DNA from: Mesoflavibacter sp.
Lineage (GTDB): Bacteria; Pseudomonadota; Alphaproteobacteria; UBA8366; Aestuariispiraceae
DNA: 64,000 bases
Reading direction: 5' to 3'
Assembly (NCBI GenBank): GCA_017792345.1
Contig: CP051228.1
Location: 2,108,001-2,172,000, forward strand
The notes beneath the pieces are model-generated. The model was not told the origin of the DNA. It worked only from the letters and a program-made list of their open reading frames with translations, and did no database searches. Below, in pieces: positions 1 to 64,000 of the stretch. Within the stretch, counting starts at the first letter, position 1; the number at the start of each line of letters is the position of its first letter. The position numbers were made by a program, and so were the translations under genes.

Positions 1-77
1 GCGATGCTTGATACTTTTTCGAAAGTTGCGATTCGGCGTATATGACGCCGTCGGGGAGTGCGCGGGGGACTGGAGTG

Positions 78-1601
78 ATGGACTTTCGTTTCGTTCAAAG
101 GGCGATTGCCGGAACGGCAGGGGCGGCGCTGGGCGCGTTCTTGCTGATTCAGGGCGGGATCGCGCAGCAGGTCTCTCCCGAACAGGAAGCCGAAAAGGCG
201 GACACGCGCCGCTCCGATATCGAAGCGTCGATCCGCGCGGCGAATGAGGCCAGCGATGCGCTGGCGAATCCGGACTGCCCGCCGGTCTCCTATGCCGATG
301 TTCTGTCCGATCCGGACAACGTCACCCTGAACATCTGTTATGCGCGCGTTCAGTTGGAGCGTGGCGAAGTCCGCGGGGCCGCAGCGACCCTGGAACGTAT
401 TCTTCTGATCGCACCGGACGCGCTCGAAGTGCGGTACTACTACGCGCTCGCCCTGTTCCGGCTGGACAGCATCGACGAGGCTGAGCGCGAGTTCCAGGCG
501 GTGGCGGCTGTCGAGAACCTGCCGCCGAAGGTGCGTAAGGAGGTCAGCAACTATCTGGCGGAAATCGAACGCCGTCGCCAGCGCACGAAGCATTCCGTTC
601 TGGTCGGTCTCGGAACCTATTACGATACCAACCGCAACTCCGCGCCGGCCTCGGGCGAACTGGAAGCGGCCGGCGTCCGCGCGGCGATCACCAATACGGA
701 AGACCGCGAGAAAGGCATGTTGGGGATTCTGACGATCCTCAGCTACGATTTCACGCATGATCCCGGTTTTCAGAATCAGCACGAAATTTTCGGCGGGGTC
801 GATCTGTACGCCGACACGCTGACGGAGCAAAGCCGCCTCGACGTTCACGCCGCGACCTTCGATGTCGGAATGCGACTGCGCTATCCGAGCTTCACCTTCT
901 CGCCGCGCGCCTTCGTTCGCACGATGCGCTTGGACTGGGCGAAGTTCTATCAGTCGGAAGGCTTGGAACTGCGCATCGATCACAAGCACAAACTGACCGG
1001 GCTGGAAGATTTGCCGCGCCTGGATACGTTCGCGTCCTTCACGATCCAGGACGAGGACTATCACAACACGCCGAATTTCGGGACGCTGACGCTGCGGTCG
1101 GGCAATAAGTATACGACGCTGGCCGGCGCCGGGATGCGGATCGATCCCGATCATTACGTCCGGTTGGTTGGCACCGCCGAGTTCAAATCCGGCGCGCCGG
1201 ATCAAACCAATGGCGGTGCGCGCATCTACTCCTACAAGGACTATCGCGCCGAGGCGAGCCACACCTGGCTTCTGGGTGGCGAGCATTACCTGCTGAGCAG
1301 CCTGATGATGGGCGTCCGCCAGTACAAGGCGTCGGATGCGCTGGTTGTCGGTGCAACGGGTGAGAAGCGAATCGAACAGCCGTTCCGCGTTCGAATGACA
1401 TATGGCATGCCCCTGGTCGATCTGATCGGCGACGACTACCTGCAGCAATCGGTCAACATCAATGACTCGATCCAGGAGTTCCTGAACGAGACAGACCTCT
1501 CGTTCTCGGGTGAATACAATTATGTCCGGTCCAACATTACCAACTTCCAGTATGACAGCGCGCGCGTGTCGTTCATGCTGACACGTAAGCTGGATTTCTA
1601 A
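78..1601 (+). CDS. TPR-containing outer-membrane beta-barrel protein (Slam/DUF560-like)
   Basis: The 507-residue product starts at ATG 78; an upstream in-frame start at 42 would put charged and polar residues ahead of the signal peptide. A signal peptide covers about residues 1-29 (ending GGIA-QQ). A helical TPR-like segment follows at about 85-170 (YARVQLERGE, then YYYALALFRLDSIDEAE). From about 180 to the end the sequence alternates aromatic and polar residues, as in beta-strands, and it stops on LDF, a typical terminal Phe of outer-membrane barrels. An N-terminal TPR plus a C-terminal barrel is the layout of surface lipoprotein assembly modifiers (Slam, DUF560), which move client proteins to the cell surface. 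The next gene, 34 bases on, encodes a secreted FecR-domain protein that could be the client. The barrel is certain in outline; the Slam assignment is an inference from architecture. Confidence 0.7.
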   Translation: MDFRFVQRAIAGTAGAALGAFLLIQGGIAQQVSPEQEAEKADTRRSDIEASIRAANEASDALANPDCPPVSYADVLSDPDNVTLNICYARVQLERGEVRGAAATLERILLIAPDALEVRYYYALALFRLDSIDEAEREFQAVAAVENLPPKVRKEVSNYLAEIERRRQRTKHSVLVGLGTYYDTNRNSAPASGELEAAGVRAAITNTEDREKGMLGILTILSYDFTHDPGFQNQHEIFGGVDLYADTLTEQSRLDVHAATFDVGMRLRYPSFTFSPRAFVRTMRLDWAKFYQSEGLELRIDHKHKLTGLEDLPRLDTFASFTIQDEDYHNTPNFGTLTLRSGNKYTTLAGAGMRIDPDHYVRLVGTAEFKSGAPDQTNGGARIYSYKDYRAEASHTWLLGGEHYLLSSLMMGVRQYKASDALVVGATGEKRIEQPFRVRMTYGMPLVDLIGDDYLQQSVNINDSIQEFLNETDLSFSGEYNYVRSNITNFQYDSARVSFMLTRKLDF

Positions 1602-1635
1602 CCGGCAGGCGCCGGCTGCCGGCGGGGAGGACAAG

Positions 1636-2895
1636 ATGAACCGTATTGCCACAACCCTGATGACCGCACTGGCGGCCACCACGCTTTGGACCGCACCGTC
1701 CTTGGCCCAGGACGCGACGCAGGCCGGGGTTTCGGCGGCAGTGCGCGGCGAGGTTGCCCTGGCGCGCGCCAATGCGGTCGGCCGCCAGATCGTCAGCGCG
1801 GAACCGATCTTCCTGCAGGATCAGATTACGTCGGGCGCGGATTCGGGCATGCAGATCCTGCTGCTGGACGAAACCGTCTTCACGATCGGCCCGGAAAGCG
1901 AAATGACCATCGACGAGTTCGTCTACGACCCGGCAACGCGGCAGGGTTCCCTGGCCGCGTCCATGGGGAAAGGCGTGATGCGGTTCGTCACGGGCAATAT
2001 CTCTGCCGGAACGCCGGAGAACATGACGATCAAACTGCCGGTCGGCACGATCGGTATTCGTGGAACGATCGGCGTCGTGTCGGTGCTGTCGCCGGATCAG
2101 GCGCAGCAGCAGTTTCCGCAGCAGACATCGACACTCAACCCGTCGCCGGGTCAACCGGTTGTCTTCGCGGCCCTCGCCGGCCCGGGGCCGCTGACCCAAA
2201 CGAATGCGAATACAGGCTCCTTCAATTTCAGTTCTCCGAACGGCAGTGTCGATCTGAACCGACCGGGCGGTGCCGTCCTGGCGTCGCCGGGCCAACCGCC
2301 TGTGTTCTTCATCGCCCCGCCGGGTGCCATTCAGCAGGTTTCCGCACCGCTTCGTGGCCGCGGCCAGCAACAACAGTCGGACTCCGAACAACAACAGCAG
2401 CAGCAGGCCGAGGGCGCTCAATCTGAACAGATGGGTAACGCCAATGAGAATTCGGGGGCAAGCAGCGATCCCATTCTGCAGGCGTTGAACGATCCGGGTG
2501 AGACGCAGGCACCGCTTCCGGTTCCGGAAAGCCCCGCGGGCGATTCGACGACCTTCAACGATCTTGTTGGCATTTTCGGCAGCACCGGGTCGGCATCCGC
2601 GAGTGTTCCGTTAAGCGGCATGGCTTCCGCGCCAAATGCGTCCGCGTCCGTTTCGATTAGCTTCAGTGCCAGGCATATGAGCCTGAGCGGCAGCAACATG
2701 CCGGGTGGTTCGTTCAACACGATCTCCGGCATGGAAGCTCAACTGAGCGATACTTCGACCGGCGCAAACTTCTCGGACAGCCAACTGAACTGCAACAATT
2801 GTAGTGGGACGGTTAAGTTCACCGGCGGGACCGGATTGAACGTCACCGTGACGGAAGGGGGCGAGACCGGGTCGGGAAGCGGCAACCTTCACTAA
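1636..2895 (+). CDS. Secreted FecR-domain protein with Q-rich linker
   Basis: The product has 419 residues and a good ribosome-binding site (GGGAGGAC). A signal peptide spans about 1-25 (ending PSLAQ). A FecR domain lies at about 55-160, with the family pattern of DETVFTIGPESEMTIDEF followed by LPVGTIGIRGTIG. A Gln/Ser-rich linker follows at about 240-265. The last 120 residues are Ser/Gly/Asn-rich with alternating hydrophobic positions and a CNNC pair, possibly a small beta-barrel. There is no transmembrane helix, so this is not a classical anti-sigma FecR; stand-alone secreted FecR proteins are of unknown function. Its position between a TPR/barrel protein and a CHASE2 cyclase suggests a surface or periplasmic role, perhaps as a ligand or structural component. 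Confidence 0.8.
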   Translation: MNRIATTLMTALAATTLWTAPSLAQDATQAGVSAAVRGEVALARANAVGRQIVSAEPIFLQDQITSGADSGMQILLLDETVFTIGPESEMTIDEFVYDPATRQGSLAASMGKGVMRFVTGNISAGTPENMTIKLPVGTIGIRGTIGVVSVLSPDQAQQQFPQQTSTLNPSPGQPVVFAALAGPGPLTQTNANTGSFNFSSPNGSVDLNRPGGAVLASPGQPPVFFIAPPGAIQQVSAPLRGRGQQQQSDSEQQQQQQAEGAQSEQMGNANENSGASSDPILQALNDPGETQAPLPVPESPAGDSTTFNDLVGIFGSTGSASASVPLSGMASAPNASASVSISFSARHMSLSGSNMPGGSFNTISGMEAQLSDTSTGANFSDSQLNCNNCSGTVKFTGGTGLNVTVTEGGETGSGSGNLH

Positions 2896-2943
2896 GGTTT
2901 CGCAACAGCGCCCGACCGAAATCGATCGCCGCATCGCGCCTGC

Positions 2944-5226
2944 ATGAGACAGATCGAAAAATTTCTGCCGATCTGGGCGCCGCTGCTGATCCTTGTAGCG
3001 GCGCTTTACGTTCGCACCTCTCAGCCGTCTTGGCTGGAGCAACTGCAATTCTTCGTTTTCGACACGATGATGCGCGAGGCGCCCCGCGACTATGTGCCGG
3101 ATGCGGACATTCCGGTGCGCATCGTCGATATTGACGAGGAAAGCCTGGCGGCCCTGGGCCAATGGCCGTGGTCCCGGATCAAGATCGCCCAGATGATCGT
3201 CAATCTGCGCCAGGCGGGGGCTGCCGTCATTGCCTTCGACATCGTCTTCGCCGAGGCCGACCGTCTGTCACCGCCGAACGCGGCCGACGAATGGAGCGTC
3301 CTGGCCGGGGCCGACGAATTGATCGCCCAGGTCAAGCAATTGCCTGATTTCGATGCCGCCTTCGCGCAGTATCTGCAGGCCTATAACCCCGTCGTCCTGG
3401 GCTTCGTGCTCAGCCAGGACGGCCGGTTGCCGCATGTGCCCAAATTCGGTGGGACCTTCGCGACCAAGGGGCTCAGCGCGTCGGATGCGCGAACGAAAAT
3501 TCAACCGCTCTACAACGGTGCCATTACAAACCTGCCGATTTTCGAAGCGGCCGCCTCCGGCAATGGGACATTCAGCCTTCGTCTGGAACAGGACGGGCTG
3601 GTGCGGCGGATCCCGACCGTATTCCAGCTCGACAAGGGTGATGGCGGGGAAACCAACCTCTACCCCTCTCTGGTCGTGGAGGCCTTCCGTACGGTTCAGG
3701 GCGTCGAGACGATGATCGTCTATGCCAGTGGCACCGCCCACGGCGCTTCCGGTCTGGAATCCGGCGATCAAAGCGGGATCGCCGCCATTCAGATCGGGGC
3801 GAAGACCGTCCCGACGGACCGGTTCGGGCGTCTATGGCTGCATTCGACCGGGCACCGGCCGGAACGCTATCTGTCCGCCAAGGACGTTCTGACCGGCGAA
3901 TTCGACCCGGCCATGGTGGCCGGTGGGATCGTCCTAGTCGGCACCAGCGCGGCCGGCCTGTTCGATCTTCGGTCGACGGCGCTTCAGTCGCAGTATCCGG
4001 GGGTGGAGATCCATGCCGAGATCGCCGAACAGATCATCGCGGATCACTACCTCCAAAGGCCCGCTGTCGCCCTGTTCTACGAACTCGCCTTCATTCTGGG
4101 GCTCGGCATCCTTCTGATCGCGGCGATGCCCCGCCTGGGCGCGCTGAAATCCGCTATCCTCGGGGCGGTCTGCGTTGCCGGGGCCTTCTACTTCTCCTGG
4201 TTCCGTTTCACCGAGGATTTGCAGCTCTTCGACCCGGTCTTTCCCAGCCTGTCGTCCCTGGCGATCTATTTGACCGGAACCATCATCCTCTTCACCCGCG
4301 AGGAGGCGCAGCGCCGCCAAATCCGCGGCGCCTTTGCCCAGTATCTTTCCCCGGCGCTGGTCGAGCAATTGGCCGATCAGCCGGAAAGACTGACCCTGGG
4401 GGGCGAAACGAAGACCCTGACCTTCCTGTTCTGCGACGTGCGCGGGTTCACCACGATTTCAGAGAGTTTCAAGGGTAACCCGCAGGGGCTGACCGTTCTG
4501 ATCAACCGGTTCCTGACCCCGCTGACCAACTGCATCCTGGAACGCCAAGGGACGATCGACAAATATATGGGCGATTGCATCATGGCCTTCTGGAATGCGC
4601 CGCTGGACGTCGCGCGGCATCCGAATATCGCCTGCGATTCGGCGCTGGCCATGTTCGAGGCGCTGCATGTCCTGAATGAGGCCCGGCGCGGCGAGGCGGA
4701 GGCGGAAGGGGTGCCCTTCCTGCCGCTGAATATCGGGATCGGCCTGAATACCGGCGAATGCGTCGTCGGCAATATGGGATCGGAACAACGGTTCGACTAT
4801 TCGGTCCTGGGCGACGCGGTCAATCTGGCGTCCCGGCTGGAAGGCCAGTCGAAGGGCTACGGCGTCGGCATCGTCATCGGCGGCGACACGCAGGCCGAGG
4901 CGGAGGCGGATTTCGCCACGCTGGAACTCGACCGTATCGCCGTGAAGGGCAAGGCGGAGGCGGTGACAATCTTCACCCTGCTGGGACGCAAGGATATGCG
5001 TCAGAGCCAGGAATTCGTGGACCATGCACACTCCCACGGCGCGCTGCTGGCCGCCTATCGCAGTCAGGATTGGGCCGGTGCCGAGGCGATTTTGACGGGA
5101 TTGCGCGGCGGGCTGGGTGGCGCGATGGACGGATACTACGCCATGCTCGCCTCCCGAATCTCGGAGTACCGCGACAATCCGCCGCCCACCGATTGGGACG
5201 GCGTCTATGTGGCGACTAGCAAATAA
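2944..5226 (+). CDS. CHASE2-domain adenylate/guanylate cyclase
   Basis: This is a 760-residue class III nucleotide cyclase. An N-terminal membrane helix (about 8-25) is followed by a periplasmic CHASE2 sensor domain (about 30-360, containing VRIVDIDEESLAALGQWPW). Three membrane helices sit at about 375-455. The cytoplasmic cyclase domain is at about 480-660. Visible catalytic motifs are FLFCDVRGFTT (metal-binding Asp), DKYMGDCIMAFW (second Asp) and VLGDAVNLASRLE. The domain should make cAMP or cGMP in response to something sensed outside the inner membrane; the substrate base cannot be settled here. It lies 48 bases after the FecR gene on the same strand, so a common transcript is likely. FecR and CHASE2 genes recur as neighbours in many bacteria, which points to a shared pathway. 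Confidence 0.9.
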   Translation: MRQIEKFLPIWAPLLILVAALYVRTSQPSWLEQLQFFVFDTMMREAPRDYVPDADIPVRIVDIDEESLAALGQWPWSRIKIAQMIVNLRQAGAAVIAFDIVFAEADRLSPPNAADEWSVLAGADELIAQVKQLPDFDAAFAQYLQAYNPVVLGFVLSQDGRLPHVPKFGGTFATKGLSASDARTKIQPLYNGAITNLPIFEAAASGNGTFSLRLEQDGLVRRIPTVFQLDKGDGGETNLYPSLVVEAFRTVQGVETMIVYASGTAHGASGLESGDQSGIAAIQIGAKTVPTDRFGRLWLHSTGHRPERYLSAKDVLTGEFDPAMVAGGIVLVGTSAAGLFDLRSTALQSQYPGVEIHAEIAEQIIADHYLQRPAVALFYELAFILGLGILLIAAMPRLGALKSAILGAVCVAGAFYFSWFRFTEDLQLFDPVFPSLSSLAIYLTGTIILFTREEAQRRQIRGAFAQYLSPALVEQLADQPERLTLGGETKTLTFLFCDVRGFTTISESFKGNPQGLTVLINRFLTPLTNCILERQGTIDKYMGDCIMAFWNAPLDVARHPNIACDSALAMFEALHVLNEARRGEAEAEGVPFLPLNIGIGLNTGECVVGNMGSEQRFDYSVLGDAVNLASRLEGQSKGYGVGIVIGGDTQAEAEADFATLELDRIAVKGKAEAVTIFTLLGRKDMRQSQEFVDHAHSHGALLAAYRSQDWAGAEAILTGLRGGLGGAMDGYYAMLASRISEYRDNPPPTDWDGVYVATSK

Positions 5227-5387
5227 GCCCCATTGGGCGGCAATCCTTGGCCCTCCGTCGGAGAGCGGACGTTGCCGGTCCGGAAGGTTCACGGCAATGT
5301 CGACGCTTCCGTAAGGGCGTGAAACACTCTAAAGTGAAGCGTTAACACTTTCCGGCGCGCGGATCGGGTATCCGGGCGCCGCGCGGC

Positions 5388-7211
5388 ATGGGTAGTATTC
5401 TGGTTCCAATGGAGACAGGCCTAGATCAAGGATCCGACGAGATCCAAGACGACGACGACAGCGAACGGCGGGAAACTCCGTTCGGGCGGCGGGCTGGTGA
5501 GCGCATGATTCACCGGCTGGTCGAGCTGGGAATCGCGCTGTCCTCCGAACGCAATCACGACCGCCTGATGGAGATGATCCTCCTTGAGGCGAAGACGATC
5601 TATAATGCCGATGGCGGGACGCTGTATCTGGTGACCGAGGACGAGACCGGTCTGTCCTTCCAGATCATGCGGAACGATACGCTGAACATCGCGATGGGCG
5701 GCACGACTGGGAAGAAAATCCCGTTCCCGCCCGTGCCGCTATACCGCGACGACCAGTCCAAGAATATGAACAATGTCGCGTCGGCCGTGTATCACCAGGC
5801 CATGGCGAGCAATATTCCGGACGCCTATGAGGCGGAGGAGTTCGACTTCTCCGGTACGAAGAAGTTCGACGAAACCACGGGCTACCGCTCGAAATCCTTC
5901 CTGACCGTTCCAATGATCAATACGGAACGCGAGGTCATCGGCGTCCTGCAATTGATCAACGCGCGGTCCCTGCGCGGCGACACGATCGCGTTCGATGCCT
6001 CCATGCAGCCGATGATCGAGGCGCTGACCAGCCAGGCGGCGGTGGCCCTCGAGAACCAGTTGCTGATCCAGCAGCAGCGCATGCTGTGGAACTCGTTGAT
6101 CGAGATGATCGCCGCGTCGATTGACGACAAGTCGCCCTATACCGGCGGCCATTGCCAGCGCGTGCCGGAAATCACCAAGCTTCTGGCCAAGGCCGCCTGC
6201 GAAAACGAGGAAGGCATTTTCGCGGGCTTCGACCTAAATGAAGATCAGTGGTACGAGCTGCATGTGGCGGCGTGGCTGCACGATTGCGGCAAGGTGACCA
6301 CACCGGAATATGTCGTCGACAAGGCCTCCAAGCTGGAGACGATCTATAACCGGATCCACGAGATCCGCACCCGGTTCGAGGTGCTGCGCCGCGACGCGGA
6401 AATCGCCTGCCTGAAACGCAAGCTGGCCGGAGAGGACGCGGATACCTGCGACCGGGATTTCGAGTTCGAATGCGCGCGCCTGAACGAGGAATACGCCTTC
6501 GTCGCAACCGCCAATGTCGGCGGCGAATTCATGGATGACGAAGACATCGAGCGCCTGCATCAGATCGGCGCGCAAACCTGGACCCGCCATTTCCATAAGG
6601 ATCTGGGTCTAAGCCCGCCCGAGGCCATGCGGGTCCAGAAGGAGCCGCCTCCCCCGCCGCCCGCCGAGGAGCCGCTGCTGGGCGACCTGCCGGAACACAA
6701 GGTCGGAAATTACAATGCGGGTGAGCTGTACAACCTTTCCATCCGGCGCGGCACGCTGACCGCCGAGGAGCGGGAGAAGATCAACGACCATATCGTCGTG
6801 ACCATCAAGATGCTGGAACAGCTCCCCTTCCCGAAGAAGATGAAGCGCGTTCCGGAATATGCCGGCGGCCACCACGAGAAAATGGACGGCACCGGCTATC
6901 CGCGTGGCCTGAAGAAGTCGGACATGTCGATCCCGGCGCGGATCATGGCGATCGCCGATATCTTCGAAGCGCTGACCGCCGCCGACCGGCCGTACAAGAA
7001 GGCGAAGACGATCAGCGAATCGCTGAAGATCATGAAGTTCATGTGTCAGGATCAGCATATCGATCCGGACCTGTTCGATCTGTTCCTGCGCACTGGTGTC
7101 TGGAAGCAATATGCCGAGGAATTCCTGGATCCCTCGCAGATCGACCCGGTGAATATCGAGGATTACTTGCCGGCCGAAAACCTGCTGACGGCCCGGAAAG
7201 CGGCCGAGTAG
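5388..7211 (+). CDS. GAF / HD-GYP domain phosphodiesterase
   Basis: The 607-residue protein has a GAF sensor domain (about 45-225) and a C-terminal HD-GYP domain. The HD pair is in AAWLHDCGKV, and the signature HHEKMDGTGYPRGL is intact, as is AIADIFEALTAADRPY. This family hydrolyses cyclic-di-GMP (some members cGAMP). About 170 residues separate the HD and GYP signatures, including a proline run (EPPPPPPAEEP) near 423; this is longer than in a minimal HD-GYP and looks like an inserted segment. Two Met starts (5388 and 5409) are possible and neither has a clear ribosome-binding site. It follows the CHASE2 cyclase by 161 bases and probably has its own promoter. No membrane helix is seen, so it should be cytoplasmic. 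Confidence 0.9.
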   Translation: MGSILVPMETGLDQGSDEIQDDDDSERRETPFGRRAGERMIHRLVELGIALSSERNHDRLMEMILLEAKTIYNADGGTLYLVTEDETGLSFQIMRNDTLNIAMGGTTGKKIPFPPVPLYRDDQSKNMNNVASAVYHQAMASNIPDAYEAEEFDFSGTKKFDETTGYRSKSFLTVPMINTEREVIGVLQLINARSLRGDTIAFDASMQPMIEALTSQAAVALENQLLIQQQRMLWNSLIEMIAASIDDKSPYTGGHCQRVPEITKLLAKAACENEEGIFAGFDLNEDQWYELHVAAWLHDCGKVTTPEYVVDKASKLETIYNRIHEIRTRFEVLRRDAEIACLKRKLAGEDADTCDRDFEFECARLNEEYAFVATANVGGEFMDDEDIERLHQIGAQTWTRHFHKDLGLSPPEAMRVQKEPPPPPPAEEPLLGDLPEHKVGNYNAGELYNLSIRRGTLTAEEREKINDHIVVTIKMLEQLPFPKKMKRVPEYAGGHHEKMDGTGYPRGLKKSDMSIPARIMAIADIFEALTAADRPYKKAKTISESLKIMKFMCQDQHIDPDLFDLFLRTGVWKQYAEEFLDPSQIDPVNIEDYLPAENLLTARKAAE

Positions 7212-7242
7212 GGGCCCGACGCACCCGCTCCCAACAAAGAGA

Positions 7243-7275
7243 AAGGGCCGCGACGGCATGTGCCGCGCGGCCCTT
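7243..7275 (-). terminator. Intrinsic terminator downstream of phoX
   Basis: A perfect 10-bp stem (AAGGGCCGCG with CGCGGCCCTT) encloses a 13-base loop. Read on the minus strand it is followed by TTTCTCTTTGTT, so it mainly ends the phoX transcript. It may also stop the HD-GYP transcript, though the T-tract in that direction is poor. Confidence 0.65.
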
Positions 7276-7299
7276 CCCATTTGCGCGTGATGTCGGGCG

Positions 7300-9255
7300 T
7301 CAGATGCCGATCTTGCCGCCGCCCTGGCGGGTGATCTGCACCACGGACGGGCGTGGGGGCATGCCGTCCTCGAAATCCGGCCAGCGGGTCGCCGGATCGT
7401 CGAAGGTCGAGTCCCGTTCGAAACCGGGATAGTTCTTCACGCCGTCCGATGCCGGGTGCTGGACCGCGACGAATAGGGTCTCGCCGTCGTTCGAGAAGAC
7501 CGGGCCGCACATTTCCGCGCCGATCGGGACGCGGAAGAACATTCGACCGGTACCGCGCAGCGGCCCGTCCGTTTCCAGTGCCCAGACGCCGTCCGCGGTG
7601 CCGGATTTCGCCCAGGCACTGCCCTGATCGGTACTGATCCAAAGGCGGCCGTCGGGGTCGATGGTGCAATTGTCCGGCGATGCGAACCAGCCATTGGCAC
7701 TGGTCGCCTCGTTCCATTGCGCGCCGATATCCGCCGCCGCCGGGTCGCCGCAGACGACCAGAAGCTCCCAGGACGCGCCATCCGCGCCGTGATCGCCATT
7801 CGCCGGGGTCAGTTCCACGATCTGGCCGAACGCGTTCTCCGCCCGGGGATTCGGCCCGTCGACCTGATCCGCCGTGCGTTTGGAATTATTCGTCAGCATG
7901 ACATAGACCTTGCCGGTTTTCGGATTGGCCTGAACATCTTCCGGCCGGTCCATCTTGGTCGCGCCCAGCAGGTCGGCGGCCTGGCGGGTCGAAATCAGAA
8001 CATCGCCCTGATCGCGGAACCCGTTGGCCTCCGTCAGCGGGCCCTCGCCATGCACCAGCGGCAGCCAATCCAGAGATCCGTCATCATTGAATCGCGCCAC
8101 GGACAGGACGCCTTCGTCCAGCAGATCGCGGTTGGCTTCGCGATTGCCGGCGTCGAACGCCCTGGCGGTGACGAAGCGGTACAGGTAGTCGAAGCGCTGG
8201 TCGTCGCCCATATAGACGACGACGCGGCCGTCGCCATTGACGATGGTCTCCGCCCCTTCATGCTTGAAGCGTCCGAGCGCGGTCCGCTTGACCGGTGCCG
8301 AGGCTGGGTCCAGCACATCGACCTCAACGACCCAGCCGAACCGGTTCGGTTCATTGGGCTCTTTCGTGATGTCGAACCGGTCGTCGAACTTGCCCCAGGC
8401 ATACCATTCGCCGGGTGCGCCATAGCGTTTCAGCGCCTCGGCCTCGGGATGCGCGTCCAGGCCGTCCTTGCCCCAGAAATAGCCGTTGAAATTCTCTTCG
8501 GCCATCAGATAGGTGCCCCAGGGCGTGACGCCGCCGGCGCAATTGTTGATCGTCCCCAGGACGGTCATGCCGTCCGGATCGGCGCCGGTCCTGACCCGGC
8601 CGTGCCCGGCGACGGGACCGGACAGGCGCATCGGCGTTTGGGCGGTGATCCGACGGTTCAGCTTGCCGTTCACATCGGCGGTCCATTTGCCGTCGCCGCC
8701 CCGGACGATTTCGACCACCGTTCCGCCATGGGCGGCCATTTCCACCGCGACCAGATCGGCCGTCATGCCCTGGAAATCCGCCTTGTCCTGACGTCCCAGA
8801 CCTGGGAACATCAGTTCCTCGTTGGTGTATTCGTGGTTCACGCACAGAACCGCGCGGTCTTCGGCCAAGGGAATGACGCCGATGAAATCGCAGTTATAGC
8901 CGAACTGGCGCGACTGGGCCTCGGCGCTCTGCGCCTGCGGGTCGAAGGCGGGTGAATCCGCGAACAGGGCATCCCCCCAACGCAGCAGGATGTCGGCGTC
9001 ATACCCCGGTGCGACGTGGTGGGTTTCGTCAACGCCATGCTCAATCTCATCGAACACGAAGGACGGTTTGGCGGATGCTTCCGCCAGGCGCAGCCGCGAC
9101 CCGATCGCCAGCGCCGTCCCTGCCATCAGCGCGCCCTTCAGGACGCCGCGCCGGGTGAAACGGCGGGCCTGGACCGCCGCGAAAGTCTCATTGCCGCTGT
9201 GGTTGCTGGGAATGTCGTCGGCGTTCTCAATCGCCTGTTCGCGGGTATTTTCCAT
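7300..9255 (-). CDS. phoX: PhoX-family alkaline phosphatase (DUF839), Tat-exported
   Basis: The product is 651 residues from the ATG at 9255, which has AGGAAA about 7 bases upstream; a longer reading to 9324 adds 23 residues without support. A twin-arginine signal (FTRRGVLKGALMAGTALA) sits at about 33-55, preceded by a long charged N-region, as is usual in PhoX. The body matches the DUF839 layout: AVLCVNHEYTNEE, WGTYLMAEENFNGYFWG, RPEDVQANPKTGKVYVMLTNN and GRLWISTDQG are recognisable family segments around the calcium and iron centre. PhoX releases phosphate from organic esters in the periplasm. The upstream region carries a PHO box, so induction by PhoB under phosphate limitation is expected. 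Confidence 0.9.
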   Translation of the reverse strand: MENTREQAIENADDIPSNHSGNETFAAVQARRFTRRGVLKGALMAGTALAIGSRLRLAEASAKPSFVFDEIEHGVDETHHVAPGYDADILLRWGDALFADSPAFDPQAQSAEAQSRQFGYNCDFIGVIPLAEDRAVLCVNHEYTNEELMFPGLGRQDKADFQGMTADLVAVEMAAHGGTVVEIVRGGDGKWTADVNGKLNRRITAQTPMRLSGPVAGHGRVRTGADPDGMTVLGTINNCAGGVTPWGTYLMAEENFNGYFWGKDGLDAHPEAEALKRYGAPGEWYAWGKFDDRFDITKEPNEPNRFGWVVEVDVLDPASAPVKRTALGRFKHEGAETIVNGDGRVVVYMGDDQRFDYLYRFVTARAFDAGNREANRDLLDEGVLSVARFNDDGSLDWLPLVHGEGPLTEANGFRDQGDVLISTRQAADLLGATKMDRPEDVQANPKTGKVYVMLTNNSKRTADQVDGPNPRAENAFGQIVELTPANGDHGADGASWELLVVCGDPAAADIGAQWNEATSANGWFASPDNCTIDPDGRLWISTDQGSAWAKSGTADGVWALETDGPLRGTGRMFFRVPIGAEMCGPVFSNDGETLFVAVQHPASDGVKNYPGFERDSTFDDPATRWPDFEDGMPPRPSVVQITRQGGGKIGI

Positions 9256-9338
9256 CTGGGTCGTTTCCTGCCTGTGGAAAGAGAGAAGTTTAAGGATCGC
9301 TGCATAATCGCCGCCGGTTGCCAACGCATGACCGCCGC

Positions 9339-9356
9339 AAGACAGATGCGTGACAG
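9339..9356 (-). promoter_or_regulatory. PHO box (PhoB binding site) for phoX
   Basis: On the minus strand the sequence reads CTGTCAC-GCAT-CTGTCTT: two 7-base repeats with a 4-base spacer. Each repeat matches 6 of 7 positions of the PHO box repeat CTGTCAT. It lies 84 bases upstream of the phoX start codon and points toward it. No convincing -10 element was found at the expected distance. Confidence 0.75.
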
Positions 9357-9365
9357 GGCGAAAAC

Positions 9366-9394
9366 TGATCCGAACCCCATTGCGCCGCGTATCG
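9366..9394 (+). promoter_or_regulatory. ECF-sigma-like promoter for the DUF6134 / FeS-photolyase operon
   Basis: TGATCC (9366-9371), a 16-base spacer, then CGTATCG (9388-9394). The same pair occurs at 19749-19777 with identical spacing, and in a near-identical form at 19686-19715. The predicted transcript start is near 9400, 29 bases before the ATG at 9429. A TGATC-type -35 recalls the RpoE-ChrR (ECF11) promoters of Rhodobacter; that comparison is from memory. The motif sits 10 bases from the PHO box of the divergent phoX gene. Confidence 0.6.
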
Positions 9395-9428
9395 CAAGTC
9401 GTGACACGCTATATGGGAAGCATACGCC

Positions 9429-10094
9429 ATGTCCTTGAAAATGCACCGACGGACCCTTCTGCTGGGGTTGGCTGGCACCGCCCTGACCAGTGGAGCTTCG
9501 CGCGCCTGGGCCGGTCTGACGGGGGCAGAGGCGGACCGGGATTTCGCGGTGTTCCGCAACGGCGATCCAATCGGACATCACCGGATCGACATGCGCACGG
9601 AAGGCGACCGGACGATCGTCGATATCGACATCCTGCTGGAAGTCGGCCTCGGCCCGCTCGTGCTCTACCGCTATCACCACAAGAACCGGGAGATCTGGCA
9701 GGGCGGGGTCTTCCAAAGCTTCGAATCGGAAACCGACGATGACGGTGACGCGTATCGTGTGCGGGCGGTGCGGCAGGGGGGCGAGATCGCAATTAGCCGT
9801 GACGCGGGTGACGACTACACGACCGGCGACCTGACCCTTTTGCCCACAACATACTGGAACCCGGCCACGGTCGACCGGCCGCGCCTGATCAACACACAGG
9901 ACGGCGAGATTGCCCAAGTGCGTATCGATCGCGGCGACTGGCAGACCGTCGATACCGGGGCCGGGCCGGTCGAAGCCCGGCGCTTCGATGTCGATGGAGA
10001 TTTGAAGCTCAGCCTCTGGTACGACCGTGACGGCCATTGGGTGAAGCTGGCCTTCCCCCTCAAGGGTGACAGTTTCGAGTATCAGCTGGCCTGA
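9429..10094 (+). CDS. DUF6134-family exported protein
   Basis: The 221-residue product has a Tat- or Sec-type signal (MHRRTLLLGLAGTALTSG, ending in SRAWA at about residue 28). The rest is a compact beta-rich domain (DFAVFRNGDPIGHHRID, GPLVLYRYHHKNREIW, RFDVDGDLKLSLWYD), recognised as the DUF6134 family, of unknown function. GGGAAG lies a few bases ahead of the ATG at 9429. It is the first gene of a rightward operon; the next gene begins 2 bases after its stop. Its promoter motif is shared with the photolyase/CFA operon, so a role in oxidative or light stress of the envelope is a reasonable inference. Confidence 0.7.
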   Translation: MSLKMHRRTLLLGLAGTALTSGASRAWAGLTGAEADRDFAVFRNGDPIGHHRIDMRTEGDRTIVDIDILLEVGLGPLVLYRYHHKNREIWQGGVFQSFESETDDDGDAYRVRAVRQGGEIAISRDAGDDYTTGDLTLLPTTYWNPATVDRPRLINTQDGEIAQVRIDRGDWQTVDTGAGPVEARRFDVDGDLKLSLWYDRDGHWVKLAFPLKGDSFEYQLA

Positions 10095-10095
10095 G

Positions 10096-11631
10096 ATGGT
10101 CGCACTCGGCGGGAAGCTGCGCCTGGTCCTAGGCGACCAACTGTCTCCGGGCCTGTCCGCCTTGGCGGGCCTCGACCCGTCGGCCGATACCGTATTGATG
10201 GCGGAGGTTGCGGAAGAAGCGACCTATGTGCCGCATCATCCGAAAAAGATCGCCTTCCTGTTCTCCGCCATGCGGCACTTCGCCAAGGATTTGGAACGTA
10301 GGGGTGTGCGCGTACGGTATGTTCGCTTGGACGACCCGGAGAACAGCGGCAGCATCCTAGGGGAGATCGACCGGGCGGTCGAGGACCTCGTCCTATCCTC
10401 GGTCGTGGCGACGGAATGCGGGGAATGGCGACTGCAATCGGCCCTGGAGGGGTGGCGCGGACCGGTTCCTCTGGAAATTCTGGACGACGATCGCTTCATT
10501 GCGACGCGTGCGGAGTTTGCGGGTTGGGCCGAGGGCCGGAAGCAATTGCGGATGGAGTATTTCTATCGTGAGATGCGCCGCAAGACCGGGCTGCTGATGC
10601 GCGACGACGGCACGCCGGAAGGCGGGCAGTGGAATTTCGACAAGGAAAACCGGCAACCGCCCGATACGGGCCTGTTCCGGCCGACCCCACCGTTGGCGAT
10701 AGAACCGGACTCGATAACCAGCGAAGTCATCGGCCTTGTGCGGGACCGGTTCCCGGACCATTACGGCAGCCTGGACGATTTCGCTTTCGGCGTCACGGCC
10801 GAGGAGGCGGAGCGCTGCGCCGACGCCTTTCTCGAAGACCGACTGCCCCTGTTCGGCGACTATCAGGATGCGATGTTGACCGGTGAGCCGATCCTGTATC
10901 ACGCCCTGCTGTCGCAGTATCTCAACGCCGGACTGCTGGACCCGCTGGACCTGTGCCAGCGGGCGGAAGCCGCCTGGCGCGACGGGCATGCGCCGCTGAA
11001 CGCCGCCGAAGGGTTCATCCGGCAGATCCTGGGCTGGCGGGAATTTGTTCGGGGCGTCTACTGGCTGAAAATGCCAGATTATGCCGAAACGAACTTCCTG
11101 GACGCACACCGAGCGCTGCCCGAATTCTTCTGGACCGGCGAGACGGATATGAATTGCCTGCGCCAATGCATCGGGCAGACCCTGCGGGACGCGTACGCCC
11201 ATCATATCCAGCGGCTGATGGTCATCGGCAATTTCGCCCTTCTGGCCGGATTGTCGCCGAAGGCCGTATGTGCGTGGTATCTCTGTGTCTATGCCGATGC
11301 GTACGAGTGGGTAGAGCTTCCCAACACCCATGGCATGGCTTTGTTCGCGGATGGCGGCGTTCTGGGGTCCAAACCCTATGCGGCCAGCGGCAAGTACATC
11401 GACCGGATGTCGGATTACTGTCGCGGCTGCCGCTATGATCCGAAGAAGCCGTTAGGCCCGGATGCCTGCCCCTACAACTATCTGTACTGGGATTTTCTGG
11501 ACCGGAACGCGGAGACCCTGTCGGGCAATCCGCGTATGGCCATGATCTACCGGTCGATGTCCCGCATGGCGCCGGAAAAGCGGCAGGCCATGGCGCAGGA
11601 TTCGGCTAAATTTCTGGAGGCGCTGACATGA
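10096..11631 (+). CDS. FeS-cluster bacterial cryptochrome / (6-4) photolyase (PhrB type)
   Basis: The product has 511 residues from ATG 10096, one base after the preceding stop codon. Four cysteines at about 354, 442, 445 and 458 (MNCLRQC, then YCRGCRYDP and GPDACPYN) reproduce the C-x2-C-x12-C spacing of the 4Fe-4S centre in Agrobacterium PhrB with a constant offset of four. The N-terminal segment (LRLVLGDQLSPGLSAL) and FIRQILGWREFVRGVYW are typical of this family. PhrB repairs UV (6-4) photoproducts using FAD, a lumazine antenna and the cluster; relatives act as blue-light regulators. A start at 10066 inside the upstream gene is less likely. Confidence 0.92.
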   Translation: MVALGGKLRLVLGDQLSPGLSALAGLDPSADTVLMAEVAEEATYVPHHPKKIAFLFSAMRHFAKDLERRGVRVRYVRLDDPENSGSILGEIDRAVEDLVLSSVVATECGEWRLQSALEGWRGPVPLEILDDDRFIATRAEFAGWAEGRKQLRMEYFYREMRRKTGLLMRDDGTPEGGQWNFDKENRQPPDTGLFRPTPPLAIEPDSITSEVIGLVRDRFPDHYGSLDDFAFGVTAEEAERCADAFLEDRLPLFGDYQDAMLTGEPILYHALLSQYLNAGLLDPLDLCQRAEAAWRDGHAPLNAAEGFIRQILGWREFVRGVYWLKMPDYAETNFLDAHRALPEFFWTGETDMNCLRQCIGQTLRDAYAHHIQRLMVIGNFALLAGLSPKAVCAWYLCVYADAYEWVELPNTHGMALFADGGVLGSKPYAASGKYIDRMSDYCRGCRYDPKKPLGPDACPYNYLYWDFLDRNAETLSGNPRMAMIYRSMSRMAPEKRQAMAQDSAKFLEALT

Positions 11632-12383
11632 CTGCCGACAATCGCAAGGTAATCTGGATTACCGGGGCCAGCATGGGGATCGGCGCGGCCATCGCCCGGC
11701 GCGCCGCCCAGGAAGGCTGGATCGTCGCCGTCAGCGCGCGGTCGCGGGATAAGCTGACCGCGCTGGAGGCGGAACATGATGCGATCCATGCCTATCCGCT
11801 GGATGTGTTGGACCGGGGTGAGAACGCGGCGGTACTGGACCGGATCGAAGCCGATCTGGGGCCGGTGGATATCGCGGTCCTGAATGCCGGAACCCATGCC
11901 GACATGCCGGCCGCCGAATTCGACGCCGCCGCGGCCGCGCGGATATTCGATTTGAACCTGACCGGATTGGCCAATGGGATCGAACCGGTTGTGCAGCGTT
12001 TTCTGGCGCGCGGCCGGGGGCGTCTCGCCCTGACAGCCAGCGTCGCCGGCTATCGTGGCCTGCCCCGTGCGGCGGCTTACTGCGCCAGCAAGGCCGGTGT
12101 TATCGCGATGGCGGAATCCCTGGCCTCCGAAATCGGGCCGCGGGGCGTGACGGTTCAGGTGATCTGTCCGGGCTTTGTGCGGACCCCGCTGACCGACAAG
12201 AACGAGTTTCCCATGCCTTTCCTGATGGAACCGGAAGATGCCGCCGACAGGGTCGTAAAGGGGCTGCAAGGCACGTCCTTCGAGATCGCCTTTCCGCGCC
12301 GCTTCGTCTGGCAGCTCAAACTCTTGCGGCTATTGCCCGCCGCCCTCTATTTTCGCCTGATCCGGAAAGCGACCGGTCTTTAA
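11628..12383 (+). CDS. Short-chain dehydrogenase/reductase
   Basis: A 251-residue classical SDR. The cofactor-binding motif is TGASMGIGAA near the N-terminus, NAG is at LNAGTHAD, and the catalytic Ser and Tyr-x3-Lys are in LTASVAGYRG and YCASKAG. The ATG overlaps the stop of the FeS-photolyase gene (ATGA), so the two are translationally coupled. The substrate is unknown. SDR genes occur beside FeS-photolyases and CFA-type methyltransferases in other alphaproteobacterial stress regulons, so a lipid or oxidised-aldehyde substrate is possible but unproven. Confidence 0.88.
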   Translation: MTADNRKVIWITGASMGIGAAIARRAAQEGWIVAVSARSRDKLTALEAEHDAIHAYPLDVLDRGENAAVLDRIEADLGPVDIAVLNAGTHADMPAAEFDAAAAARIFDLNLTGLANGIEPVVQRFLARGRGRLALTASVAGYRGLPRAAAYCASKAGVIAMAESLASEIGPRGVTVQVICPGFVRTPLTDKNEFPMPFLMEPEDAADRVVKGLQGTSFEIAFPRRFVWQLKLLRLLPAALYFRLIRKATGL

Positions 12384-12396
12384 GCGGGGGAAGGGT

Positions 12397-12852
12397 ATGG
12401 GCGACGGGACACTGTTGGACGCGACGCGGCGTTGGGCCGAAGCCTTTGCGGCGCCGATGCCCGAAGGGCTGGAACCGCTGCTGGCGCTGGCCAGCGACGA
12501 CATCCGGTTCACGGACCCGTTCAACGATGTTGCCGGTAAGGCCGGCCTGCGCGCGATTCTGGAGGACATGACCGAGCGGTGCCGCGAGGCCCGCTTTACC
12601 ATCCTGGACGTCGCGGCGTCCGAACGGGCGGGTTATATTCGGTGGCGGTTCGATTGCGTTCCGCGCGGGCGGGGCCGGTCGGAATGGTGCTTCGAAGGGA
12701 TGAGCGAGATCCACCTGAATGCCGCCGGGAAGGTTTCGGTGCATGCCGATCATTGGGACAGTGCGACCCAGCTTTACGCCAAGCTGCCGGTCGTCGGCTG
12801 GCCGCTGCGCCGCATTCGGGCCGCGCTGACGGTCACTCCGCCGCCTGAGTGA
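12397..12852 (+). CDS. NTF2-like / SnoaL-like domain protein
   Basis: The 151-residue protein has a single alpha+beta cone domain. Family-like features are LLALASDDIRFTDPFNDVAGKAGLRAILEDM near residues 27-57, RWRFDCVPRG in the central strand, and GKVSVHADHWD near 115. NTF2-like folds bind small hydrophobic molecules or act as isomerases and hydrolases; which applies here cannot be told. It is the last gene of the rightward operon, 13 bases after the SDR. Its 3' end overlaps the 3' end of the convergent DUF3833 gene by 20 bases, and no terminator lies between them. Confidence 0.75.
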   Translation: MGDGTLLDATRRWAEAFAAPMPEGLEPLLALASDDIRFTDPFNDVAGKAGLRAILEDMTERCREARFTILDVAASERAGYIRWRFDCVPRGRGRSEWCFEGMSEIHLNAAGKVSVHADHWDSATQLYAKLPVVGWPLRRIRAALTVTPPPE

Positions 12853-13411
12853 CCTGTTCCTGACCGGCCTGCGCGGACGCCACCGGTTTGCTGAACGAAA
12901 TCACGGCCGTGCCCAGCTCGATACCCCATTTGGAAACGGTGGCGCGGTTGATGACCGTGCCGTTCGGCTGCAGGAACATCCAGTCGTCGAAGGCGACCCG
13001 CAGCGTCCGATCCTTCATTTTCAGATCGAACGTGTATTCCCAATGGAACGCGTTTCCGGCGATCTCGCCGCGCGCCAGGCCAATGACGCCGTCGGCATGG
13101 CCTTCGTATCTGTTCTCCCCAACCCGTGTCAGGGTCCAGACACGCCGTTCGGTCTCGCCATCGTCATAGACGAAATCCTCGACCAGGGTCAGGCGGTCGC
13201 CCTCCACCGTGCCTTCGATATCGACCACGAACTGCCGGCGCACGTCGCCGAACCGGTCGTAGAAGATGCCGGACGCCTCTGTCTTGCCGGCAAAGAACTG
13301 TTCCAGCTCAAACTTCGGCTCTTGCTTCTCGAAATCCGATATTTTCATCCCGCTACATCCCATCAATGCCAGCAGCGCCAGAACCGCTGCCCAGGACTTG
13401 CCAAATCTCAT
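12833..13411 (-). CDS. DUF3833-family lipoprotein
   Basis: The product is 192 residues from ATG 13411; a longer GTG reading adds arginine-rich residues before the signal. A type II signal peptide ends in a lipobox (LLALMGC-SG), so the mature protein should be a lipid-anchored envelope protein. The body (FFAGKTEASGIFYDRFGDVRRQF, then VWTLTRVGENRYEGHADGV) matches DUF3833. Its start codon overlaps the stop of the MFS gene (ATGA). DUF3833 genes commonly accompany CFA-type methyltransferase, DUF1365 and FAD-oxidoreductase genes, as here. Function is unknown; lipid binding or transfer at the envelope is a guess. Confidence 0.85.
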   Translation of the reverse strand: MRFGKSWAAVLALLALMGCSGMKISDFEKQEPKFELEQFFAGKTEASGIFYDRFGDVRRQFVVDIEGTVEGDRLTLVEDFVYDDGETERRVWTLTRVGENRYEGHADGVIGLARGEIAGNAFHWEYTFDLKMKDRTLRVAFDDWMFLQPNGTVINRATVSKWGIELGTAVISFSKPVASAQAGQEQVTQAAE

Positions 13412-14748
13412 CCAACCGACCCTTCGATACGGGCGCGCAAGCCGCCCTGTTCTTCGGCGTTCAGCGGAAACCGCCACATCAGGGCGATCGCCGCCGCTTT
13501 GAAGGCGATGGGCACCGCCCCGTAGAGCAGCGCCAGAACCAGCGCACCTTCATTCGACCCTGCCGGGCCGGCTGTGCCTTCCGTGTCGAGACCCACCGCT
13601 TCCAGAACCGGAAAGGCGATCCCGACCGCCAGCGCCAGGGCCAGCTTTGTCGCCATGCCCCATAGGGCGAAGTAGATCCCGGTCTTTGCCGGGCCGCCCT
13701 GGGCCGTGTCGACATCCACGGCATCGGCCTGCATCGAGGGGGGCAGCGCCAGATCCGCGGCCAGCGCCAGCCCTGTCCCGACGCAAAGCGCCAGATAGAG
13801 CGTGTCGTCGCCCGGTCCCAGAAAGGGCGCGAGGGCAAACCAGGCACAGGCCCAGATCATGGCGATGCACCACGCACGGTGCTTGCCGATCCGTGCGGCG
13901 ATCCAAAGCCATAAGGGCAGCCCCGCGATCGCCATCAGGAAATACGTTGCCAGGAAGGTTCCGGATTTCTCGGGTTGGCCAAGAATGACGCCGACATAGA
14001 GCAAAAACAGCGTGGCGGGCAGGCCGTTGGCTATTCCGTTCAGGATCCATGCCGCCAACAGCCGCACGAAGGGCTTGTTCCGGACCATCCGGCGCAGGTC
14101 TTCCCGCCAAGCCGGCGGCGGGACGCGGACCGTGATGGGCGGGTCGGCCAGGAACAGCAGCGCCGGGGCCACCGCCAACGGCAATCCCACCGCCAGGACC
14201 AGACCGACCGTGGCCAGCGCGTCGGTGCGCGTTTCCGGCGATCCGGCGGCGGCGACGAGGCCGCCGGCGACCAGGGTGCCCAGCACCACGAATCCTTCCC
14301 GCCAGGCGGCGATACGGTTGCGCTGCGCGTAATCGCCCGACAGTTCCGCCCCCCAGGCCTGATAGGGCAACATGACCAGCGTCCAGCCGAGATGGAGGAT
14401 CAAACCCGCTATCAGCAGATGGCCCAAGCCCGCGTCGACAGGCGGCCGGAACATCATCCAGCCGCCCACGACGGCGACCGGCAATCCGATGGCGACCCAT
14501 AGCTTTCGGCGGCCGAAACGGGTGCCGATCCGGTCGGACAGCATGCCGACCAGCGGGTCGGTGACGACGTCCCACAGGCGCATTGCCAGGACCACAAGTC
14601 CAACGGCGGCGAGGCCCAGACCCAGATCGACCGCGTAGAAGTTCGGGATATGGATATAAAGCGGCAGGGTGACCGCCGCGAGCGGCAGCCCGGGCAAGCC
14701 GTAGAGGATCAGCGATCGCAGCCCGATCGCCGGATTGCGCGACGACAT
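13408..14748 (-). CDS. MFS transporter, GPH sugar-cation symporter type
   Basis: A 446-residue membrane protein with about 12 hydrophobic helices. The loop after helix 2 (MRLWDVVTDPLVGMLSDRIGTRFGRRK) is the characteristic GPH/MelB signature, including the Asp and Arg residues. It sits 14 bases after the CFA-like methyltransferase gene and overlaps the DUF3833 gene by four bases, so it belongs to the leftward operon. GPH-type transporters recur in this conserved cluster in other alphaproteobacteria. The real substrate is unknown and may be a lipid precursor or head group rather than a sugar. Confidence 0.87.
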   Translation of the reverse strand: MSSRNPAIGLRSLILYGLPGLPLAAVTLPLYIHIPNFYAVDLGLGLAAVGLVVLAMRLWDVVTDPLVGMLSDRIGTRFGRRKLWVAIGLPVAVVGGWMMFRPPVDAGLGHLLIAGLILHLGWTLVMLPYQAWGAELSGDYAQRNRIAAWREGFVVLGTLVAGGLVAAAGSPETRTDALATVGLVLAVGLPLAVAPALLFLADPPITVRVPPPAWREDLRRMVRNKPFVRLLAAWILNGIANGLPATLFLLYVGVILGQPEKSGTFLATYFLMAIAGLPLWLWIAARIGKHRAWCIAMIWACAWFALAPFLGPGDDTLYLALCVGTGLALAADLALPPSMQADAVDVDTAQGGPAKTGIYFALWGMATKLALALAVGIAFPVLEAVGLDTEGTAGPAGSNEGALVLALLYGAVPIAFKAAAIALMWRFPLNAEEQGGLRARIEGSVG

Positions 14749-14761
14749 GACGGGACCCGCC

Positions 14762-16000
14762 TTAGACCCGGGCCAAGGTCACGCGTTTGACGTCGATATT
14801 GTCCGCCCGGAAACCGGCCTCGCAATAGGCCAGGTAATATTCCCACATCCGCTTGAACCGGGTATCGAAACCCTGGGCGCGGATGTCGTCCCAGGCGGCC
14901 TGGAACCGGTTGTTCCATTCCGCCAGCGTCCTGGCATAGGACAGGCCGAACCCTTCGCTGGAAATCTGCGTCAGGCCGGCCTTCTCGGCGCTCTGCCGCA
15001 GGGCAGTCGGCGAAGGCAGCATGCCGCCCGGGAAGATGTAGCGCTGGATGAAATCAGGGCGGCTTCGGTAATTGTCGAAATGCTTGTCGGCAATCGAGAT
15101 GATCTGCAGCGCGGCGCGCCCCCCCTCGGTCAGCCGGTCGCGCAGGGTCTCGAAGAAGACCGGCCAGTATTTTTCGCCGACCGCCTCGAACATCTCGATG
15201 GACGCGATCCCGTCGAACCGGCCTTCCAGATCGCGATAATCGACCAGGCGGATGTCGACCTTCTCGTTCAGGCCCTCGCGCTGCATGCGCGCTTTGGCGT
15301 AGTCGTGCTGTTCGCGAGAGATGGTGATGCCGGTGACATGGGCGCCGCGCTCCTTGGCGACGCGTTCGGCGAATCCGCCCCAACCGCAGCCGATCTCCAG
15401 GATGCGGGCATCCGGACCCATTTGCAGGCGGTCCGCCAGCAGGTCGTACTTCAACGCCTGGGCGCTGGTCAGGTCGGGTGTCTTCTCCGCGAACTGGGCC
15501 GATGAATACGTCATGCTGGGGTCCAGCCAGCGTTCGTAGAACGCGTTCCCCAGATCGTAATGATGGGCGATATTCCGGCGGCTGCCCTCGCGGGAATTGC
15601 GGTTCAATGTCTTGTGGATCAGGCGGTTGGCCGTGCGGTACAGCAAGCTGCCGTTCAGCGTCTCGTCCAGGGCCTCATAGTTCATTGCCCCGACCGTCAG
15701 GAAATCCGCCAGATTGGGGCTGTCCCAATCGCCGTCCATATAGCTTTCGCCCAGGCCGACATTACCGCCCAGGATCATGCGGCGGATGAACCGGTTGTTG
15801 CGTACGACCAAGCGGCCGACCGGTCCCGGTTCCTGGCCACCGAACCGGCGCGTCACCCCTTCCGGCACGGTGATCTCGAACGTGCCGAAGCGAATCCGCT
15901 CGGCGATCGCGAAAGTCATCCGGCTGGCAAGGGACAGACGGGGTATGCCGTTCTCCGTTTCCATTTCCATAAAGGCGGTGCTGCGGTCGATATCGGTCAT
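14762..16000 (-). CDS. Cyclopropane-fatty-acyl-phospholipid synthase-like SAM methyltransferase
   Basis: The product is 412 residues from ATG 16000; the longer reading to 16027 would use TTG. The SAM-binding motif is ILEIGCGWGGFAERVAKERG. SIEMFEAVGEKYWPVFF and QRYIFPGGMLPSPTALRQS are family signatures, and the N-terminal domain has the RFGTFEITVPEG segment. The family methylates or cyclopropanates unsaturated acyl chains of membrane phospholipids at the double bond. In Rhodobacter, a relative in the singlet-oxygen regulon takes part in methylated and furan fatty acid synthesis, so either cyclopropane or methyl/furan lipid products are possible. Confidence 0.88.
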   Translation of the reverse strand: MTDIDRSTAFMEMETENGIPRLSLASRMTFAIAERIRFGTFEITVPEGVTRRFGGQEPGPVGRLVVRNNRFIRRMILGGNVGLGESYMDGDWDSPNLADFLTVGAMNYEALDETLNGSLLYRTANRLIHKTLNRNSREGSRRNIAHHYDLGNAFYERWLDPSMTYSSAQFAEKTPDLTSAQALKYDLLADRLQMGPDARILEIGCGWGGFAERVAKERGAHVTGITISREQHDYAKARMQREGLNEKVDIRLVDYRDLEGRFDGIASIEMFEAVGEKYWPVFFETLRDRLTEGGRAALQIISIADKHFDNYRSRPDFIQRYIFPGGMLPSPTALRQSAEKAGLTQISSEGFGLSYARTLAEWNNRFQAAWDDIRAQGFDTRFKRMWEYYLAYCEAGFRADNIDVKRVTLARV

Positions 16001-16044
16001 GGGATCACCGGTCTGTTTCGCTGTCAATTGTCAGTCACGCGGCA

Positions 16045-16818
16045 TCAGCGCGTGACATGGGCCGCCGGACGGGGCGGTTTGGAATGGAAACGCGCGCCTT
16101 TCAGCCATAGCCGCAGGGCTTCCCAGTGGATGCCGGCCACGACCTTGGCGGTCATCAAGGGATGCCGCGCGATGGCGGTGGCGATCGCGCGATCCGTCAG
16201 ATCCCGGCCGCGGCCGGTATGGCGCGCCATCAAAAGCGGCGCGTCGGATGAATCCGACTGCCGGATCTGAATTGCCAGCCGGTCGTCCGGCGGGCGGACC
16301 GCGAAGCGATAGCGGCAATCCATTTCCAGAAAGGGCGACACATGGAAGACCTTGCGGGTCTCCTGACGGACAGTCTCGTCCCCCGTTTCTTCGACCGGGA
16401 TCAGATAGCCGTGCGATTCGCCGAATGTGTTCGAGACCTCATAAAGGATCGCGCGCAGCGCCCCGTCATGTCCGTAGCAGAAATGCAGGGACAGCGGATT
16501 GAAGGCATACCCCCAGAGGCGCGGGAAGGTCAGAAGCCGCAGCGGAGCGCCGCGCAGGTTGATGCCCTGGGCATGCAGCGCTTCTTCGACCCAGGACCGG
16601 ATGGTCGATCCGTCACGGCGCCCGTAATCGCGGTCGTGCAGGCTGACCGGCGCCCAGCGGTTATGCCCGAACAGCCGGAGGGTTCCGTCCATTTCCGCCA
16701 GCCGGTCCGGATCGACCAGTATGGAGAAGACGGAATAGCTCAATTCATGCACGACCGGTTTCAGGCGCTTGTGCATCACCTTGCCGAAATAGAGCGTGGC
16801 TTCGGGCGGGCCGCTCAT
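16045..16818 (-). CDS. DUF1365-family protein
   Basis: A 257-residue protein beginning SGPPEATLYFGKVMHKR, with the family blocks LVDPDRLAEMD, LTFPRLWGYAFNPLSLHFCYG and KVFHVSPFLEMDCRYRF. DUF1365 has no settled biochemical function but is nearly always adjacent to an FAD oxidoreductase and a CFA-type methyltransferase, as here. Its ATG overlaps the stop of the FAD-oxidoreductase gene (ATGA), which suggests the two products are made in step. Participation in the same lipid-modification pathway is inferred from this conserved linkage. Confidence 0.88.
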   Translation of the reverse strand: MSGPPEATLYFGKVMHKRLKPVVHELSYSVFSILVDPDRLAEMDGTLRLFGHNRWAPVSLHDRDYGRRDGSTIRSWVEEALHAQGINLRGAPLRLLTFPRLWGYAFNPLSLHFCYGHDGALRAILYEVSNTFGESHGYLIPVEETGDETVRQETRKVFHVSPFLEMDCRYRFAVRPPDDRLAIQIRQSDSSDAPLLMARHTGRGRDLTDRAIATAIARHPLMTAKVVAGIHWEALRLWLKGARFHSKPPRPAAHVTR

Positions 16819-18179
16819 GCCGCTGCCTCGATTTGCGCATCACGGACGGTGCGCGGCCTGGGCAGTGTCTCGGTATCTCGCAGGACGGCGCGCATCGCGT
16901 GGACCGGGCGATGTCCCCAAGGCGCTTCGACGCCCAGGGCGCGCGCGACCGCAACGGCGGAGCCTAGCCCGTCCTCGTGAAAGCCATAGCCGCAATAGCT
17001 GCCGCAGAACCAGACCCCGCCGGCGCCCTGGATGTCGGGCAGCTGGGTTTGGGCCGCCATGGCACCATGGTCGAAGACCGGATGATCATAGTCGAATTCG
17101 GCGACGACCCGGTCGGCTGCGATGTCGCGCAGGGGATTCAACGTCACGAACAGCGGATGCGCCGGGTCCAGCGATTGCAGATTGTTCATCCAGTAGGAGA
17201 CGGACACGCGGCTTTCGGACTGGGCGTTGCCGCGCTCTGTCAGATAATTCCAACTGGACCATACCTTCTGCCGGATCGGCATCTGGCCCGGGTCGCTGTG
17301 CAGGATCGCCTTGTTCCTCTGATATCCAAACCGGGACAGGATCGACGCCTCGCGCGCCGATTGATCCGAAAGCAGGGCGGCGGCCTCGTCGCCGTGGCAG
17401 GCGAAGACGACCTGGTCATAGTGTGCGCTATCGCCATCGGCCAAATGGACGGTGACGCCCTCCGGTCCCCGCTGGACGGCGCGGACGCCGCAGCCGGTGC
17501 GGATGTCGCTCGCCAGTCCTAGTCGCAGACGCTCGACATAGCTGCGGCTGCCGTTCTTCACCGTCCACCATTGCGGCCGGTCGTTGACCTGCAACAGGCC
17601 ATGATTGTCAAAGAAGCGGATGAAACTGGCGGCCGGGAAGGCCCCCATCGTACTGACCGGGCAGGACCAGATCGCGGCAGCCATCGGCAGCAGATGATCG
17701 TCGATGAAGCTTTGCGAATAGCCGTCACGCTTCAGCAGGTCGTCCAGCGTCAGTTGGGCGCAACCGTCGTTCGCCAGAAGATCCGGTGCGGCTTTATAGA
17801 AGCGCAGGATGTCGCGGATCATCCGAAGGAAGCGGGGCGAGACGAGATTGCGCTTCTGCGCGAACAGGCTGCGCAGGTCGCTGCCGCCATATTCCAGGCG
17901 GCCGCCATCGGCGGAGACGGCGAAGGACATGTCGGTCTTGATCCGCGCCACGCCCAGCGTGTCCAGCAGGCCGATCAGGTTCGGATAGGTCCGTTCGTTA
18001 TAGACGATGAACCCTGTGTCGACCGGAATGCTGCCGCCGCCTTCAATGGGCACGTCCACGGTATTGGAATGGCCGCCGGCATAGGCGTTCCGCTCATAAA
18101 CCGTGACATTGTGTCGGCGGGACAGAAGCCAGGCCGCCCCCAGCCCGGCGATGCCGCTTCCGATAACTGCAATCTTCAT
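16815..18179 (-). CDS. FAD-dependent oxidoreductase (amine-oxidase-like)
   Basis: A 454-residue flavoprotein. The dinucleotide-binding motif MKIAVIGSGIAGLGAAWLL opens the protein, followed by VYERNAYAGGHSNTV; a second FAD contact near the C-terminus is GVWFCGSYCGYGFHEDGLGS. It lies 3 bases after the photolyase stop and overlaps DUF1365. Members of this family in CFA/DUF1365 clusters are thought to oxidise or desaturate fatty acyl groups after methylation. It could correspond to the desaturase-like step in furan fatty acid synthesis, but this is inference from gene order. Confidence 0.88.
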   Translation of the reverse strand: MKIAVIGSGIAGLGAAWLLSRRHNVTVYERNAYAGGHSNTVDVPIEGGGSIPVDTGFIVYNERTYPNLIGLLDTLGVARIKTDMSFAVSADGGRLEYGGSDLRSLFAQKRNLVSPRFLRMIRDILRFYKAAPDLLANDGCAQLTLDDLLKRDGYSQSFIDDHLLPMAAAIWSCPVSTMGAFPAASFIRFFDNHGLLQVNDRPQWWTVKNGSRSYVERLRLGLASDIRTGCGVRAVQRGPEGVTVHLADGDSAHYDQVVFACHGDEAAALLSDQSAREASILSRFGYQRNKAILHSDPGQMPIRQKVWSSWNYLTERGNAQSESRVSVSYWMNNLQSLDPAHPLFVTLNPLRDIAADRVVAEFDYDHPVFDHGAMAAQTQLPDIQGAGGVWFCGSYCGYGFHEDGLGSAVAVARALGVEAPWGHRPVHAMRAVLRDTETLPRPRTVRDAQIEAAA

Positions 18180-18182
18180 GGT

Positions 18183-19625
18183 TCAAGCCGCCCCTTTGAT
18201 TTCATCATATGCGTTCAAGGCCCGCTCCCGTGCGCGGCGATGATCGACGATCGGTTTTGGATAGGTCCGCCCCAATGTGATCCCGGCGTCTTCCAGGACA
18301 CCGTTCGGCGCGGTCCAGGGTTCGTTCAGATGCTTGTCGGGCAGGGCGGCGATTTCCGGGATCCAACGGCGGATATAGGCGCCCTTCGGGTCGAACTTTT
18401 CGCCCTGACCGATTGGATTGAAAATTCGGAAATAGGGCGCCGCATCCGCGCCGCAGCCCGCGACCCATTGCCAGTTCGCGACATTGTTGGCCAGATCGGC
18501 GTCGACCAGCGTGTCCCGGAACCAGGGTTCGCCGCACCGCCAGTCGATCATCAGATGCTTGATCAGGAAGGATGCGGCGACCATGCGGACGCGGTTATGC
18601 ATGAATCCGGTATGCCACAGCTCACGCATGCCGGCGTCGACCAGGGGATAGCCCGTACGGCCCTTCTGCCACGCCTTCAGGGCACTGTCGTCGTCGTGCC
18701 AGGGAAAGTCGTCGAACTTGCCGTTGTAATTCTCCGACGGCAGGCGCGGATTGTTGAACAGAAGATTGTGGTTGAAGTCCCGCCAACCGATCTCGCGCAG
18801 GAAGGACCAGATGCCCGATTCCGACGCGGCACCCCGGCGGCGCGCGGTGTCCCGGGCGATGTGCCAGATTTCTCGGGGGCTGATCTCCCCGAAAGCCAGG
18901 TGCGGGCTGAGCCGCGACGTGCCGTCCAGATCGGGGCGGTTCCGGCGGTCGCCATAGCCGCTGACGCCGTCATCCAGAAAATCGGCGAGCCTCGCCCGCG
19001 CGCCCGCTTCACCCGGCTGCCAGCTTTCCCGAAGGCCGCCGGCCCAATCGGGTTTCGTCGGCAACAGCGCCCAATTTTCCAGGGCCTCACCGTCGGCGGC
19101 CAGACCCGGAATCACGGTCGGGGCAGGGACGGGCGCGGGCGGGTCGCCCCGCGCGCAGGATGCCTTCCAGAATGGCGTGAAGACGCCATAAGGCCCGCCG
19201 GTCTTGGTTTTGACCTCCCATGGTTCGTTCAGCAGCGTGCCGTTGAAGCTGTCGACAGTGACCCCATCCTCTGTCAGGGCGGATTTCAACGCCGTGTCCC
19301 GCGCGACGGCCGCCGGTTCGTAGCAGCGGTTCCAGTATACGGCCTCGATCTCGAGGCTGTCGCAGAGGGCGGGGATGATGTCCGCCGGGTCGCCGGATTT
19401 CAGAATCAACGCGCCGCCCCGATCCGCGATATCGTCGGCCAGGGCAGCCAAGCTGTGATGCAGCCACCAGGCCGAAGCCCCGCCGACGGGCAGCGCCCCT
19501 TCGGACACGTCATCCCGCACGAACACACAGGCGACCGGGCCGCCGCGACGGATCGCGGCATCCAATGCGGGATTGTCTGAAAGGCGAAGGTCCTTGCGAA
19601 ACCAAACGAGACTGGGGCCGGTCAT
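18183..19625 (-). CDS. phrB: Deoxyribodipyrimidine photolyase (class I CPD type)
   Basis: The product has 480 residues from ATG 19625, which has GGGAG just upstream. The N-terminal antenna domain opens with SLVWFRKDLRLSDNPAL. The FAD-binding C-terminal domain carries the strongly conserved segments LREIGWRDFNHN, GRTGYPLVDAGMRELWHTG, HNRVRMVAASFLIKHL and ANNVANWQWVAGCGADAAPYFRIFNP. It repairs cyclobutane pyrimidine dimers with light. It is the first gene of the six-gene leftward operon and has an ECF-like promoter 61 bases upstream. With the FeS photolyase at 10096 the organism appears to cover both main UV lesions. Confidence 0.95.
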   Translation of the reverse strand: MTGPSLVWFRKDLRLSDNPALDAAIRRGGPVACVFVRDDVSEGALPVGGASAWWLHHSLAALADDIADRGGALILKSGDPADIIPALCDSLEIEAVYWNRCYEPAAVARDTALKSALTEDGVTVDSFNGTLLNEPWEVKTKTGGPYGVFTPFWKASCARGDPPAPVPAPTVIPGLAADGEALENWALLPTKPDWAGGLRESWQPGEAGARARLADFLDDGVSGYGDRRNRPDLDGTSRLSPHLAFGEISPREIWHIARDTARRRGAASESGIWSFLREIGWRDFNHNLLFNNPRLPSENYNGKFDDFPWHDDDSALKAWQKGRTGYPLVDAGMRELWHTGFMHNRVRMVAASFLIKHLMIDWRCGEPWFRDTLVDADLANNVANWQWVAGCGADAAPYFRIFNPIGQGEKFDPKGAYIRRWIPEIAALPDKHLNEPWTAPNGVLEDAGITLGRTYPKPIVDHRRARERALNAYDEIKGAA

Positions 19626-19685
19626 GAACGCTCCCAAAGGGGTCGGCGAAACGGATCGCCGGACAATTTATCGCGGCGTGTAAAA

Positions 19686-19715
19686 CGATACGCGATACCG
19701 GTTCCGTTTGGATTA
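19686..19715 (-). promoter_or_regulatory. ECF-sigma-like promoter for the photolyase / CFA operon
   Basis: On the minus strand: TAATCC (19715-19710), 17 bases, CGTATCG (19692-19686). It differs from the other two copies by one base in the -35 and one base in spacing. The predicted transcript start is near 19680, giving a 5' leader of about 55 bases before the photolyase ATG. It lies back to back with the promoter at 19749-19777. Confidence 0.55.
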
Positions 19716-19748
19716 CGCCCCGGGGTCAAATTTTTTTGCCTTCCGAAA

Positions 19749-19777
19749 TGATCCGACCGCCGGTGGCAGGCGTATCG
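19749..19777 (+). promoter_or_regulatory. ECF-sigma-like promoter driving a candidate small RNA
   Basis: TGATCC (19749-19754), a 16-base spacer, CGTATCG (19771-19777). The -35, spacing and -10 are identical to the copy at 9366-9394, and the base after TGATCC is also G-A in both. It points right, but the only gene in that direction (pdeM) is on the other strand, so it has no protein gene to serve. Confidence 0.6.
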
Positions 19778-19782
19778 ACTAT

Positions 19783-19883
19783 GCATTCCGGGACCGCCGG
19801 AATGTCGACGGTAGACCCCTCCCCCCACATCTACCGATGGCACGGATGGGCCGGAGCACTTCGCTTCGGCCCATTTCGTTTTT
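19783..19883 (+). ncRNA. Candidate stress-induced small RNA (about 100 nt)
   Basis: The stretch begins about 6 bases after a -10-like CGTATCG and ends in an intrinsic terminator, with no credible reading frame. It folds into three hairpins. Hairpin 1: CATTCCGG (19784-19791) with CCGGAATG (19797-19804), loop of 5. Hairpin 2: CGGTAGA (19809-19815) with TCTACCG (19830-19836), displaying the 14-base loop CCCCTCCCCCCACA. Hairpin 3 is the terminator stem. The C-rich loop is complementary to purine-rich Shine-Dalgarno sequences, as in the CUCC-loop sRNAs known from alphaproteobacteria. Target identity is not known. All pairings were read directly from the sequence; transcription is inferred. Confidence 0.6.
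19846..19883 (+). terminator. Intrinsic terminator of the candidate small RNA
   Basis: ATGGGCCGGAGC (19846-19857) pairs with GCTTCGGCCCAT (19863-19874) over 12 bp with one G-T wobble and a 5-base loop, followed by TTCGTTTTT. The T-tract exists only in the rightward direction, so it does not serve the leftward pdeM gene 13 bases further on. Confidence 0.85.
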
Positions 19884-19895
19884 GCTGGATTCGTA

Positions 19896-20585
19896 TCAGG
19901 CGGCTTTCCTCAATCGAGATCGCGGTACGCGCAGGACACCCTGGCGCAGCGCCAGATGGACGGTGAAGCCTTTCGGGAACAGGCCGGAAATCGCCGTGTC
20001 CCACACACTGAGCCCACCCGTATAGGCGCCGAAAGCGGGCAGGATCAGGCGTCGGGAATCCTCCACGAAGCACCGGGCGGACAGGCGTCGGGCGCGGGTT
20101 TCGATAGCGGCCTTGGGATGGAAATGCCCGGAGATTTCGCCTGCCCCGGCCTGGGGTGACGCTTCGTGCCGGAAGACCAGCGGACCGTCGACCACTTCCT
20201 CCAGCACGATACCGCCCAGATCGGCGGGTGGGGCGGGGTCGTGGTTGCCGGCGATCCAGACCCAATCGCACTGCCGAGTCAGGCCGACCAACTGGTCGCG
20301 GTCCTGGGGCGTCAGCCGCGCGGCAGCCCGGATGTCATGAAAACTGTCGCCCAGGCAGATAACGCGTTTCGGCCGGGTCGCCGCCATCGCCTGCCGGAGG
20401 GCCGTCAGGGTCGCGCGGCTGTCATAGGGGGGCAGCATCTGGCCCGTCGCCGAGGCGAAGGCGGACCCTTTCTCCAGATGCAGATCGGCGACGATCAACG
20501 TCTCGCGATCCGGCCAGTACAGCGCGCCGTCGGACCGCGCATGCAGCATCGCGCCGTTCAGGGGAAAGGGACTATCCAAGGACAT
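19896..20585 (-). CDS. pdeM: Ligase-associated DNA damage response endonuclease PdeM
   Basis: A 229-residue calcineurin-like metallophosphoesterase. Metal-binding motifs are in order: LIVADLHLEKGSAFA (D-x-H), ICLGDSFHDIRA (GD), VWIAGNHDPAP (GNHD) and ISGHFHPKA (GHxH). This set defines the PdeM family that is encoded with a ligase, an exonuclease and an Lhr-type helicase in a DNA repair cassette. It starts 7 bases after the helicase stop, so the two form an operon. The usual ligase and exonuclease partners are not in the window; the next leftward unit is the candidate small RNA and the photolyase operon. Confidence 0.9.
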   Translation of the reverse strand: MSLDSPFPLNGAMLHARSDGALYWPDRETLIVADLHLEKGSAFASATGQMLPPYDSRATLTALRQAMAATRPKRVICLGDSFHDIRAAARLTPQDRDQLVGLTRQCDWVWIAGNHDPAPPADLGGIVLEEVVDGPLVFRHEASPQAGAGEISGHFHPKAAIETRARRLSARCFVEDSRRLILPAFGAYTGGLSVWDTAISGLFPKGFTVHLALRQGVLRVPRSRLRKAA

Positions 20586-20591
20586 GAGGAT

Positions 20592-23039
20592 TTATAGCGG
20601 GAGTCCGCCCTGAGGGTCCATATGCATCGCCTCGTCGATCAGTTCCTGCGCCAACTCGTCGAACAACTGGTCCTCCGCGTCGCCATAGACGGCCTCCTTC
20701 CCGACCTCCAGCAGGATCGGGACGGCCAGGGGCGATACCCGGTCCAGGCGGCGGTGGCGGATGCCCTGTTTCGCGCGGCGCAGAAACTCAGCCAGGCGTT
20801 CGACATCGATCATCCCGGTGCGCGCATCCGCCCGGGTCGCGCGCAGCAGCACATGGTTCGGCTCGTGACGGCGCAGCACGTCGTAAATCAGGTCGGAATT
20901 GAAGGTGACTTGCCTGCCGGTCTTCTCCTGACCCGGCTGGCGGCGCTCGATCAGCCCGGCAATCACGGCGACATTGCGGAAGGTTCGACGCATCAGGGAG
21001 CTTTCTTCCATCCACGCCTCCAGGTCGTCACCCAGCATGTCCTCGTCGAACAGGGATTCCATGTCCTTCGCCGGATGCAGGCTCCAAACCGCGATCACAT
21101 AATCGCTGGCGACGAATCCCAGGGGCGCCAGTCCCATCCGCTCCATCCGCCGGGTCAGCAGCATGCCCAGGGTCTGATGCGCATTGCGGCCCGCGAAACT
21201 GTAGGCGACCAGATATTCCTTGCCGCCGCGCGGGAAGGTTTCGACCAGCAATCCGTCCGGTCCGGGCAGGACCGAGCGCCATTGCTGCAGGCGCAGCCAT
21301 TCATGCACCTGATCCGGCAGCCCTTGCCAGGAGGCCGGGTCTGACAAGGCTTCGCGCACCCGCTCCGACAGATGCGTCGTGAACGGCATGCGCCCGCCCA
21401 TATAGGACGGGACTTTCGGGTCGCCGCCGCGCGCCGGCGTCACCTCGACGGCCGTCTGCTTGATCCCCTCGTAACGCAGCAAGCGGCCGGCGAAGACGAA
21501 TGTGTCGCCCGGCTCCATCATGGTGACGAAGTATTCCTCGATCTCGCCGAGCGTCCCGCCGCCGCCGCGCATCCGCACCTTGAGGGTCACCGCCTCAACA
21601 ATGGTGCCGATATTCATCCGGTGGCGATGGGCCAGCTTGGGATTGGCGACCTCATAGGTGCCCGCCGCTGTGTGAAACAGCTTCTTCCAGCGGTCGTAAC
21701 TCTGCAGGGCATAGCCCCCATCCGCCACGAACCGCAGGACATCGTCGAAGGTCGCGCGGTCTAGATTGCGATAGGGTTCGGCCCGGACGATCTCCGCATG
21801 GATCTCGTCGGGGCGAAGCGGCGCCGCGCAGGCCAGCGACATGATATGTTGCGCCAGGACGTCCAGCCCGCCGTCGCGCGGCGGATCGCCGTCCAATGTG
21901 CCCTGGTCGACCCCATCGATGGCGCAGCGGCATTCCAGCACCTCGAACCGGTTGCAGGGCACCAGAAGCGCGCGGCTGGGCACGTCCAGCCGGTGACCGG
22001 CCCGGCCAATCCGCTGAATCAGGCGGGACACACCTTTGGGCGGGCCGACCTGGACCACCAGATCGACCGCCGCCCAGTCGATGCCCAGATCCAGGGATGA
22101 GGTCGCGACCACGGCGCGCAGGCTGCCGGCGGCCATCGCCGCCTCGACCTTGCGCCGCTGTTCCCTGGCCAGCGACCCGTGATGCAGGGCGATGGGCAGT
22201 GCGTCTTCATTCGCGTGCCACAGCGCCTGGAACAGCAATTCCGCCTGCGCCCGCGTGTTGACGAAGACGATCGCCGTGCCGGTTTTCTTTATTTCCTCGT
22301 AGATTTCCGGGACGGCATGCAGCCCGTAATGACCGGACCAGGGCAGGCGTTCCTTGGTGTCCAGAATGCGGATATCGGCCCGTTTGGCGCCGCCCCCCTT
22401 TATCACCGGCACGCTGTCCGGATCGGCATCGGGCGCGATATAGGCGCGCAGAGCCTCCGGCCAGGCGACCGTGGCGGACAGGCCGATCCGCTTCACCCCC
22501 GGCGCGATGGCCGACAGGCGGGCGAGGCACAGGGAGAGATGATCGCCGCGTTTGGTCCCGACCAGGGCGTGGGTCTCGTCGACGACGATCCGTTTCAGGG
22601 AGGCGAAGAAGTCGAAACTGTCCGGTGACGCGATCAGCAGGGCGAGAGATTCCGGTGTCGTCAGCAGGATTTGCGGCGGGGCTTCTCGCTGGCGCTTGCG
22701 CCGGTTGGCCGGCGTGTCGCCGGTCCGTGTCTCAATGCGGATATCCAGCCCCATCTCCTCGACCGGCAGGGTCAGATTGCGCTGAATGTCGACCGCCAGC
22801 GCCTTCAGGGGGGAGATGTAGATGGTATGGATGCCTTCGGTCGGATTCTCGGCCAGATCGATCAGGCTGGGCAGGAACCCGGCCAGGGTCTTCCCGCCGC
22901 CGGTCGGTGCGATCAGCAGCGCATGGTCGCCGCGCCGGTCGGCCGCCAGCATATCCATCTGGTGCGGATGCGGCGCCCAGCCGCGGCTGGCGAACCAGTC
23001 GGCGAAGCGGGCGGGAATGGGTGCGGGAAGGTCGTTCAT
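20592..23039 (-). CDS. Ligase-associated DEXH-box helicase (Lhr family)
   Basis: The product is 815 residues from ATG 23039; a longer open frame to 23165 adds 42 residues unlike the family. Walker A is LIAPTGGGKTLAGFLPSL, the DEXH box is RIVVDETHALVGTKRGDH, motif III is IGLSATVAWPEA, and motif VI is GVSRLIQRIGRAGHRLD. A winged-helix region and the long Lhr C-terminal domain follow (EEYFVTMMEPGDTFVFAGRLLRYEG). It is predicted to be a 3'-5' ATP-dependent helicase or translocase in DNA repair, acting with PdeM encoded next to it. An inverted repeat GTTCTT-N13-AAGAAC (23120-23144) lies upstream. Confidence 0.92.
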   Translation of the reverse strand: MNDLPAPIPARFADWFASRGWAPHPHQMDMLAADRRGDHALLIAPTGGGKTLAGFLPSLIDLAENPTEGIHTIYISPLKALAVDIQRNLTLPVEEMGLDIRIETRTGDTPANRRKRQREAPPQILLTTPESLALLIASPDSFDFFASLKRIVVDETHALVGTKRGDHLSLCLARLSAIAPGVKRIGLSATVAWPEALRAYIAPDADPDSVPVIKGGGAKRADIRILDTKERLPWSGHYGLHAVPEIYEEIKKTGTAIVFVNTRAQAELLFQALWHANEDALPIALHHGSLAREQRRKVEAAMAAGSLRAVVATSSLDLGIDWAAVDLVVQVGPPKGVSRLIQRIGRAGHRLDVPSRALLVPCNRFEVLECRCAIDGVDQGTLDGDPPRDGGLDVLAQHIMSLACAAPLRPDEIHAEIVRAEPYRNLDRATFDDVLRFVADGGYALQSYDRWKKLFHTAAGTYEVANPKLAHRHRMNIGTIVEAVTLKVRMRGGGGTLGEIEEYFVTMMEPGDTFVFAGRLLRYEGIKQTAVEVTPARGGDPKVPSYMGGRMPFTTHLSERVREALSDPASWQGLPDQVHEWLRLQQWRSVLPGPDGLLVETFPRGGKEYLVAYSFAGRNAHQTLGMLLTRRMERMGLAPLGFVASDYVIAVWSLHPAKDMESLFDEDMLGDDLEAWMEESSLMRRTFRNVAVIAGLIERRQPGQEKTGRQVTFNSDLIYDVLRRHEPNHVLLRATRADARTGMIDVERLAEFLRRAKQGIRHRRLDRVSPLAVPILLEVGKEAVYGDAEDQLFDELAQELIDEAMHMDPQGGLPL

Positions 23040-23258
23040 GGTCCGGCAGAGTATAGCGCCGCCGCCGGTCCCGGCGAGACCGGACATCGGCCGTTGCGTT
23101 GTTTCGGCTGTGAAACGAAGTTCTTGCGGGAGTTTAGGAAGAACCCTTAAGGGCCTAACCAACAAATAAAAATCGAGTTGGTGACAAGCGAATCCGAATC
23201 GCTGTACCTCCGATTTACAGCCCGGGTCTTCTGGCGAACCTGCCCGGGTGGAGGAACC

Positions 23259-23525
23259 ATGATTTGTGATCTAGAAACCACCGGGACCCCCCGTGTGAAT
23301 TTTGCCGAGGAGCAAAAGCGCAAGGTGATGACCTTGTTCCTGGATGCGTGGGACGAAGCCTGCGCCCAGGGCATCCCAAGCGAGCTCCTGTCCGAGGTCT
23401 GTCTCTACCTGGCACTGACGGATCTTGTGGAAGACCATGGCGAAGACGATGTCGCGGACATCATCGAAACCCTGCCCTACCGCATCCGGACCGGCGAGTT
23501 CACGATGGAGGAAGAGCGGCACTGA
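23259..23525 (+). CDS. Small conserved-looking acidic protein of unknown function
   Basis: The product has 88 residues from ATG 23259, preceded by a strong GGAGGAA; the longer frame starting at 23178 crosses this ribosome-binding site. The protein is acidic and helical (EEQKRKVMTLFLDAWDEAC, VCLYLALTDLVEDHGEDDV, IETLPYRIRTGEFTMEEE), with no signal peptide or membrane segment and two Cys. I do not recognise a named family. It stands alone, divergent from the helicase gene and convergent with the HIT gene. The good start signal and amphipathic helices argue that it is real. Confidence 0.65.
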   Translation: MICDLETTGTPRVNFAEEQKRKVMTLFLDAWDEACAQGIPSELLSEVCLYLALTDLVEDHGEDDVADIIETLPYRIRTGEFTMEEERH

Positions 23526-23656
23526 CCTGGATGCCCCGTCCTGATGGCACGAACCGGCTGGCACCGGTTCGGGCGATACCGGTACGGGCGGCGGGCCAGC
23601 GGTTGCGGGGCCAGCGGTTGCGGGGAAGGAGAATGCGATGCGGCGCCTGGCTTCGG

Positions 23657-24079
23657 TCAGGGCAGGCAGGCGCGTATCCGTTTCACCGTGTCCGCCAGCG
23701 CGTCTTCCGAATACGGAACCGGCTTGCCCACACCCCAGATCGGCCCGGGCCATGCCGCGTCGTCGCGATAGCGCATGACGACATGAACGTGAAGCTGCGG
23801 CACCATATTGCCCAGCGCCGCGACATTCGTCTTGTCCGCGCCGAACTCTTCCTTCAGCCGCCGGGACAAATGTGCGATTTCGTCGCTCAGGACGACACGG
23901 TCCGTCGCGTCCAGATCGTGCCATTCGGTCAGGTCCGTGTGGCGCGGCACCAGGATAACCCAGGGAAAGCGCGAATCCTTGGACAGCAGCACCCGGCATA
24001 ACGGGGTGTCGCCGACGGTCTCGCAATCGGCAGCCAGTTGCGGATGCAGGGTAAAGGTCTTGGCGGTTTCGTCCGTCAT
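23657..24079 (-). CDS. HIT-family protein
   Basis: A 140-residue member of the histidine triad superfamily. The triad motif is QLHVHVVMRY near residue 95-104, preceded by NMVP; note that it lacks the usual third His of H-x-H-x-H-x-x, so it fits the HIT variants with a shortened triad. FPWVILVPRHTDLTEWHDL is the family's N-terminal signature. Such proteins hydrolyse nucleotide phosphoramidates or dinucleotides. AAGGAG precedes the ATG, which also overlaps the stop of psuG (ATGA). Coupling to psuG suggests a nucleotide salvage or damage-clearing role, by inference only. Confidence 0.88.
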   Translation of the reverse strand: MTDETAKTFTLHPQLAADCETVGDTPLCRVLLSKDSRFPWVILVPRHTDLTEWHDLDATDRVVLSDEIAHLSRRLKEEFGADKTNVAALGNMVPQLHVHVVMRYRDDAAWPGPIWGVGKPVPYSEDALADTVKRIRACLP

Positions 24080-24993
24080 GAAACTCCTTCCGCCAGGGCG
24101 ACGGCGATCTCGCCGCCGACCCGGGCATTGTCGATCAGCAGGGCCTTGTTCGCGGTGAGACTGCGCCCGCCGGAAACACTCGCGATATGCCGCAGCAGAT
24201 AGGGCGTCACCTCTTTCCCTGCAATGCCGTCCTGTTCCGCGGCGGCCAATGCGGCGTCGACCCAGGTCGCGACCTCGCCCGCCGGGATCGCCGCCTCTTC
24301 GGGCACCGGATTGCAGACCAGAAGCCCGCCCAGCCCCAGCGCCCAATGCGCCCGCGCGACCCGGGCGGCGGCCTGCGGCCCGTCCAGCGCGGCATCGACC
24401 GGCAGGCCGCTGTCACGACAGTGAAAGGCGGGAAGGCGGTCGGTGCGATAACCCAGAACCGGAACGCCCTGGGTTTCTAGAACCTCCATCGTGCGGGGCA
24501 GATCCAGAATGCTCTTCGCCCCGGAGGACACGGTCAGGACCGGCGTCCGGGCCAGTTCCAGGAGATCCGCCGAAACATCCATGGAGATTTCCGCCCCTCT
24601 ATGCACCCCGCCGATCCCACCCGTCGCGAAAACGCGGATTCCGGCGGCATGGGCGCAGATCATCGTGGCGGAAACCGTGGTCGCCCCCGTGCCGTTCAGT
24701 GTCAGGCAGGCGGCAAGGTCCCGGCGGCTCAATTTGGCGACCGCCGCATCCGGATCGGCCAGCTTTGCGCGGTCCTCCTCGCTCAGTCCGATCCGGATGC
24801 GGCCGTCCAGAACGGCGATGGTCGCCGGAACGGCCCCGGCCTGCCGGACAGCGTCTTCCATCGCCGCCGCGGCCTCCAGATTGTCGGGATGCGGCAGGCC
24901 GTGGGCGATCACGGTGGATTCCAGTGCCACAACGGGTGCCCCGTCGCGCAGGGCATTCCGGACCGGGCCGGACAGGCTGATGAGGTCTCGCAT
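24076..24993 (-). CDS. psuG: Pseudouridine-5'-phosphate glycosidase
   Basis: A 305-residue protein, the normal length of PsuG. Recognisable family segments are VALESTVIAHGLPHPDN, LDGRIRIGLSEED, LSRRDLAACLTLNGTGATTVSATM, FATGGIGGVHRGAEISMDVSADL and GAKSILDLPRTMEVLET. PsuG splits pseudouridine 5'-phosphate to uracil and ribose 5-phosphate, part of breakdown of modified RNA nucleosides. The usual partner kinase PsuK (PfkB fold) is absent from both sides; a HIT-family protein is coupled instead. A kinase may lie elsewhere or pseudouridylate may arise directly from RNA decay. Confidence 0.93.
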   Translation of the reverse strand: MRDLISLSGPVRNALRDGAPVVALESTVIAHGLPHPDNLEAAAAMEDAVRQAGAVPATIAVLDGRIRIGLSEEDRAKLADPDAAVAKLSRRDLAACLTLNGTGATTVSATMICAHAAGIRVFATGGIGGVHRGAEISMDVSADLLELARTPVLTVSSGAKSILDLPRTMEVLETQGVPVLGYRTDRLPAFHCRDSGLPVDAALDGPQAAARVARAHWALGLGGLLVCNPVPEEAAIPAGEVATWVDAALAAAEQDGIAGKEVTPYLLRHIASVSGGRSLTANKALLIDNARVGGEIAVALAEGVS

Positions 24994-25100
24994 GGCGGCA
25001 TGCTGTCAGGTGCCGGGCCGGGCGGCAAGCGGCCCGAAATCGACAATCGGCGGCGGCGATTGGATCGACTTTCGCGCGCGTCCGCGATACATCGGCAGGC

Positions 25101-26369
25101 ATGACACAGATATCCGATCCGCCCGCCTTCCTGCGTTCCCTGTTCGATGCCGCGCTGGCCGCCGCCGACCCGCTGCAGTGTGTGCCGCCCTGCCTGCCGG
25201 ACCGGCCGGGCCGCCGGAACGTCCTGATCGGGGCAGGCAAGGCCTCGGCCCTGATGGCACAGGCAATCGAAAAGGCCTGGCCGCACGATCTCGAGGGGCT
25301 GGTCGTCACCCGCTATGGCCACGCCGTCCCCTGCGAGAAGGTGGAGATCGTGGAGGCGGCGCATCCGGTGCCGGACAAGGCCGGGGAGAAAGCCGCGCGC
25401 CGTATTCTTGAAATCGCCGAAGGCCTGGGCGAAGACGACCTCCTGATCTGCGCCATTTCCGGCGGCGGATCGGCCCTGCTCAGCCTGCCCGGCGATGGGC
25501 TGACGCTGGCGGACAAACAGGCGGTCAATAAGGCGTTGCTGCGTTCCGGCGCGACCATCGGCGAGATGAACTGCGTGCGCAAGCACCTGTCCGCGATCAA
25601 GGGCGGACGGTTGGCGGAGGCCGCCTATCCGGCGCGGGTTCATACGATCCTGATTTCCGACGTGCCGGGCGACGATCCGGCGGTGATCGCCTCCGGCCCG
25701 ACGGTGCCTGATGGAACCAGCCTGGCCGACGCGTTGGAGATTCTAGACCGTCGCGGGATCGATCTACCGCAGGCGGTGCGCGACCGGTTGGCCGACCCAG
25801 CCGCCGAAACGCCGAAACCGGGCGTCCCGGCCTTCAAGAACACCGAAACCGTCATGGCGGCCCGCCCCCTTGCGTCCCTCGAAGCGGCGGCGGAGGTCGC
25901 GCGCCAGGCCGGCGTCACCCCGCTGATCCTGGGCGATGCCTTGGAAGGGGAAAGCCGGGAGGTTGCGACGGTCCTGGCCGGGATCGCGCGATCCGTCCGC
26001 CAGCACGGCTTGCCGGCGAGACCTCCCGTCGTCCTGTTATCCGGCGGGGAGACCACTGTGACGATCAAGGGCGACGGTGTCGGCGGTCCCAATGCGGAAT
26101 TCGCCCTGGCGCTGGCCGTGGCGCTGGACAGTGCGGAGGGGATTTACGGCATCGCCTGCGATACGGATGGGGTTGATGGCGCGGCGGAACTGGCCGGAGG
26201 GCAAATCGGTCCGGACACGCTGCGGCGCGCCCTCGCGCAGGGAATCATGCCCCGCGCATCGCTGGCGCGGAACGATGCCCATGGCTTCTTCCAGGCGCTG
26301 GGCGACAGCATCGCGCCGGGCCCGACACTGACCAATGTGAATGATTTCCGCGCGGTCCTGATCCTGTAA
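25101..26369 (+). CDS. Glycerate 2-kinase (MOFRL family)
   Basis: A 422-residue protein with the two domains of class II glycerate kinases. The N-terminal part has NVLIGAGKASALMAQAIEKAW and LLICAISGGGSALLSLPGDGLTLADKQ. The C-terminal MOFRL domain has VVLLSGGETTVTIKGDGVGGPNAEFALALAV and DTDGVDGAAELAGG. It phosphorylates D-glycerate to 2-phosphoglycerate in the serine or glyoxylate (tartronate semialdehyde) route. It is a single-gene unit: psuG is divergent, and its stop lies one base from the stop of the convergent soeC-like gene. Confidence 0.93.
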   Translation: MTQISDPPAFLRSLFDAALAAADPLQCVPPCLPDRPGRRNVLIGAGKASALMAQAIEKAWPHDLEGLVVTRYGHAVPCEKVEIVEAAHPVPDKAGEKAARRILEIAEGLGEDDLLICAISGGGSALLSLPGDGLTLADKQAVNKALLRSGATIGEMNCVRKHLSAIKGGRLAEAAYPARVHTILISDVPGDDPAVIASGPTVPDGTSLADALEILDRRGIDLPQAVRDRLADPAAETPKPGVPAFKNTETVMAARPLASLEAAAEVARQAGVTPLILGDALEGESREVATVLAGIARSVRQHGLPARPPVVLLSGGETTVTIKGDGVGGPNAEFALALAVALDSAEGIYGIACDTDGVDGAAELAGGQIGPDTLRRALAQGIMPRASLARNDAHGFFQALGDSIAPGPTLTNVNDFRAVLIL

Positions 26370-26370
26370 C

Positions 26371-27321
26371 TCAGACCGACCGGTCGCCGTAATACAGCAT
26401 GACCGTATGCTTCGCCTCGGCGAAGAACAGGAAGCGTTCGGCCAGCAGACCGACCGCCCCCGTCACGACGGAAATGGCGATGAACAGGCTGGCCATGATG
26501 CCGGTCGCGAAACCGGCCGCCGTCACCGACAGCAAGGGAAACAGAAACCCCCACATCAAGGCGATGCGGCGCAGGCGAAAGGCATGTTTGCGCGCGATGC
26601 GGAAACCCATTTCGGTCATCAGATAATTGTCGCCGTCATGCGGCGCTTCGAACAGATGGACCTTGCCCATATCGCCCAGGCCGGTCGCGCTTTCGGCCGT
26701 CGAGCGCGGGGCCGCGTCCCGGATCCGCCGCCAATAGATCATCTTCACGGCCATGGCGATCAGCAGCAGGATGGCCGTCACGTTGACGATCTGAGGGGAT
26801 ACGAAGCCCATCAGGAAGGCGATTGCGTTCAAAAGGATCGCGCCACTGGCGGCGGCCATGGCGAGATACCCTACCGGCGTCACCGGGTTCGACCAGGCCG
26901 GAATGGTCTTCAGCGAGCCGTAGATCATCGCCGTGCAATAGACGGTCAGGACGGCGCAGGCGATCGCGAGGCCGCCCAGTGCCGGTTGCCAGGCCGTGGA
27001 CAGGTCCGGGACAATCAACCGCGCCAGGGCATAGGCGCCCATCGGGCCGAAGCTGACGATGGCCATGACGCCTTCCCGACTGAGCCAGGAGGACCGCCAT
27101 TGGCTCAAGGCCCGCCAGGCCCGTTCCGGATGACCCAGATGGAAGGTCGAGGATAAAAGCCCGGCGACGATCAGCGCGAAGGACAGACCGCAAACTGTCC
27201 AGGTGACGGCGGGGGCGGGAGGCACTAGGCCCGCGAGATCCATCAGGACGAACAGCGCGAACAGACCGTATCCGGCGCCGGACGCCGTGGTGAAGAATAT
27301 GACCGACTTGGCGGGATGCAT
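26371..27321 (-). CDS. soeC: DmsC/SoeC-like membrane anchor subunit
   Basis: A 316-residue polytopic protein with about eight helices, starting with HPAKSVIFFTTASGAGYGL. SSTFHLGHPERAWRALSQWRSSWLSREGV is the DmsC-family signature. It should anchor the molybdenum and iron-sulfur subunits to the inner membrane and exchange electrons with quinone. It is the last gene of a five-gene leftward operon, 6 bases after the FeS subunit. The symbol rests on operon content (sulfite exporter, no Tat signal on the large subunit) rather than on this subunit alone. Confidence 0.82.
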   Translation of the reverse strand: MHPAKSVIFFTTASGAGYGLFALFVLMDLAGLVPPAPAVTWTVCGLSFALIVAGLLSSTFHLGHPERAWRALSQWRSSWLSREGVMAIVSFGPMGAYALARLIVPDLSTAWQPALGGLAIACAVLTVYCTAMIYGSLKTIPAWSNPVTPVGYLAMAAASGAILLNAIAFLMGFVSPQIVNVTAILLLIAMAVKMIYWRRIRDAAPRSTAESATGLGDMGKVHLFEAPHDGDNYLMTEMGFRIARKHAFRLRRIALMWGFLFPLLSVTAAGFATGIMASLFIAISVVTGAVGLLAERFLFFAEAKHTVMLYYGDRSV

Positions 27322-27327
27322 CGCGCC

Positions 27328-28074
27328 TCACATGGACAGAATTTTGTCGAGCCAGCGGGCCATCAGCCCCGCCTTGTCGTCGGCAACCGGCGTCAGGCCG
27401 GCACCGCCCAGCGCCTCTTCCGCGACCGTCTTGCGCGGGCGCGGCGGCAGATAGCGGTTCACCGGCTTCGCCCCCTGTTCGGGCATCAGCGCATAACCGC
27501 CCCGGTCGGCCGACAGGCGGGAGACGTCGCTGTCCGGGTCACCCAGATCGCCGAAGGACCGCGCCCCCGCCGGGCAGGTCGACACGCAGGCCGGGACACG
27601 CATGTCCGGCGGCAGGGTCTCGTTGTAGATCCGATCGACGCACAGCGTGCATTTCTTCATCACGCCCGCGTCTTCGTCATATTCCCGCGCGCCGTAGGGA
27701 CAGGCCCAACTGCACAGTTTGCAGCCGATGCAGGTATCGCCATTGACCAGGACGATGCCGTCCTCCTCGCGCTTGTAGGATGCGCCGGTCGGGCAGACGG
27801 TGACGCAGGGCGCGTCTTCGCAATGCAGGCAGGATTTCGGGAAATGGACGGTCCGGCTGTCGCCTTCGTCCGACACGACCTCGAAAGTGTGGATGCGGTT
27901 GAACCAGACGCCGGACGGCTGCGCGCCATAGGGATCGCTGTCGGTCAGCGGCGCGGAATGGCCGCCGGTATTCCACTCCTTGCAGTTCACCGCACAGGCG
28001 TGACAGCCGACGCAGATGTCCAGGTCGATGACCAGACCCAGCTTCTTGCCGGTCTTTGCGGGAAGGCTGGTCAT
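27328..28074 (-). CDS. soeB: 4Fe-4S ferredoxin-like subunit (SoeB/DmsB type)
   Basis: The product is 248 residues from ATG 28074, with AAGGA upstream and an ATGA overlap with the large-subunit gene. Four cysteine clusters mark four 4Fe-4S centres: DICVGCHACAVNCKEW, CLHCEDAPCVTVCPTGA, CIGCKLCSWACPYGA, and CTLCVDRI with CVSTCPAGA. It should pass electrons between the molybdenum subunit and the membrane anchor. The open frame continues far upstream of this start, but that part only shadows the large-subunit gene. Confidence 0.88.
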   Translation of the reverse strand: MTSLPAKTGKKLGLVIDLDICVGCHACAVNCKEWNTGGHSAPLTDSDPYGAQPSGVWFNRIHTFEVVSDEGDSRTVHFPKSCLHCEDAPCVTVCPTGASYKREEDGIVLVNGDTCIGCKLCSWACPYGAREYDEDAGVMKKCTLCVDRIYNETLPPDMRVPACVSTCPAGARSFGDLGDPDSDVSRLSADRGGYALMPEQGAKPVNRYLPPRPRKTVAEEALGGAGLTPVADDKAGLMARWLDKILSM

Positions 28075-31064
28075 TCTTGGCCATCCTTCGAAACGCGGTT
28101 GCCATGGCCGGGCCGGACGCCGCTGCCGCGATGGGCATGGGCTTCGCGATTGCCGACCCAGTCCCTGGGTGTCGCCTCGGCCTTGCCGGATTCCTCCGCA
28201 TGCTGGGACGCGCCGTAGCGCAGCGTGCCGTCGCCATCCGTCGCCGGATCGGCCAGATCGGGGCGATGGAAGCGTTCGAACATCGGCTCCGTCGCGCCGG
28301 CCTCGGCGGGCGTGCATTTCTCCAGCCGGACCTTCAGGTCGTACCAGGCGGCCTGCCCCGTCACCGGATCGGCATTGGCGTATCGGAACCCGCCGTCCCG
28401 CGGGGGCAGCAATTCGGTGATGACATGGTTCAGCAGGAAGCCCTTTTCGGTCTCCGGCGCGCCGTCCTTCAGACCCCAGGCGCCGCGCCGCTTGCCGATG
28501 GCATTCCAGGTCCAGACCGTCCCGGCCTCGACGCCATGCATGATCTTGATCTGCGTCTTGACCCGGCCGAACGGGCTGACGACCCAGACCCAGTCCTGAT
28601 CCGCCGCATCGATCTCCGCCGCCGCGTCGGGATGGACGAACAGGCGGTTCTGATTGGTGATCTGGCGCAGCCAGGCGTTCTGCGATCCCCAGGAGTGATA
28701 CATGTGCATCGGGCGCTGGGTCAGAGCATGCAGGGGGTATGCGTCGCCCGAGCTTTCCCCCTCGAAGGGCGGGTACCAGAACGGGATCGGGTCGAAATAC
28801 TTCTCCACCCGCGCCCGGTGTTCCTCCGGCGGCAGGGCGGGGCCATAGCCCTGGGCGGCCAGCCGGAACCGCTGCACCGGCTCGGAATAGATCTGCATGA
28901 CGATCCGGTCGGGCGAGGGGATCCAGCCCATCCGGTGCGCTAGGGTCAGGTAGTCCCGGTTGGCGTGCTTCAGCCAGGATTGCGCCTCGGTGAAGGGCAT
29001 TTCCCAGAAGCCGCCATTCTCGATGTAGCGCGACAATTGGTTCGGATTCGGGCCGCCGCGCCCCTGATCGACGCCCAACTCGCCGCGCCATCCGGCCAGG
29101 GGGCCGATCCCGGGCGCGCGTTCGTGATTGACGATGTAGTCGGGATAGCCGCCGGGATAGGCGGGGGACCCGTCCTCCTTCACGAAGCCGGGCAGGCCCA
29201 GCCGCGCGCCCAGATCGATCAGGACTTCCTGAAACGGCCGAACGTCGCGGTCCGGCTTCAGGACCGGATGGCGGATGGAATCCCCCGGCCCTTCGGCGCT
29301 GCAGATCGGCCGGTCCAGAAGGGAAATGCAGTCCCAGCGTTCCAGATAGGTCGTGTCCGGCAGGACCAGGTCGGCATAGGGCACGGTTTCGGAATAGAAG
29401 GCGTCCGAATAGATGATCTTCGGGATCTTGTAGCTGCCGTCTTCCTTCGTGTCGGTCAGGTAATGCAGCACGCCCGGCACGTTCATCGAACTGTTCCAGC
29501 CCATATTGGCCATGTAGAGGAACAGCACGTCGATCGGGTAGGGATCGCCCTTCCAGGCGTTGTGGATCACCATCTGCATCAGACCGTGCGCGGCCAGCGG
29601 ATGTTCCCAGCTATAGGCCTTGTCGATGCGCTTGGGCGTGCCGTCCGGTTCGATCAGCAAATCCTCGGGACCGGTCGGGAAGCCCAGCGGCATGCCTTCC
29701 AGCGGCTTGTCGGCGCGGACATTGTGGCCCGCCGGCTTCGGTCCCGGCGGGACCGGACGCGGGAAGGGCGGTTTCGACCGGAAGCCCCCCGGCACGTCGA
29801 TGGAGCCCAGGATCATCTGCAGGACATGGATGATGCGGCAGGTATGGAACCCGTTGGAATGGGCGGAGATGCCGCGCATCGCATGCATCGAAACCGGTCG
29901 GCCGATGACTTTGTCCTGCTTACGGCCGGCCCAATCGGTCCATTCGATATCCAGTTCGATCGTCTGTTCGAAGGCCGCATGCGCCAGTTCGGCCGCGATC
30001 CGCCGGATCGTGTCCGCCGGAATGCCGCAGGTTTCGGCGACCGTGTCCGGGGCATAGGCATCGTCCAGGAAGCGGTCGGCCAGCAGGTGGAAGGCCGGCA
30101 CGGTGCGCTGACCGTCGATGTCCACGGATCCGACCAGAATGGGGCTGGAATCCGGTTCCAGCGCGCTGACGATCTTCTTCTGCTTGCCGTCCAGCAGCAG
30201 CGGATTGCCGTCCCGGTCGCGTACGAACAGCCCGTCATCCGGATGGCCCGGCGCCTGGATCACCAGCCAGGGCGCGTTGGTGTAGCGCGCCAGATAGTCC
30301 CAATCGACTTTCTCCGCCTTCAGCAATTCGTGGATCAGCGCGCCGGCGAACAACCCGTCCGTGCCGGGCCGGATTCCGACCCATTCGTCGGCGACGGCGG
30401 AGTAACCGGTCTTGACCGGATTGATCGACACGAACTTGGCCGCCTCGCGGCTTTTCAGATGGCCGATGCCCATCTTGATCGGGTTGCTGTCATGGTCTTC
30501 GGCGACGCCGAACAGCATGAAATACTTCGTGCGCTCCCAATCCGGTTCGCCGAATTCCCAAAAGGAGCTGCCGATGGAATAGAGCCCCGCCGCCGCCATG
30601 TTGACGGAGCAGAACCCGCCATGGGCGGCGAAGTTCGGCGTGCCGAAACGCCCGGCCCACCACCCGGTCAGGGATTGGCTTTGATCCCGGCCGGTGAAAA
30701 AGGCCAGGCGGCGCGGATCGGTCTTGCGTACGGTGCCCAGCCAGTCTTCGGCCAGGGCCAGCGCCTCGTCCCACTCGATCTCCTCGAACTCGCCCGACCC
30801 GCGCGGGCCGACCCGCTTCAACGGCTTGGTCAGGCGTGCCGGGGATTTGACATTCATGATCCCGGCGGATCCCTTGCCGCACAGGACGCCCCGGTTCACC
30901 GGGTGGTCGGGATTCCCGTCGATATAGCGCAGCTCGTCATTCTTGAAATGAACCCGGATACCGCAGCGGCAGGCGCACATGTAGCAGGTGGTGTATTCGG
31001 TCCGGTCGATGGACTGTGGCGTCGTGTCGACCTGCTCTCGCACGGTGGTAAAGGGTCCTGCCAT
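28071..31064 (-). CDS. soeA: Molybdopterin oxidoreductase large subunit, probable cytoplasmic sulfite dehydrogenase SoeA
   Basis: A 997-residue DMSO-reductase-family protein. The N-terminal iron-sulfur motif is TTCYMCACRCGIRVHF with a later VLCGKGSAG, a C-x2-C-x3-C-x27-C type arrangement. Molybdopterin-domain segments include WWAGRFGTPNFAAHGGFCSVNMAAAG and YSETVPYADLVLPDTTYLERWD. There is no twin-arginine signal, so the enzyme should stay in the cytoplasm, unlike DmsA or PhsA. With a DmsC-type anchor and a TauE sulfite exporter in the same operon, the best match is SoeABC, which oxidises sulfite to sulfate and reduces quinone. Thiosulfate or polysulfide reductase remains an alternative. Confidence 0.83.
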   Translation of the reverse strand: MAGPFTTVREQVDTTPQSIDRTEYTTCYMCACRCGIRVHFKNDELRYIDGNPDHPVNRGVLCGKGSAGIMNVKSPARLTKPLKRVGPRGSGEFEEIEWDEALALAEDWLGTVRKTDPRRLAFFTGRDQSQSLTGWWAGRFGTPNFAAHGGFCSVNMAAAGLYSIGSSFWEFGEPDWERTKYFMLFGVAEDHDSNPIKMGIGHLKSREAAKFVSINPVKTGYSAVADEWVGIRPGTDGLFAGALIHELLKAEKVDWDYLARYTNAPWLVIQAPGHPDDGLFVRDRDGNPLLLDGKQKKIVSALEPDSSPILVGSVDIDGQRTVPAFHLLADRFLDDAYAPDTVAETCGIPADTIRRIAAELAHAAFEQTIELDIEWTDWAGRKQDKVIGRPVSMHAMRGISAHSNGFHTCRIIHVLQMILGSIDVPGGFRSKPPFPRPVPPGPKPAGHNVRADKPLEGMPLGFPTGPEDLLIEPDGTPKRIDKAYSWEHPLAAHGLMQMVIHNAWKGDPYPIDVLFLYMANMGWNSSMNVPGVLHYLTDTKEDGSYKIPKIIYSDAFYSETVPYADLVLPDTTYLERWDCISLLDRPICSAEGPGDSIRHPVLKPDRDVRPFQEVLIDLGARLGLPGFVKEDGSPAYPGGYPDYIVNHERAPGIGPLAGWRGELGVDQGRGGPNPNQLSRYIENGGFWEMPFTEAQSWLKHANRDYLTLAHRMGWIPSPDRIVMQIYSEPVQRFRLAAQGYGPALPPEEHRARVEKYFDPIPFWYPPFEGESSGDAYPLHALTQRPMHMYHSWGSQNAWLRQITNQNRLFVHPDAAAEIDAADQDWVWVVSPFGRVKTQIKIMHGVEAGTVWTWNAIGKRRGAWGLKDGAPETEKGFLLNHVITELLPPRDGGFRYANADPVTGQAAWYDLKVRLEKCTPAEAGATEPMFERFHRPDLADPATDGDGTLRYGASQHAEESGKAEATPRDWVGNREAHAHRGSGVRPGHGNRVSKDGQE

Positions 31065-31087
31065 AACGGAACGTCGCCTCGATACTT

Positions 31088-31846
31088 TTATAGTTTTCTA
31101 AAGACCCAGTTCGCCACGAACCCGGCCAAGGCGGCTATCAGAATAGCGGCAATTCCGTACAACAGCGCGTGAAGATGCGCCATGCGGAAGACCTGGGCCC
31201 CGAACCCTTCCTTGTTGACGAAAAGCGGGGTTGTCTGGGCGCCGACCACCTGTCCGTTTTGGACCAGAAGGGTCTCAATCGTATAGGTGCCGACGGGTAC
31301 GTTGGCCGGGATCAGAATGGCCGACCGGAACAAGCGCCCGCCCCGGCGCTCGACCCGACCGAACTGGGCGCTGTAATGCCCGATATTGATCTTGTTCCGG
31401 ACCACGGCCTGCGCGAACAGGACCGACCCCGGCCCGGCCTCCGCCTCCACAGTGCGGAAGCGCAGATTGTCGACGCCGATCTGGTGCCGGCGCAGGGCGC
31501 TGCCCGGCAGATCAATCGGACCGAAGGCCGTCGTCGCAACATGATAGAAGGCAGGAACGCCCTCGAACGAAACCGATTCCTGATTGATCCAGATGCCCGC
31601 CACCCGGTCCTTCCGGCGAACCGCGATCTCTTCCTTGGGACCGTGGACGACGATCACGACTTCCCCCGCCCCTTGCACCGATCCGAACACCAGGAGTTCC
31701 GTGCCCGTGAAACCGGCCGTAACGGCAACCAGGTGATGATCGACATCCGCGATCAGCGGTTCCGTGGCCCGCACCGGACTGGCCACGGCCATTGCCGCTG
31801 CGAACCCGGTGGCCAATGCCAGAAGTGTCGATTGGCCCCGCTTCAT
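31088..31846 (-). CDS. TIGR02186-family exported protein with C-terminal membrane helix
   Basis: The product is 252 residues from ATG 31846, which overlaps the stop of the TauE gene (ATGA). A signal peptide (about 1-27, ending in PVRA) leads to a beta-rich periplasmic domain (LVFGSVQGAGEVVIVVHGP, VRRKDRVAGIWINQESVSF, IPANVPVGTYTIETLLVQNG). One C-terminal helix (LLYGIAAILIAALAGFVANWVF) is followed by a short basic tail. It is recognised as TIGR02186, a family of unknown function typically paired with a TauE/SafE exporter. A role as a periplasmic partner of sulfite export is the simplest inference. Confidence 0.82.
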   Translation of the reverse strand: MKRGQSTLLALATGFAAAMAVASPVRATEPLIADVDHHLVAVTAGFTGTELLVFGSVQGAGEVVIVVHGPKEEIAVRRKDRVAGIWINQESVSFEGVPAFYHVATTAFGPIDLPGSALRRHQIGVDNLRFRTVEAEAGPGSVLFAQAVVRNKINIGHYSAQFGRVERRGGRLFRSAILIPANVPVGTYTIETLLVQNGQVVGAQTTPLFVNKEGFGAQVFRMAHLHALLYGIAAILIAALAGFVANWVFRKL

Positions 31847-32778
31847 TCGATGCCTCCGGTCGCGTCCATCGGATGGATCGAATAGAAATCGTCTGGCGGA
31901 ATGACCAAGTCGAAGACGATCTTGAAACAGACCGCCAGGACCAGGATGGCCAGAAGCACGCGCACCTGTTCGCCGCGCAGTTTGGCGCCCAGCTTGGTCC
32001 CGAACTGCGCCCCGACCACGCCGCCCAGCAGCAACAGAAGGGCCAGCACCACGTCGACAGTCTGGTTCAGGGTCGCCTGGAACAGGGTCGCGTTGGCGCT
32101 GACGAAAATGATCTGGAACAGGGATGTGCCGACGACGACATTGGTCGGCATGCCCAGAAGATAGATCATCGCCGGAACCATGACGAATCCGCCGCCGACC
32201 CCCAGAATGGCGGTCAGGATCCCGACGAAAAAGCCGATCGAAATCGGCATCAGGATGCTGATGTAAAGCTTGGACTTGCGGAACCGCATTTTGAACGGCA
32301 GCCCGTGCATCCAATTGTGCTGGTGCAGCTTTCGGCGCGGCCCGCCTTTCGGTCGCCAGGTCCGGACAAAGGACCGGACGCTTTCCAGCATCATCAATCC
32401 GCCGATAATGCCCAGGAAGACGACATAGGACAGCCGAATGACGAGGTCGATCTGACCTTGGGACTGCAACCATTTGAAGATGAAAACGCCCAGCGTCGAG
32501 CCGAAGAATCCACCCAGCAACAGCACCAGACCCATCGCGATGTCGACATTGCCGCGCCGCCAATGGGCCAGCACCCCGGAGACCGAGGAGGCGATGATCT
32601 GATTGGCACCGGTTCCGACGGCGACGGGGGCGGGAACGCCCAGAAACATCAACAATGGGGTCATTAGAAAGCCGCCGCCGACACCGAAGATTCCCGACAG
32701 CATGCCGACGCCCGCCCCCATACCCAGGATGAGGAAGATGTTTACCGACATCTCGGCGATCGGCAGATAGATGTGCAT
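31843..32778 (-). CDS. TauE/SafE-family sulfite/organosulfonate exporter
   Basis: A 311-residue membrane protein with two repeated halves, each with a glycine-rich motif: GMLSGIFGVGGGFLMTPLLMFLG near residue 25 and ILTAILGVGGGFVMVPAMIYLLG near 190. About eight hydrophobic helices are visible. A basic cytoplasmic loop (RTWRPKGGPRRKLHQHN) joins the halves. Family members export sulfite, sulfoacetate or related anions. It is first in the leftward operon with TIGR02186 and the SoeABC-like enzyme, which fits dealing with toxic sulfite by both oxidation and export. No good ribosome-binding site is seen at the chosen start; Met 10 is an alternative. Confidence 0.87.
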   Translation of the reverse strand: MHIYLPIAEMSVNIFLILGMGAGVGMLSGIFGVGGGFLMTPLLMFLGVPAPVAVGTGANQIIASSVSGVLAHWRRGNVDIAMGLVLLLGGFFGSTLGVFIFKWLQSQGQIDLVIRLSYVVFLGIIGGLMMLESVRSFVRTWRPKGGPRRKLHQHNWMHGLPFKMRFRKSKLYISILMPISIGFFVGILTAILGVGGGFVMVPAMIYLLGMPTNVVVGTSLFQIIFVSANATLFQATLNQTVDVVLALLLLLGGVVGAQFGTKLGAKLRGEQVRVLLAILVLAVCFKIVFDLVIPPDDFYSIHPMDATGGIE

Positions 32779-32994
32779 TGACGCGCCGACCCCCGTTGCG
32801 GCGTTGGCCCTGCCTTAAGGATGCGCGCTTTGGCGGCGGCCCGGTTGCACCAGAGCGCCGCTTAAGCAATTGTGATCTGGCGGATTCCCAAGGCGCAACA
32901 TGAACCCGTATGCCCTGAGTCGTCAATGCGGCCCAAGGTTAAATTTAGTCACGATCATGATTAAATAAGCTTCGCAAAACGGGGAAGGAGTACG

Positions 32995-33219
32995 ATGGAA
33001 AAGGCGGAACTAGACGCCACGGGGCTGAAATGCCCACTGCCGGTCTTGAAGGCCCGCAAGGCGATAAAATCCCTGCCGCCCGGGGCGATCTTGGTCGTGC
33101 GCGCCACCGATCCGGGATCGCCGGCCGACATGCAGGCATTCTGCGATTCACAAGGCCACGACATGACCGCGTCCGAGGAAGCGGACGGGGTGTTCATCTT
33201 CGAAATCAGAAAGGGCTGA
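32995..33219 (+). CDS. tusA: TusA-like sulfur carrier protein
   Basis: The 74-residue protein has the complete family motif LDATGLKCPLPVLKARKAI, with the catalytic Cys in C-P-x-P. TusA proteins carry a persulfide between sulfurtransferases, in tRNA thiolation, molybdenum cofactor maturation and sulfur oxidation. A strong ribosome-binding site (GAAGGAG) precedes the ATG. It is divergent from the TauE/SoeABC-like operon across a 216-base gap. Location next to sulfur genes supports a dissimilatory or cofactor-supply role, though a housekeeping role is equally possible. Confidence 0.9.
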   Translation: MEKAELDATGLKCPLPVLKARKAIKSLPPGAILVVRATDPGSPADMQAFCDSQGHDMTASEEADGVFIFEIRKG

Positions 33220-33238
33220 CGGTGCGGCCGGATCGCGA

Positions 33239-33550
33239 TCAGTCGTTGATCTGCGATTTGCTGTAGATTTCGGTGATCGATACGGCCAAGTGATCTTCGA
33301 CGACGACGATCTCGCCACGGCCGATGGGCATGCCGTTGCAGCGAATCTCGACCGTATCGCCGACCCGGCGGTCCAGTTCGATCACGGCACCGCGCCCGAT
33401 CTTCAGCAGGTTCGAAACCTTCATCTCGGCGGTGCCCAGAACGGCGGTGATGTCGACGCCGATCTTATTGACCGCGCTGACCCGACCGGCGCGGCTGACC
33501 GCGTCCGCCGCAGCGGCTGCCAATGCCCCTTTGTCGCCCTCGTCGGCCAT
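33239..33550 (-). CDS. fliN: Flagellar motor switch protein FliN
   Basis: A 103-residue protein with the SpoA/FliN C-terminal domain: VDITAVLGTAEMKVSNLLKIGRGAVIELD, then GDTVEIRCNGMPIGRGEIVVVEDHLAVSI. FliN forms the C-ring of the flagellar motor with FliM and FliG. The N-terminal part is short and Ala/Asp-rich. The gene is alone: no other flagellar gene is present, and its neighbours are tusA (convergent) and an SEL1-repeat gene (divergent). It may be an isolated second copy or the only copy separated from the main cluster. Confidence 0.88.
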   Translation of the reverse strand: MADEGDKGALAAAAADAVSRAGRVSAVNKIGVDITAVLGTAEMKVSNLLKIGRGAVIELDRRVGDTVEIRCNGMPIGRGEIVVVEDHLAVSITEIYSKSQIND

Positions 33551-33667
33551 TAATCGCTTCCGTCTCGACGCTCGTTTCCAATAGGACTAAGTCTACGCGT
33601 CGATTCGCCCCTCCGTCCATGCTATATCCGCTGCCAGCGTCTCGCGTCACCGGCCGGTTCAAGGATC

Positions 33668-34699
33668 ATGGTCCAGTATAAACGTCTGTTTTCTGCGGCT
33701 TTCTTGTTTCTGTGGCTCTGCGTTCCGGCTTTTGCCACGGCACAATCCGGCCTGCTGCCCGCCGCCCAGTCGGGCGATCCGGAAGCTCAGTTCCGCCTGG
33801 GCCGAGCCTATGAAAGCGGGGAGGGCGTACCGCAGAACGATTTCGAGGCCGTGCGCTGGTTCCAGGCCGCCGCGCAACAGGATCATCCGGCCGCTGCCAT
33901 GGATCTCGGCTGGATGTTGGCCAACGGCTATGGCGTCGCAAAGGACGAAAACCGCGCACTCTACTGGTTCACGCGCGCGGCTGCCTTGGGCGCCGAGGGC
34001 GCGGCCGATCAGCGCGATGCATTGGCCGCCCGGTTTGACTCCGCCGCCCGGCGCGCCATTGCCGAAGAGGCCCTGCGCGGCCTGCCGGAAGGAAGCGCGG
34101 CCCCGAACCTGCCGCCCGCCCTGGCGGTCGCGTCCGATCCCGTACTGGGTCCAGAGGATGATTTCGAAACGCTAAGGGACCGGCTGAACGGCGGTGGCGG
34201 GCTGGACGTTCTGGCTAAACTTCGGCTCCTGGCGCAGGACGGTGATGTGAAGGCGCGTAATCTGGTGGGGCTGGCATTGCGTCGGTCGACCGATGCGGCG
34301 GATAGAGCTGCCGGCGGCCAATGGCTGTTCGCGGCGGCGCGCGACGGATTGCCGGCGGCACAATACAATCTGGCCGCCGCCCTTCTGGACGATGCACCGC
34401 CCGGTTCAGGCCGTTCTCCGGATTACGACGGTGCTACCCGGTGGCTCGATCTCGCCGCCGCCGGCAGTGCGCCCGCCGATCCGTCTGACTATGCCGCCGT
34501 CTCGCGCGAATTCGCCGCGCGCGCCGGAATCCGCGATCCGTATCGCGCGGCATTGCAGGGATCTGAAGGCGCTTATGAGGAATTGCGGCAACTGATCCGC
34601 CTGAAACGCCAGGAACTGCTGGCCAGGCGCGACTATGATTCCCGGCGCGGCGCGCCGCCGACCGCGACCGGGCGTATAGAAAGCACGGTTATCGAATGA
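33668..34699 (+). CDS. SEL1-like repeat protein, exported
   Basis: A 343-residue protein with a signal peptide at about 1-27 (ending PAFATA). SEL1-type repeats are clear near the N-terminus (GDPEAQFRLGRAYESGEGVPQNDFEAVRWF, then HPAAAMDLGWMLANGYGVAKDENRALYWF). A second, weaker pair lies after residue 185 (GDVKARNLVGLALRRSTDA, LPAAQYNLAAALL). SEL1 repeats form helical scaffolds for protein-protein contact, often in envelope processes. AAGGAT precedes the ATG, and the stop overlaps the YdcF-like gene start. No specific partner can be named. Confidence 0.85.
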   Translation: MVQYKRLFSAAFLFLWLCVPAFATAQSGLLPAAQSGDPEAQFRLGRAYESGEGVPQNDFEAVRWFQAAAQQDHPAAAMDLGWMLANGYGVAKDENRALYWFTRAAALGAEGAADQRDALAARFDSAARRAIAEEALRGLPEGSAAPNLPPALAVASDPVLGPEDDFETLRDRLNGGGGLDVLAKLRLLAQDGDVKARNLVGLALRRSTDAADRAAGGQWLFAAARDGLPAAQYNLAAALLDDAPPGSGRSPDYDGATRWLDLAAAGSAPADPSDYAAVSREFAARAGIRDPYRAALQGSEGAYEELRQLIRLKRQELLARRDYDSRRGAPPTATGRIESTVIE

Positions 34700-35448
34700 A
34701 GGCGATTGCGTCTCTGATTATCCCCAATATCGGGTTGTGGCTTGTCTTCGCGGCGGCGATTTTCGGATGGGTGCGGCGCGGCCGGGCCAGCCGGAACCGT
34801 GCCCTGATCGCCGCGATCGGCATCCTGCTGGTCCTTTCCTTTCCAGCCGGGCCGCGATTGGCCGCCGATATCTGGCGTTTGCCGGTCCCCGAAACGCCCT
34901 GGGCTCCGGCCGGGGCGGGGACGGCGGTCTTTGTTTTCGGCGGCGGGATCGATACCGACGGCTATGCCCATTTCTGGCCGTCGGAAGCGTCCATGCGCCG
35001 GGTCTCGGTCGGTCGGATGATCGCTGCCGAATCCGGCGTGCCTTTGATGGTCAGCGGCGGACCGACCAGCGGGGCGGGACCGACGGAAGCCAAGGTCATC
35101 GCGGATATGCTGGCGACGGAGAAGTTCGACGTGCTGCGCGACGACACGGCCCTGAACACCTGGGACAATGCGGTCGCCGCGCGCGCGGCGATGGAACGGT
35201 ACGGATGGACATCGGTTTATGCAGTGACGGACGCGATCCACGGCCGGCGCGCCGTGGCTTGCCTTCGCGCCCAGGGCGTTCCGGTCGCGGGGTTCCGCGC
35301 ACCGAGAAGGGAAAGCGGCATTACGGCGGAGGATTTCATTCCCTCCGTGCGCGGCCTCGCTCACTGGGGTGTGGTCGGGTACGAAATCGTGGCCAGCGTC
35401 GTCTACCTGATGAAGGGGCGGATCGAACTATCCGACCTGCATGGTTGA
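34696..35448 (+). CDS. YdcF/ElyC-family membrane protein (DUF218)
   Basis: A 250-residue protein with two N-terminal membrane helices (about 4-24 and 35-52) and a DUF218 domain facing the periplasm. Family motifs are AVFVFGGGIDTDGYA, MIAAESGVPLMVSGGPTSGAGPTEAKV, DTALNTWDNAVAARAAMER and YAVTDAIHGRRAVACLRAQG. DUF218 proteins (SanA, ElyC, YdcF) act in envelope integrity and peptidoglycan or undecaprenyl metabolism, but the reaction is not known. It overlaps the SEL1-repeat gene by four bases (ATGA), so the two are coupled. The convergent RND gene ends 7 bases away. Confidence 0.87.
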   Translation: MKAIASLIIPNIGLWLVFAAAIFGWVRRGRASRNRALIAAIGILLVLSFPAGPRLAADIWRLPVPETPWAPAGAGTAVFVFGGGIDTDGYAHFWPSEASMRRVSVGRMIAAESGVPLMVSGGPTSGAGPTEAKVIADMLATEKFDVLRDDTALNTWDNAVAARAAMERYGWTSVYAVTDAIHGRRAVACLRAQGVPVAGFRAPRRESGITAEDFIPSVRGLAHWGVVGYEIVASVVYLMKGRIELSDLHG

Positions 35449-35455
35449 CGGCGGC

Positions 35456-38400
35456 TCACCCGGTGGCGTCGGGGATCCTTTCGGCGTCCTTCAATTCCCG
35501 GTCCAGCTGATGGGCATGCCGCGCCCTGGCGGATGAGAACCGTGCGAGGCAGAGATAGACCACCGGCGTCAGGTACAGCGTGAAGACCGCAGCCATGCCC
35601 AGCCCGCCGAAAATCACCCATCCGATGGCCGCCCGCGCCTCGGCCCCGGCGCCGGAACTGAGGATCAGCGGCAGGCCGCCGACCACCGTCGACAGCAAGG
35701 TCATCATGATCGGGCGTAGCCGGACCAGCGCCGCCCGACGCACGGCATCGGTGACCGACAGGCCCTGATCGCGCAACTGATCGGCAAATTCGACCAGCAG
35801 GATGCCGTTCTTGGCCATCAACCCGATCATCATCACCAGACCGATCTGGGAATAGATGTTGATCGTCGTACCGGTCAGCAGCAGGGCATAGAGCGCCGCG
35901 GCGACACCGAAGGGCACGGTCAGGACGACGACCAGGGCGCTGGTCCAGCTTTCGAACTGCGCAACCAGGACCAGGAAGACCACCGCCAGGGCGATGACAT
36001 AGGTGATCAGTACGTCGCGTTCGGTTTCCTGCAAGGTCGCGGCCTCGCCCAGCAGGATCAGATCGATCCCGCCCGGCAGGATTTCCGCCGCCAGGGCTTC
36101 GACATCGCTCGCCGCCTGCTGCAGCGGATAGCCAAGTTCGATATCGGCGTCGATTTCGACCGCCCGGCGCTGGACATGACGGTCCAGTTCGGCGGCCACT
36201 CCTTCCTCTTTCAGCGACACCAGGGACGACAGCGGGACCAAGGCTCCCTCGGCGCTGCGGACATAGAGGTTCAGAAGATCGCTGGGATCGTTGATCGCCC
36301 CGTCGCCCGCCTCCAGCAGGATCGGGATGGTTTCGTCCCCGACGCTGAGATCGACCAATTCGTCGCCGTCGATGGTGACGCTCAAGGTCGCCGCTAGATC
36401 GTCCAGCGACACGTTCAGGTCCGACGCCCGTCGCCGGTCGATCTGGACCAGCAATTGCGGCTGGGTCGGCTGATAGGAAATCCGGCCGTTGGACAGGCCG
36501 GGCAGCCGGTCCTCGATGGCCCGGTTCAGCGCCAGCGCGGCCTCGTATAGCCGCAGATAATCATTGCCGATCAGCGCGACCTCCAGCCCTGTGGAGTTCG
36601 ACCGGATGTTCAGGCTGTTCGGGCTGTAGACGCTGATCCGCATGCCCGGGATCTCGTTCATCTGCGGCCGCAGTTCCGCGATCAGGTCCGATTGCGGCCG
36701 GGTCCGTTCATGCCATGGGGCCAGGGGGGCGCTGACGAAGACCCGGTTCGGGTCCCAGCGCCCGACGATCGTGTAGACCGAAGTGATCTCGCCGCTGTCG
36801 ACATAGGGCTGCAAGACCGCCTCAATCTTGTCGGCCTGCCGTCCGGAATAGGGCAGGCCGACCCCGTCCGGTCCGGTGCCGAAAACGAAGATCTGGCCGC
36901 GATCCTCCGTCGGCAGCAATTCGCGGTCGATATTCTGGAAGGCGAAGAATGCGGTGCCGCCTCCGGCCGCCGCCAGGGCGAGGATCACCAGCGGCACCGC
37001 CAGGGCGCCGACCAGCGTCACCCGGTAGAGCGCGACCAGCTTGCCGCCGGTCCAGGCGATCAACCGGTACACACCCAACCCGCCTGCGCGGTCCTCGCTG
37101 TCCAGCCGCGCGGCCAGGGCGGGGACGAGCGTCAAGGCGACGAAAGAGGAGATGATGACGCTGACCGCCAGAACGAAGCCGAATTCCCGGAATAGCCGGC
37201 CCGCGTCGCTGGGCAGGAAGGAAATCGGGACAAAGACGGACACCAGGGTCGCCGTGGTCGCGACGACCGCAAAGAAGACCTGGCGTGTGCCCAGAACTGC
37301 CGCCGCCCGGCCGCCCAGGCCTTGAGACCGGCGGCGCTGGATGTTTTCCAGAACGACGATGGAATCATCGACAATCAGCCCCGCCGCCAGAACCAGGGCC
37401 AGCAGGGTGATGATGTTGATGGAGAACCCCATCAGCCAGATCGCCGCCACCGACCCGATCAACGCGATGGGGATCGAAATACAGGGGATCAGGGTGGCGC
37501 TGGGCGATCCCAGGAACAGCCATAGGGTCAGCACGACGATGGCCACCGCCAGAAGCAGCGTCACCACGACCTCGCGCACCGAACCGCGAATGAACTCGGC
37601 GTCGTCCGACACCTTCACGATCCGCACCGTCTCGAACCGCGCGTTCAGCCGCTCCAGCGCCGCATCGATCCCGTCCGATATCTCGATCGTGTTGGATTTC
37701 GCCTGGCGGATGACGGCCATGCCGATGACCGATTGCCCATCGACGCGGACATGCGATTCCGCATCTTCCGGCCCGAAATAGACCGTCGCCACATCGCCGA
37801 TCGTCACCGGATCGCGGATGACGATCCCGCCGATCTCCTCCGCGGTTTCCGCCGTCGCGTCGGCGCGCACGATCAATTCGTGATCGTCGGACGCGAAACT
37901 GCCGGCCGGAATGTCGAAGGGCGCGTTTTCCAGAACGTCGGCGACGTCGGTGACGGTCAGCCCGTAACTGCTGAGCCGCATCGGATCCAGCACGACATGC
38001 AGCATCCGGCGGCGGTCGCCGTACAGCGTGACATCGGCGACCCCGGTGACCGAGATCAGGTCCGGCACGATGTCGTTCTCGACAATCCGGGTCAGCTCCT
38101 CCTCGCCGATCCCCTCGGCAAGGGCGGCGAGGCGCAGAATGGGGCTGGCATCGGCGTCGGCCTTGATCACCGTCAGTTGCTCGACATCGTCGGGCAGATC
38201 CCGTTCGACCCGGCTGACCGCCTCGCGGACATCCGCCGCCGCCGTATCCAGATCGGTGTCGGCGGAGAAATAAAGCCGGATCCGGAAATTGTTCTCCTCG
38301 CTGGAAGACCGGATCTCCTTCACGCCCGTCACGCGGGCGACCGCGCCCTCGACGATGCTGGTGACCTCCGCGTCCATGGTTTCCGGCGACGCGCCGGGCA

Positions 38401-38572
38401 GGATGCCGCGCACGGTGACCGTCGGCTGATCGACATCGGGCAGTTCCCGGACCTCTGCGGCCGTCAGGGCCGCAAGCCCGGCCAGCGCGATCAGCAGGTT
38501 CAGGACCAGGGCCAAGAGCGGTCGGCGCACACTGGTGGAGGGCAGGTCGCGTTTGTCCGTCCGTTCGGTCAC
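35456..38572 (-). CDS. RND efflux transporter permease (AcrB/HAE1 family)
   Basis: The product is 1038 residues from GTG 38572, the standard length; the start overlaps the adaptor gene stop (GTGA). The open frame extends to 38791 but that part is a shadow of the adaptor gene. The N-terminal helix (RPLLALVLNLLIALAGLAALTA) precedes the porter domain. LALVLAAGLIVDDSIVVLENIQRR holds the paired Asp residues of the proton relay in helix 4. IGLVMMIGLMAKNGILLVEFADQLRDQG is the helix 11 signature. It pumps drugs, detergents or metabolites across the envelope with the adaptor next to it. No TolC-like outer channel is encoded nearby. Confidence 0.92.
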   Translation of the reverse strand: MTERTDKRDLPSTSVRRPLLALVLNLLIALAGLAALTAAEVRELPDVDQPTVTVRGILPGASPETMDAEVTSIVEGAVARVTGVKEIRSSSEENNFRIRLYFSADTDLDTAAADVREAVSRVERDLPDDVEQLTVIKADADASPILRLAALAEGIGEEELTRIVENDIVPDLISVTGVADVTLYGDRRRMLHVVLDPMRLSSYGLTVTDVADVLENAPFDIPAGSFASDDHELIVRADATAETAEEIGGIVIRDPVTIGDVATVYFGPEDAESHVRVDGQSVIGMAVIRQAKSNTIEISDGIDAALERLNARFETVRIVKVSDDAEFIRGSVREVVVTLLLAVAIVVLTLWLFLGSPSATLIPCISIPIALIGSVAAIWLMGFSINIITLLALVLAAGLIVDDSIVVLENIQRRRSQGLGGRAAAVLGTRQVFFAVVATTATLVSVFVPISFLPSDAGRLFREFGFVLAVSVIISSFVALTLVPALAARLDSEDRAGGLGVYRLIAWTGGKLVALYRVTLVGALAVPLVILALAAAGGGTAFFAFQNIDRELLPTEDRGQIFVFGTGPDGVGLPYSGRQADKIEAVLQPYVDSGEITSVYTIVGRWDPNRVFVSAPLAPWHERTRPQSDLIAELRPQMNEIPGMRISVYSPNSLNIRSNSTGLEVALIGNDYLRLYEAALALNRAIEDRLPGLSNGRISYQPTQPQLLVQIDRRRASDLNVSLDDLAATLSVTIDGDELVDLSVGDETIPILLEAGDGAINDPSDLLNLYVRSAEGALVPLSSLVSLKEEGVAAELDRHVQRRAVEIDADIELGYPLQQAASDVEALAAEILPGGIDLILLGEAATLQETERDVLITYVIALAVVFLVLVAQFESWTSALVVVLTVPFGVAAALYALLLTGTTINIYSQIGLVMMIGLMAKNGILLVEFADQLRDQGLSVTDAVRRAALVRLRPIMMTLLSTVVGGLPLILSSGAGAEARAAIGWVIFGGLGMAAVFTLYLTPVVYLCLARFSSARARHAHQLDRELKDAERIPDATG

Positions 38573-39654
38573 GACCCGGTCCCGTTCGTTGCGACCGGCG
38601 CGTCGCGCACCGTCACCGCGACCGGCCGCCCGGCCCGCATCCGGTGCAGGCCCTCGACCACGACCGGATCGCCGGGTTCCAGTTCGGCGTCGACCAGAAC
38701 GCGCGCGGCTTGCCGCTGAACGATGCGGACGGGGACTCTGGCGGCCGCGCCGTCGCGGATCGTCCACAGGAAGGATCCTTCGCCGCCCCATTGAATAGCG
38801 ATTTCGGGAACGGCGGGTCGCGTGTTTCCATAAAGATCCAGCGTGACCCGGAAGCTCATGCCCGGGCGGAACCGATCATCCGGATTCGGCGTCTCGGCCC
38901 GGACCACGAAGGTCCGCGACTCCGGATCGATGCGGCTGTCGAAATCGACGACGATGCCGTCGGCGCTGACGGTGCCGGCCCAGGGCGCAACGGTCACGGC
39001 GTCGCCCGGCGCGATGCGCCCCAACATTGCTTCCGGCACGTCGAACCGGATCAGCAGCAATTCCCGGTCGTCCAGCGTCGCAATCGCCGTCGCGGGATCG
39101 ATCCGGTCGCCGATCTCGATATCTGTCAGCCCGATGTAACCGGCGAATGGGGCCTTTACGACACGGTCGTCCAAGGCGACCTGCGCCTGACGCAGGGCGA
39201 TGCGGGCGCTGCGCAGCGCGGTGCGCGCATCGTCCAGCGCCGCCTGGGTCGATGTCCCGCTGGCGCTCAATTTCTCCAGGCGCCCGAAGGTGCGCTGCGC
39301 GTTCTCCAACTGCACCCGGGCCAGTTCGACTTCCAGTTCCTCGGCCTCGCGGCGCAGTTCGACCAGGACGTCGCCGCGCTCGACATAGCTGTCGGCGGTG
39401 AAGCGCAGGGCGGTCACTTCGCCGGCCGATTCCGGATGCAGGGTTACCGACCGGAAGGCGCTGGCCGTGCCGACGGCCTCCAGCCGGATCCGTTCCTCGG
39501 CCGTTTCCGTACGCTGTACGATCACCGCAACCGGATTGTCCGGTTTCGCGGCTTCCGTCGGCGCACCGGACGGCGGCGGCTCGCCGATCTTCCAGGCCGC
39601 AAAGCCCAATCCGGCCAGCACCGCAACAACCAGCAATTGCTTGAAAATACTCAC
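38569..39654 (-). CDS. RND periplasmic adaptor (HlyD / membrane fusion family)
   Basis: A 361-residue protein with an N-terminal anchor or signal helix (QLLVVAVLAGLGFAAWKI). The lipoyl, coiled-coil and beta-barrel domains follow in order: VTLHPESAGEVTALRFTADSYVERGDVLVEL, the helical hairpin at about 95-155 (ELARVQLENAQRTFGRLEKL), then VKAPFAGYIGLTDIEIGDRI. It links the permease encoded immediately downstream to an outer-membrane channel. A perfect palindrome lies 154 bases upstream between this gene and the divergent aas-like gene. Confidence 0.92.
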   Translation of the reverse strand: MSIFKQLLVVAVLAGLGFAAWKIGEPPPSGAPTEAAKPDNPVAVIVQRTETAEERIRLEAVGTASAFRSVTLHPESAGEVTALRFTADSYVERGDVLVELRREAEELEVELARVQLENAQRTFGRLEKLSASGTSTQAALDDARTALRSARIALRQAQVALDDRVVKAPFAGYIGLTDIEIGDRIDPATAIATLDDRELLLIRFDVPEAMLGRIAPGDAVTVAPWAGTVSADGIVVDFDSRIDPESRTFVVRAETPNPDDRFRPGMSFRVTLDLYGNTRPAVPEIAIQWGGEGSFLWTIRDGAAARVPVRIVQRQAARVLVDAELEPGDPVVVEGLHRMRAGRPVAVTVRDAPVATNGTGS

Positions 39655-39807
39655 CTTAAATCACCCTCCGGCCTTTGACCCCCGTGCCGGCGCCGCAGCT
39701 ACCCTACCCGAAACTAGCGTGACGGGGCGATTAATCCATCCCAAGGCCGCGCCTGCCTGCCCCCATTCCCCGACGCAAAGAGTGTCTCGATCCGTCGAAA
39801 ATTTATA

Positions 39808-39822
39808 TTGAACATAGTTCAA
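39808..39822. promoter_or_regulatory. Perfect palindrome TTGAAC-ATA-GTTCAA, probable repressor operator
   Basis: The 6-3-6 inverted repeat is perfect and sits in an AT-rich patch of the 223-base gap between the RND adaptor gene (left, minus) and the aas-like gene (right, plus). Its size and symmetry suit a TetR-type dimer, a common controller of RND pumps. No regulator gene lies nearby, so the bound protein is unknown. Confidence 0.5.
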
Positions 39823-39877
39823 AACACACCACATCGATCTGGAACAAGACCGGTTACCCTTTTTGGAGGATGGCGAG

Positions 39878-42800
39878 ATGGCGGGTTCGTTGCGGTCGGT
39901 GATGGGAAATCGGCGTTTTCTGCCGCTGTTCCTGACCCAGGCTTTCGGGGCGTTGAACGACAATCTGTTCAAGCAGGCGCTGATCGTGCTGATCGCCTTC
40001 CGGCTGCTGGACGGGTCGGATCTGTCGGCATCGGCGGTCGTCAGCGCGGCGGCGGGGCTTTTCATCCTGCCCTATTTCCTGTTCTCGGCGCTGGCCGGAC
40101 AATTGGCCGACAAATACGACAAGTCGCGGCTGATCCGCGCCGTGAAGCTGGCCGAAATTCTGATCATGGCATTCGGCGCCGCCGCATTGTGGCTGGGCAG
40201 TCTGCCATTGCTGCTGACGGCCCTGTTTCTGATGGGCGCGCAGTCCGCCTTCTTCAGTCCGGCGAAATACGGGATCCTGCCTGCCCATCTGGACCCGGCC
40301 GATCTGATCCCCGGGAACGCCCTGATCGAAGCCGGGACCTTCGGCGCGATCCTATTGGGCACAACGATAGGCGGCCTGCTGGCGGCTCAGCCGATGGGGC
40401 CGGAGATTGTCGCGGCCTGTGTCCTGGCAATTGCGGCGGCTGGCTGGACATCCGCCCGGTTCATTCCGGCGGCGGAATCGAAGAATCCCGGATTGCGGAT
40501 CAACCTGAACCTGCCGGGCGAAACCCTCGGCCTGATCGCGCAGGCGACGGAAAACCGCAAGGTCTGGCGCTCGATCCTGGGTATAAGCTGGTTCTGTGCC
40601 ATGGGTGTCGTCATCCTGGCCCTGATCCCCAGCTATACGCGGGAAGTCTTGAACGCAGACGCGTCGGTCGCAACGGCAATCATGGTCCTGTTCACGCTGG
40701 GCATCGCGGTCGGCGCTTTGCTGTGCAATGCGGTCCTGAAGAACGAGATTTCCGGGCGGATCGCGCCTTACGCCGCCGCCGGCATGACGGTCAGTCTGGT
40801 CGATTTGTATCTGGTCAGCACGGCCCTGCCGCCGGCGGCCGGCGCGGTTCTGGGCCTTGGGGAAATCGCGTCCGCGCCTCACGGGTGGCGGCTGTCGCTG
40901 GATTTCGCGGGAGCGTCTGTCTTCGGCGGTCTCTTCGTCGTGCCGCTCTACGCCATCATTCAGCACCGAAGCGCGCCCGAGGCGCGGGCGCGGATCATCG
41001 CGGGAAACAACGTCCTGAACGCGGTCTTCGTGACCGGGGCGACGGCGGTATCGGCCGCGATGCTCTGGCTCGGCTATTCGGTGACGCAGGTGATCCTGAC
41101 AGCGGCGCTGCTGAACGGCGTCGCGACAGTAGATGTCTTCCGCCTGATCCCCGACCAGGCGGCGAAGACGGCGGTCCGCGCGATCCTGAAGCTCTTCTAT
41201 CGTGTCGAGGTCGATGGGCTGGAGCGCTACACCGCGGCCGGCCCGCGCGCGCTTGTGGTCGGCAATCACGTCTCCTTCCTGGATGCGGCAATTCTGGCCG
41301 CCTATCTGCCGGAAAAGCCGGTCTTCGCGATCAATACCCAGACGGCACTGGCGTGGTGGGTGCGACCCTTCCTGAAATTGGTCGATGCCTTTCCGCTGGA
41401 CCCGACCAAACCCATGGCCGTAAAGGCGCTGGCCGCCCAGATTCGCCAGAACCGGCATTGCGTGATCTTTCCGGAAGGCCGCCTGACGGTGACCGGTGGA
41501 CTGATGAAGGTTTATGAGGGGGCGAGCCTGATCGCCGAACGCACCCGCGCCGCGATCGTGCCGGTCCGGATCGACGGTGCGCAATTCACCCCCTTCTCAC
41601 GCATGGGCGGCAAGTTGCGCCTGCGCTGGTTCCCGAAAATCCGGATCAAGATCCTGCCCCCGCGCGCCCTGGTGCCGCCGGGCGGCGAATCCGCCCGTGC
41701 GCGCCGCCGGGCCAGAGCGGAGGCGATGTACGACGTGATGAGCGACATGATGTTCGAGACCAGCCCGCCGGATCGAACCCTGTTCGGGGCGCTGCTGGAT
41801 GCCCGCCACACCCATGGGCGCAAGATGGAGATTTTGGAGGATGCGGACAGAAACCGTCTGACCTATGACGAGCTGTCGATCCGGTCCTTGATCCTCGGCC
41901 GGGCCCTGGATGCCGCCGTGCCGGGCACGGCGCCGGTCGGGCTGATGCTGCCGAATTCGAATGCGGCGGCGGTGGCCTTCTTCGGGTTGCAGGCGGTCGC
42001 CAGGGTCCCGGCGATGCTCAATTTTTCAACCGGCCACGGGCCGCTGCTGTCGTCGGTCAAGGCGGCCGGGGTGACGTCGGTCGTCACATCCCGCCGGTTC
42101 GAAGCGAAAGCCAAGCTGACCGAAACCGTCGACGCCCTGCGCGAGGCCGGCGTTGCGGTTCTGTACCTGGAAGATGTTGCCGGCCGGATCACCTGGCGGG
42201 ACAAGCTTCGGGCCATGCTGCGAACCCGGCTGTGGGGAAGGGGTGCTGCGCCGCGCGGCATCCGGGCGGACGATCCGGCGGTGATCCTGTTCACCTCGGG
42301 CTCCGAAGGGATGCCGAAGGGCGTGGTCCTGTCGCACCGGAACCTGACCGCCAATCGTGACCAATTGTCGGCCCGGGTCGATTTCAACAGCGCGGACAAG
42401 GTCTTCAACGCGCTGCCGATGTTCCATTCCTTCGGCCTGACGGGCGGGACGTTGTTGCCGCTCCTGTCGGGCGTGCCGACCTTCCTCTATCCCTCGCCGC
42501 TGCATTTCAAGGTCGTCCCTGCCCTGGTCTATGACACCAGCGCGACGATCCTGTTTGGGACGGATACTTTCGTGGCCGGTTACGGACGGGCGGCGGACGC
42601 CTATGATTTCTACAGCCTGCGATATGTCTTCGCCGGGGCGGAACGGGTCCGCGACGAGACGCGGGCGCTGTGGAACGACAGGTTCGGCCTGCGCCTTCTG
42701 GAAGGATATGGCGCGACCGAAACCGGTCCCGTGATCGCCGTCAACACACCGATGCATTTCCGGGCCGGCACGGTCGGGCGTGTGCTGCCGGGGCTGGAAA

Positions 42801-43297
42801 CAAGGCTGGAACCCATTCCCGGAATCTCGGAGGGCGGGCGGCTTCTGGTGCGGGGTCCCAATGTGATGTTGGGCTATCTGTTGGCCGCCGCGCCGGGCGT
42901 GCTGAAGCCGCCCCGGGACGGCTGGTACGATACCGGTGACATCGTGTCCGTTGCGCCGGACGGATTTGTCACGATCCGGGGCCGCGCCAAACGGTTCGCG
43001 AAAATCGCCGGCGAGATGGTCAGCCTGGCGGCGGTGGAGGCACTGGCCGCGGAGGCCGCGCCCGAGGGCGATCACGCCGTCCTGGCCGTGTCCGACGACA
43101 GGAAAGGCGAGCGGTTGATCCTGATTTCCGAAGGCACGCCGCCCACGCGCGACGCGGTGTCGGCAGCGGCCAGGAAGGCGGGAATGAGCGAATTGTCCGT
43201 GCCCAAGGATAGTCGGGCCGTGGACAGTCTGCCGCGCCTTGCCACCGGTAAGGTGGACTACGCCGCCCTGTCCCGCTGGATTGAGCAGGGCGTATGA
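39878..43297 (+). CDS. aas: Acyl-[ACP]-phospholipid O-acyltransferase, LplT-PlsC-Aas three-domain fusion
   Basis: The product is 1139 residues from ATG 39878, which has GGAGG upstream; TTG 39863 is a weaker option. An MFS lysophospholipid-flippase-like domain spans about 1-410 (FLTQAFGALNDNLFKQALIV). A PlsC acyltransferase domain spans about 430-620, with NHVSFLDAAILAAYLPEKP (the NHxxxxD motif) and VIFPEGRLTVTGG. An acyl-ACP/AMP-ligase domain spans about 650-1130, with AVILFTSGSEGMPKGVVLSHRNL and LEGYGATETGPVIAVNT. It should take up lysophospholipids at the inner membrane and re-acylate them. Enterobacteria split this job between LplT and Aas. Confidence 0.9.
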   Translation: MAGSLRSVMGNRRFLPLFLTQAFGALNDNLFKQALIVLIAFRLLDGSDLSASAVVSAAAGLFILPYFLFSALAGQLADKYDKSRLIRAVKLAEILIMAFGAAALWLGSLPLLLTALFLMGAQSAFFSPAKYGILPAHLDPADLIPGNALIEAGTFGAILLGTTIGGLLAAQPMGPEIVAACVLAIAAAGWTSARFIPAAESKNPGLRINLNLPGETLGLIAQATENRKVWRSILGISWFCAMGVVILALIPSYTREVLNADASVATAIMVLFTLGIAVGALLCNAVLKNEISGRIAPYAAAGMTVSLVDLYLVSTALPPAAGAVLGLGEIASAPHGWRLSLDFAGASVFGGLFVVPLYAIIQHRSAPEARARIIAGNNVLNAVFVTGATAVSAAMLWLGYSVTQVILTAALLNGVATVDVFRLIPDQAAKTAVRAILKLFYRVEVDGLERYTAAGPRALVVGNHVSFLDAAILAAYLPEKPVFAINTQTALAWWVRPFLKLVDAFPLDPTKPMAVKALAAQIRQNRHCVIFPEGRLTVTGGLMKVYEGASLIAERTRAAIVPVRIDGAQFTPFSRMGGKLRLRWFPKIRIKILPPRALVPPGGESARARRRARAEAMYDVMSDMMFETSPPDRTLFGALLDARHTHGRKMEILEDADRNRLTYDELSIRSLILGRALDAAVPGTAPVGLMLPNSNAAAVAFFGLQAVARVPAMLNFSTGHGPLLSSVKAAGVTSVVTSRRFEAKAKLTETVDALREAGVAVLYLEDVAGRITWRDKLRAMLRTRLWGRGAAPRGIRADDPAVILFTSGSEGMPKGVVLSHRNLTANRDQLSARVDFNSADKVFNALPMFHSFGLTGGTLLPLLSGVPTFLYPSPLHFKVVPALVYDTSATILFGTDTFVAGYGRAADAYDFYSLRYVFAGAERVRDETRALWNDRFGLRLLEGYGATETGPVIAVNTPMHFRAGTVGRVLPGLETRLEPIPGISEGGRLLVRGPNVMLGYLLAAAPGVLKPPRDGWYDTGDIVSVAPDGFVTIRGRAKRFAKIAGEMVSLAAVEALAAEAAPEGDHAVLAVSDDRKGERLILISEGTPPTRDAVSAAARKAGMSELSVPKDSRAVDSLPRLATGKVDYAALSRWIEQGV

Positions 43298-43356
43298 GGG
43301 CCGCGTTCCGACCCGCTTCACTTTCGTGAAGTTTGCGTGACAGCGCGGATTTCCTG

Positions 43357-43391
43357 TTCTCGAATCTGAACTGTTCGACTATTCTAGAGAA
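43357..43391 (+). promoter_or_regulatory. Possible ars promoter/operator
   Basis: An imperfect inverted repeat, TTCTC-GAAT ... ATTC-TA-GAGAA, spans the sequence just before the arsR-arsC start. A -10-like TATTCT (43380-43385) ends only 6 bases before the ATG, which would make the transcript leaderless. A separate 6-4-6 dyad, CTTCAC-TTTC-GTGAAG, lies at 43316-43331. ArsR control of its own operon is expected for the family; which dyad it binds is not certain. Confidence 0.3.
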
Positions 43392-44240
43392 ATGGATGAA
43401 TTGCTCGCAGCCACCTGTTTCTCCGCCCTGTCGCAGGAAACCCGCGTCCGGCTTTTGCGTCTTTTGATCGCAACCGGCGCGTCGGGGATGCGGGCGGGAG
43501 AGATTCAAGGCCGGATGGAAATTCCGTCGTCGACCCTGTCCTTTCATCTCTCGGCGCTGGAACAGGCGGGGCTGATCCAATCGACCCGCCAGGGCCGGAC
43601 CACGATCTATGCCGTGCGGCTTCTGGGGCTGCGTCAGCTGCTGACTTTCGTGACCGAAACCTGCTGCAACGGGCGTACGGACCTGTGCGGCGATATCGCG
43701 GGAATGTTTCCTGACATCGTGGAGGAAAAGCCAATGACCGGGCGTTTCAATGTCCTGTTCCTGTGTACCCACAATTCGGCCCGTTCCATCATCGCGGAAG
43801 CCGTTCTGAACAAGATCGGCGGCGGCAAGTTCCGGGCCTATTCAGCCGGATCGGACCCGATCGACGCGCCGAACGCGGATGTGTTGAAGAATCTGAAAAA
43901 TCTGGGCTTTGACGTCTCCACCTCCCGCAGCAAATCCTGGGACGAGTTCACCCGGACGGATGCGCCCGAAATGGATTTCGTGATTGCGCTGTGCGACACG
44001 ACCGCCGGTCAGACCTGCCCGGAATTCGGCAATCACGTGGTCACCGCGTCCTGGCCGCTGCCGGATCCGGCGAAGTTCGAAGGGACAACCGCCGAGCGTG
44101 AAGTATTGCTGAAAGAATTGTTCGGCATGATCAAGCGGCGCCTGGAGATCTTCATCAATCTGCCTTTCGGCACGTTGGATCGCATGGCGCTGAAATCGCG
44201 CCTGGACGAATTGGGCTACGGCCCGGCTGAAAACGCTTAA
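43392..44240 (+). CDS. ArsR repressor fused to LMW-phosphatase-type arsenate reductase
   Basis: A 282-residue fusion. Residues about 1-105 are an ArsR winged-helix domain ([35 protein letters not shown]) ending in a Cys-rich segment, [11 protein letters not shown], likely the arsenite sensor. Residues about 115-282 are a low-molecular-weight phosphatase-like ArsC, with the CX5R loop in [12 protein letters not shown] and further Cys residues in [17 protein letters not shown]. Reduction of arsenate and sensing of arsenite would thus be on one chain. It opens the operon with GAPDH and ArsJ. No ribosome-binding site is visible. Confidence 0.9.
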
Positions 44241-44254
44241 GGGGGCCGCGTAAC

Positions 44255-45298
44255 ATGGCGATTGGTATCAACGGCATGGGCCGGATCGGAAGGCTCGCCC
44301 TGCGTGCAGCCCTGGGCGGAGTCGCGCGCGACCCGTCCGACCCCAAGGCGGGAACCGGCCTGGATGTCGTTCATGTGAACGAGATTTCCGGCGGTGCGGT
44401 CACGACCGCGCATCTGCTGGAATTCGACAGCGTCCAGGGCCGCTGGCGCGGCGATCTGAAAACCCTGTCCGATGATGCGATCGGCATCGGCGGGCGTAAG
44501 ATCGGCTTCACCGGTGCCGCCGAACCCGGCGATGTGCCCTGGGGCGATCTGGGCTGCGACATCGTGCTGGAATGCACCGGCAAGTTCCGCAAACGTGACC
44601 AGTTGCAGGCCTATCTGGACCGCGGCGTGAAGCGGGTGATCGTGGCCGCGCCGGTCAAGGACCCGGATGTCTTGAACATCGTCATGGGGGTCAATGACGA
44701 TCGCTATGACAGGGACCGGCACCGGATCGTGACGGCGGCGTCATGCACGACCAATTGTCTGGCCCCGGTGGTGAAGGTCGTGCATGAGGCGATCGGCATC
44801 CGCCACGGTCAGATCACCACCATTCACGACCCGACCAATACCAATGTCGTCACCGACGCGCCGCATAAGGATCTGCGCCGGGCGCGCTCGGCCATGCTGT
44901 CGCTGCAGCCGACGACGACGGGCAGCGCCACCGCGATCGGGCTGATCTTCCCGGAACTGGTGGGCAAGCTGAACGGCCATGCCGTGCGGGCCCCGGTCCT
45001 GAATGCCAGCCTGACCGATTGCGTGTTCGAGCTGACCCGCGAAACCTCGGCCGAAGAAGTGAATGCCCTGTTCGACACGGCCGCGGCCGGTCCTCTGGCC
45101 GGAATCCTGGGCATCGAACACCGGCCGTTGGTTTCGGCGGATTATGCCCGCGACAGCCGCAGCGCCATCGTCGACGGGTTGAGCACGATGGTGACCGACG
45201 GGACGCTGCTGAAAATCTATGCCTGGTACGACAACGAGCTGGGCTATGCCTGCCGCATGGTCGACCTGGCCAACAAGCTGATCGCCGAAGGTTTGTGA
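44255..45298 (+). CDS. ArsJ-associated glyceraldehyde-3-phosphate dehydrogenase
   Basis: A 347-residue GAPDH. NAD-binding begins [17 protein letters not shown], the catalytic Cys is in [18 protein letters not shown], and [19 protein letters not shown] is the C-terminal signature. Family variants encoded beside arsJ use arsenate in place of phosphate and give 1-arseno-3-phosphoglycerate, which ArsJ exports. The gene begins 14 bases after the arsR-arsC fusion and ends 7 bases before arsJ, so it is part of that operon and is not the glycolytic housekeeping copy. Confidence 0.9.
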
Positions 45299-45305
45299 CC
45301 GCACC

Positions 45306-46520
45306 ATGCGCAATTACCTGATCGTCACGGCCTCTTACTGGGGGTTCACGCTGACCGATGGGGCGTTGCGCATGCTCGTCCTGCTGCATTTCTACCGGCT
45401 GGGCTATTCGCCCTTCACGCTCGCCTTCCTGTTCCTGCTGTACGAGGCGGCGGGGATCTTCGCCAATCTTGGCGGCGGGTGGCTGGCGGCGCGCTTCGGC
45501 ATCAGGCGTATGCTCGGGCTGGGTCTGGCGCTTCAGATCGTCGGCCTGTTGTTTTTGTCGGCGCTCGACCCGGGCTGGGGCGCGACCTTGTCCGTCATCT
45601 GGGTCGTCGCGGCGCAGGGGCTGGCGGGAATCGCCAAGGACATCACCAAGACAGCATCGAAATCGGCGATCAAGATCACCTCGGTCGACGGCAACAGCCA
45701 GCTGTTTCGCTGGGTCGCCTGGTTCACCGGCTCGAAGAACGCAACCAAGGGCCTGGGCTTTTTCGTCGGCGGCCTGTTGCTCGACGCGGCCGGGTTCGTG
45801 CCTGCCCTTTGGGGCATGGCGGCGATGCTGGCGGTCATCCTGATCGCCTGCCTTGCGGCATTGCCGTCCGGACTCGGGGTCAGCGCCTCGTCGAAATCGA
45901 TGAAGGAACTCTTCGCCAAGTCGCCGGGGGTGAACATTCTGGCCGCCGCGCGGGTCTTCATGTTCGGGGCGCGGGACGTATGGTTCGTTGTCGGCCTGCC
46001 GGTTTTCCTCTATGCGTCGGGCTGGGATTTCTGGGCGGTCGGCGGATTTCTGGCTGCCTGGACGATTGCCTACGGCGGCATTCAGGCGGTCGCCCCCGCC
46101 CTGGTCGCGCGCAGCCCGGACGGGCTCAGCCGCGAGGTTCCTGCCGCCCGGCTCTGGGGCCTCGCCCTGGCGATAATCCCGGCATTGCTGCTCGCGGCGC
46201 TCAGCACTCCCACCGCCCTGCCTGTCGCGGTCGAAAGCGTGGTACTGGCCGGGCTGATGGTGTTCGGGGTGGCCTTTGCCGTGAACTCCTCGCTGCATTC
46301 CTATCTGATCCTGGCCTATGCCGGATCGAAGAAGGCGGCGGAGGATGTCGGCTTCTATTACGCCGCCAACGCGGCCGGCCGGCTGATGGGAACCCTGCTG
46401 TCCGGCCTGCTGTATCAGATCGCCGGCCTGTCCGGCTGCATTGCCGGATCGCTGATCATGCTGGTCCTCTGCGCGGCGATCACCTTCGCCCTGCCCCGGG
46501 ACGCCAAGTCAGCGGGCTAG
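45306..46520 (+). CDS. arsJ: Organoarsenical efflux MFS transporter ArsJ
   Basis: A 404-residue MFS protein with about 12 helices, opening with RNYLIVTASYWGFTLTDGALRMLVLLHFY, typical of ArsJ. IAKDITKTASKSAIKITS after about helix 4 and FWAVGGFLAAWTIAYGGIQA later in the chain are family segments. It exports 1-arseno-3-phosphoglycerate, which then decays to arsenate outside. With the GAPDH it gives a resistance route to arsenate that does not need reduction, complementing the ArsC domain of the fusion. No clear ribosome-binding site precedes the ATG, so reinitiation after the GAPDH stop is likely. Confidence 0.9.
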   Translation: MRNYLIVTASYWGFTLTDGALRMLVLLHFYRLGYSPFTLAFLFLLYEAAGIFANLGGGWLAARFGIRRMLGLGLALQIVGLLFLSALDPGWGATLSVIWVVAAQGLAGIAKDITKTASKSAIKITSVDGNSQLFRWVAWFTGSKNATKGLGFFVGGLLLDAAGFVPALWGMAAMLAVILIACLAALPSGLGVSASSKSMKELFAKSPGVNILAAARVFMFGARDVWFVVGLPVFLYASGWDFWAVGGFLAAWTIAYGGIQAVAPALVARSPDGLSREVPAARLWGLALAIIPALLLAALSTPTALPVAVESVVLAGLMVFGVAFAVNSSLHSYLILAYAGSKKAAEDVGFYYAANAAGRLMGTLLSGLLYQIAGLSGCIAGSLIMLVLCAAITFALPRDAKSAG

Positions 46521-46549
46521 GGGGCATTCGTCCGATTGTCGGGGAAAGG

Positions 46550-46625
46550 TGGTGCCGGATGCAGGGATCGAACCCGCGACCTTCGGTTTACAAAACCGCT
46601 GCTCTACCAGCTGAGCTAATCCGGC
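46550..46625 (-). tRNA. tRNA-Thr (anticodon TGT)
   Basis: The minus strand reads a full cloverleaf of 76 bases with encoded CCA. The acceptor stem is GCCGGAT with ATCCGGC, the D-arm AGCTCAGCTGGTAGAGC, the anticodon loop TTTGTAA, and the T-arm GCGGG-TTCGATC-CCTGC. The 3' end follows arsJ by 29 bases on the opposite strand. Confidence 0.95.
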
Positions 46626-46646
46626 TGCTCTGATCGAGTGGCCGCT

Positions 46647-46675
46647 CTTCTACGGCGGTTTCGGGACCCTGTCAA
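46647..46675 (-). promoter_or_regulatory. Sigma-70-type promoter for tRNA-Thr
   Basis: On the minus strand TTGACA (46675-46670), a 17-base spacer, then TAGAAG (46652-46647). The predicted start is about 15 bases before the tRNA 5' end. Confidence 0.65.
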
Positions 46676-46788
46676 AGTACCAGAGATGTGGAATGCAATC
46701 CGGGCGGTTTTCCGTTGGCACGCCTTGGTCTTGTGACTAAGAATCCGAGTGGGGAATAGGATTGTTCTAGTGATATTTGGGGGTGGGT

Positions 46789-47550
46789 ATGGATACGTTT
46801 CGAGGCGTTGCACGCCTTTCCGCGATGATCGCCGTTGCCCTGGTGGTGGCCGCTTGCCAGACCACCAGCATGAACCGGACCGATACCCTGACGACGCTGG
46901 AAGACGATGTCACCGTGATCGTCATGCCGGCGGATGTGCAATTGGTCGAACTGACGGCGGGCGGTCTTGAAGAACCGAATGCCCAGTGGACGGCGGATGC
47001 GACGGGATACATCCACGAAAGCCTGAAAAGCAGCTTTGATGACCTGGGCCTGACCTATCAGGTGTTGGACCTCGACACCTTGTCGGAACAGGAGCGGTTG
47101 CAAGAAGAGGAACTGGGTAAGCTGCACCGCGCGGTCGGCGCATCCATTATCGTGCACCGCTTCCTTCAGGTGATCCAGGTGCGCGGCAGCGTCCTGGTTC
47201 AGCCGAAACTTCCCGTCATGGGGGATAAGTTCGACTTCAGCCTGGGCGACCAGGTCTCGGTGATCCGGGACCACAGCGGCGCCGACTATGCCCTGTTCCT
47301 TTTCGTGAAGGATCAATATTCCAGCGCCGGCCGGGTCGCGCTGAATGTCGTTGCGGCCCTGTTGGGGGCACCGGTTCGGGGCGGGAGCCAGGTCGGCTAC
47401 GCCTCTCTGGTCGATCTCAGGAGCGGTGAATTGGTATGGTTCAATCTTCTGGCGCGGCAGACGGGCGATCTGCGCAAGGCCGAAACGGCGCCGGAAACGG
47501 TTGCCGAATTGCTGAGCAATTTCCCGTCGAAGACGACGACCGCCCAGTAA
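46789..47550 (+). CDS. Lipoprotein of unknown function
   Basis: The product is 253 residues from ATG 46789; a TTG at 46777 would add four residues. A type II signal ends in a lipobox (ALVVAAC-QT) at about residue 23. The mature part is alpha/beta with VTVIVMPADVQLVELTAGG, a helix-rich middle (SEQERLQEEELGKLHRAVG) and DYALFLFVKDQYSSAGRV near 165. The strand-helix layout recalls small envelope proteins that bind or sense, but I do not recognise a named family. It is followed 28 bases on by the M48 metalloprotease gene, with which it probably shares a transcript. Confidence 0.75.
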   Translation: MDTFRGVARLSAMIAVALVVAACQTTSMNRTDTLTTLEDDVTVIVMPADVQLVELTAGGLEEPNAQWTADATGYIHESLKSSFDDLGLTYQVLDLDTLSEQERLQEEELGKLHRAVGASIIVHRFLQVIQVRGSVLVQPKLPVMGDKFDFSLGDQVSVIRDHSGADYALFLFVKDQYSSAGRVALNVVAALLGAPVRGGSQVGYASLVDLRSGELVWFNLLARQTGDLRKAETAPETVAELLSNFPSKTTTAQ

Positions 47551-47578
47551 TGCCGATCGAACCGCCGGCCAATACGCA

Positions 47579-48949
47579 ATGACTTGGACCGACCCATTCC
47601 GATCGTGGAGATCGCCGACCAACGTTCCCGCCGCCTTTGCGCGGGCGGCCGGCGTTCTGTGCCTGACGGCCTGTGTCGCGACGGGCGGCGGCAAATCCGA
47701 AACGACGCCGATCGCCGAGGGTCAGATTGTCGAGGCCGGTGACGGCTCGGTATCGCCCGGTGTCGTGGATGTCACGCCGGAAGGCACCGATTCCTCCCTC
47801 TATGTCGAACCCCTGCCGTTGCGGCCCATCCCGGCGGATATCGACATCGGGGAGCGTCCCAGCCTGGAGACCGACGAGGCCGGGTTATGGATGCAGATGG
47901 ATCGGGCGGAACGGCAGCTTGCCACGTCCGGTAAGAGAATCCGCGACCCGGAACTGGAATCCTATATCACCGGGATCGTCTGCGATCTGGCGAACCAGTA
48001 TTGCGGAGATGTTCGCGTCTATCTGGTTCGCACGCCGATCTTCAACGCCACCATGGCCCCAAACGGCGTGATGCAGGTTTGGAGCGGATTGCTTTTGCGC
48101 GCGCAGGATGAGGCGCAGCTTGCCGCGGTTCTCGGCCATGAGATTGCGCATTATCTGCGGCGGCATTCGATCAAGCGGTTCCGGGACATTCGGTCGAAAC
48201 TGACCGGGCTGGCCGTGTTCCGGATCGCCGCGGCCGTCTTCGGGGTGGCGCCCGTGGGCGACGTCGCCGCGCTGGGGATGATGGGATCGATTCAGTCCTA
48301 TAGCCGCGATCATGAGCGCGAGAGCGACTTTATGGGCCAGAACCTCATGGTCGAGAGCGGCTATGATCCGATGGCCGCGTCCGAGCTTTGGGCCCAGTTG
48401 AACCGCGAGCGCGCCCGGATGGAAGAGATCGACCCGGATAAGAAGTCGCCCCGTTCCGTCTTCTTCGCCAGTCACCCGCCCAGCGAGGAGCGGGAGGAGA
48501 ACCTGCGCCTGCGGGCCGAAGCCTTCGCGCAGAGCGGGGTTGAGGGACGGCGCGGCCGCGAGGACTACATCGCCGCCCTGGGCGAATGGCGCGAAGTCTT
48601 TCTGCGCGACGAGTTGGAGCTCGGCGAATACGCTCAGTCCGAGGCCCTTCTGGAAATCCTGGTCGACTCCCGACCGGAGGACGGTGCCCTGCGATACTTC
48701 CAGGGCGAACTCTACCGTGCCCGGTCGCAAGACGGCGACGCCGACCTTGCGCTGGCCGCCTATGCGGAGGCCGCGGAGCTTGGATATACGGAGGCCGGCC
48801 TGTATCGCGGGTGGGGCCTGACCGCCTTGAAAAACGGCGATAACGCGGCCGGGGTCGCGGCTTTGAAAACCTATCTCGATCTGGCGCCGGAGGCACCGGA
48901 TGCCGGGATGATCCAATTCATGATCGGGAGCGCCGACGCGACGTCATGA
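47579..48949 (+). CDS. M48-family metalloprotease lipoprotein with TPR-like tail
   Basis: A 456-residue protein with a lipobox (VLCLTAC-VA) at about residue 32. The zinc-protease motif is AAVLGHEIAHYLRRHS (HExxH), and SYSRDHERESDFMGQ supplies the third ligand Glu. The C-terminal third is TPR-like (EYAQSEALLEILVDSRPEDGALRYFQGELY, DLALAAYAEAAELGYTEAGLYRGWGL). This is the layout of BepA/YfgC-type proteases, which degrade misfolded outer-membrane proteins and aid barrel assembly. The stop overlaps a possible upstream start of the next lipoprotein gene. No strong ribosome-binding site is visible. Confidence 0.88.
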   Translation: MTWTDPFRSWRSPTNVPAAFARAAGVLCLTACVATGGGKSETTPIAEGQIVEAGDGSVSPGVVDVTPEGTDSSLYVEPLPLRPIPADIDIGERPSLETDEAGLWMQMDRAERQLATSGKRIRDPELESYITGIVCDLANQYCGDVRVYLVRTPIFNATMAPNGVMQVWSGLLLRAQDEAQLAAVLGHEIAHYLRRHSIKRFRDIRSKLTGLAVFRIAAAVFGVAPVGDVAALGMMGSIQSYSRDHERESDFMGQNLMVESGYDPMAASELWAQLNRERARMEEIDPDKKSPRSVFFASHPPSEEREENLRLRAEAFAQSGVEGRRGREDYIAALGEWREVFLRDELELGEYAQSEALLEILVDSRPEDGALRYFQGELYRARSQDGDADLALAAYAEAAELGYTEAGLYRGWGLTALKNGDNAAGVAALKTYLDLAPEAPDAGMIQFMIGSADATS

Positions 48950-49005
48950 CCGCGCCCGGCTTCGTGCCGGGATCGTCATGCGAGTTGGGAAATGGAGGGG
49001 TGAGA

Positions 49006-49584
49006 ATGAAGAAGATTGTTTTGTCGCTGGGCCTGACGGCTCTCTTGCTGATGGCGGGATGTGCCAAGCAATTCGTACAGGTCGATCCCAGCACGCAGCA
49101 ATTCGGCCCGGTATCCTTCACCACCGCTCAGCCCTGGAACAAGGTGGATATCAATGCCGATCATTCGATGTGGACCGTGGACGGCCTGACCCTGAACACC
49201 CTGGAACTGACGGGGAATGTCGGGAAGGGGAAACGCCTTTTCGGCAGCGCGAAGACGATCAAGGGTCCGCAATTCGACCCGTCCATGAGCCTGCCCGAAC
49301 AATCGGAATTCCTTCTGGCGTCGCTGCGTGCGGACGGGTTGCCGAATGCCGAAATCTTCGGTCTGGAGGCCTTCCGAATTGGCGAGATCGACGCCTTCAC
49401 GGTCTATTTCGGCGGCGAGAACGAGGACGGTCTGGATACGCTAGGCCTCGCGGTGGGTTTCGTTCACGACGAGGCATTCCATGCCATCATCTACCGGGCG
49501 GCCAGCGAACATTACTATGAAAAGCTGCTGCCGGAAGTCACCGGGATCATCGAAAGCCTGAAGTCGAACGAGGTGTCGACCTAA
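49006..49584 (+). CDS. Lipoprotein of unknown function
   Basis: The product has 192 residues from ATG 49006, which has a strong GGAGGGG upstream; the frame is open from 48946 but the earlier part lacks a signal. The lipobox is LLLMAGC-AK at about residue 16. The mature domain is beta-rich (FGPVSFTTAQPWNKVDINADHSMWTVDGL, FRIGEIDAFTVYFGGENEDGLDTLGLAVGFVHDEAFHAIIYR). No family is recognised. It follows the M48 gene and converges on rlmB: the two stop codons overlap within 49581-49584. Confidence 0.75.
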   Translation: MKKIVLSLGLTALLLMAGCAKQFVQVDPSTQQFGPVSFTTAQPWNKVDINADHSMWTVDGLTLNTLELTGNVGKGKRLFGSAKTIKGPQFDPSMSLPEQSEFLLASLRADGLPNAEIFGLEAFRIGEIDAFTVYFGGENEDGLDTLGLAVGFVHDEAFHAIIYRAASEHYYEKLLPEVTGIIESLKSNEVST

Positions 49585-50411
49585 TCGCGCTGGGTGGTGG
49601 CGGCATAGAGCGCCACCGCGGCCGCGTTGGAGACGTTGAGCGAGCCGACGGCATTGGGCGCCATGGCGATCCTCACGATGCCGTCGCAGGCCTCCCGGGT
49701 CAGGCGGCGCATGCCGTCGCCTTCGGCCCCGAGGATCAGGGCGATAGGACGGTCCTGCGGCAGGGCGGACAGGGTCTCTTCCGCCTCGCCGGCAAGGCCC
49801 ACGACCCAGTATCCCAGCTGCTTCATTTCTTCCATCGCGCGCGCCAGGTTGCCGACCCGCACGAAGGGGACGCTCTCCAGCGCCCCGGATGCGGTCTTGG
49901 CCAGGGCGGCGGTCTCCGGCGGGGCGTGTCGGTCCTGAACCACCACGGCGGCGGCTCCGAATACGGCGGCGGACCGCAGGATGGCGCCGACATTGCGCGG
50001 ATCAGTGACCTGATCGAGCACCAGAAGCGGCTTGCCGGCCGCCGGATCGGGCAGGTCGGTCAAGGCCGGCGGTTCCAGCGGCAGAACCTCCAGCGCCAGG
50101 CCCTGATGGACGCTGTCCGGCCCGGCCAGACGGTCGATATCGTCGCGGCTGCCTTCCTCGATCGCGATGCCACGGCGCGCGGCGGCGGCGGCGACGGTCT
50201 CGGCGGCTTGGGCGGTTGCGATCAGGCGGCCGCAGCGGCGCTCCGGATTGGCAAGCGCGGCGGCCACGGAATGGGCGCCGGTCAGCCAATAGCGATTGCC
50301 GCCCGCGCCGGACGCTCCGCCGCCTCGAGGCGGGCGCGGCGCATCCTTCTGCGGACGGCCCTTCTGGCGGTTCTGACCCTTGGGCGGGCGGGATTTGTTC
50401 GACCGGTTCAT
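49581..50411 (-). CDS. rlmB: 23S rRNA (guanosine-2251-2'-O)-methyltransferase RlmB-like, SpoU family
   Basis: A 276-residue protein with a basic N-terminal tail (SNKSRPPKGQNRQKGRPQK). A substrate-binding domain follows (YWLTGAHSVAAALANPERR), then the SPOUT methyltransferase domain. Motifs are LLVLDQVTDPRNVGAILRSAAVFGAAAVV, PIALILGAEGDGMRRLTREACD and IAMAPNAVGSLNVSNAAAVALY, which form the knotted SAM site. RlmB methylates G2251 in the P-loop of 23S rRNA. The long basic tail is common in alphaproteobacterial forms. It is divergent from the tRNA-Tyr gene. Confidence 0.92.
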   Translation of the reverse strand: MNRSNKSRPPKGQNRQKGRPQKDAPRPPRGGGASGAGGNRYWLTGAHSVAAALANPERRCGRLIATAQAAETVAAAAARRGIAIEEGSRDDIDRLAGPDSVHQGLALEVLPLEPPALTDLPDPAAGKPLLVLDQVTDPRNVGAILRSAAVFGAAAVVVQDRHAPPETAALAKTASGALESVPFVRVGNLARAMEEMKQLGYWVVGLAGEAEETLSALPQDRPIALILGAEGDGMRRLTREACDGIVRIAMAPNAVGSLNVSNAAAVALYAATTQRD

Positions 50412-50507
50412 GACCGCGTCATACGCCGCCCGCGCGGGTGCGGCAAGCGGTCCGTCGATTTCGGGCCGCGAGTGGCAATTGAGGGTGCGAATTCCGCAAC
50501 TTGCCCG

Positions 50508-50536
50508 TTGACAAGGACCGGACGGAACTCTAAACC
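50508..50536 (+). promoter_or_regulatory. Sigma-70-type promoter for the tRNA-Tyr / tRNA-Gly / tuf unit
   Basis: TTGACA (50508-50513), a 17-base spacer, then TAAACC (50531-50536). The predicted start is about 32 bases before tRNA-Tyr. Confidence 0.65.
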
Positions 50537-50574
50537 CCGTCCCGCCGCGCGGAGCGGCGCAGTCGGTGTTATCT

Positions 50575-50659
50575 GGAGGGATGCCCGAGTGGTTAAAGGG
50601 GACGGACTGTAAATCCGTTGGCTTAGCCTACGTTGGTTCGAATCCAACTCCCTCCACCA
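50575..50659 (+). tRNA. tRNA-Tyr (anticodon GTA)
   Basis: An 85-base tRNA with encoded CCA and a long variable arm (GGCTTAGCC), as expected of tRNA-Tyr. The acceptor stem is GGAGGGA with TCCCTCC, the anticodon region GGACTGTAAATCC, and the T-arm GTTGG-TTCGAAT-CCAAC. Confidence 0.95.
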
Positions 50660-50746
50660 TCGACGCCGAGGCGCTCTCCGGGTCCGGCCGAAGCATCGCG
50701 AAGCGGTCGATCCGGCGGGCCGGACCGGGCGCTTCGAGTATGTTTT

Positions 50747-50820
50747 GCGGGTGTAGCTTAATGGTAAAGCTCCAGCCTTCCAAGCTGGCTACGTGGGTTC
50801 GATTCCCATCACCCGCTCCA
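50747..50820 (+). tRNA. tRNA-Gly (anticodon TCC)
   Basis: A 74-base tRNA with encoded CCA. The acceptor stem is GCGGGTG with CACCCGC, the D-arm AGCTTAATGGTAAAGC, the anticodon stem-loop CCAGCCTTCCAAGCTGG, and the T-arm GTGGG-TTCGATT-CCCAT. It lies between tRNA-Tyr and tuf and is probably cotranscribed. Confidence 0.95.
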
Positions 50821-50955
50821 GGTTGACGGCCAGATCCGGCCACGCGCACGGGATCGGATGGCCGAAGTGGTTCGAGATGGTGCGGTCCGTTGCCGGGCGC
50901 ACGCTGTGTGAAACGAGCGATCCTGAGTGACGCGAACGTAGGGAAGCGGAAAAAG

Positions 50956-52146
50956 ATGGCGAAGGAAAAGTTCGAGCGTACGAAACCGCACTGCAACATT
51001 GGCACGATTGGCCACGTTGACCATGGCAAGACGACGCTGACGGCGGCGATCACGAAGACGCTTGCGGAGACGGGCGGCGCGACGTTCATGGACTACGCGA
51101 ACATCGACAAGGCTCCGGAAGAGAAGGCGCGCGGGATCACGATCAACACGGCGCATGTGGAGTATTCGACGGACGCGCGTCACTATGCGCATGTCGACTG
51201 CCCCGGCCACGCGGACTATGTGAAGAACATGATCACGGGTGCGGCGCAGATGGACGGCGCGATCCTGGTTGTGAACGCGGCGGACGGCCCGATGCCGCAG
51301 ACGCGCGAACACATTCTTCTGGCCCGTCAGGTCGGCGTTCCGGCGATTGTGGTTTTCCTGAACAAGGTTGACCAGGTCGACGACGAAGAGCTGCTGGAGC
51401 TGGTTGAGATGGAAGTGCGTGAGCTGCTGAGCTCGTACGACTTCCCGGGCGACGACATTCCGATCGTTGCGGGTTCGGCGCTGGCCGCTCTGGAAGGCCG
51501 TGACGACAATATCGGCAAGGAGAAGATCCTCGAGCTGATGGCGGAAGTCGATAAGTACATCCCGCAGCCGGAGCGTCCGAAGGACCGTCCGTTCCTGATG
51601 CCGATCGAAGACGTGTTCTCGATCTCGGGCCGTGGCACGGTTGTGACGGGCCGCGTTGAGCAGGGTATCGTGAAGGTCGGTGAGGAAATCGAGATTGTCG
51701 GTATCCGCACGACGCAGAAGACGACGGTGACGGGCGTTGAGATGTTCCGCAAGCTGCTGGACAGCGGGGAAGCGGGCGACAACATCGGCGCGCTGCTGCG
51801 CGGCATCGGCCGTGACGACGTTGAGCGCGGTCAGGTTCTGGCGAAGCCGGGCTCGATCACGCCGCACACGAAGTTCAAGGGCGAAGCCTACATTCTGACG
51901 AAGGAAGAAGGCGGTCGTCATACCCCGTTCTTCACCAACTACCGTCCGCAGTTCTACTTCCGCACGACGGATGTGACGGGCACGGTGACGCTGCCGGAAG
52001 GCACGGAAATGGTGATGCCGGGCGACAACATTTCGATGGATGTCGAGCTGATCGCCCCGATCGCGATGGACGAAGGCCTGCGCTTCGCCATCCGTGAAGG
52101 CGGCCGCACCGTCGGTGCCGGCGTCGTCGCCTCCATCATCGAGTAA
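50956..52146 (+). CDS. tuf: Elongation factor Tu
   Basis: The product has 396 residues from ATG 50956; the frame is open from 50890 but [12 protein letters not shown] is the standard start. GTPase motifs are [18 protein letters not shown] and NKVD, and the C-terminal beta-barrels end in [14 protein letters not shown]. It delivers aminoacyl-tRNA to the ribosome. Codon use is unusual: Thr is almost always ACG, Ala GCG and Val GTT/GTG through most of the gene, then ACC/GTC/GCC in the last 80 or so bases. The gene sits in the alphaproteobacterial tRNA-tuf-tRNA-secE arrangement. A second tuf copy usually exists elsewhere. Confidence 0.98.
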
Positions 52147-52153
52147 GGTTTTC

Positions 52154-52195
52154 GGAAGGGCCGGGACGGCCCGTCGGGCGGTGCCCGGCCCTTCC
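52154..52195 (+). terminator. GC-rich hairpin after tuf
   Basis: A 12-bp stem (GGAAGGGCCGGG with CCCGGCCCTTCC) around an 18-base loop, 8 bases after the tuf stop. There is no T-tract, so it may slow or protect the tuf mRNA 3' end or guide processing rather than terminate; tRNA-Trp follows at 52215. Confidence 0.5.
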
Positions 52196-52214
52196 AAGAG
52201 TTCGCGTACCGTGT

Positions 52215-52290
52215 AGGGGTATAGCTCAGTTGGTAGAGCGACGGTCTCCAAAACCGTAGGTCCAGGGTTCGAATCCTTGTGCCCCTGCCA
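52215..52290 (+). tRNA. tRNA-Trp (anticodon CCA)
   Basis: A 76-base tRNA with encoded CCA. The acceptor stem is AGGGGTA with TGCCCCT (one G-T pair), the D-arm AGCTCAGTTGGTAGAGC, the anticodon stem-loop ACGGTCTCCAAAACCGT, and the T-arm CAGGG-TTCGAAT-CCTTG. Confidence 0.95.
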
Positions 52291-52672
52291 GTTTCTCTCC
52301 GGGTTTCAAGCGCTTTGCGGCGCGGTTCCCGGGGGCCGAAAGAGCATTCAGATCTGCGACGCGTTTGCCGAACAGCCGCCAGGCGAAAGGGCAAACGCGC
52401 GCAAGTTTTTTATGCCGATTTTCGGTTTTTTTCGCTTGGGGTGTTGTGCTTAGGCCCTGAAAGGCTTAAACCACGCCGGTTTCACGCGGCGTCGCTCCAG
52501 CGGATTGATCGGGGCGCGACACCGCGTTTTCCGTCTTGTCGGGCGCTTGGCGAATGCCAGGGCGACCGGAAAAGGGCGGAAAACCGCCGGGTTCAGCCCG
52601 GTACAGTCACAGTGAAGCGGTTCGGTGGGTTTGTCCATACCGCGGTGCTTTTTAAGGAGTGAACGAAGGATC
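52291..52672 (+). other. Gene-free stretch between tRNA-Trp and secE
   Basis: This 382-base gap holds a likely intrinsic terminator at 52360-52411 and, just after it, a short CCGA/TCGG hairpin followed by seven T. The right part (52440-52620) is GC-rich with several small dyads and probably carries the secE promoter, but no convincing -35/-10 pair was found. No reading frame in it looks like a gene. Confidence 0.6.
52360..52411 (+). terminator. Intrinsic terminator after tRNA-Trp
   Basis: CGCGTTTGCC (52360-52369) pairs perfectly with GGCAAACGCG (52390-52399) around a 20-base loop, then CGCAAG and a run of six T. It should end the tRNA-Tyr / tRNA-Gly / tuf / tRNA-Trp transcript. Confidence 0.8.
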
Positions 52673-52864
52673 ATGGCGAAGACCAGTCCCGCGCAGTTCG
52701 TCCGACAGGTTCGGCAGGAAGCCAGCAAGGTCACCTGGCCGACCCGGAAAGAAACGGGGATCGCGACCCTGATGGTGTTCATCATGGTGACGATCATGGC
52801 GGTCTTTTTCCTCGCGGTGGACGGAATCATCGCCTGGTTGGTCCAGCTCATTCTGGGGCGCTAA
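52673..52864 (+). CDS. secE: Preprotein translocase subunit SecE
   Basis: A 63-residue protein from ATG 52673, with GAAGGA upstream; an upstream start at 52625 is unlikely. The short amphipathic N-terminal part (FVRQVRQEASKVTWPTRKE) carries the family signature VTWPTRKE, followed by a single membrane helix (TLMVFIMVTIMAVFFLAVDGI). This is the short SecE found outside enterobacteria. It forms the SecYEG protein-conducting channel. It is the first gene of the secE-nusG-rplKAJL-rpoBC block. Confidence 0.95.
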   Translation: MAKTSPAQFVRQVRQEASKVTWPTRKETGIATLMVFIMVTIMAVFFLAVDGIIAWLVQLILGR

Positions 52865-52926
52865 TCCCGCTTAGGTCCGGTCCGCACAAGGGTTGCGGGC
52901 CGCAAGTACGAACGATGAGGTAGGTC

Positions 52927-53457
52927 GTGGCGAAACGCTGGTACGTAGTGCACGTGTTCTCTGGCTCCGAGAAAAAGGTAGCCGAGTCGATCATGGAACA
53001 GGTGCAGGCCCAAGGGCTGGAGGAGATGGTCGAGACGGTGGAGGTTCCGACCGAAACCGTCGTCGAGATGCGGCGCGGCAAGAAGGTGAATGCCGAGCGC
53101 AAATTCTTCCCGGGCTACGTCCTGGTGAATTGCGAAATGAACGACGTGACCTGGCACCTGGTGAGCAACACCGCCAAGGTCACGGGCTTCCTGGGAACCG
53201 GCAAACGTCCGTCGCCGATCTCGGAAAAGGAAGCGCAGCGCATCCTCGATCAGGTTCAGGAAGGCGTGGAGCGGCCGAAGCCCTCCATCACCTTCGATAT
53301 CGGCGAGCAGGTGCGCGTCAGCGACGGGCCCTTCACCTCCTTCAACGGCACGGTCGAAGAAGTGGATGAGGAGAAGGCCCGGCTCAAGGTTACGGTGTCG
53401 ATCTTCGGTCGCGCGACACCGGTCGAGCTCGAATATTCTCAGGTCGAAAAGCTCTGA
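52927..53457 (+). CDS. nusG: Transcription antitermination factor NusG
   Basis: A 176-residue protein with a GTG start at 52927 behind GAGGTAGG. The NGN domain opens with [20 protein letters not shown] and includes [16 protein letters not shown]. The C-terminal KOW domain contains [20 protein letters not shown]. NusG binds RNA polymerase to promote elongation, and links it to Rho or to the ribosome. A canonical position 62 bases after secE. Confidence 0.97.
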
Positions 53458-53613
53458 GGATCGGGTTCGCGATTTAAGCGATCGGAAAACGTCGCGGCAG
53501 GCCAGTCCCGGACAAGTCCACCGGGAGCCGTTTGAACCGCGGCGCGACCTTATCCGCCGGCAGGCAGCCCCGATGGGGCGGTCCGGCGGGAACGACGAAA
53601 AGGAAGGTTTGAA

Positions 53614-54045
53614 ATGGCGAAGAAAAAGATTGCGGGCTACATCAAGCTCGAAATCAAGGCGGGACAGGCGAATCCGTCCCCGCCCGTCGGCCCGGCCCTG
53701 GGTCAGCGCGGCATCAACATTATGGAATTCTGCAAGGCCTTCAACGCGGCGACGCAGTCGATGGAGCCGGGCACGCCCACTCCGGTCGTCATCACCGCCT
53801 ATGAAGACCGCAGCTTCACCTTCGTGACGAAGACGCCGCCGGCGTCCTACTTCCTGAAGAAGGCTGCGAAGGTTCCGAAGGGTTCCGCCACGCCGAACAA
53901 GGAAAAGGTCGGCACGGTCACGCTCGCCCAGGTGCGCGAGATCGCGGAAGCCAAGCTGCAAGACATGAATGCGGTGACTGTGGAAGCTGCGATGGAGTCC
54001 ATTAAGGGCTCGGCGCGCGCCATGGGCATCACGGTGACGGAGTAA
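53614..54045 (+). CDS. rplK: 50S ribosomal protein L11
   Basis: A 143-residue protein of normal length. Signatures are [37 protein letters not shown] and the C-terminal rRNA-binding domain [22 protein letters not shown]. It forms the GTPase-associated centre with 23S rRNA helices 43-44. A 156-base leader separates it from nusG. The rplA gene begins five bases after its stop. Confidence 0.97.
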
Positions 54046-54050
54046 GCGTC

Positions 54051-54749
54051 ATGGCGAAACTGGGTAAACGACTGAAGGGCGCCTACGAAGGCATCGACCG
54101 TACGAAGCTGTACGCGGTGGAAGAGGCGATCAATCTTCTGAAGGGCACCGGCGCGAAGTTCGACGAATCCGTCGAAATCGCGTTGAATCTGGGCATCGAT
54201 CCGCGTCATGCGGACCAGCAGGTGCGCGGCGCCTGTGCGCTGCCGCATGGCACGGGCAAGTCGGTTCGCGTGGCGGTCTTCGCTCGCGGCGACAAGGCCG
54301 ATGAAGCCAAGGCGGCGGGTGCCGATTTCGTCGGCGCCGAAGACCTGATGGAACAGGTCCAGGGCGGCATGATGGATTTCGATCGCGTCGTGGCCTCGCC
54401 GGACATGATGGCCATCGTCGGCCGTCTGGGTAAGGTTCTGGGCCCGCGCGGCCTGATGCCGAACCCGAAGCTGGGTACCGTGACGCCGAACGTCGCCGAC
54501 GCGGTCAAGAACGCGAAGGCCGGTGAAGTTCAGTTCCGTGCCGAAAAGGCCGGGATCGTCCATGCCGGTATCGGCAAGGCAAGCTTCTCTGCCGAGCAGC
54601 TGGCCGAGAATGTCCGCGCCTTCGTGACCGCGATCCAGGCGGCGAAGCCGTCGGGCGCCAAGGGCACGTATATCAAGCGTGTATCGATTTCGTCGACCAT
54701 GGGCCCGGGCATCAAGCTCGACCTGGCGTCGGCGCAGCCGCAGGCCTAA
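54051..54749 (+). CDS. rplA: 50S ribosomal protein L1
   Basis: A 232-residue protein. Key segments are [58 protein letters not shown] and [20 protein letters not shown]1 forms the mobile stalk near the ribosomal E site and in many bacteria represses the rplK-rplA mRNA. It follows rplK closely, so the two are one unit. Confidence 0.97.
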
Positions 54750-55085
54750 GGGCCCAAGGCAAGGGTTTCCGGCGCGGCTTCGGCCGTGCCGGAGAACCGC
54801 GTGTTCCGGTTCGCCGGATTATCGCGGGTACCTGTCCGAGATTGACGGTGGCCGACCCGGTTCTCCGGTTCGGCTTTAAGCGGGGCACCGGCCGTCATGA
54901 GATAGGTAGGACTGGAATGCAGACGGAGTTCGCAACAGGTCGACTGTCGGCCCGCTCGATCGCCGTTTCCATCCTCCCGGGCAGGAAGTGGGTCCGCCCC
55001 TGAAAAGGCGGGCTTTGTTGAAACCGGTTCCGACCGACCCGAAACATCGATGGGTCGGAAAGAACCACAACAGCGGAGACGATCA
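54750..55085 (+). promoter_or_regulatory. rplJ leader (probable L10 leader) with several hairpins
   Basis: This 336-base gap has no plausible gene. It contains three strong hairpins: TCCGGC-GC-GGC-TTCG-GCC-GT-GCCGGA (54768-54793); GCCGACCCGG with CCGGTTCGGC (54851-54874), followed by TTT; and CCGCC with GGCGG (54994-55009), followed by GCTTTGTT. In other bacteria the rplJ leader binds the L10-L12 complex to control translation; the position and folding fit this, but the kink-turn was not identified. Confidence 0.5.
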
Positions 55086-55595
55086 GTGGACCGATCGAAA
55101 AAGGAAGCCCTGGTCGCCGAGCTGCGCGAGACCTTTGAAACCTCGAGCCTGGTGGTTGTTACCAGCCAGTCCGGCATGACGGTTTCGGAAGTCTCGGACC
55201 TTCGGCAAAAGATGCGCGATGCGGGTGCTGGTTACAAAGTGACCAAGAACACGCTCGTGAAGCTGGCGCTGAAGGGAACGAAGTTCGAGCACCTGGACGA
55301 GGTGTTCACGGGTCCGACGGCGATCGCCTTCTCCAAGGATCCGGTTGCGGCTGCCAAAGTGGTGACCGACTACCGGAAATCCAACGAGAAGATCTCGGTC
55401 GTCGCGGGGGGTCTGGACGGCTCCGGGCTGGATGCCGCTCAAGTCGATGCGCTGGCGAAACTGCCGTCGCTCGATGAGCTGCGTGCCAAGCTCGTAGGCG
55501 TGATCCAGGCTCCGGCCACCAAGGTCGCTGGCGTGCTTCAAGCGCCGGCCGGTCAGTTGGCCCGCGTGTTCGCTGCGTACGGAAGCTCGAATTGA
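55086..55595 (+). CDS. rplJ: 50S ribosomal protein L10
   Basis: A 169-residue protein with a GTG start at 55086; an in-frame ATG at 55050 would add 12 unrelated residues. DRSKKEALVAELRETF and VSDLRQKMRDAGAGYKVTKNTLVKLAL are family signatures, and the C-terminal helix holds L7/L12 dimers. It anchors the L12 stalk on the ribosome. A canonical position between rplA and rplL. Confidence 0.96.
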   Translation: MDRSKKEALVAELRETFETSSLVVVTSQSGMTVSEVSDLRQKMRDAGAGYKVTKNTLVKLALKGTKFEHLDEVFTGPTAIAFSKDPVAAAKVVTDYRKSNEKISVVAGGLDGSGLDAAQVDALAKLPSLDELRAKLVGVIQAPATKVAGVLQAPAGQLARVFAAYGSSN

Positions 55596-55652
55596 GGTGC
55601 GGCTCGGGACAAGCACGAGTCCAAACAATCTGCCTGAATGGAGTGATGAGAA

Positions 55653-56036
55653 ATGGCTGATCTTGAGAAACTGGCCGAAGAGCTCTCGAACCTGACCGTC
55701 ATCGAGGCGGCTGAGCTCTCGAAAATGTTGGAAGAAAAATGGGGCGTTTCCGCCGCGGCTCCGGTCGCTGTGGCTGCCGCTCCGGGTGCCGGTGGCGGCG
55801 ACGCCGCTCCGGCTGCCGAAGAAAAGGACTCCTTCGACGTCGTTCTTGCCGCCGCCGGCGACAAGAAGATCAACGTCATCAAGGAAGTCCGCGCGATTAC
55901 GGGCCTCGGCCTGAAGGAAGCCAAGGACCTGGTCGAAGGTGCGCCGAAAGCCGTTAAGGAAGGCGTTGCCAAGGACGAGGCCGAAGCTCTGAAGAAGAAG
56001 CTCGAGGAAGCCGGCGCGACCGTCGAGCTGAAGTAA
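55653..56036 (+). CDS. rplL: 50S ribosomal protein L7/L12
   Basis: A 127-residue protein. The N-terminal dimerisation part ([30 protein letters not shown]) and an Ala-rich hinge (about 35-55) lead to the C-terminal domain ([40 protein letters not shown]), which recruits translational GTPases. GGAGTGATGAG precedes the start. It is present in several copies per ribosome, so the gene is often followed by an attenuating hairpin, as here. Confidence 0.98.
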
Positions 56037-56045
56037 TCGGCTTTA

Positions 56046-56098
56046 CGTCGAGGACGGGACCGCGAGGCCATACGGTCGAAACGGTTCCGTCCCGACGG
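56046..56098 (+). terminator. Attenuator-like hairpin between rplL and rpoB
   Basis: GTCGAGGACGGGACCG pairs with CGGTTCCGTCCCGAC with one bulged A and one mismatch, around a long loop, and is followed by GGCGTTTTG. It could partly terminate and so lower rpoB relative to rplL, as in other bacteria. The remaining 200 bases before rpoB show no gene. Confidence 0.5.
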
Positions 56099-56315
56099 CG
56101 TTTTGAAGAGGGGCGAAGCCGGCAGTCGGCTCCGTCCCTCGACGCGCCTCCGATCCCCGGTATGCCGGGAATCGCGGGGCGATCCCGCTCCGGTCGCGGC
56201 GCATTCGGCGTCCGACTTGGATCGGTTGCAGATGGCGAAACCCGTTTCGATCGGCCGTGCAACGCGGCCACGGACGAGACGGGCGGCGCGAAACAGATGA
56301 AGGATGAGGAACGAG

Positions 56316-60494
<4,179 letters not shown>

Positions 60495-60495
60495 T

Positions 60496-60515
60496 CGGGC
60501 GTTAAATCTCGCCCG
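60496..60515 (+). terminator. Small hairpin between rpoB and rpoC
   Basis: CGGGCG (60496-60501) pairs with CGCCCG (60510-60515) around TTAAATCT, then TCCCTTTTCC. It lies 1 base after the rpoB stop. It is a weak terminator-like or mRNA-processing element; rpoC begins 60 bases later. Confidence 0.4.
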
Positions 60516-60554
60516 TCCCTTTTCCTCCACCGCTTGACAGCGCCGCTAGACTGA

Positions 60555-64000
<3,446 letters not shown>

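Follow-up and report, generated by a model that had tools for sequence, protein, structure and literature searches.

The window, i.e., the 64,000-nucleotide stretch of DNA that was analysed, contains a DNA photolyase gene, which heads a cluster of genes oriented leftward, and the pdeM gene, which encodes a ligase-associated DNA damage response endonuclease (Table 1). Since the photolyase gene points leftward and pdeM approaches from the right, a transcript running rightward from the region between them would sit there alone. It would be convergent to pdeM, the stop codon of which is located 12 bases past the terminator tail. Together with a DEXH helicase gene, pdeM constitutes a ligase-associated DNA damage response pair (window positions 19896-23165) adjoining the photolyase cluster.

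In this region, a preliminary description, made from the sequence alone, had placed a candidate small RNA (sRNA) under the control of an ECF sigma factor. All of its elements, i.e., the promoter motif, the two hairpins, the loop and the terminator, were found at the positions that had been given for them. The accompanying statement that no started reading frame lies inside is correct for the window copy, but open frames at 19736-19966 and 19708-20025 cross the terminator.

Table 1. Positions of the candidate sRNA, its neighbors and related elements (window coordinates, except for the last line)
Feature	Position	Strand	Basis or detail
Promoter motif, second exact copy, before DUF6134 gene (PF19630)	9366..9394	+	
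Remaining divergent cluster, putative operon	13408..18179	-	FAD amine oxidase-like, DUF1365, CFA-synthase-like, GPH-type transporter-like
DNA photolyase, first gene of divergent cluster	18183..19637 (longest ORF)	-	PF00875, PF03441
Divergent ECF11-like promoter facing photolyase, TAATCC-N17-CGTATCG	19686..19715	-	Motif search
Promoter of ECF11 (RpoE-ChrR) type, TGATCC-N16-CGTATCG	19749..19777	+	TGATCC at 19749-19754, CGTATCG at 19771-19777
Candidate sRNA transcript, ~100 nt	19781..19883	+	Start placed from the -10 element, end from the terminator
Hairpin 1	19783..19805	+	CATTCCGG/CCGGAATG, 19784-19791 with 19797-19804, plus one outer G-U pair
Hairpin 2	19809..19836	+	CGGTAGA/TCTACCG, 19809-19815 with 19830-19836
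Hairpin-2 loop of 14 bases, CCCCTCCCCCCACA, presumed seed	19816..19829	+	Conservation, predicted unpaired
Intrinsic terminator	19846..19883	+	12-bp stem (19846-19857 with 19863-19874, one G-U), 5-nt loop, then TTCGTTTTT at 19875-19883
pdeM, ligase-associated DNA damage response endonuclease	19896..20585	-	TIGR04123, 229 bits vs. cut-off of 150
Second three-hairpin RNA candidate	L283 711-823, L284 721-834	minus strand of loci	Pattern search and folding

Structure, conservation and distribution

The fold of 107 nt has a z-score of -4.9, and none of 200 shuffled sequences folded as well. The terminator supplies most of this score: the segment 19783-19851 alone gave a z-score of -1.05, and hairpin 2 was not formed there because a partial terminator arm was included. 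Nor does a C-rich loop on a perfect stem, taken alone, exceed what chance would give. One among the 242 perfect 7-bp stems in the window carries such a loop, and 7 of 20 block-shuffled windows contained at least one. The case for an sRNA rests on conservation and covariation.

When the 14 genomes of the window's family were searched by BLASTN, clear matches besides the window itself were found only in G012 and G008; of the other, short matches, the one that was read (L004) lies in coding-like sequence. BLASTN against plasmids gave no match. Homologs of the photolyase gene supplied two more loci with the sRNA (L039 and L040). A covariance model built from four copies (R1) matched 11 of 43 genomes of the order; seven matches were strong, all of them within the family. 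The copy in G013 (Pacificispira spongiicola; Rhodospirillales) obtained a weak R1 score but is real by synteny. The pdeM gene was found in 12 of the 14 family genomes, and searching its neighborhood exposed diverged copies of the sRNA in G005 and G006. In total, 10 of the 14 genomes carry the sRNA, always between photolyase and pdeM and with the photolyase gene adjoining in all cases. When 11 loci of 40 kb were searched with filters off, the ten copies scored 30.8-97.7 bits and anything else at most 18.6 bits. The covariance-model search that had been suggested as a check did reveal homologous copies. In G004, photolyase and pdeM are both present at the locus, without a model match or a rightward promoter motif. 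No pdeM match was found in G001 and G003, where a later model, R2, matched at E-values of 0.65-0.76 only, and G002 possesses pdeM, with no photolyase in the locus (L214) and no ChrR match.

Over the ten copies, which are mutually related and all from one family, 99.5% of 187 pair cells hold standard pairs and 13 of 19 pairs have changed on both sides; in controls with slid partners, these values were 25-49% and 0-3 pairs, respectively. For seven copies, 99.2% of 133 pair cells were standard, with two-sided changes in 11 of 19 pairs (slid partners, 23-46%). Since both alignments had been guided by a model of the same structure, the pair counts lean towards that structure; four copies aligned by plain MAFFT, before any model, however, already displayed compensating changes both in hairpin 2 and in the terminator. 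The number of pair types was not above that in shuffles, as 262 of 500 shuffles for the seven copies and 104 of 500 for the ten copies were as high. Over the ten copies, the two-sided changes affect five of the seven pairs in hairpin 2 and eight of the 12 pairs in the terminator. The sequence of hairpin 1 is not conserved, and the hairpin itself is predicted in nine of the ten copies and is missing in G013. The U-tract is weak or absent in at least G007, G010, and G013.

Mean pairwise identity over the ten copies amounts to 0.91 in the C-rich core (0.96 without G013) and 0.83 in the whole loop, vs. 0.62 in the terminator stem, 0.55 in the stem of hairpin 2, and 0.44 in both the spacer and the 5' part with hairpin 1. 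The hairpin-2 loop is predicted to be unpaired in all copies, with probabilities of 0.93-1.0. Thus, the alignment displays a conserved, exposed loop on drifting and compensating stems, which is the reverse of the pattern named in the preliminary description as speaking against an sRNA, i.e., a loop and stems that drift freely while the terminator alone is conserved. Selection appears to act on the letters of the loop and on the pairing of the stems, not on the letters of the stems. No ORF is shared among the ten copies; of ORFs that close within the examined stretch, and thus not counting frames running off it, those of at least 8 amino acids were found only in G010 and G013, and these are mutually unrelated. 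With ten copies in 14 genomes, covariation and a conserved loop, the proposal of an sRNA gene is well sustained.

Several weak matches outside the family were rejected. The R1 match in G030 (L093) has no TGATCC within 84 upstream bases and adjoins a gene that looks ClpA-like by eye, and those in G024 (L095) and G038 (L096) sit after gene ends. Models R2 and R3, each searched against 385 genomes of the class, matched 14 and 22 genomes, respectively, three of which in either case are known members (G000, G010, and G012). Of the 11 other places for R2 and the 21 for R3, none combined the motif with a C-rich loop, and almost all of them are simply hairpins of terminators. Among these outside matches, the best one (L257 in G276, 37.5 bits) has CCTTCCCCC directly behind an apparent gene end, without the motif. 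Thus, no further member was found in the 385 class genomes with R2 and R3 under strict filters. Because of these filters, members outside the family may have been missed: the copies in G005 and G006 reached just 33.5 and 32.1 bits, respectively, even with filters off.

The ECF11-type promoter and its regulon

The motif recognized by RpoE was published as TGATCC(N15)GCGTA for Pos19 of Rhodobacter sphaeroides (PMC5036791). The promoter of the candidate sRNA, TGATCC-N16-CGTA, equals this motif, and its extended form as given in the preliminary description occurs twice in the window, vs. 0.01 times expected. In the whole genome, TGATCC-N16-CGTA was found at 8 sites vs. none for the reversed control; when the spacer was loosened to 15-17 nucleotides, these numbers were 17 and 2. 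One exact site precedes a sigma factor gene that is followed by chrR (TIGR02451, 216 bits vs. a cut-off of 124.5). These two genes are rpoE-chrR, and the genome encodes RpoE together with ChrR. Another exact site precedes a second sigma factor gene, the product of which contains regions 2, 3, and 4 (L033) and is probably of the RpoH type. Further exact sites are located before the DUF6134 gene, a DUF4864 gene, the sRNA, and a gene resembling that for riboflavin synthase by eye, and two of the eight sites are copies of one locus. In these two copies (L031 and L038, at ~49,000 and ~4,898,000 of G000:C1, near both contig ends), the motif is accompanied by an ORF that looks phosphoglycerate mutase-like by eye; they differ in sequence beyond the shared part and appear to represent a duplicated stretch. 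The DUF4864 gene (L032) is a possible further member of the regulon.

Reported targets of RpoE include the genes for photolyase and CfaS, rpoE-chrR, and rpoHII, and genes for fatty-acid modification are among the reported targets of RpoE-ChrR (PMC7074977; PMC6852236). The leftward cluster in the window contains gene types of this published regulon, i.e., photolyase, FAD amine oxidase-like, DUF1365, and CFA-synthase-like genes. The preliminary description had noted the same motif before the DUF6134/FeS-photolyase operon and had assumed joint induction with the photolyase and CFA operons; the motif was retrieved before the DUF6134 gene and on the side of the photolyase and CFA genes, there as TAATCC-N17-CGTATCG. 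The ECF control that it had proposed in general terms can be specified as that of the RpoE-ChrR/ECF11 type by the promoter motif and the company in which this motif is found in the genome.

The promoter arrangement is conserved together with the sRNA. All ten sRNA loci contain a rightward motif, T[GA]ATC[CT]-N16-CGTA, which starts with TGATCC in eight of them, with TGATCT in G005, and with TAATCC in G013. All ten also contain a leftward motif, with TAATCC in nine loci and TGATCC in G013. At the G004 locus, which has no sRNA, only the leftward motif on the photolyase side is present. ChrR was found above the curated cut-off in 13 of the 14 family genomes. By itself, the motif does not prove ECF11 control, because the one genome without a ChrR match, G002, has 23 sites vs. 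1 in the control (spacer of 15-17); moreover, with this spacer, control and motif counts are nearly equal in several genomes within the order. Among 47 loci with photolyase homologs, a motif facing photolyase was found in L040, L044, L046, L047, L052, and L062, and a strict pattern search retrieved divergent motifs combined with a C-rich loop only in L039, with a diverged form in L040. TGATCC-N16/17-CGTA faces the photolyase gene in loci of Pseudolabrys and Hyphomonas (L044, L046, L047, and L062) as well, so that photolyase may widely be under ECF11 control.

The oligo-C loop, possible targets and mode of action

The hairpin-2 loop reads CCCCUCCCCCC in the window and CCCCUCCCCCCC in G012; seven copies have CCUUCCCCCC(C), and G013 has a diverged form, ACUCCCCACC. 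The constant element is UCCCCCC, present in nine of the ten copies, within a conserved core CC[CT]TCCCCCC. The preliminary description had characterized the loop as anti-Shine-Dalgarno. A literal CCUCC inside the loop is found in two of the ten copies only, i.e., in the window and G012; G005 and G006 also have CCUCC, but within the paired 3' arm. Hence, the conserved seed is the oligo-C sequence rather than an anti-Shine-Dalgarno sequence. Its conservation, together with what is reported for GsrN, NfeR1, and PmaR, suggests that the oligo-C loop serves as the pairing seed for G-rich sites in mRNAs. Six tandem C residues in a loop of GsrN are reported to determine the choice of targets, and GsrN activates katG (PMC5869019), PmaR has a C-rich loop that is explicitly not anti-Shine-Dalgarno and activates most of its targets (PMC6234868), and the anti-Shine-Dalgarno seeds of NfeR1 (ar14), with CCUCCUCCC, silence ntrB (PMC10746234).

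As a possible target, the preliminary description had pointed to the ribosome-binding site GGAGGGG of the lipoprotein gene at 49006. In a loop-seeded prediction over 47 start regions of the window, for which ORFs and starts were chosen by a script, this gene indeed ranked first with -19.7 kcal/mol, but the regions at 12397 (-19.5) and 1636 (-19.4) were almost equal. An ortholog of the lipoprotein gene was not found in the loci examined, including nine stretches beside the sRNA in five relatives. In six genomes, the pattern GGGGGGARG-N2-9-ATG gave 42 sites vs. 18 in a reversed control; about half of the 42 start plausible genes by eye, and the highest number (11) was found in G004, which lacks the sRNA at the locus. 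The sole related pair among these sites consists of DUF2336 proteins of G006 and G008 with 36% identity, in the genes of which (L216 and L217) GGGGGGARG is located just before the start codon; the Pfam assignment was made on the G008 protein. These DUF2336 genes are possibly a shared target of the C-rich loop, although their recurrence may be due to chance. Overall, no target is established and none is conserved.

We consider the stretch 19781-19883 to be very probably a real, base-pairing small RNA with a promoter of the ECF11 type. It would be a trans-acting regulatory RNA of ~100 nt that belongs to the RpoE-ChrR (ECF11) regulon for singlet oxygen and peroxide. Upon release of RpoE by ChrR, the holoenzyme would transcribe the photolyase/fatty-acid-modification cluster leftward and the sRNA rightward. 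The latter is predicted, by folding and covariation, to form a 5' hairpin, a central hairpin exposing the oligo-C loop UCCCCCC, and an intrinsic terminator. The loop would then pair with target mRNAs at G-rich stretches of their leaders or ribosome-binding sites. We infer RpoE-dependent transcription, pairing with G-rich mRNA sites, and the inducing stress. Where a G-run overlaps the Shine-Dalgarno site, repression would be most likely, while a G-run within the leader may lead to stabilization or activation of the mRNA. For the main target, repression is rated a shade above even and activation correspondingly below. Repression is not a given, because published alphaproteobacterial sRNAs with C-rich loops, i.e., GsrN and PmaR, can activate.

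Two variants of this explanation differ in the action of the loop. As in the preliminary description, the RNA could act as a broad repressor of translation with a true anti-Shine-Dalgarno seed, like NfeR1/ar14, a variant that is plausible at somewhat less than even chances. It fits with the CCUCC in the loops of the window and G012, the first rank of the GGAGGGG at 49006, and the silencing of ntrB by ar14, but CCUCC is absent from the other eight loops, the conserved core is CC[CT]TCCCCCC, and neither the G-run pattern in six genomes nor the search for orthologs of the gene at 49006 yielded a conserved target. Alternatively, it could mainly activate or stabilize mRNAs through contact of the oligo-C sequence with G-runs in leaders, as GsrN does on katG. 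The precedents of GsrN and PmaR and the retention of UCCCCCC in nine copies argue for this variant, whereas GsrN depends on EcfG, the promoter here is of the ECF11 type, and no target is known within the family; it is kept as a tentative possibility with the chances leaning against it.

Other readings deny the loop its role as an mRNA seed or the region its regulatory RNA. A role of the oligo-C loop as protein decoy or as partner of another sRNA is improbable, albeit not without precedent, as CrfA of Caulobacter is reported to sponge the C/U-rich core of SisA-D and pairs of G-rich and C-rich sRNAs exist (PMC12559287). It is very unlikely that the region merely provides a terminator between convergent genes: the terminator is its most generic part and most of the weak class-wide model matches are ordinary terminator hairpins, but a rightward ECF11-type motif is present in all ten loci and was not found in G004, which lacks the RNA as well, and conservation is much higher in the core of the loop than in the terminator. 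Hardly credible is a small coding RNA comparable to Pos19, which belongs to the same regulon, has this type of promoter and encodes a peptide (PMC5036791). An ATG is located near the presumed 5' end in several copies of the sRNA; yet the few closing ORFs are unrelated, and what is conserved are the loop letters and the pairing.

A search for the ECF11 motif combined with a YTCCCC pattern in the 385 class genomes matched at least 125 genomes, and four places were read. In G238 and G330, which belong to another alphaproteobacterial genus, TGATCC-N16-CGTAACAG is followed by a stretch of ~113 nt that folds into three hairpins. Runs of C are fully unpaired in the loops of hairpin 2 (CCCCC or CCCC) and hairpin 3 (within CUCCCUCCCCC), and there is one compensating change in the third stem between the two related sequences. 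This second RNA precedes a gene that is aldo/keto reductase-like by eye. It scored 39.2 and 29.7 bits against Rfam family RF01798 'g2', below the cut-off of 70, and is unrelated to the sRNA between photolyase and pdeM. In the other two places, in G256 and G420 of one genus (L281 and L282), an ECF11-type motif is located before an SDR-like gene with a C-rich leader.

It is conceivable that the ECF11 responses to singlet oxygen in Alphaproteobacteria have repeatedly acquired a post-transcriptional arm of structurally conserved, ECF11-promoted oligo-C-loop RNA that re-tunes mRNAs with G-rich leaders genome-wide, independently of GsrN (EcfG) and NfeR1 (LsrB/NtrC) but with the same seed chemistry; in the window's family, this would be the sRNA divergent from the photolyase cluster. 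We give this convergence slightly less than an even chance, and it is retained because the second C-loop RNA stands behind an ECF11-type promoter in G238 and G330. If true, an RNA arm belongs in this lineage to the RpoE-ChrR response, for which mainly a cascade of transcriptional control has been described. This would also add to the cases in which different alphaproteobacterial stress sigma factors each control an sRNA that exposes an oligo-C loop, suggesting that they converged on a single way to read leaders rich in G. The ten natural variants and the G004 locus without the sRNA then constitute a test set for repression vs. activation by such loops.

Relation to known small RNAs

At the gathering cut-offs of Rfam, only four tRNAs were found in the window, and the sRNA has no family match. 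According to the preliminary description, no described family is known to match this three-hairpin arrangement, but ar14/NfeR1 of alpha-rhizobia (RF02344; 123 nt) has three hairpins with C/U-rich loops and, like the sRNA described here, an exposed C/U-rich motif and varying stems. The Rfam model for ar14 matched the window copy with 28.3 bits (E-value of 0.00085 in 221 bases), i.e., about half the gathering cut-off of 58.8, and there was no match among nine relatives over 29 kb at E-values up to 5, nor in two relatives that were searched again singly in 221 bases. In ar14, CCUCCUCCC is located in an unpaired region of all three hairpins and expression is controlled by LsrB/NtrC, whereas the promoter here is of the ECF11 type. 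The window sRNA has a single C-rich loop, CCCCUCCCCCCACA; the other two loops read GACCG and ACUUC. By the low score, its lack of recurrence in relatives, and the single C-rich loop, membership of ar14 was rejected.

GsrN of the Caulobacteraceae resembles the sRNA in its induction by an ECF stress sigma factor (sigma-T/EcfG), its six-C loop seed, and the conservation of that loop above the rest (PMC5869019). In the sRNA, an exposed loop of six C residues is likewise found, with UCCCCCC in nine of the ten copies and unpaired probabilities of 0.93-1.0. In contrast, GsrN depends on EcfG, and its homologs are typically located near sigT-phyR, with C. crescentus as an exception (PMC5869019), whereas here the promoter is of the ECF11 type and the neighbors are photolyase and pdeM in all ten loci. 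The C-loop of GsrN, compared by its description, is the 5' loop, whereas that of the sRNA is in the central hairpin. BLASTn homologs of GsrN are reported in Caulobacteraceae only, with candidates in Rhizobiaceae (PMC5869019), and no family of that name was among the Rfam matches listed.

Pos19 (RSs0019) of R. sphaeroides is also an sRNA of an RpoE-ChrR regulon with the same promoter, but it is 219 nt long, codes for a peptide, and lies between cxp and fadB (PMC5036791). As the sRNA is ~100 nt long, has no shared ORF, and has other neighbors, membership was rejected. In the open-access literature, as far as its available text goes, the RpoE-dependent sRNA found is the coding Pos19, and no C-loop sRNA without a coding function turned up for the RpoE-ChrR regulon. 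The ar8/SisA-D RNAs of Caulobacter share a conserved anti-Shine-Dalgarno-like C/U core, UUUCCUCCCU, and an intrinsic terminator, and their family is reported in Alphaproteobacteria except Rickettsiales (PMC12559287). Their core, however, is in a single-stranded stretch, not in a hairpin loop as here; they are usually linked to an N-formylglutamate amidohydrolase gene, and the four Caulobacter copies have no common promoter motif (PMC12559287). Both the UUUCCUCCCU core and the amidohydrolase linkage are absent here, and membership was rejected on account of the differing core and neighbors. PmaR of Agrobacterium tumefaciens likewise needs an accessible C-rich loop for target control, but has a spoon-like structure with one long stem and is induced in stationary phase (PMC6234868). 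Judged by these comparisons, the sRNA between photolyase and pdeM appears to represent a new RNA family, the kind of which is already known, i.e., that of the base-pairing, C-loop sRNAs driven by stress sigma factors.
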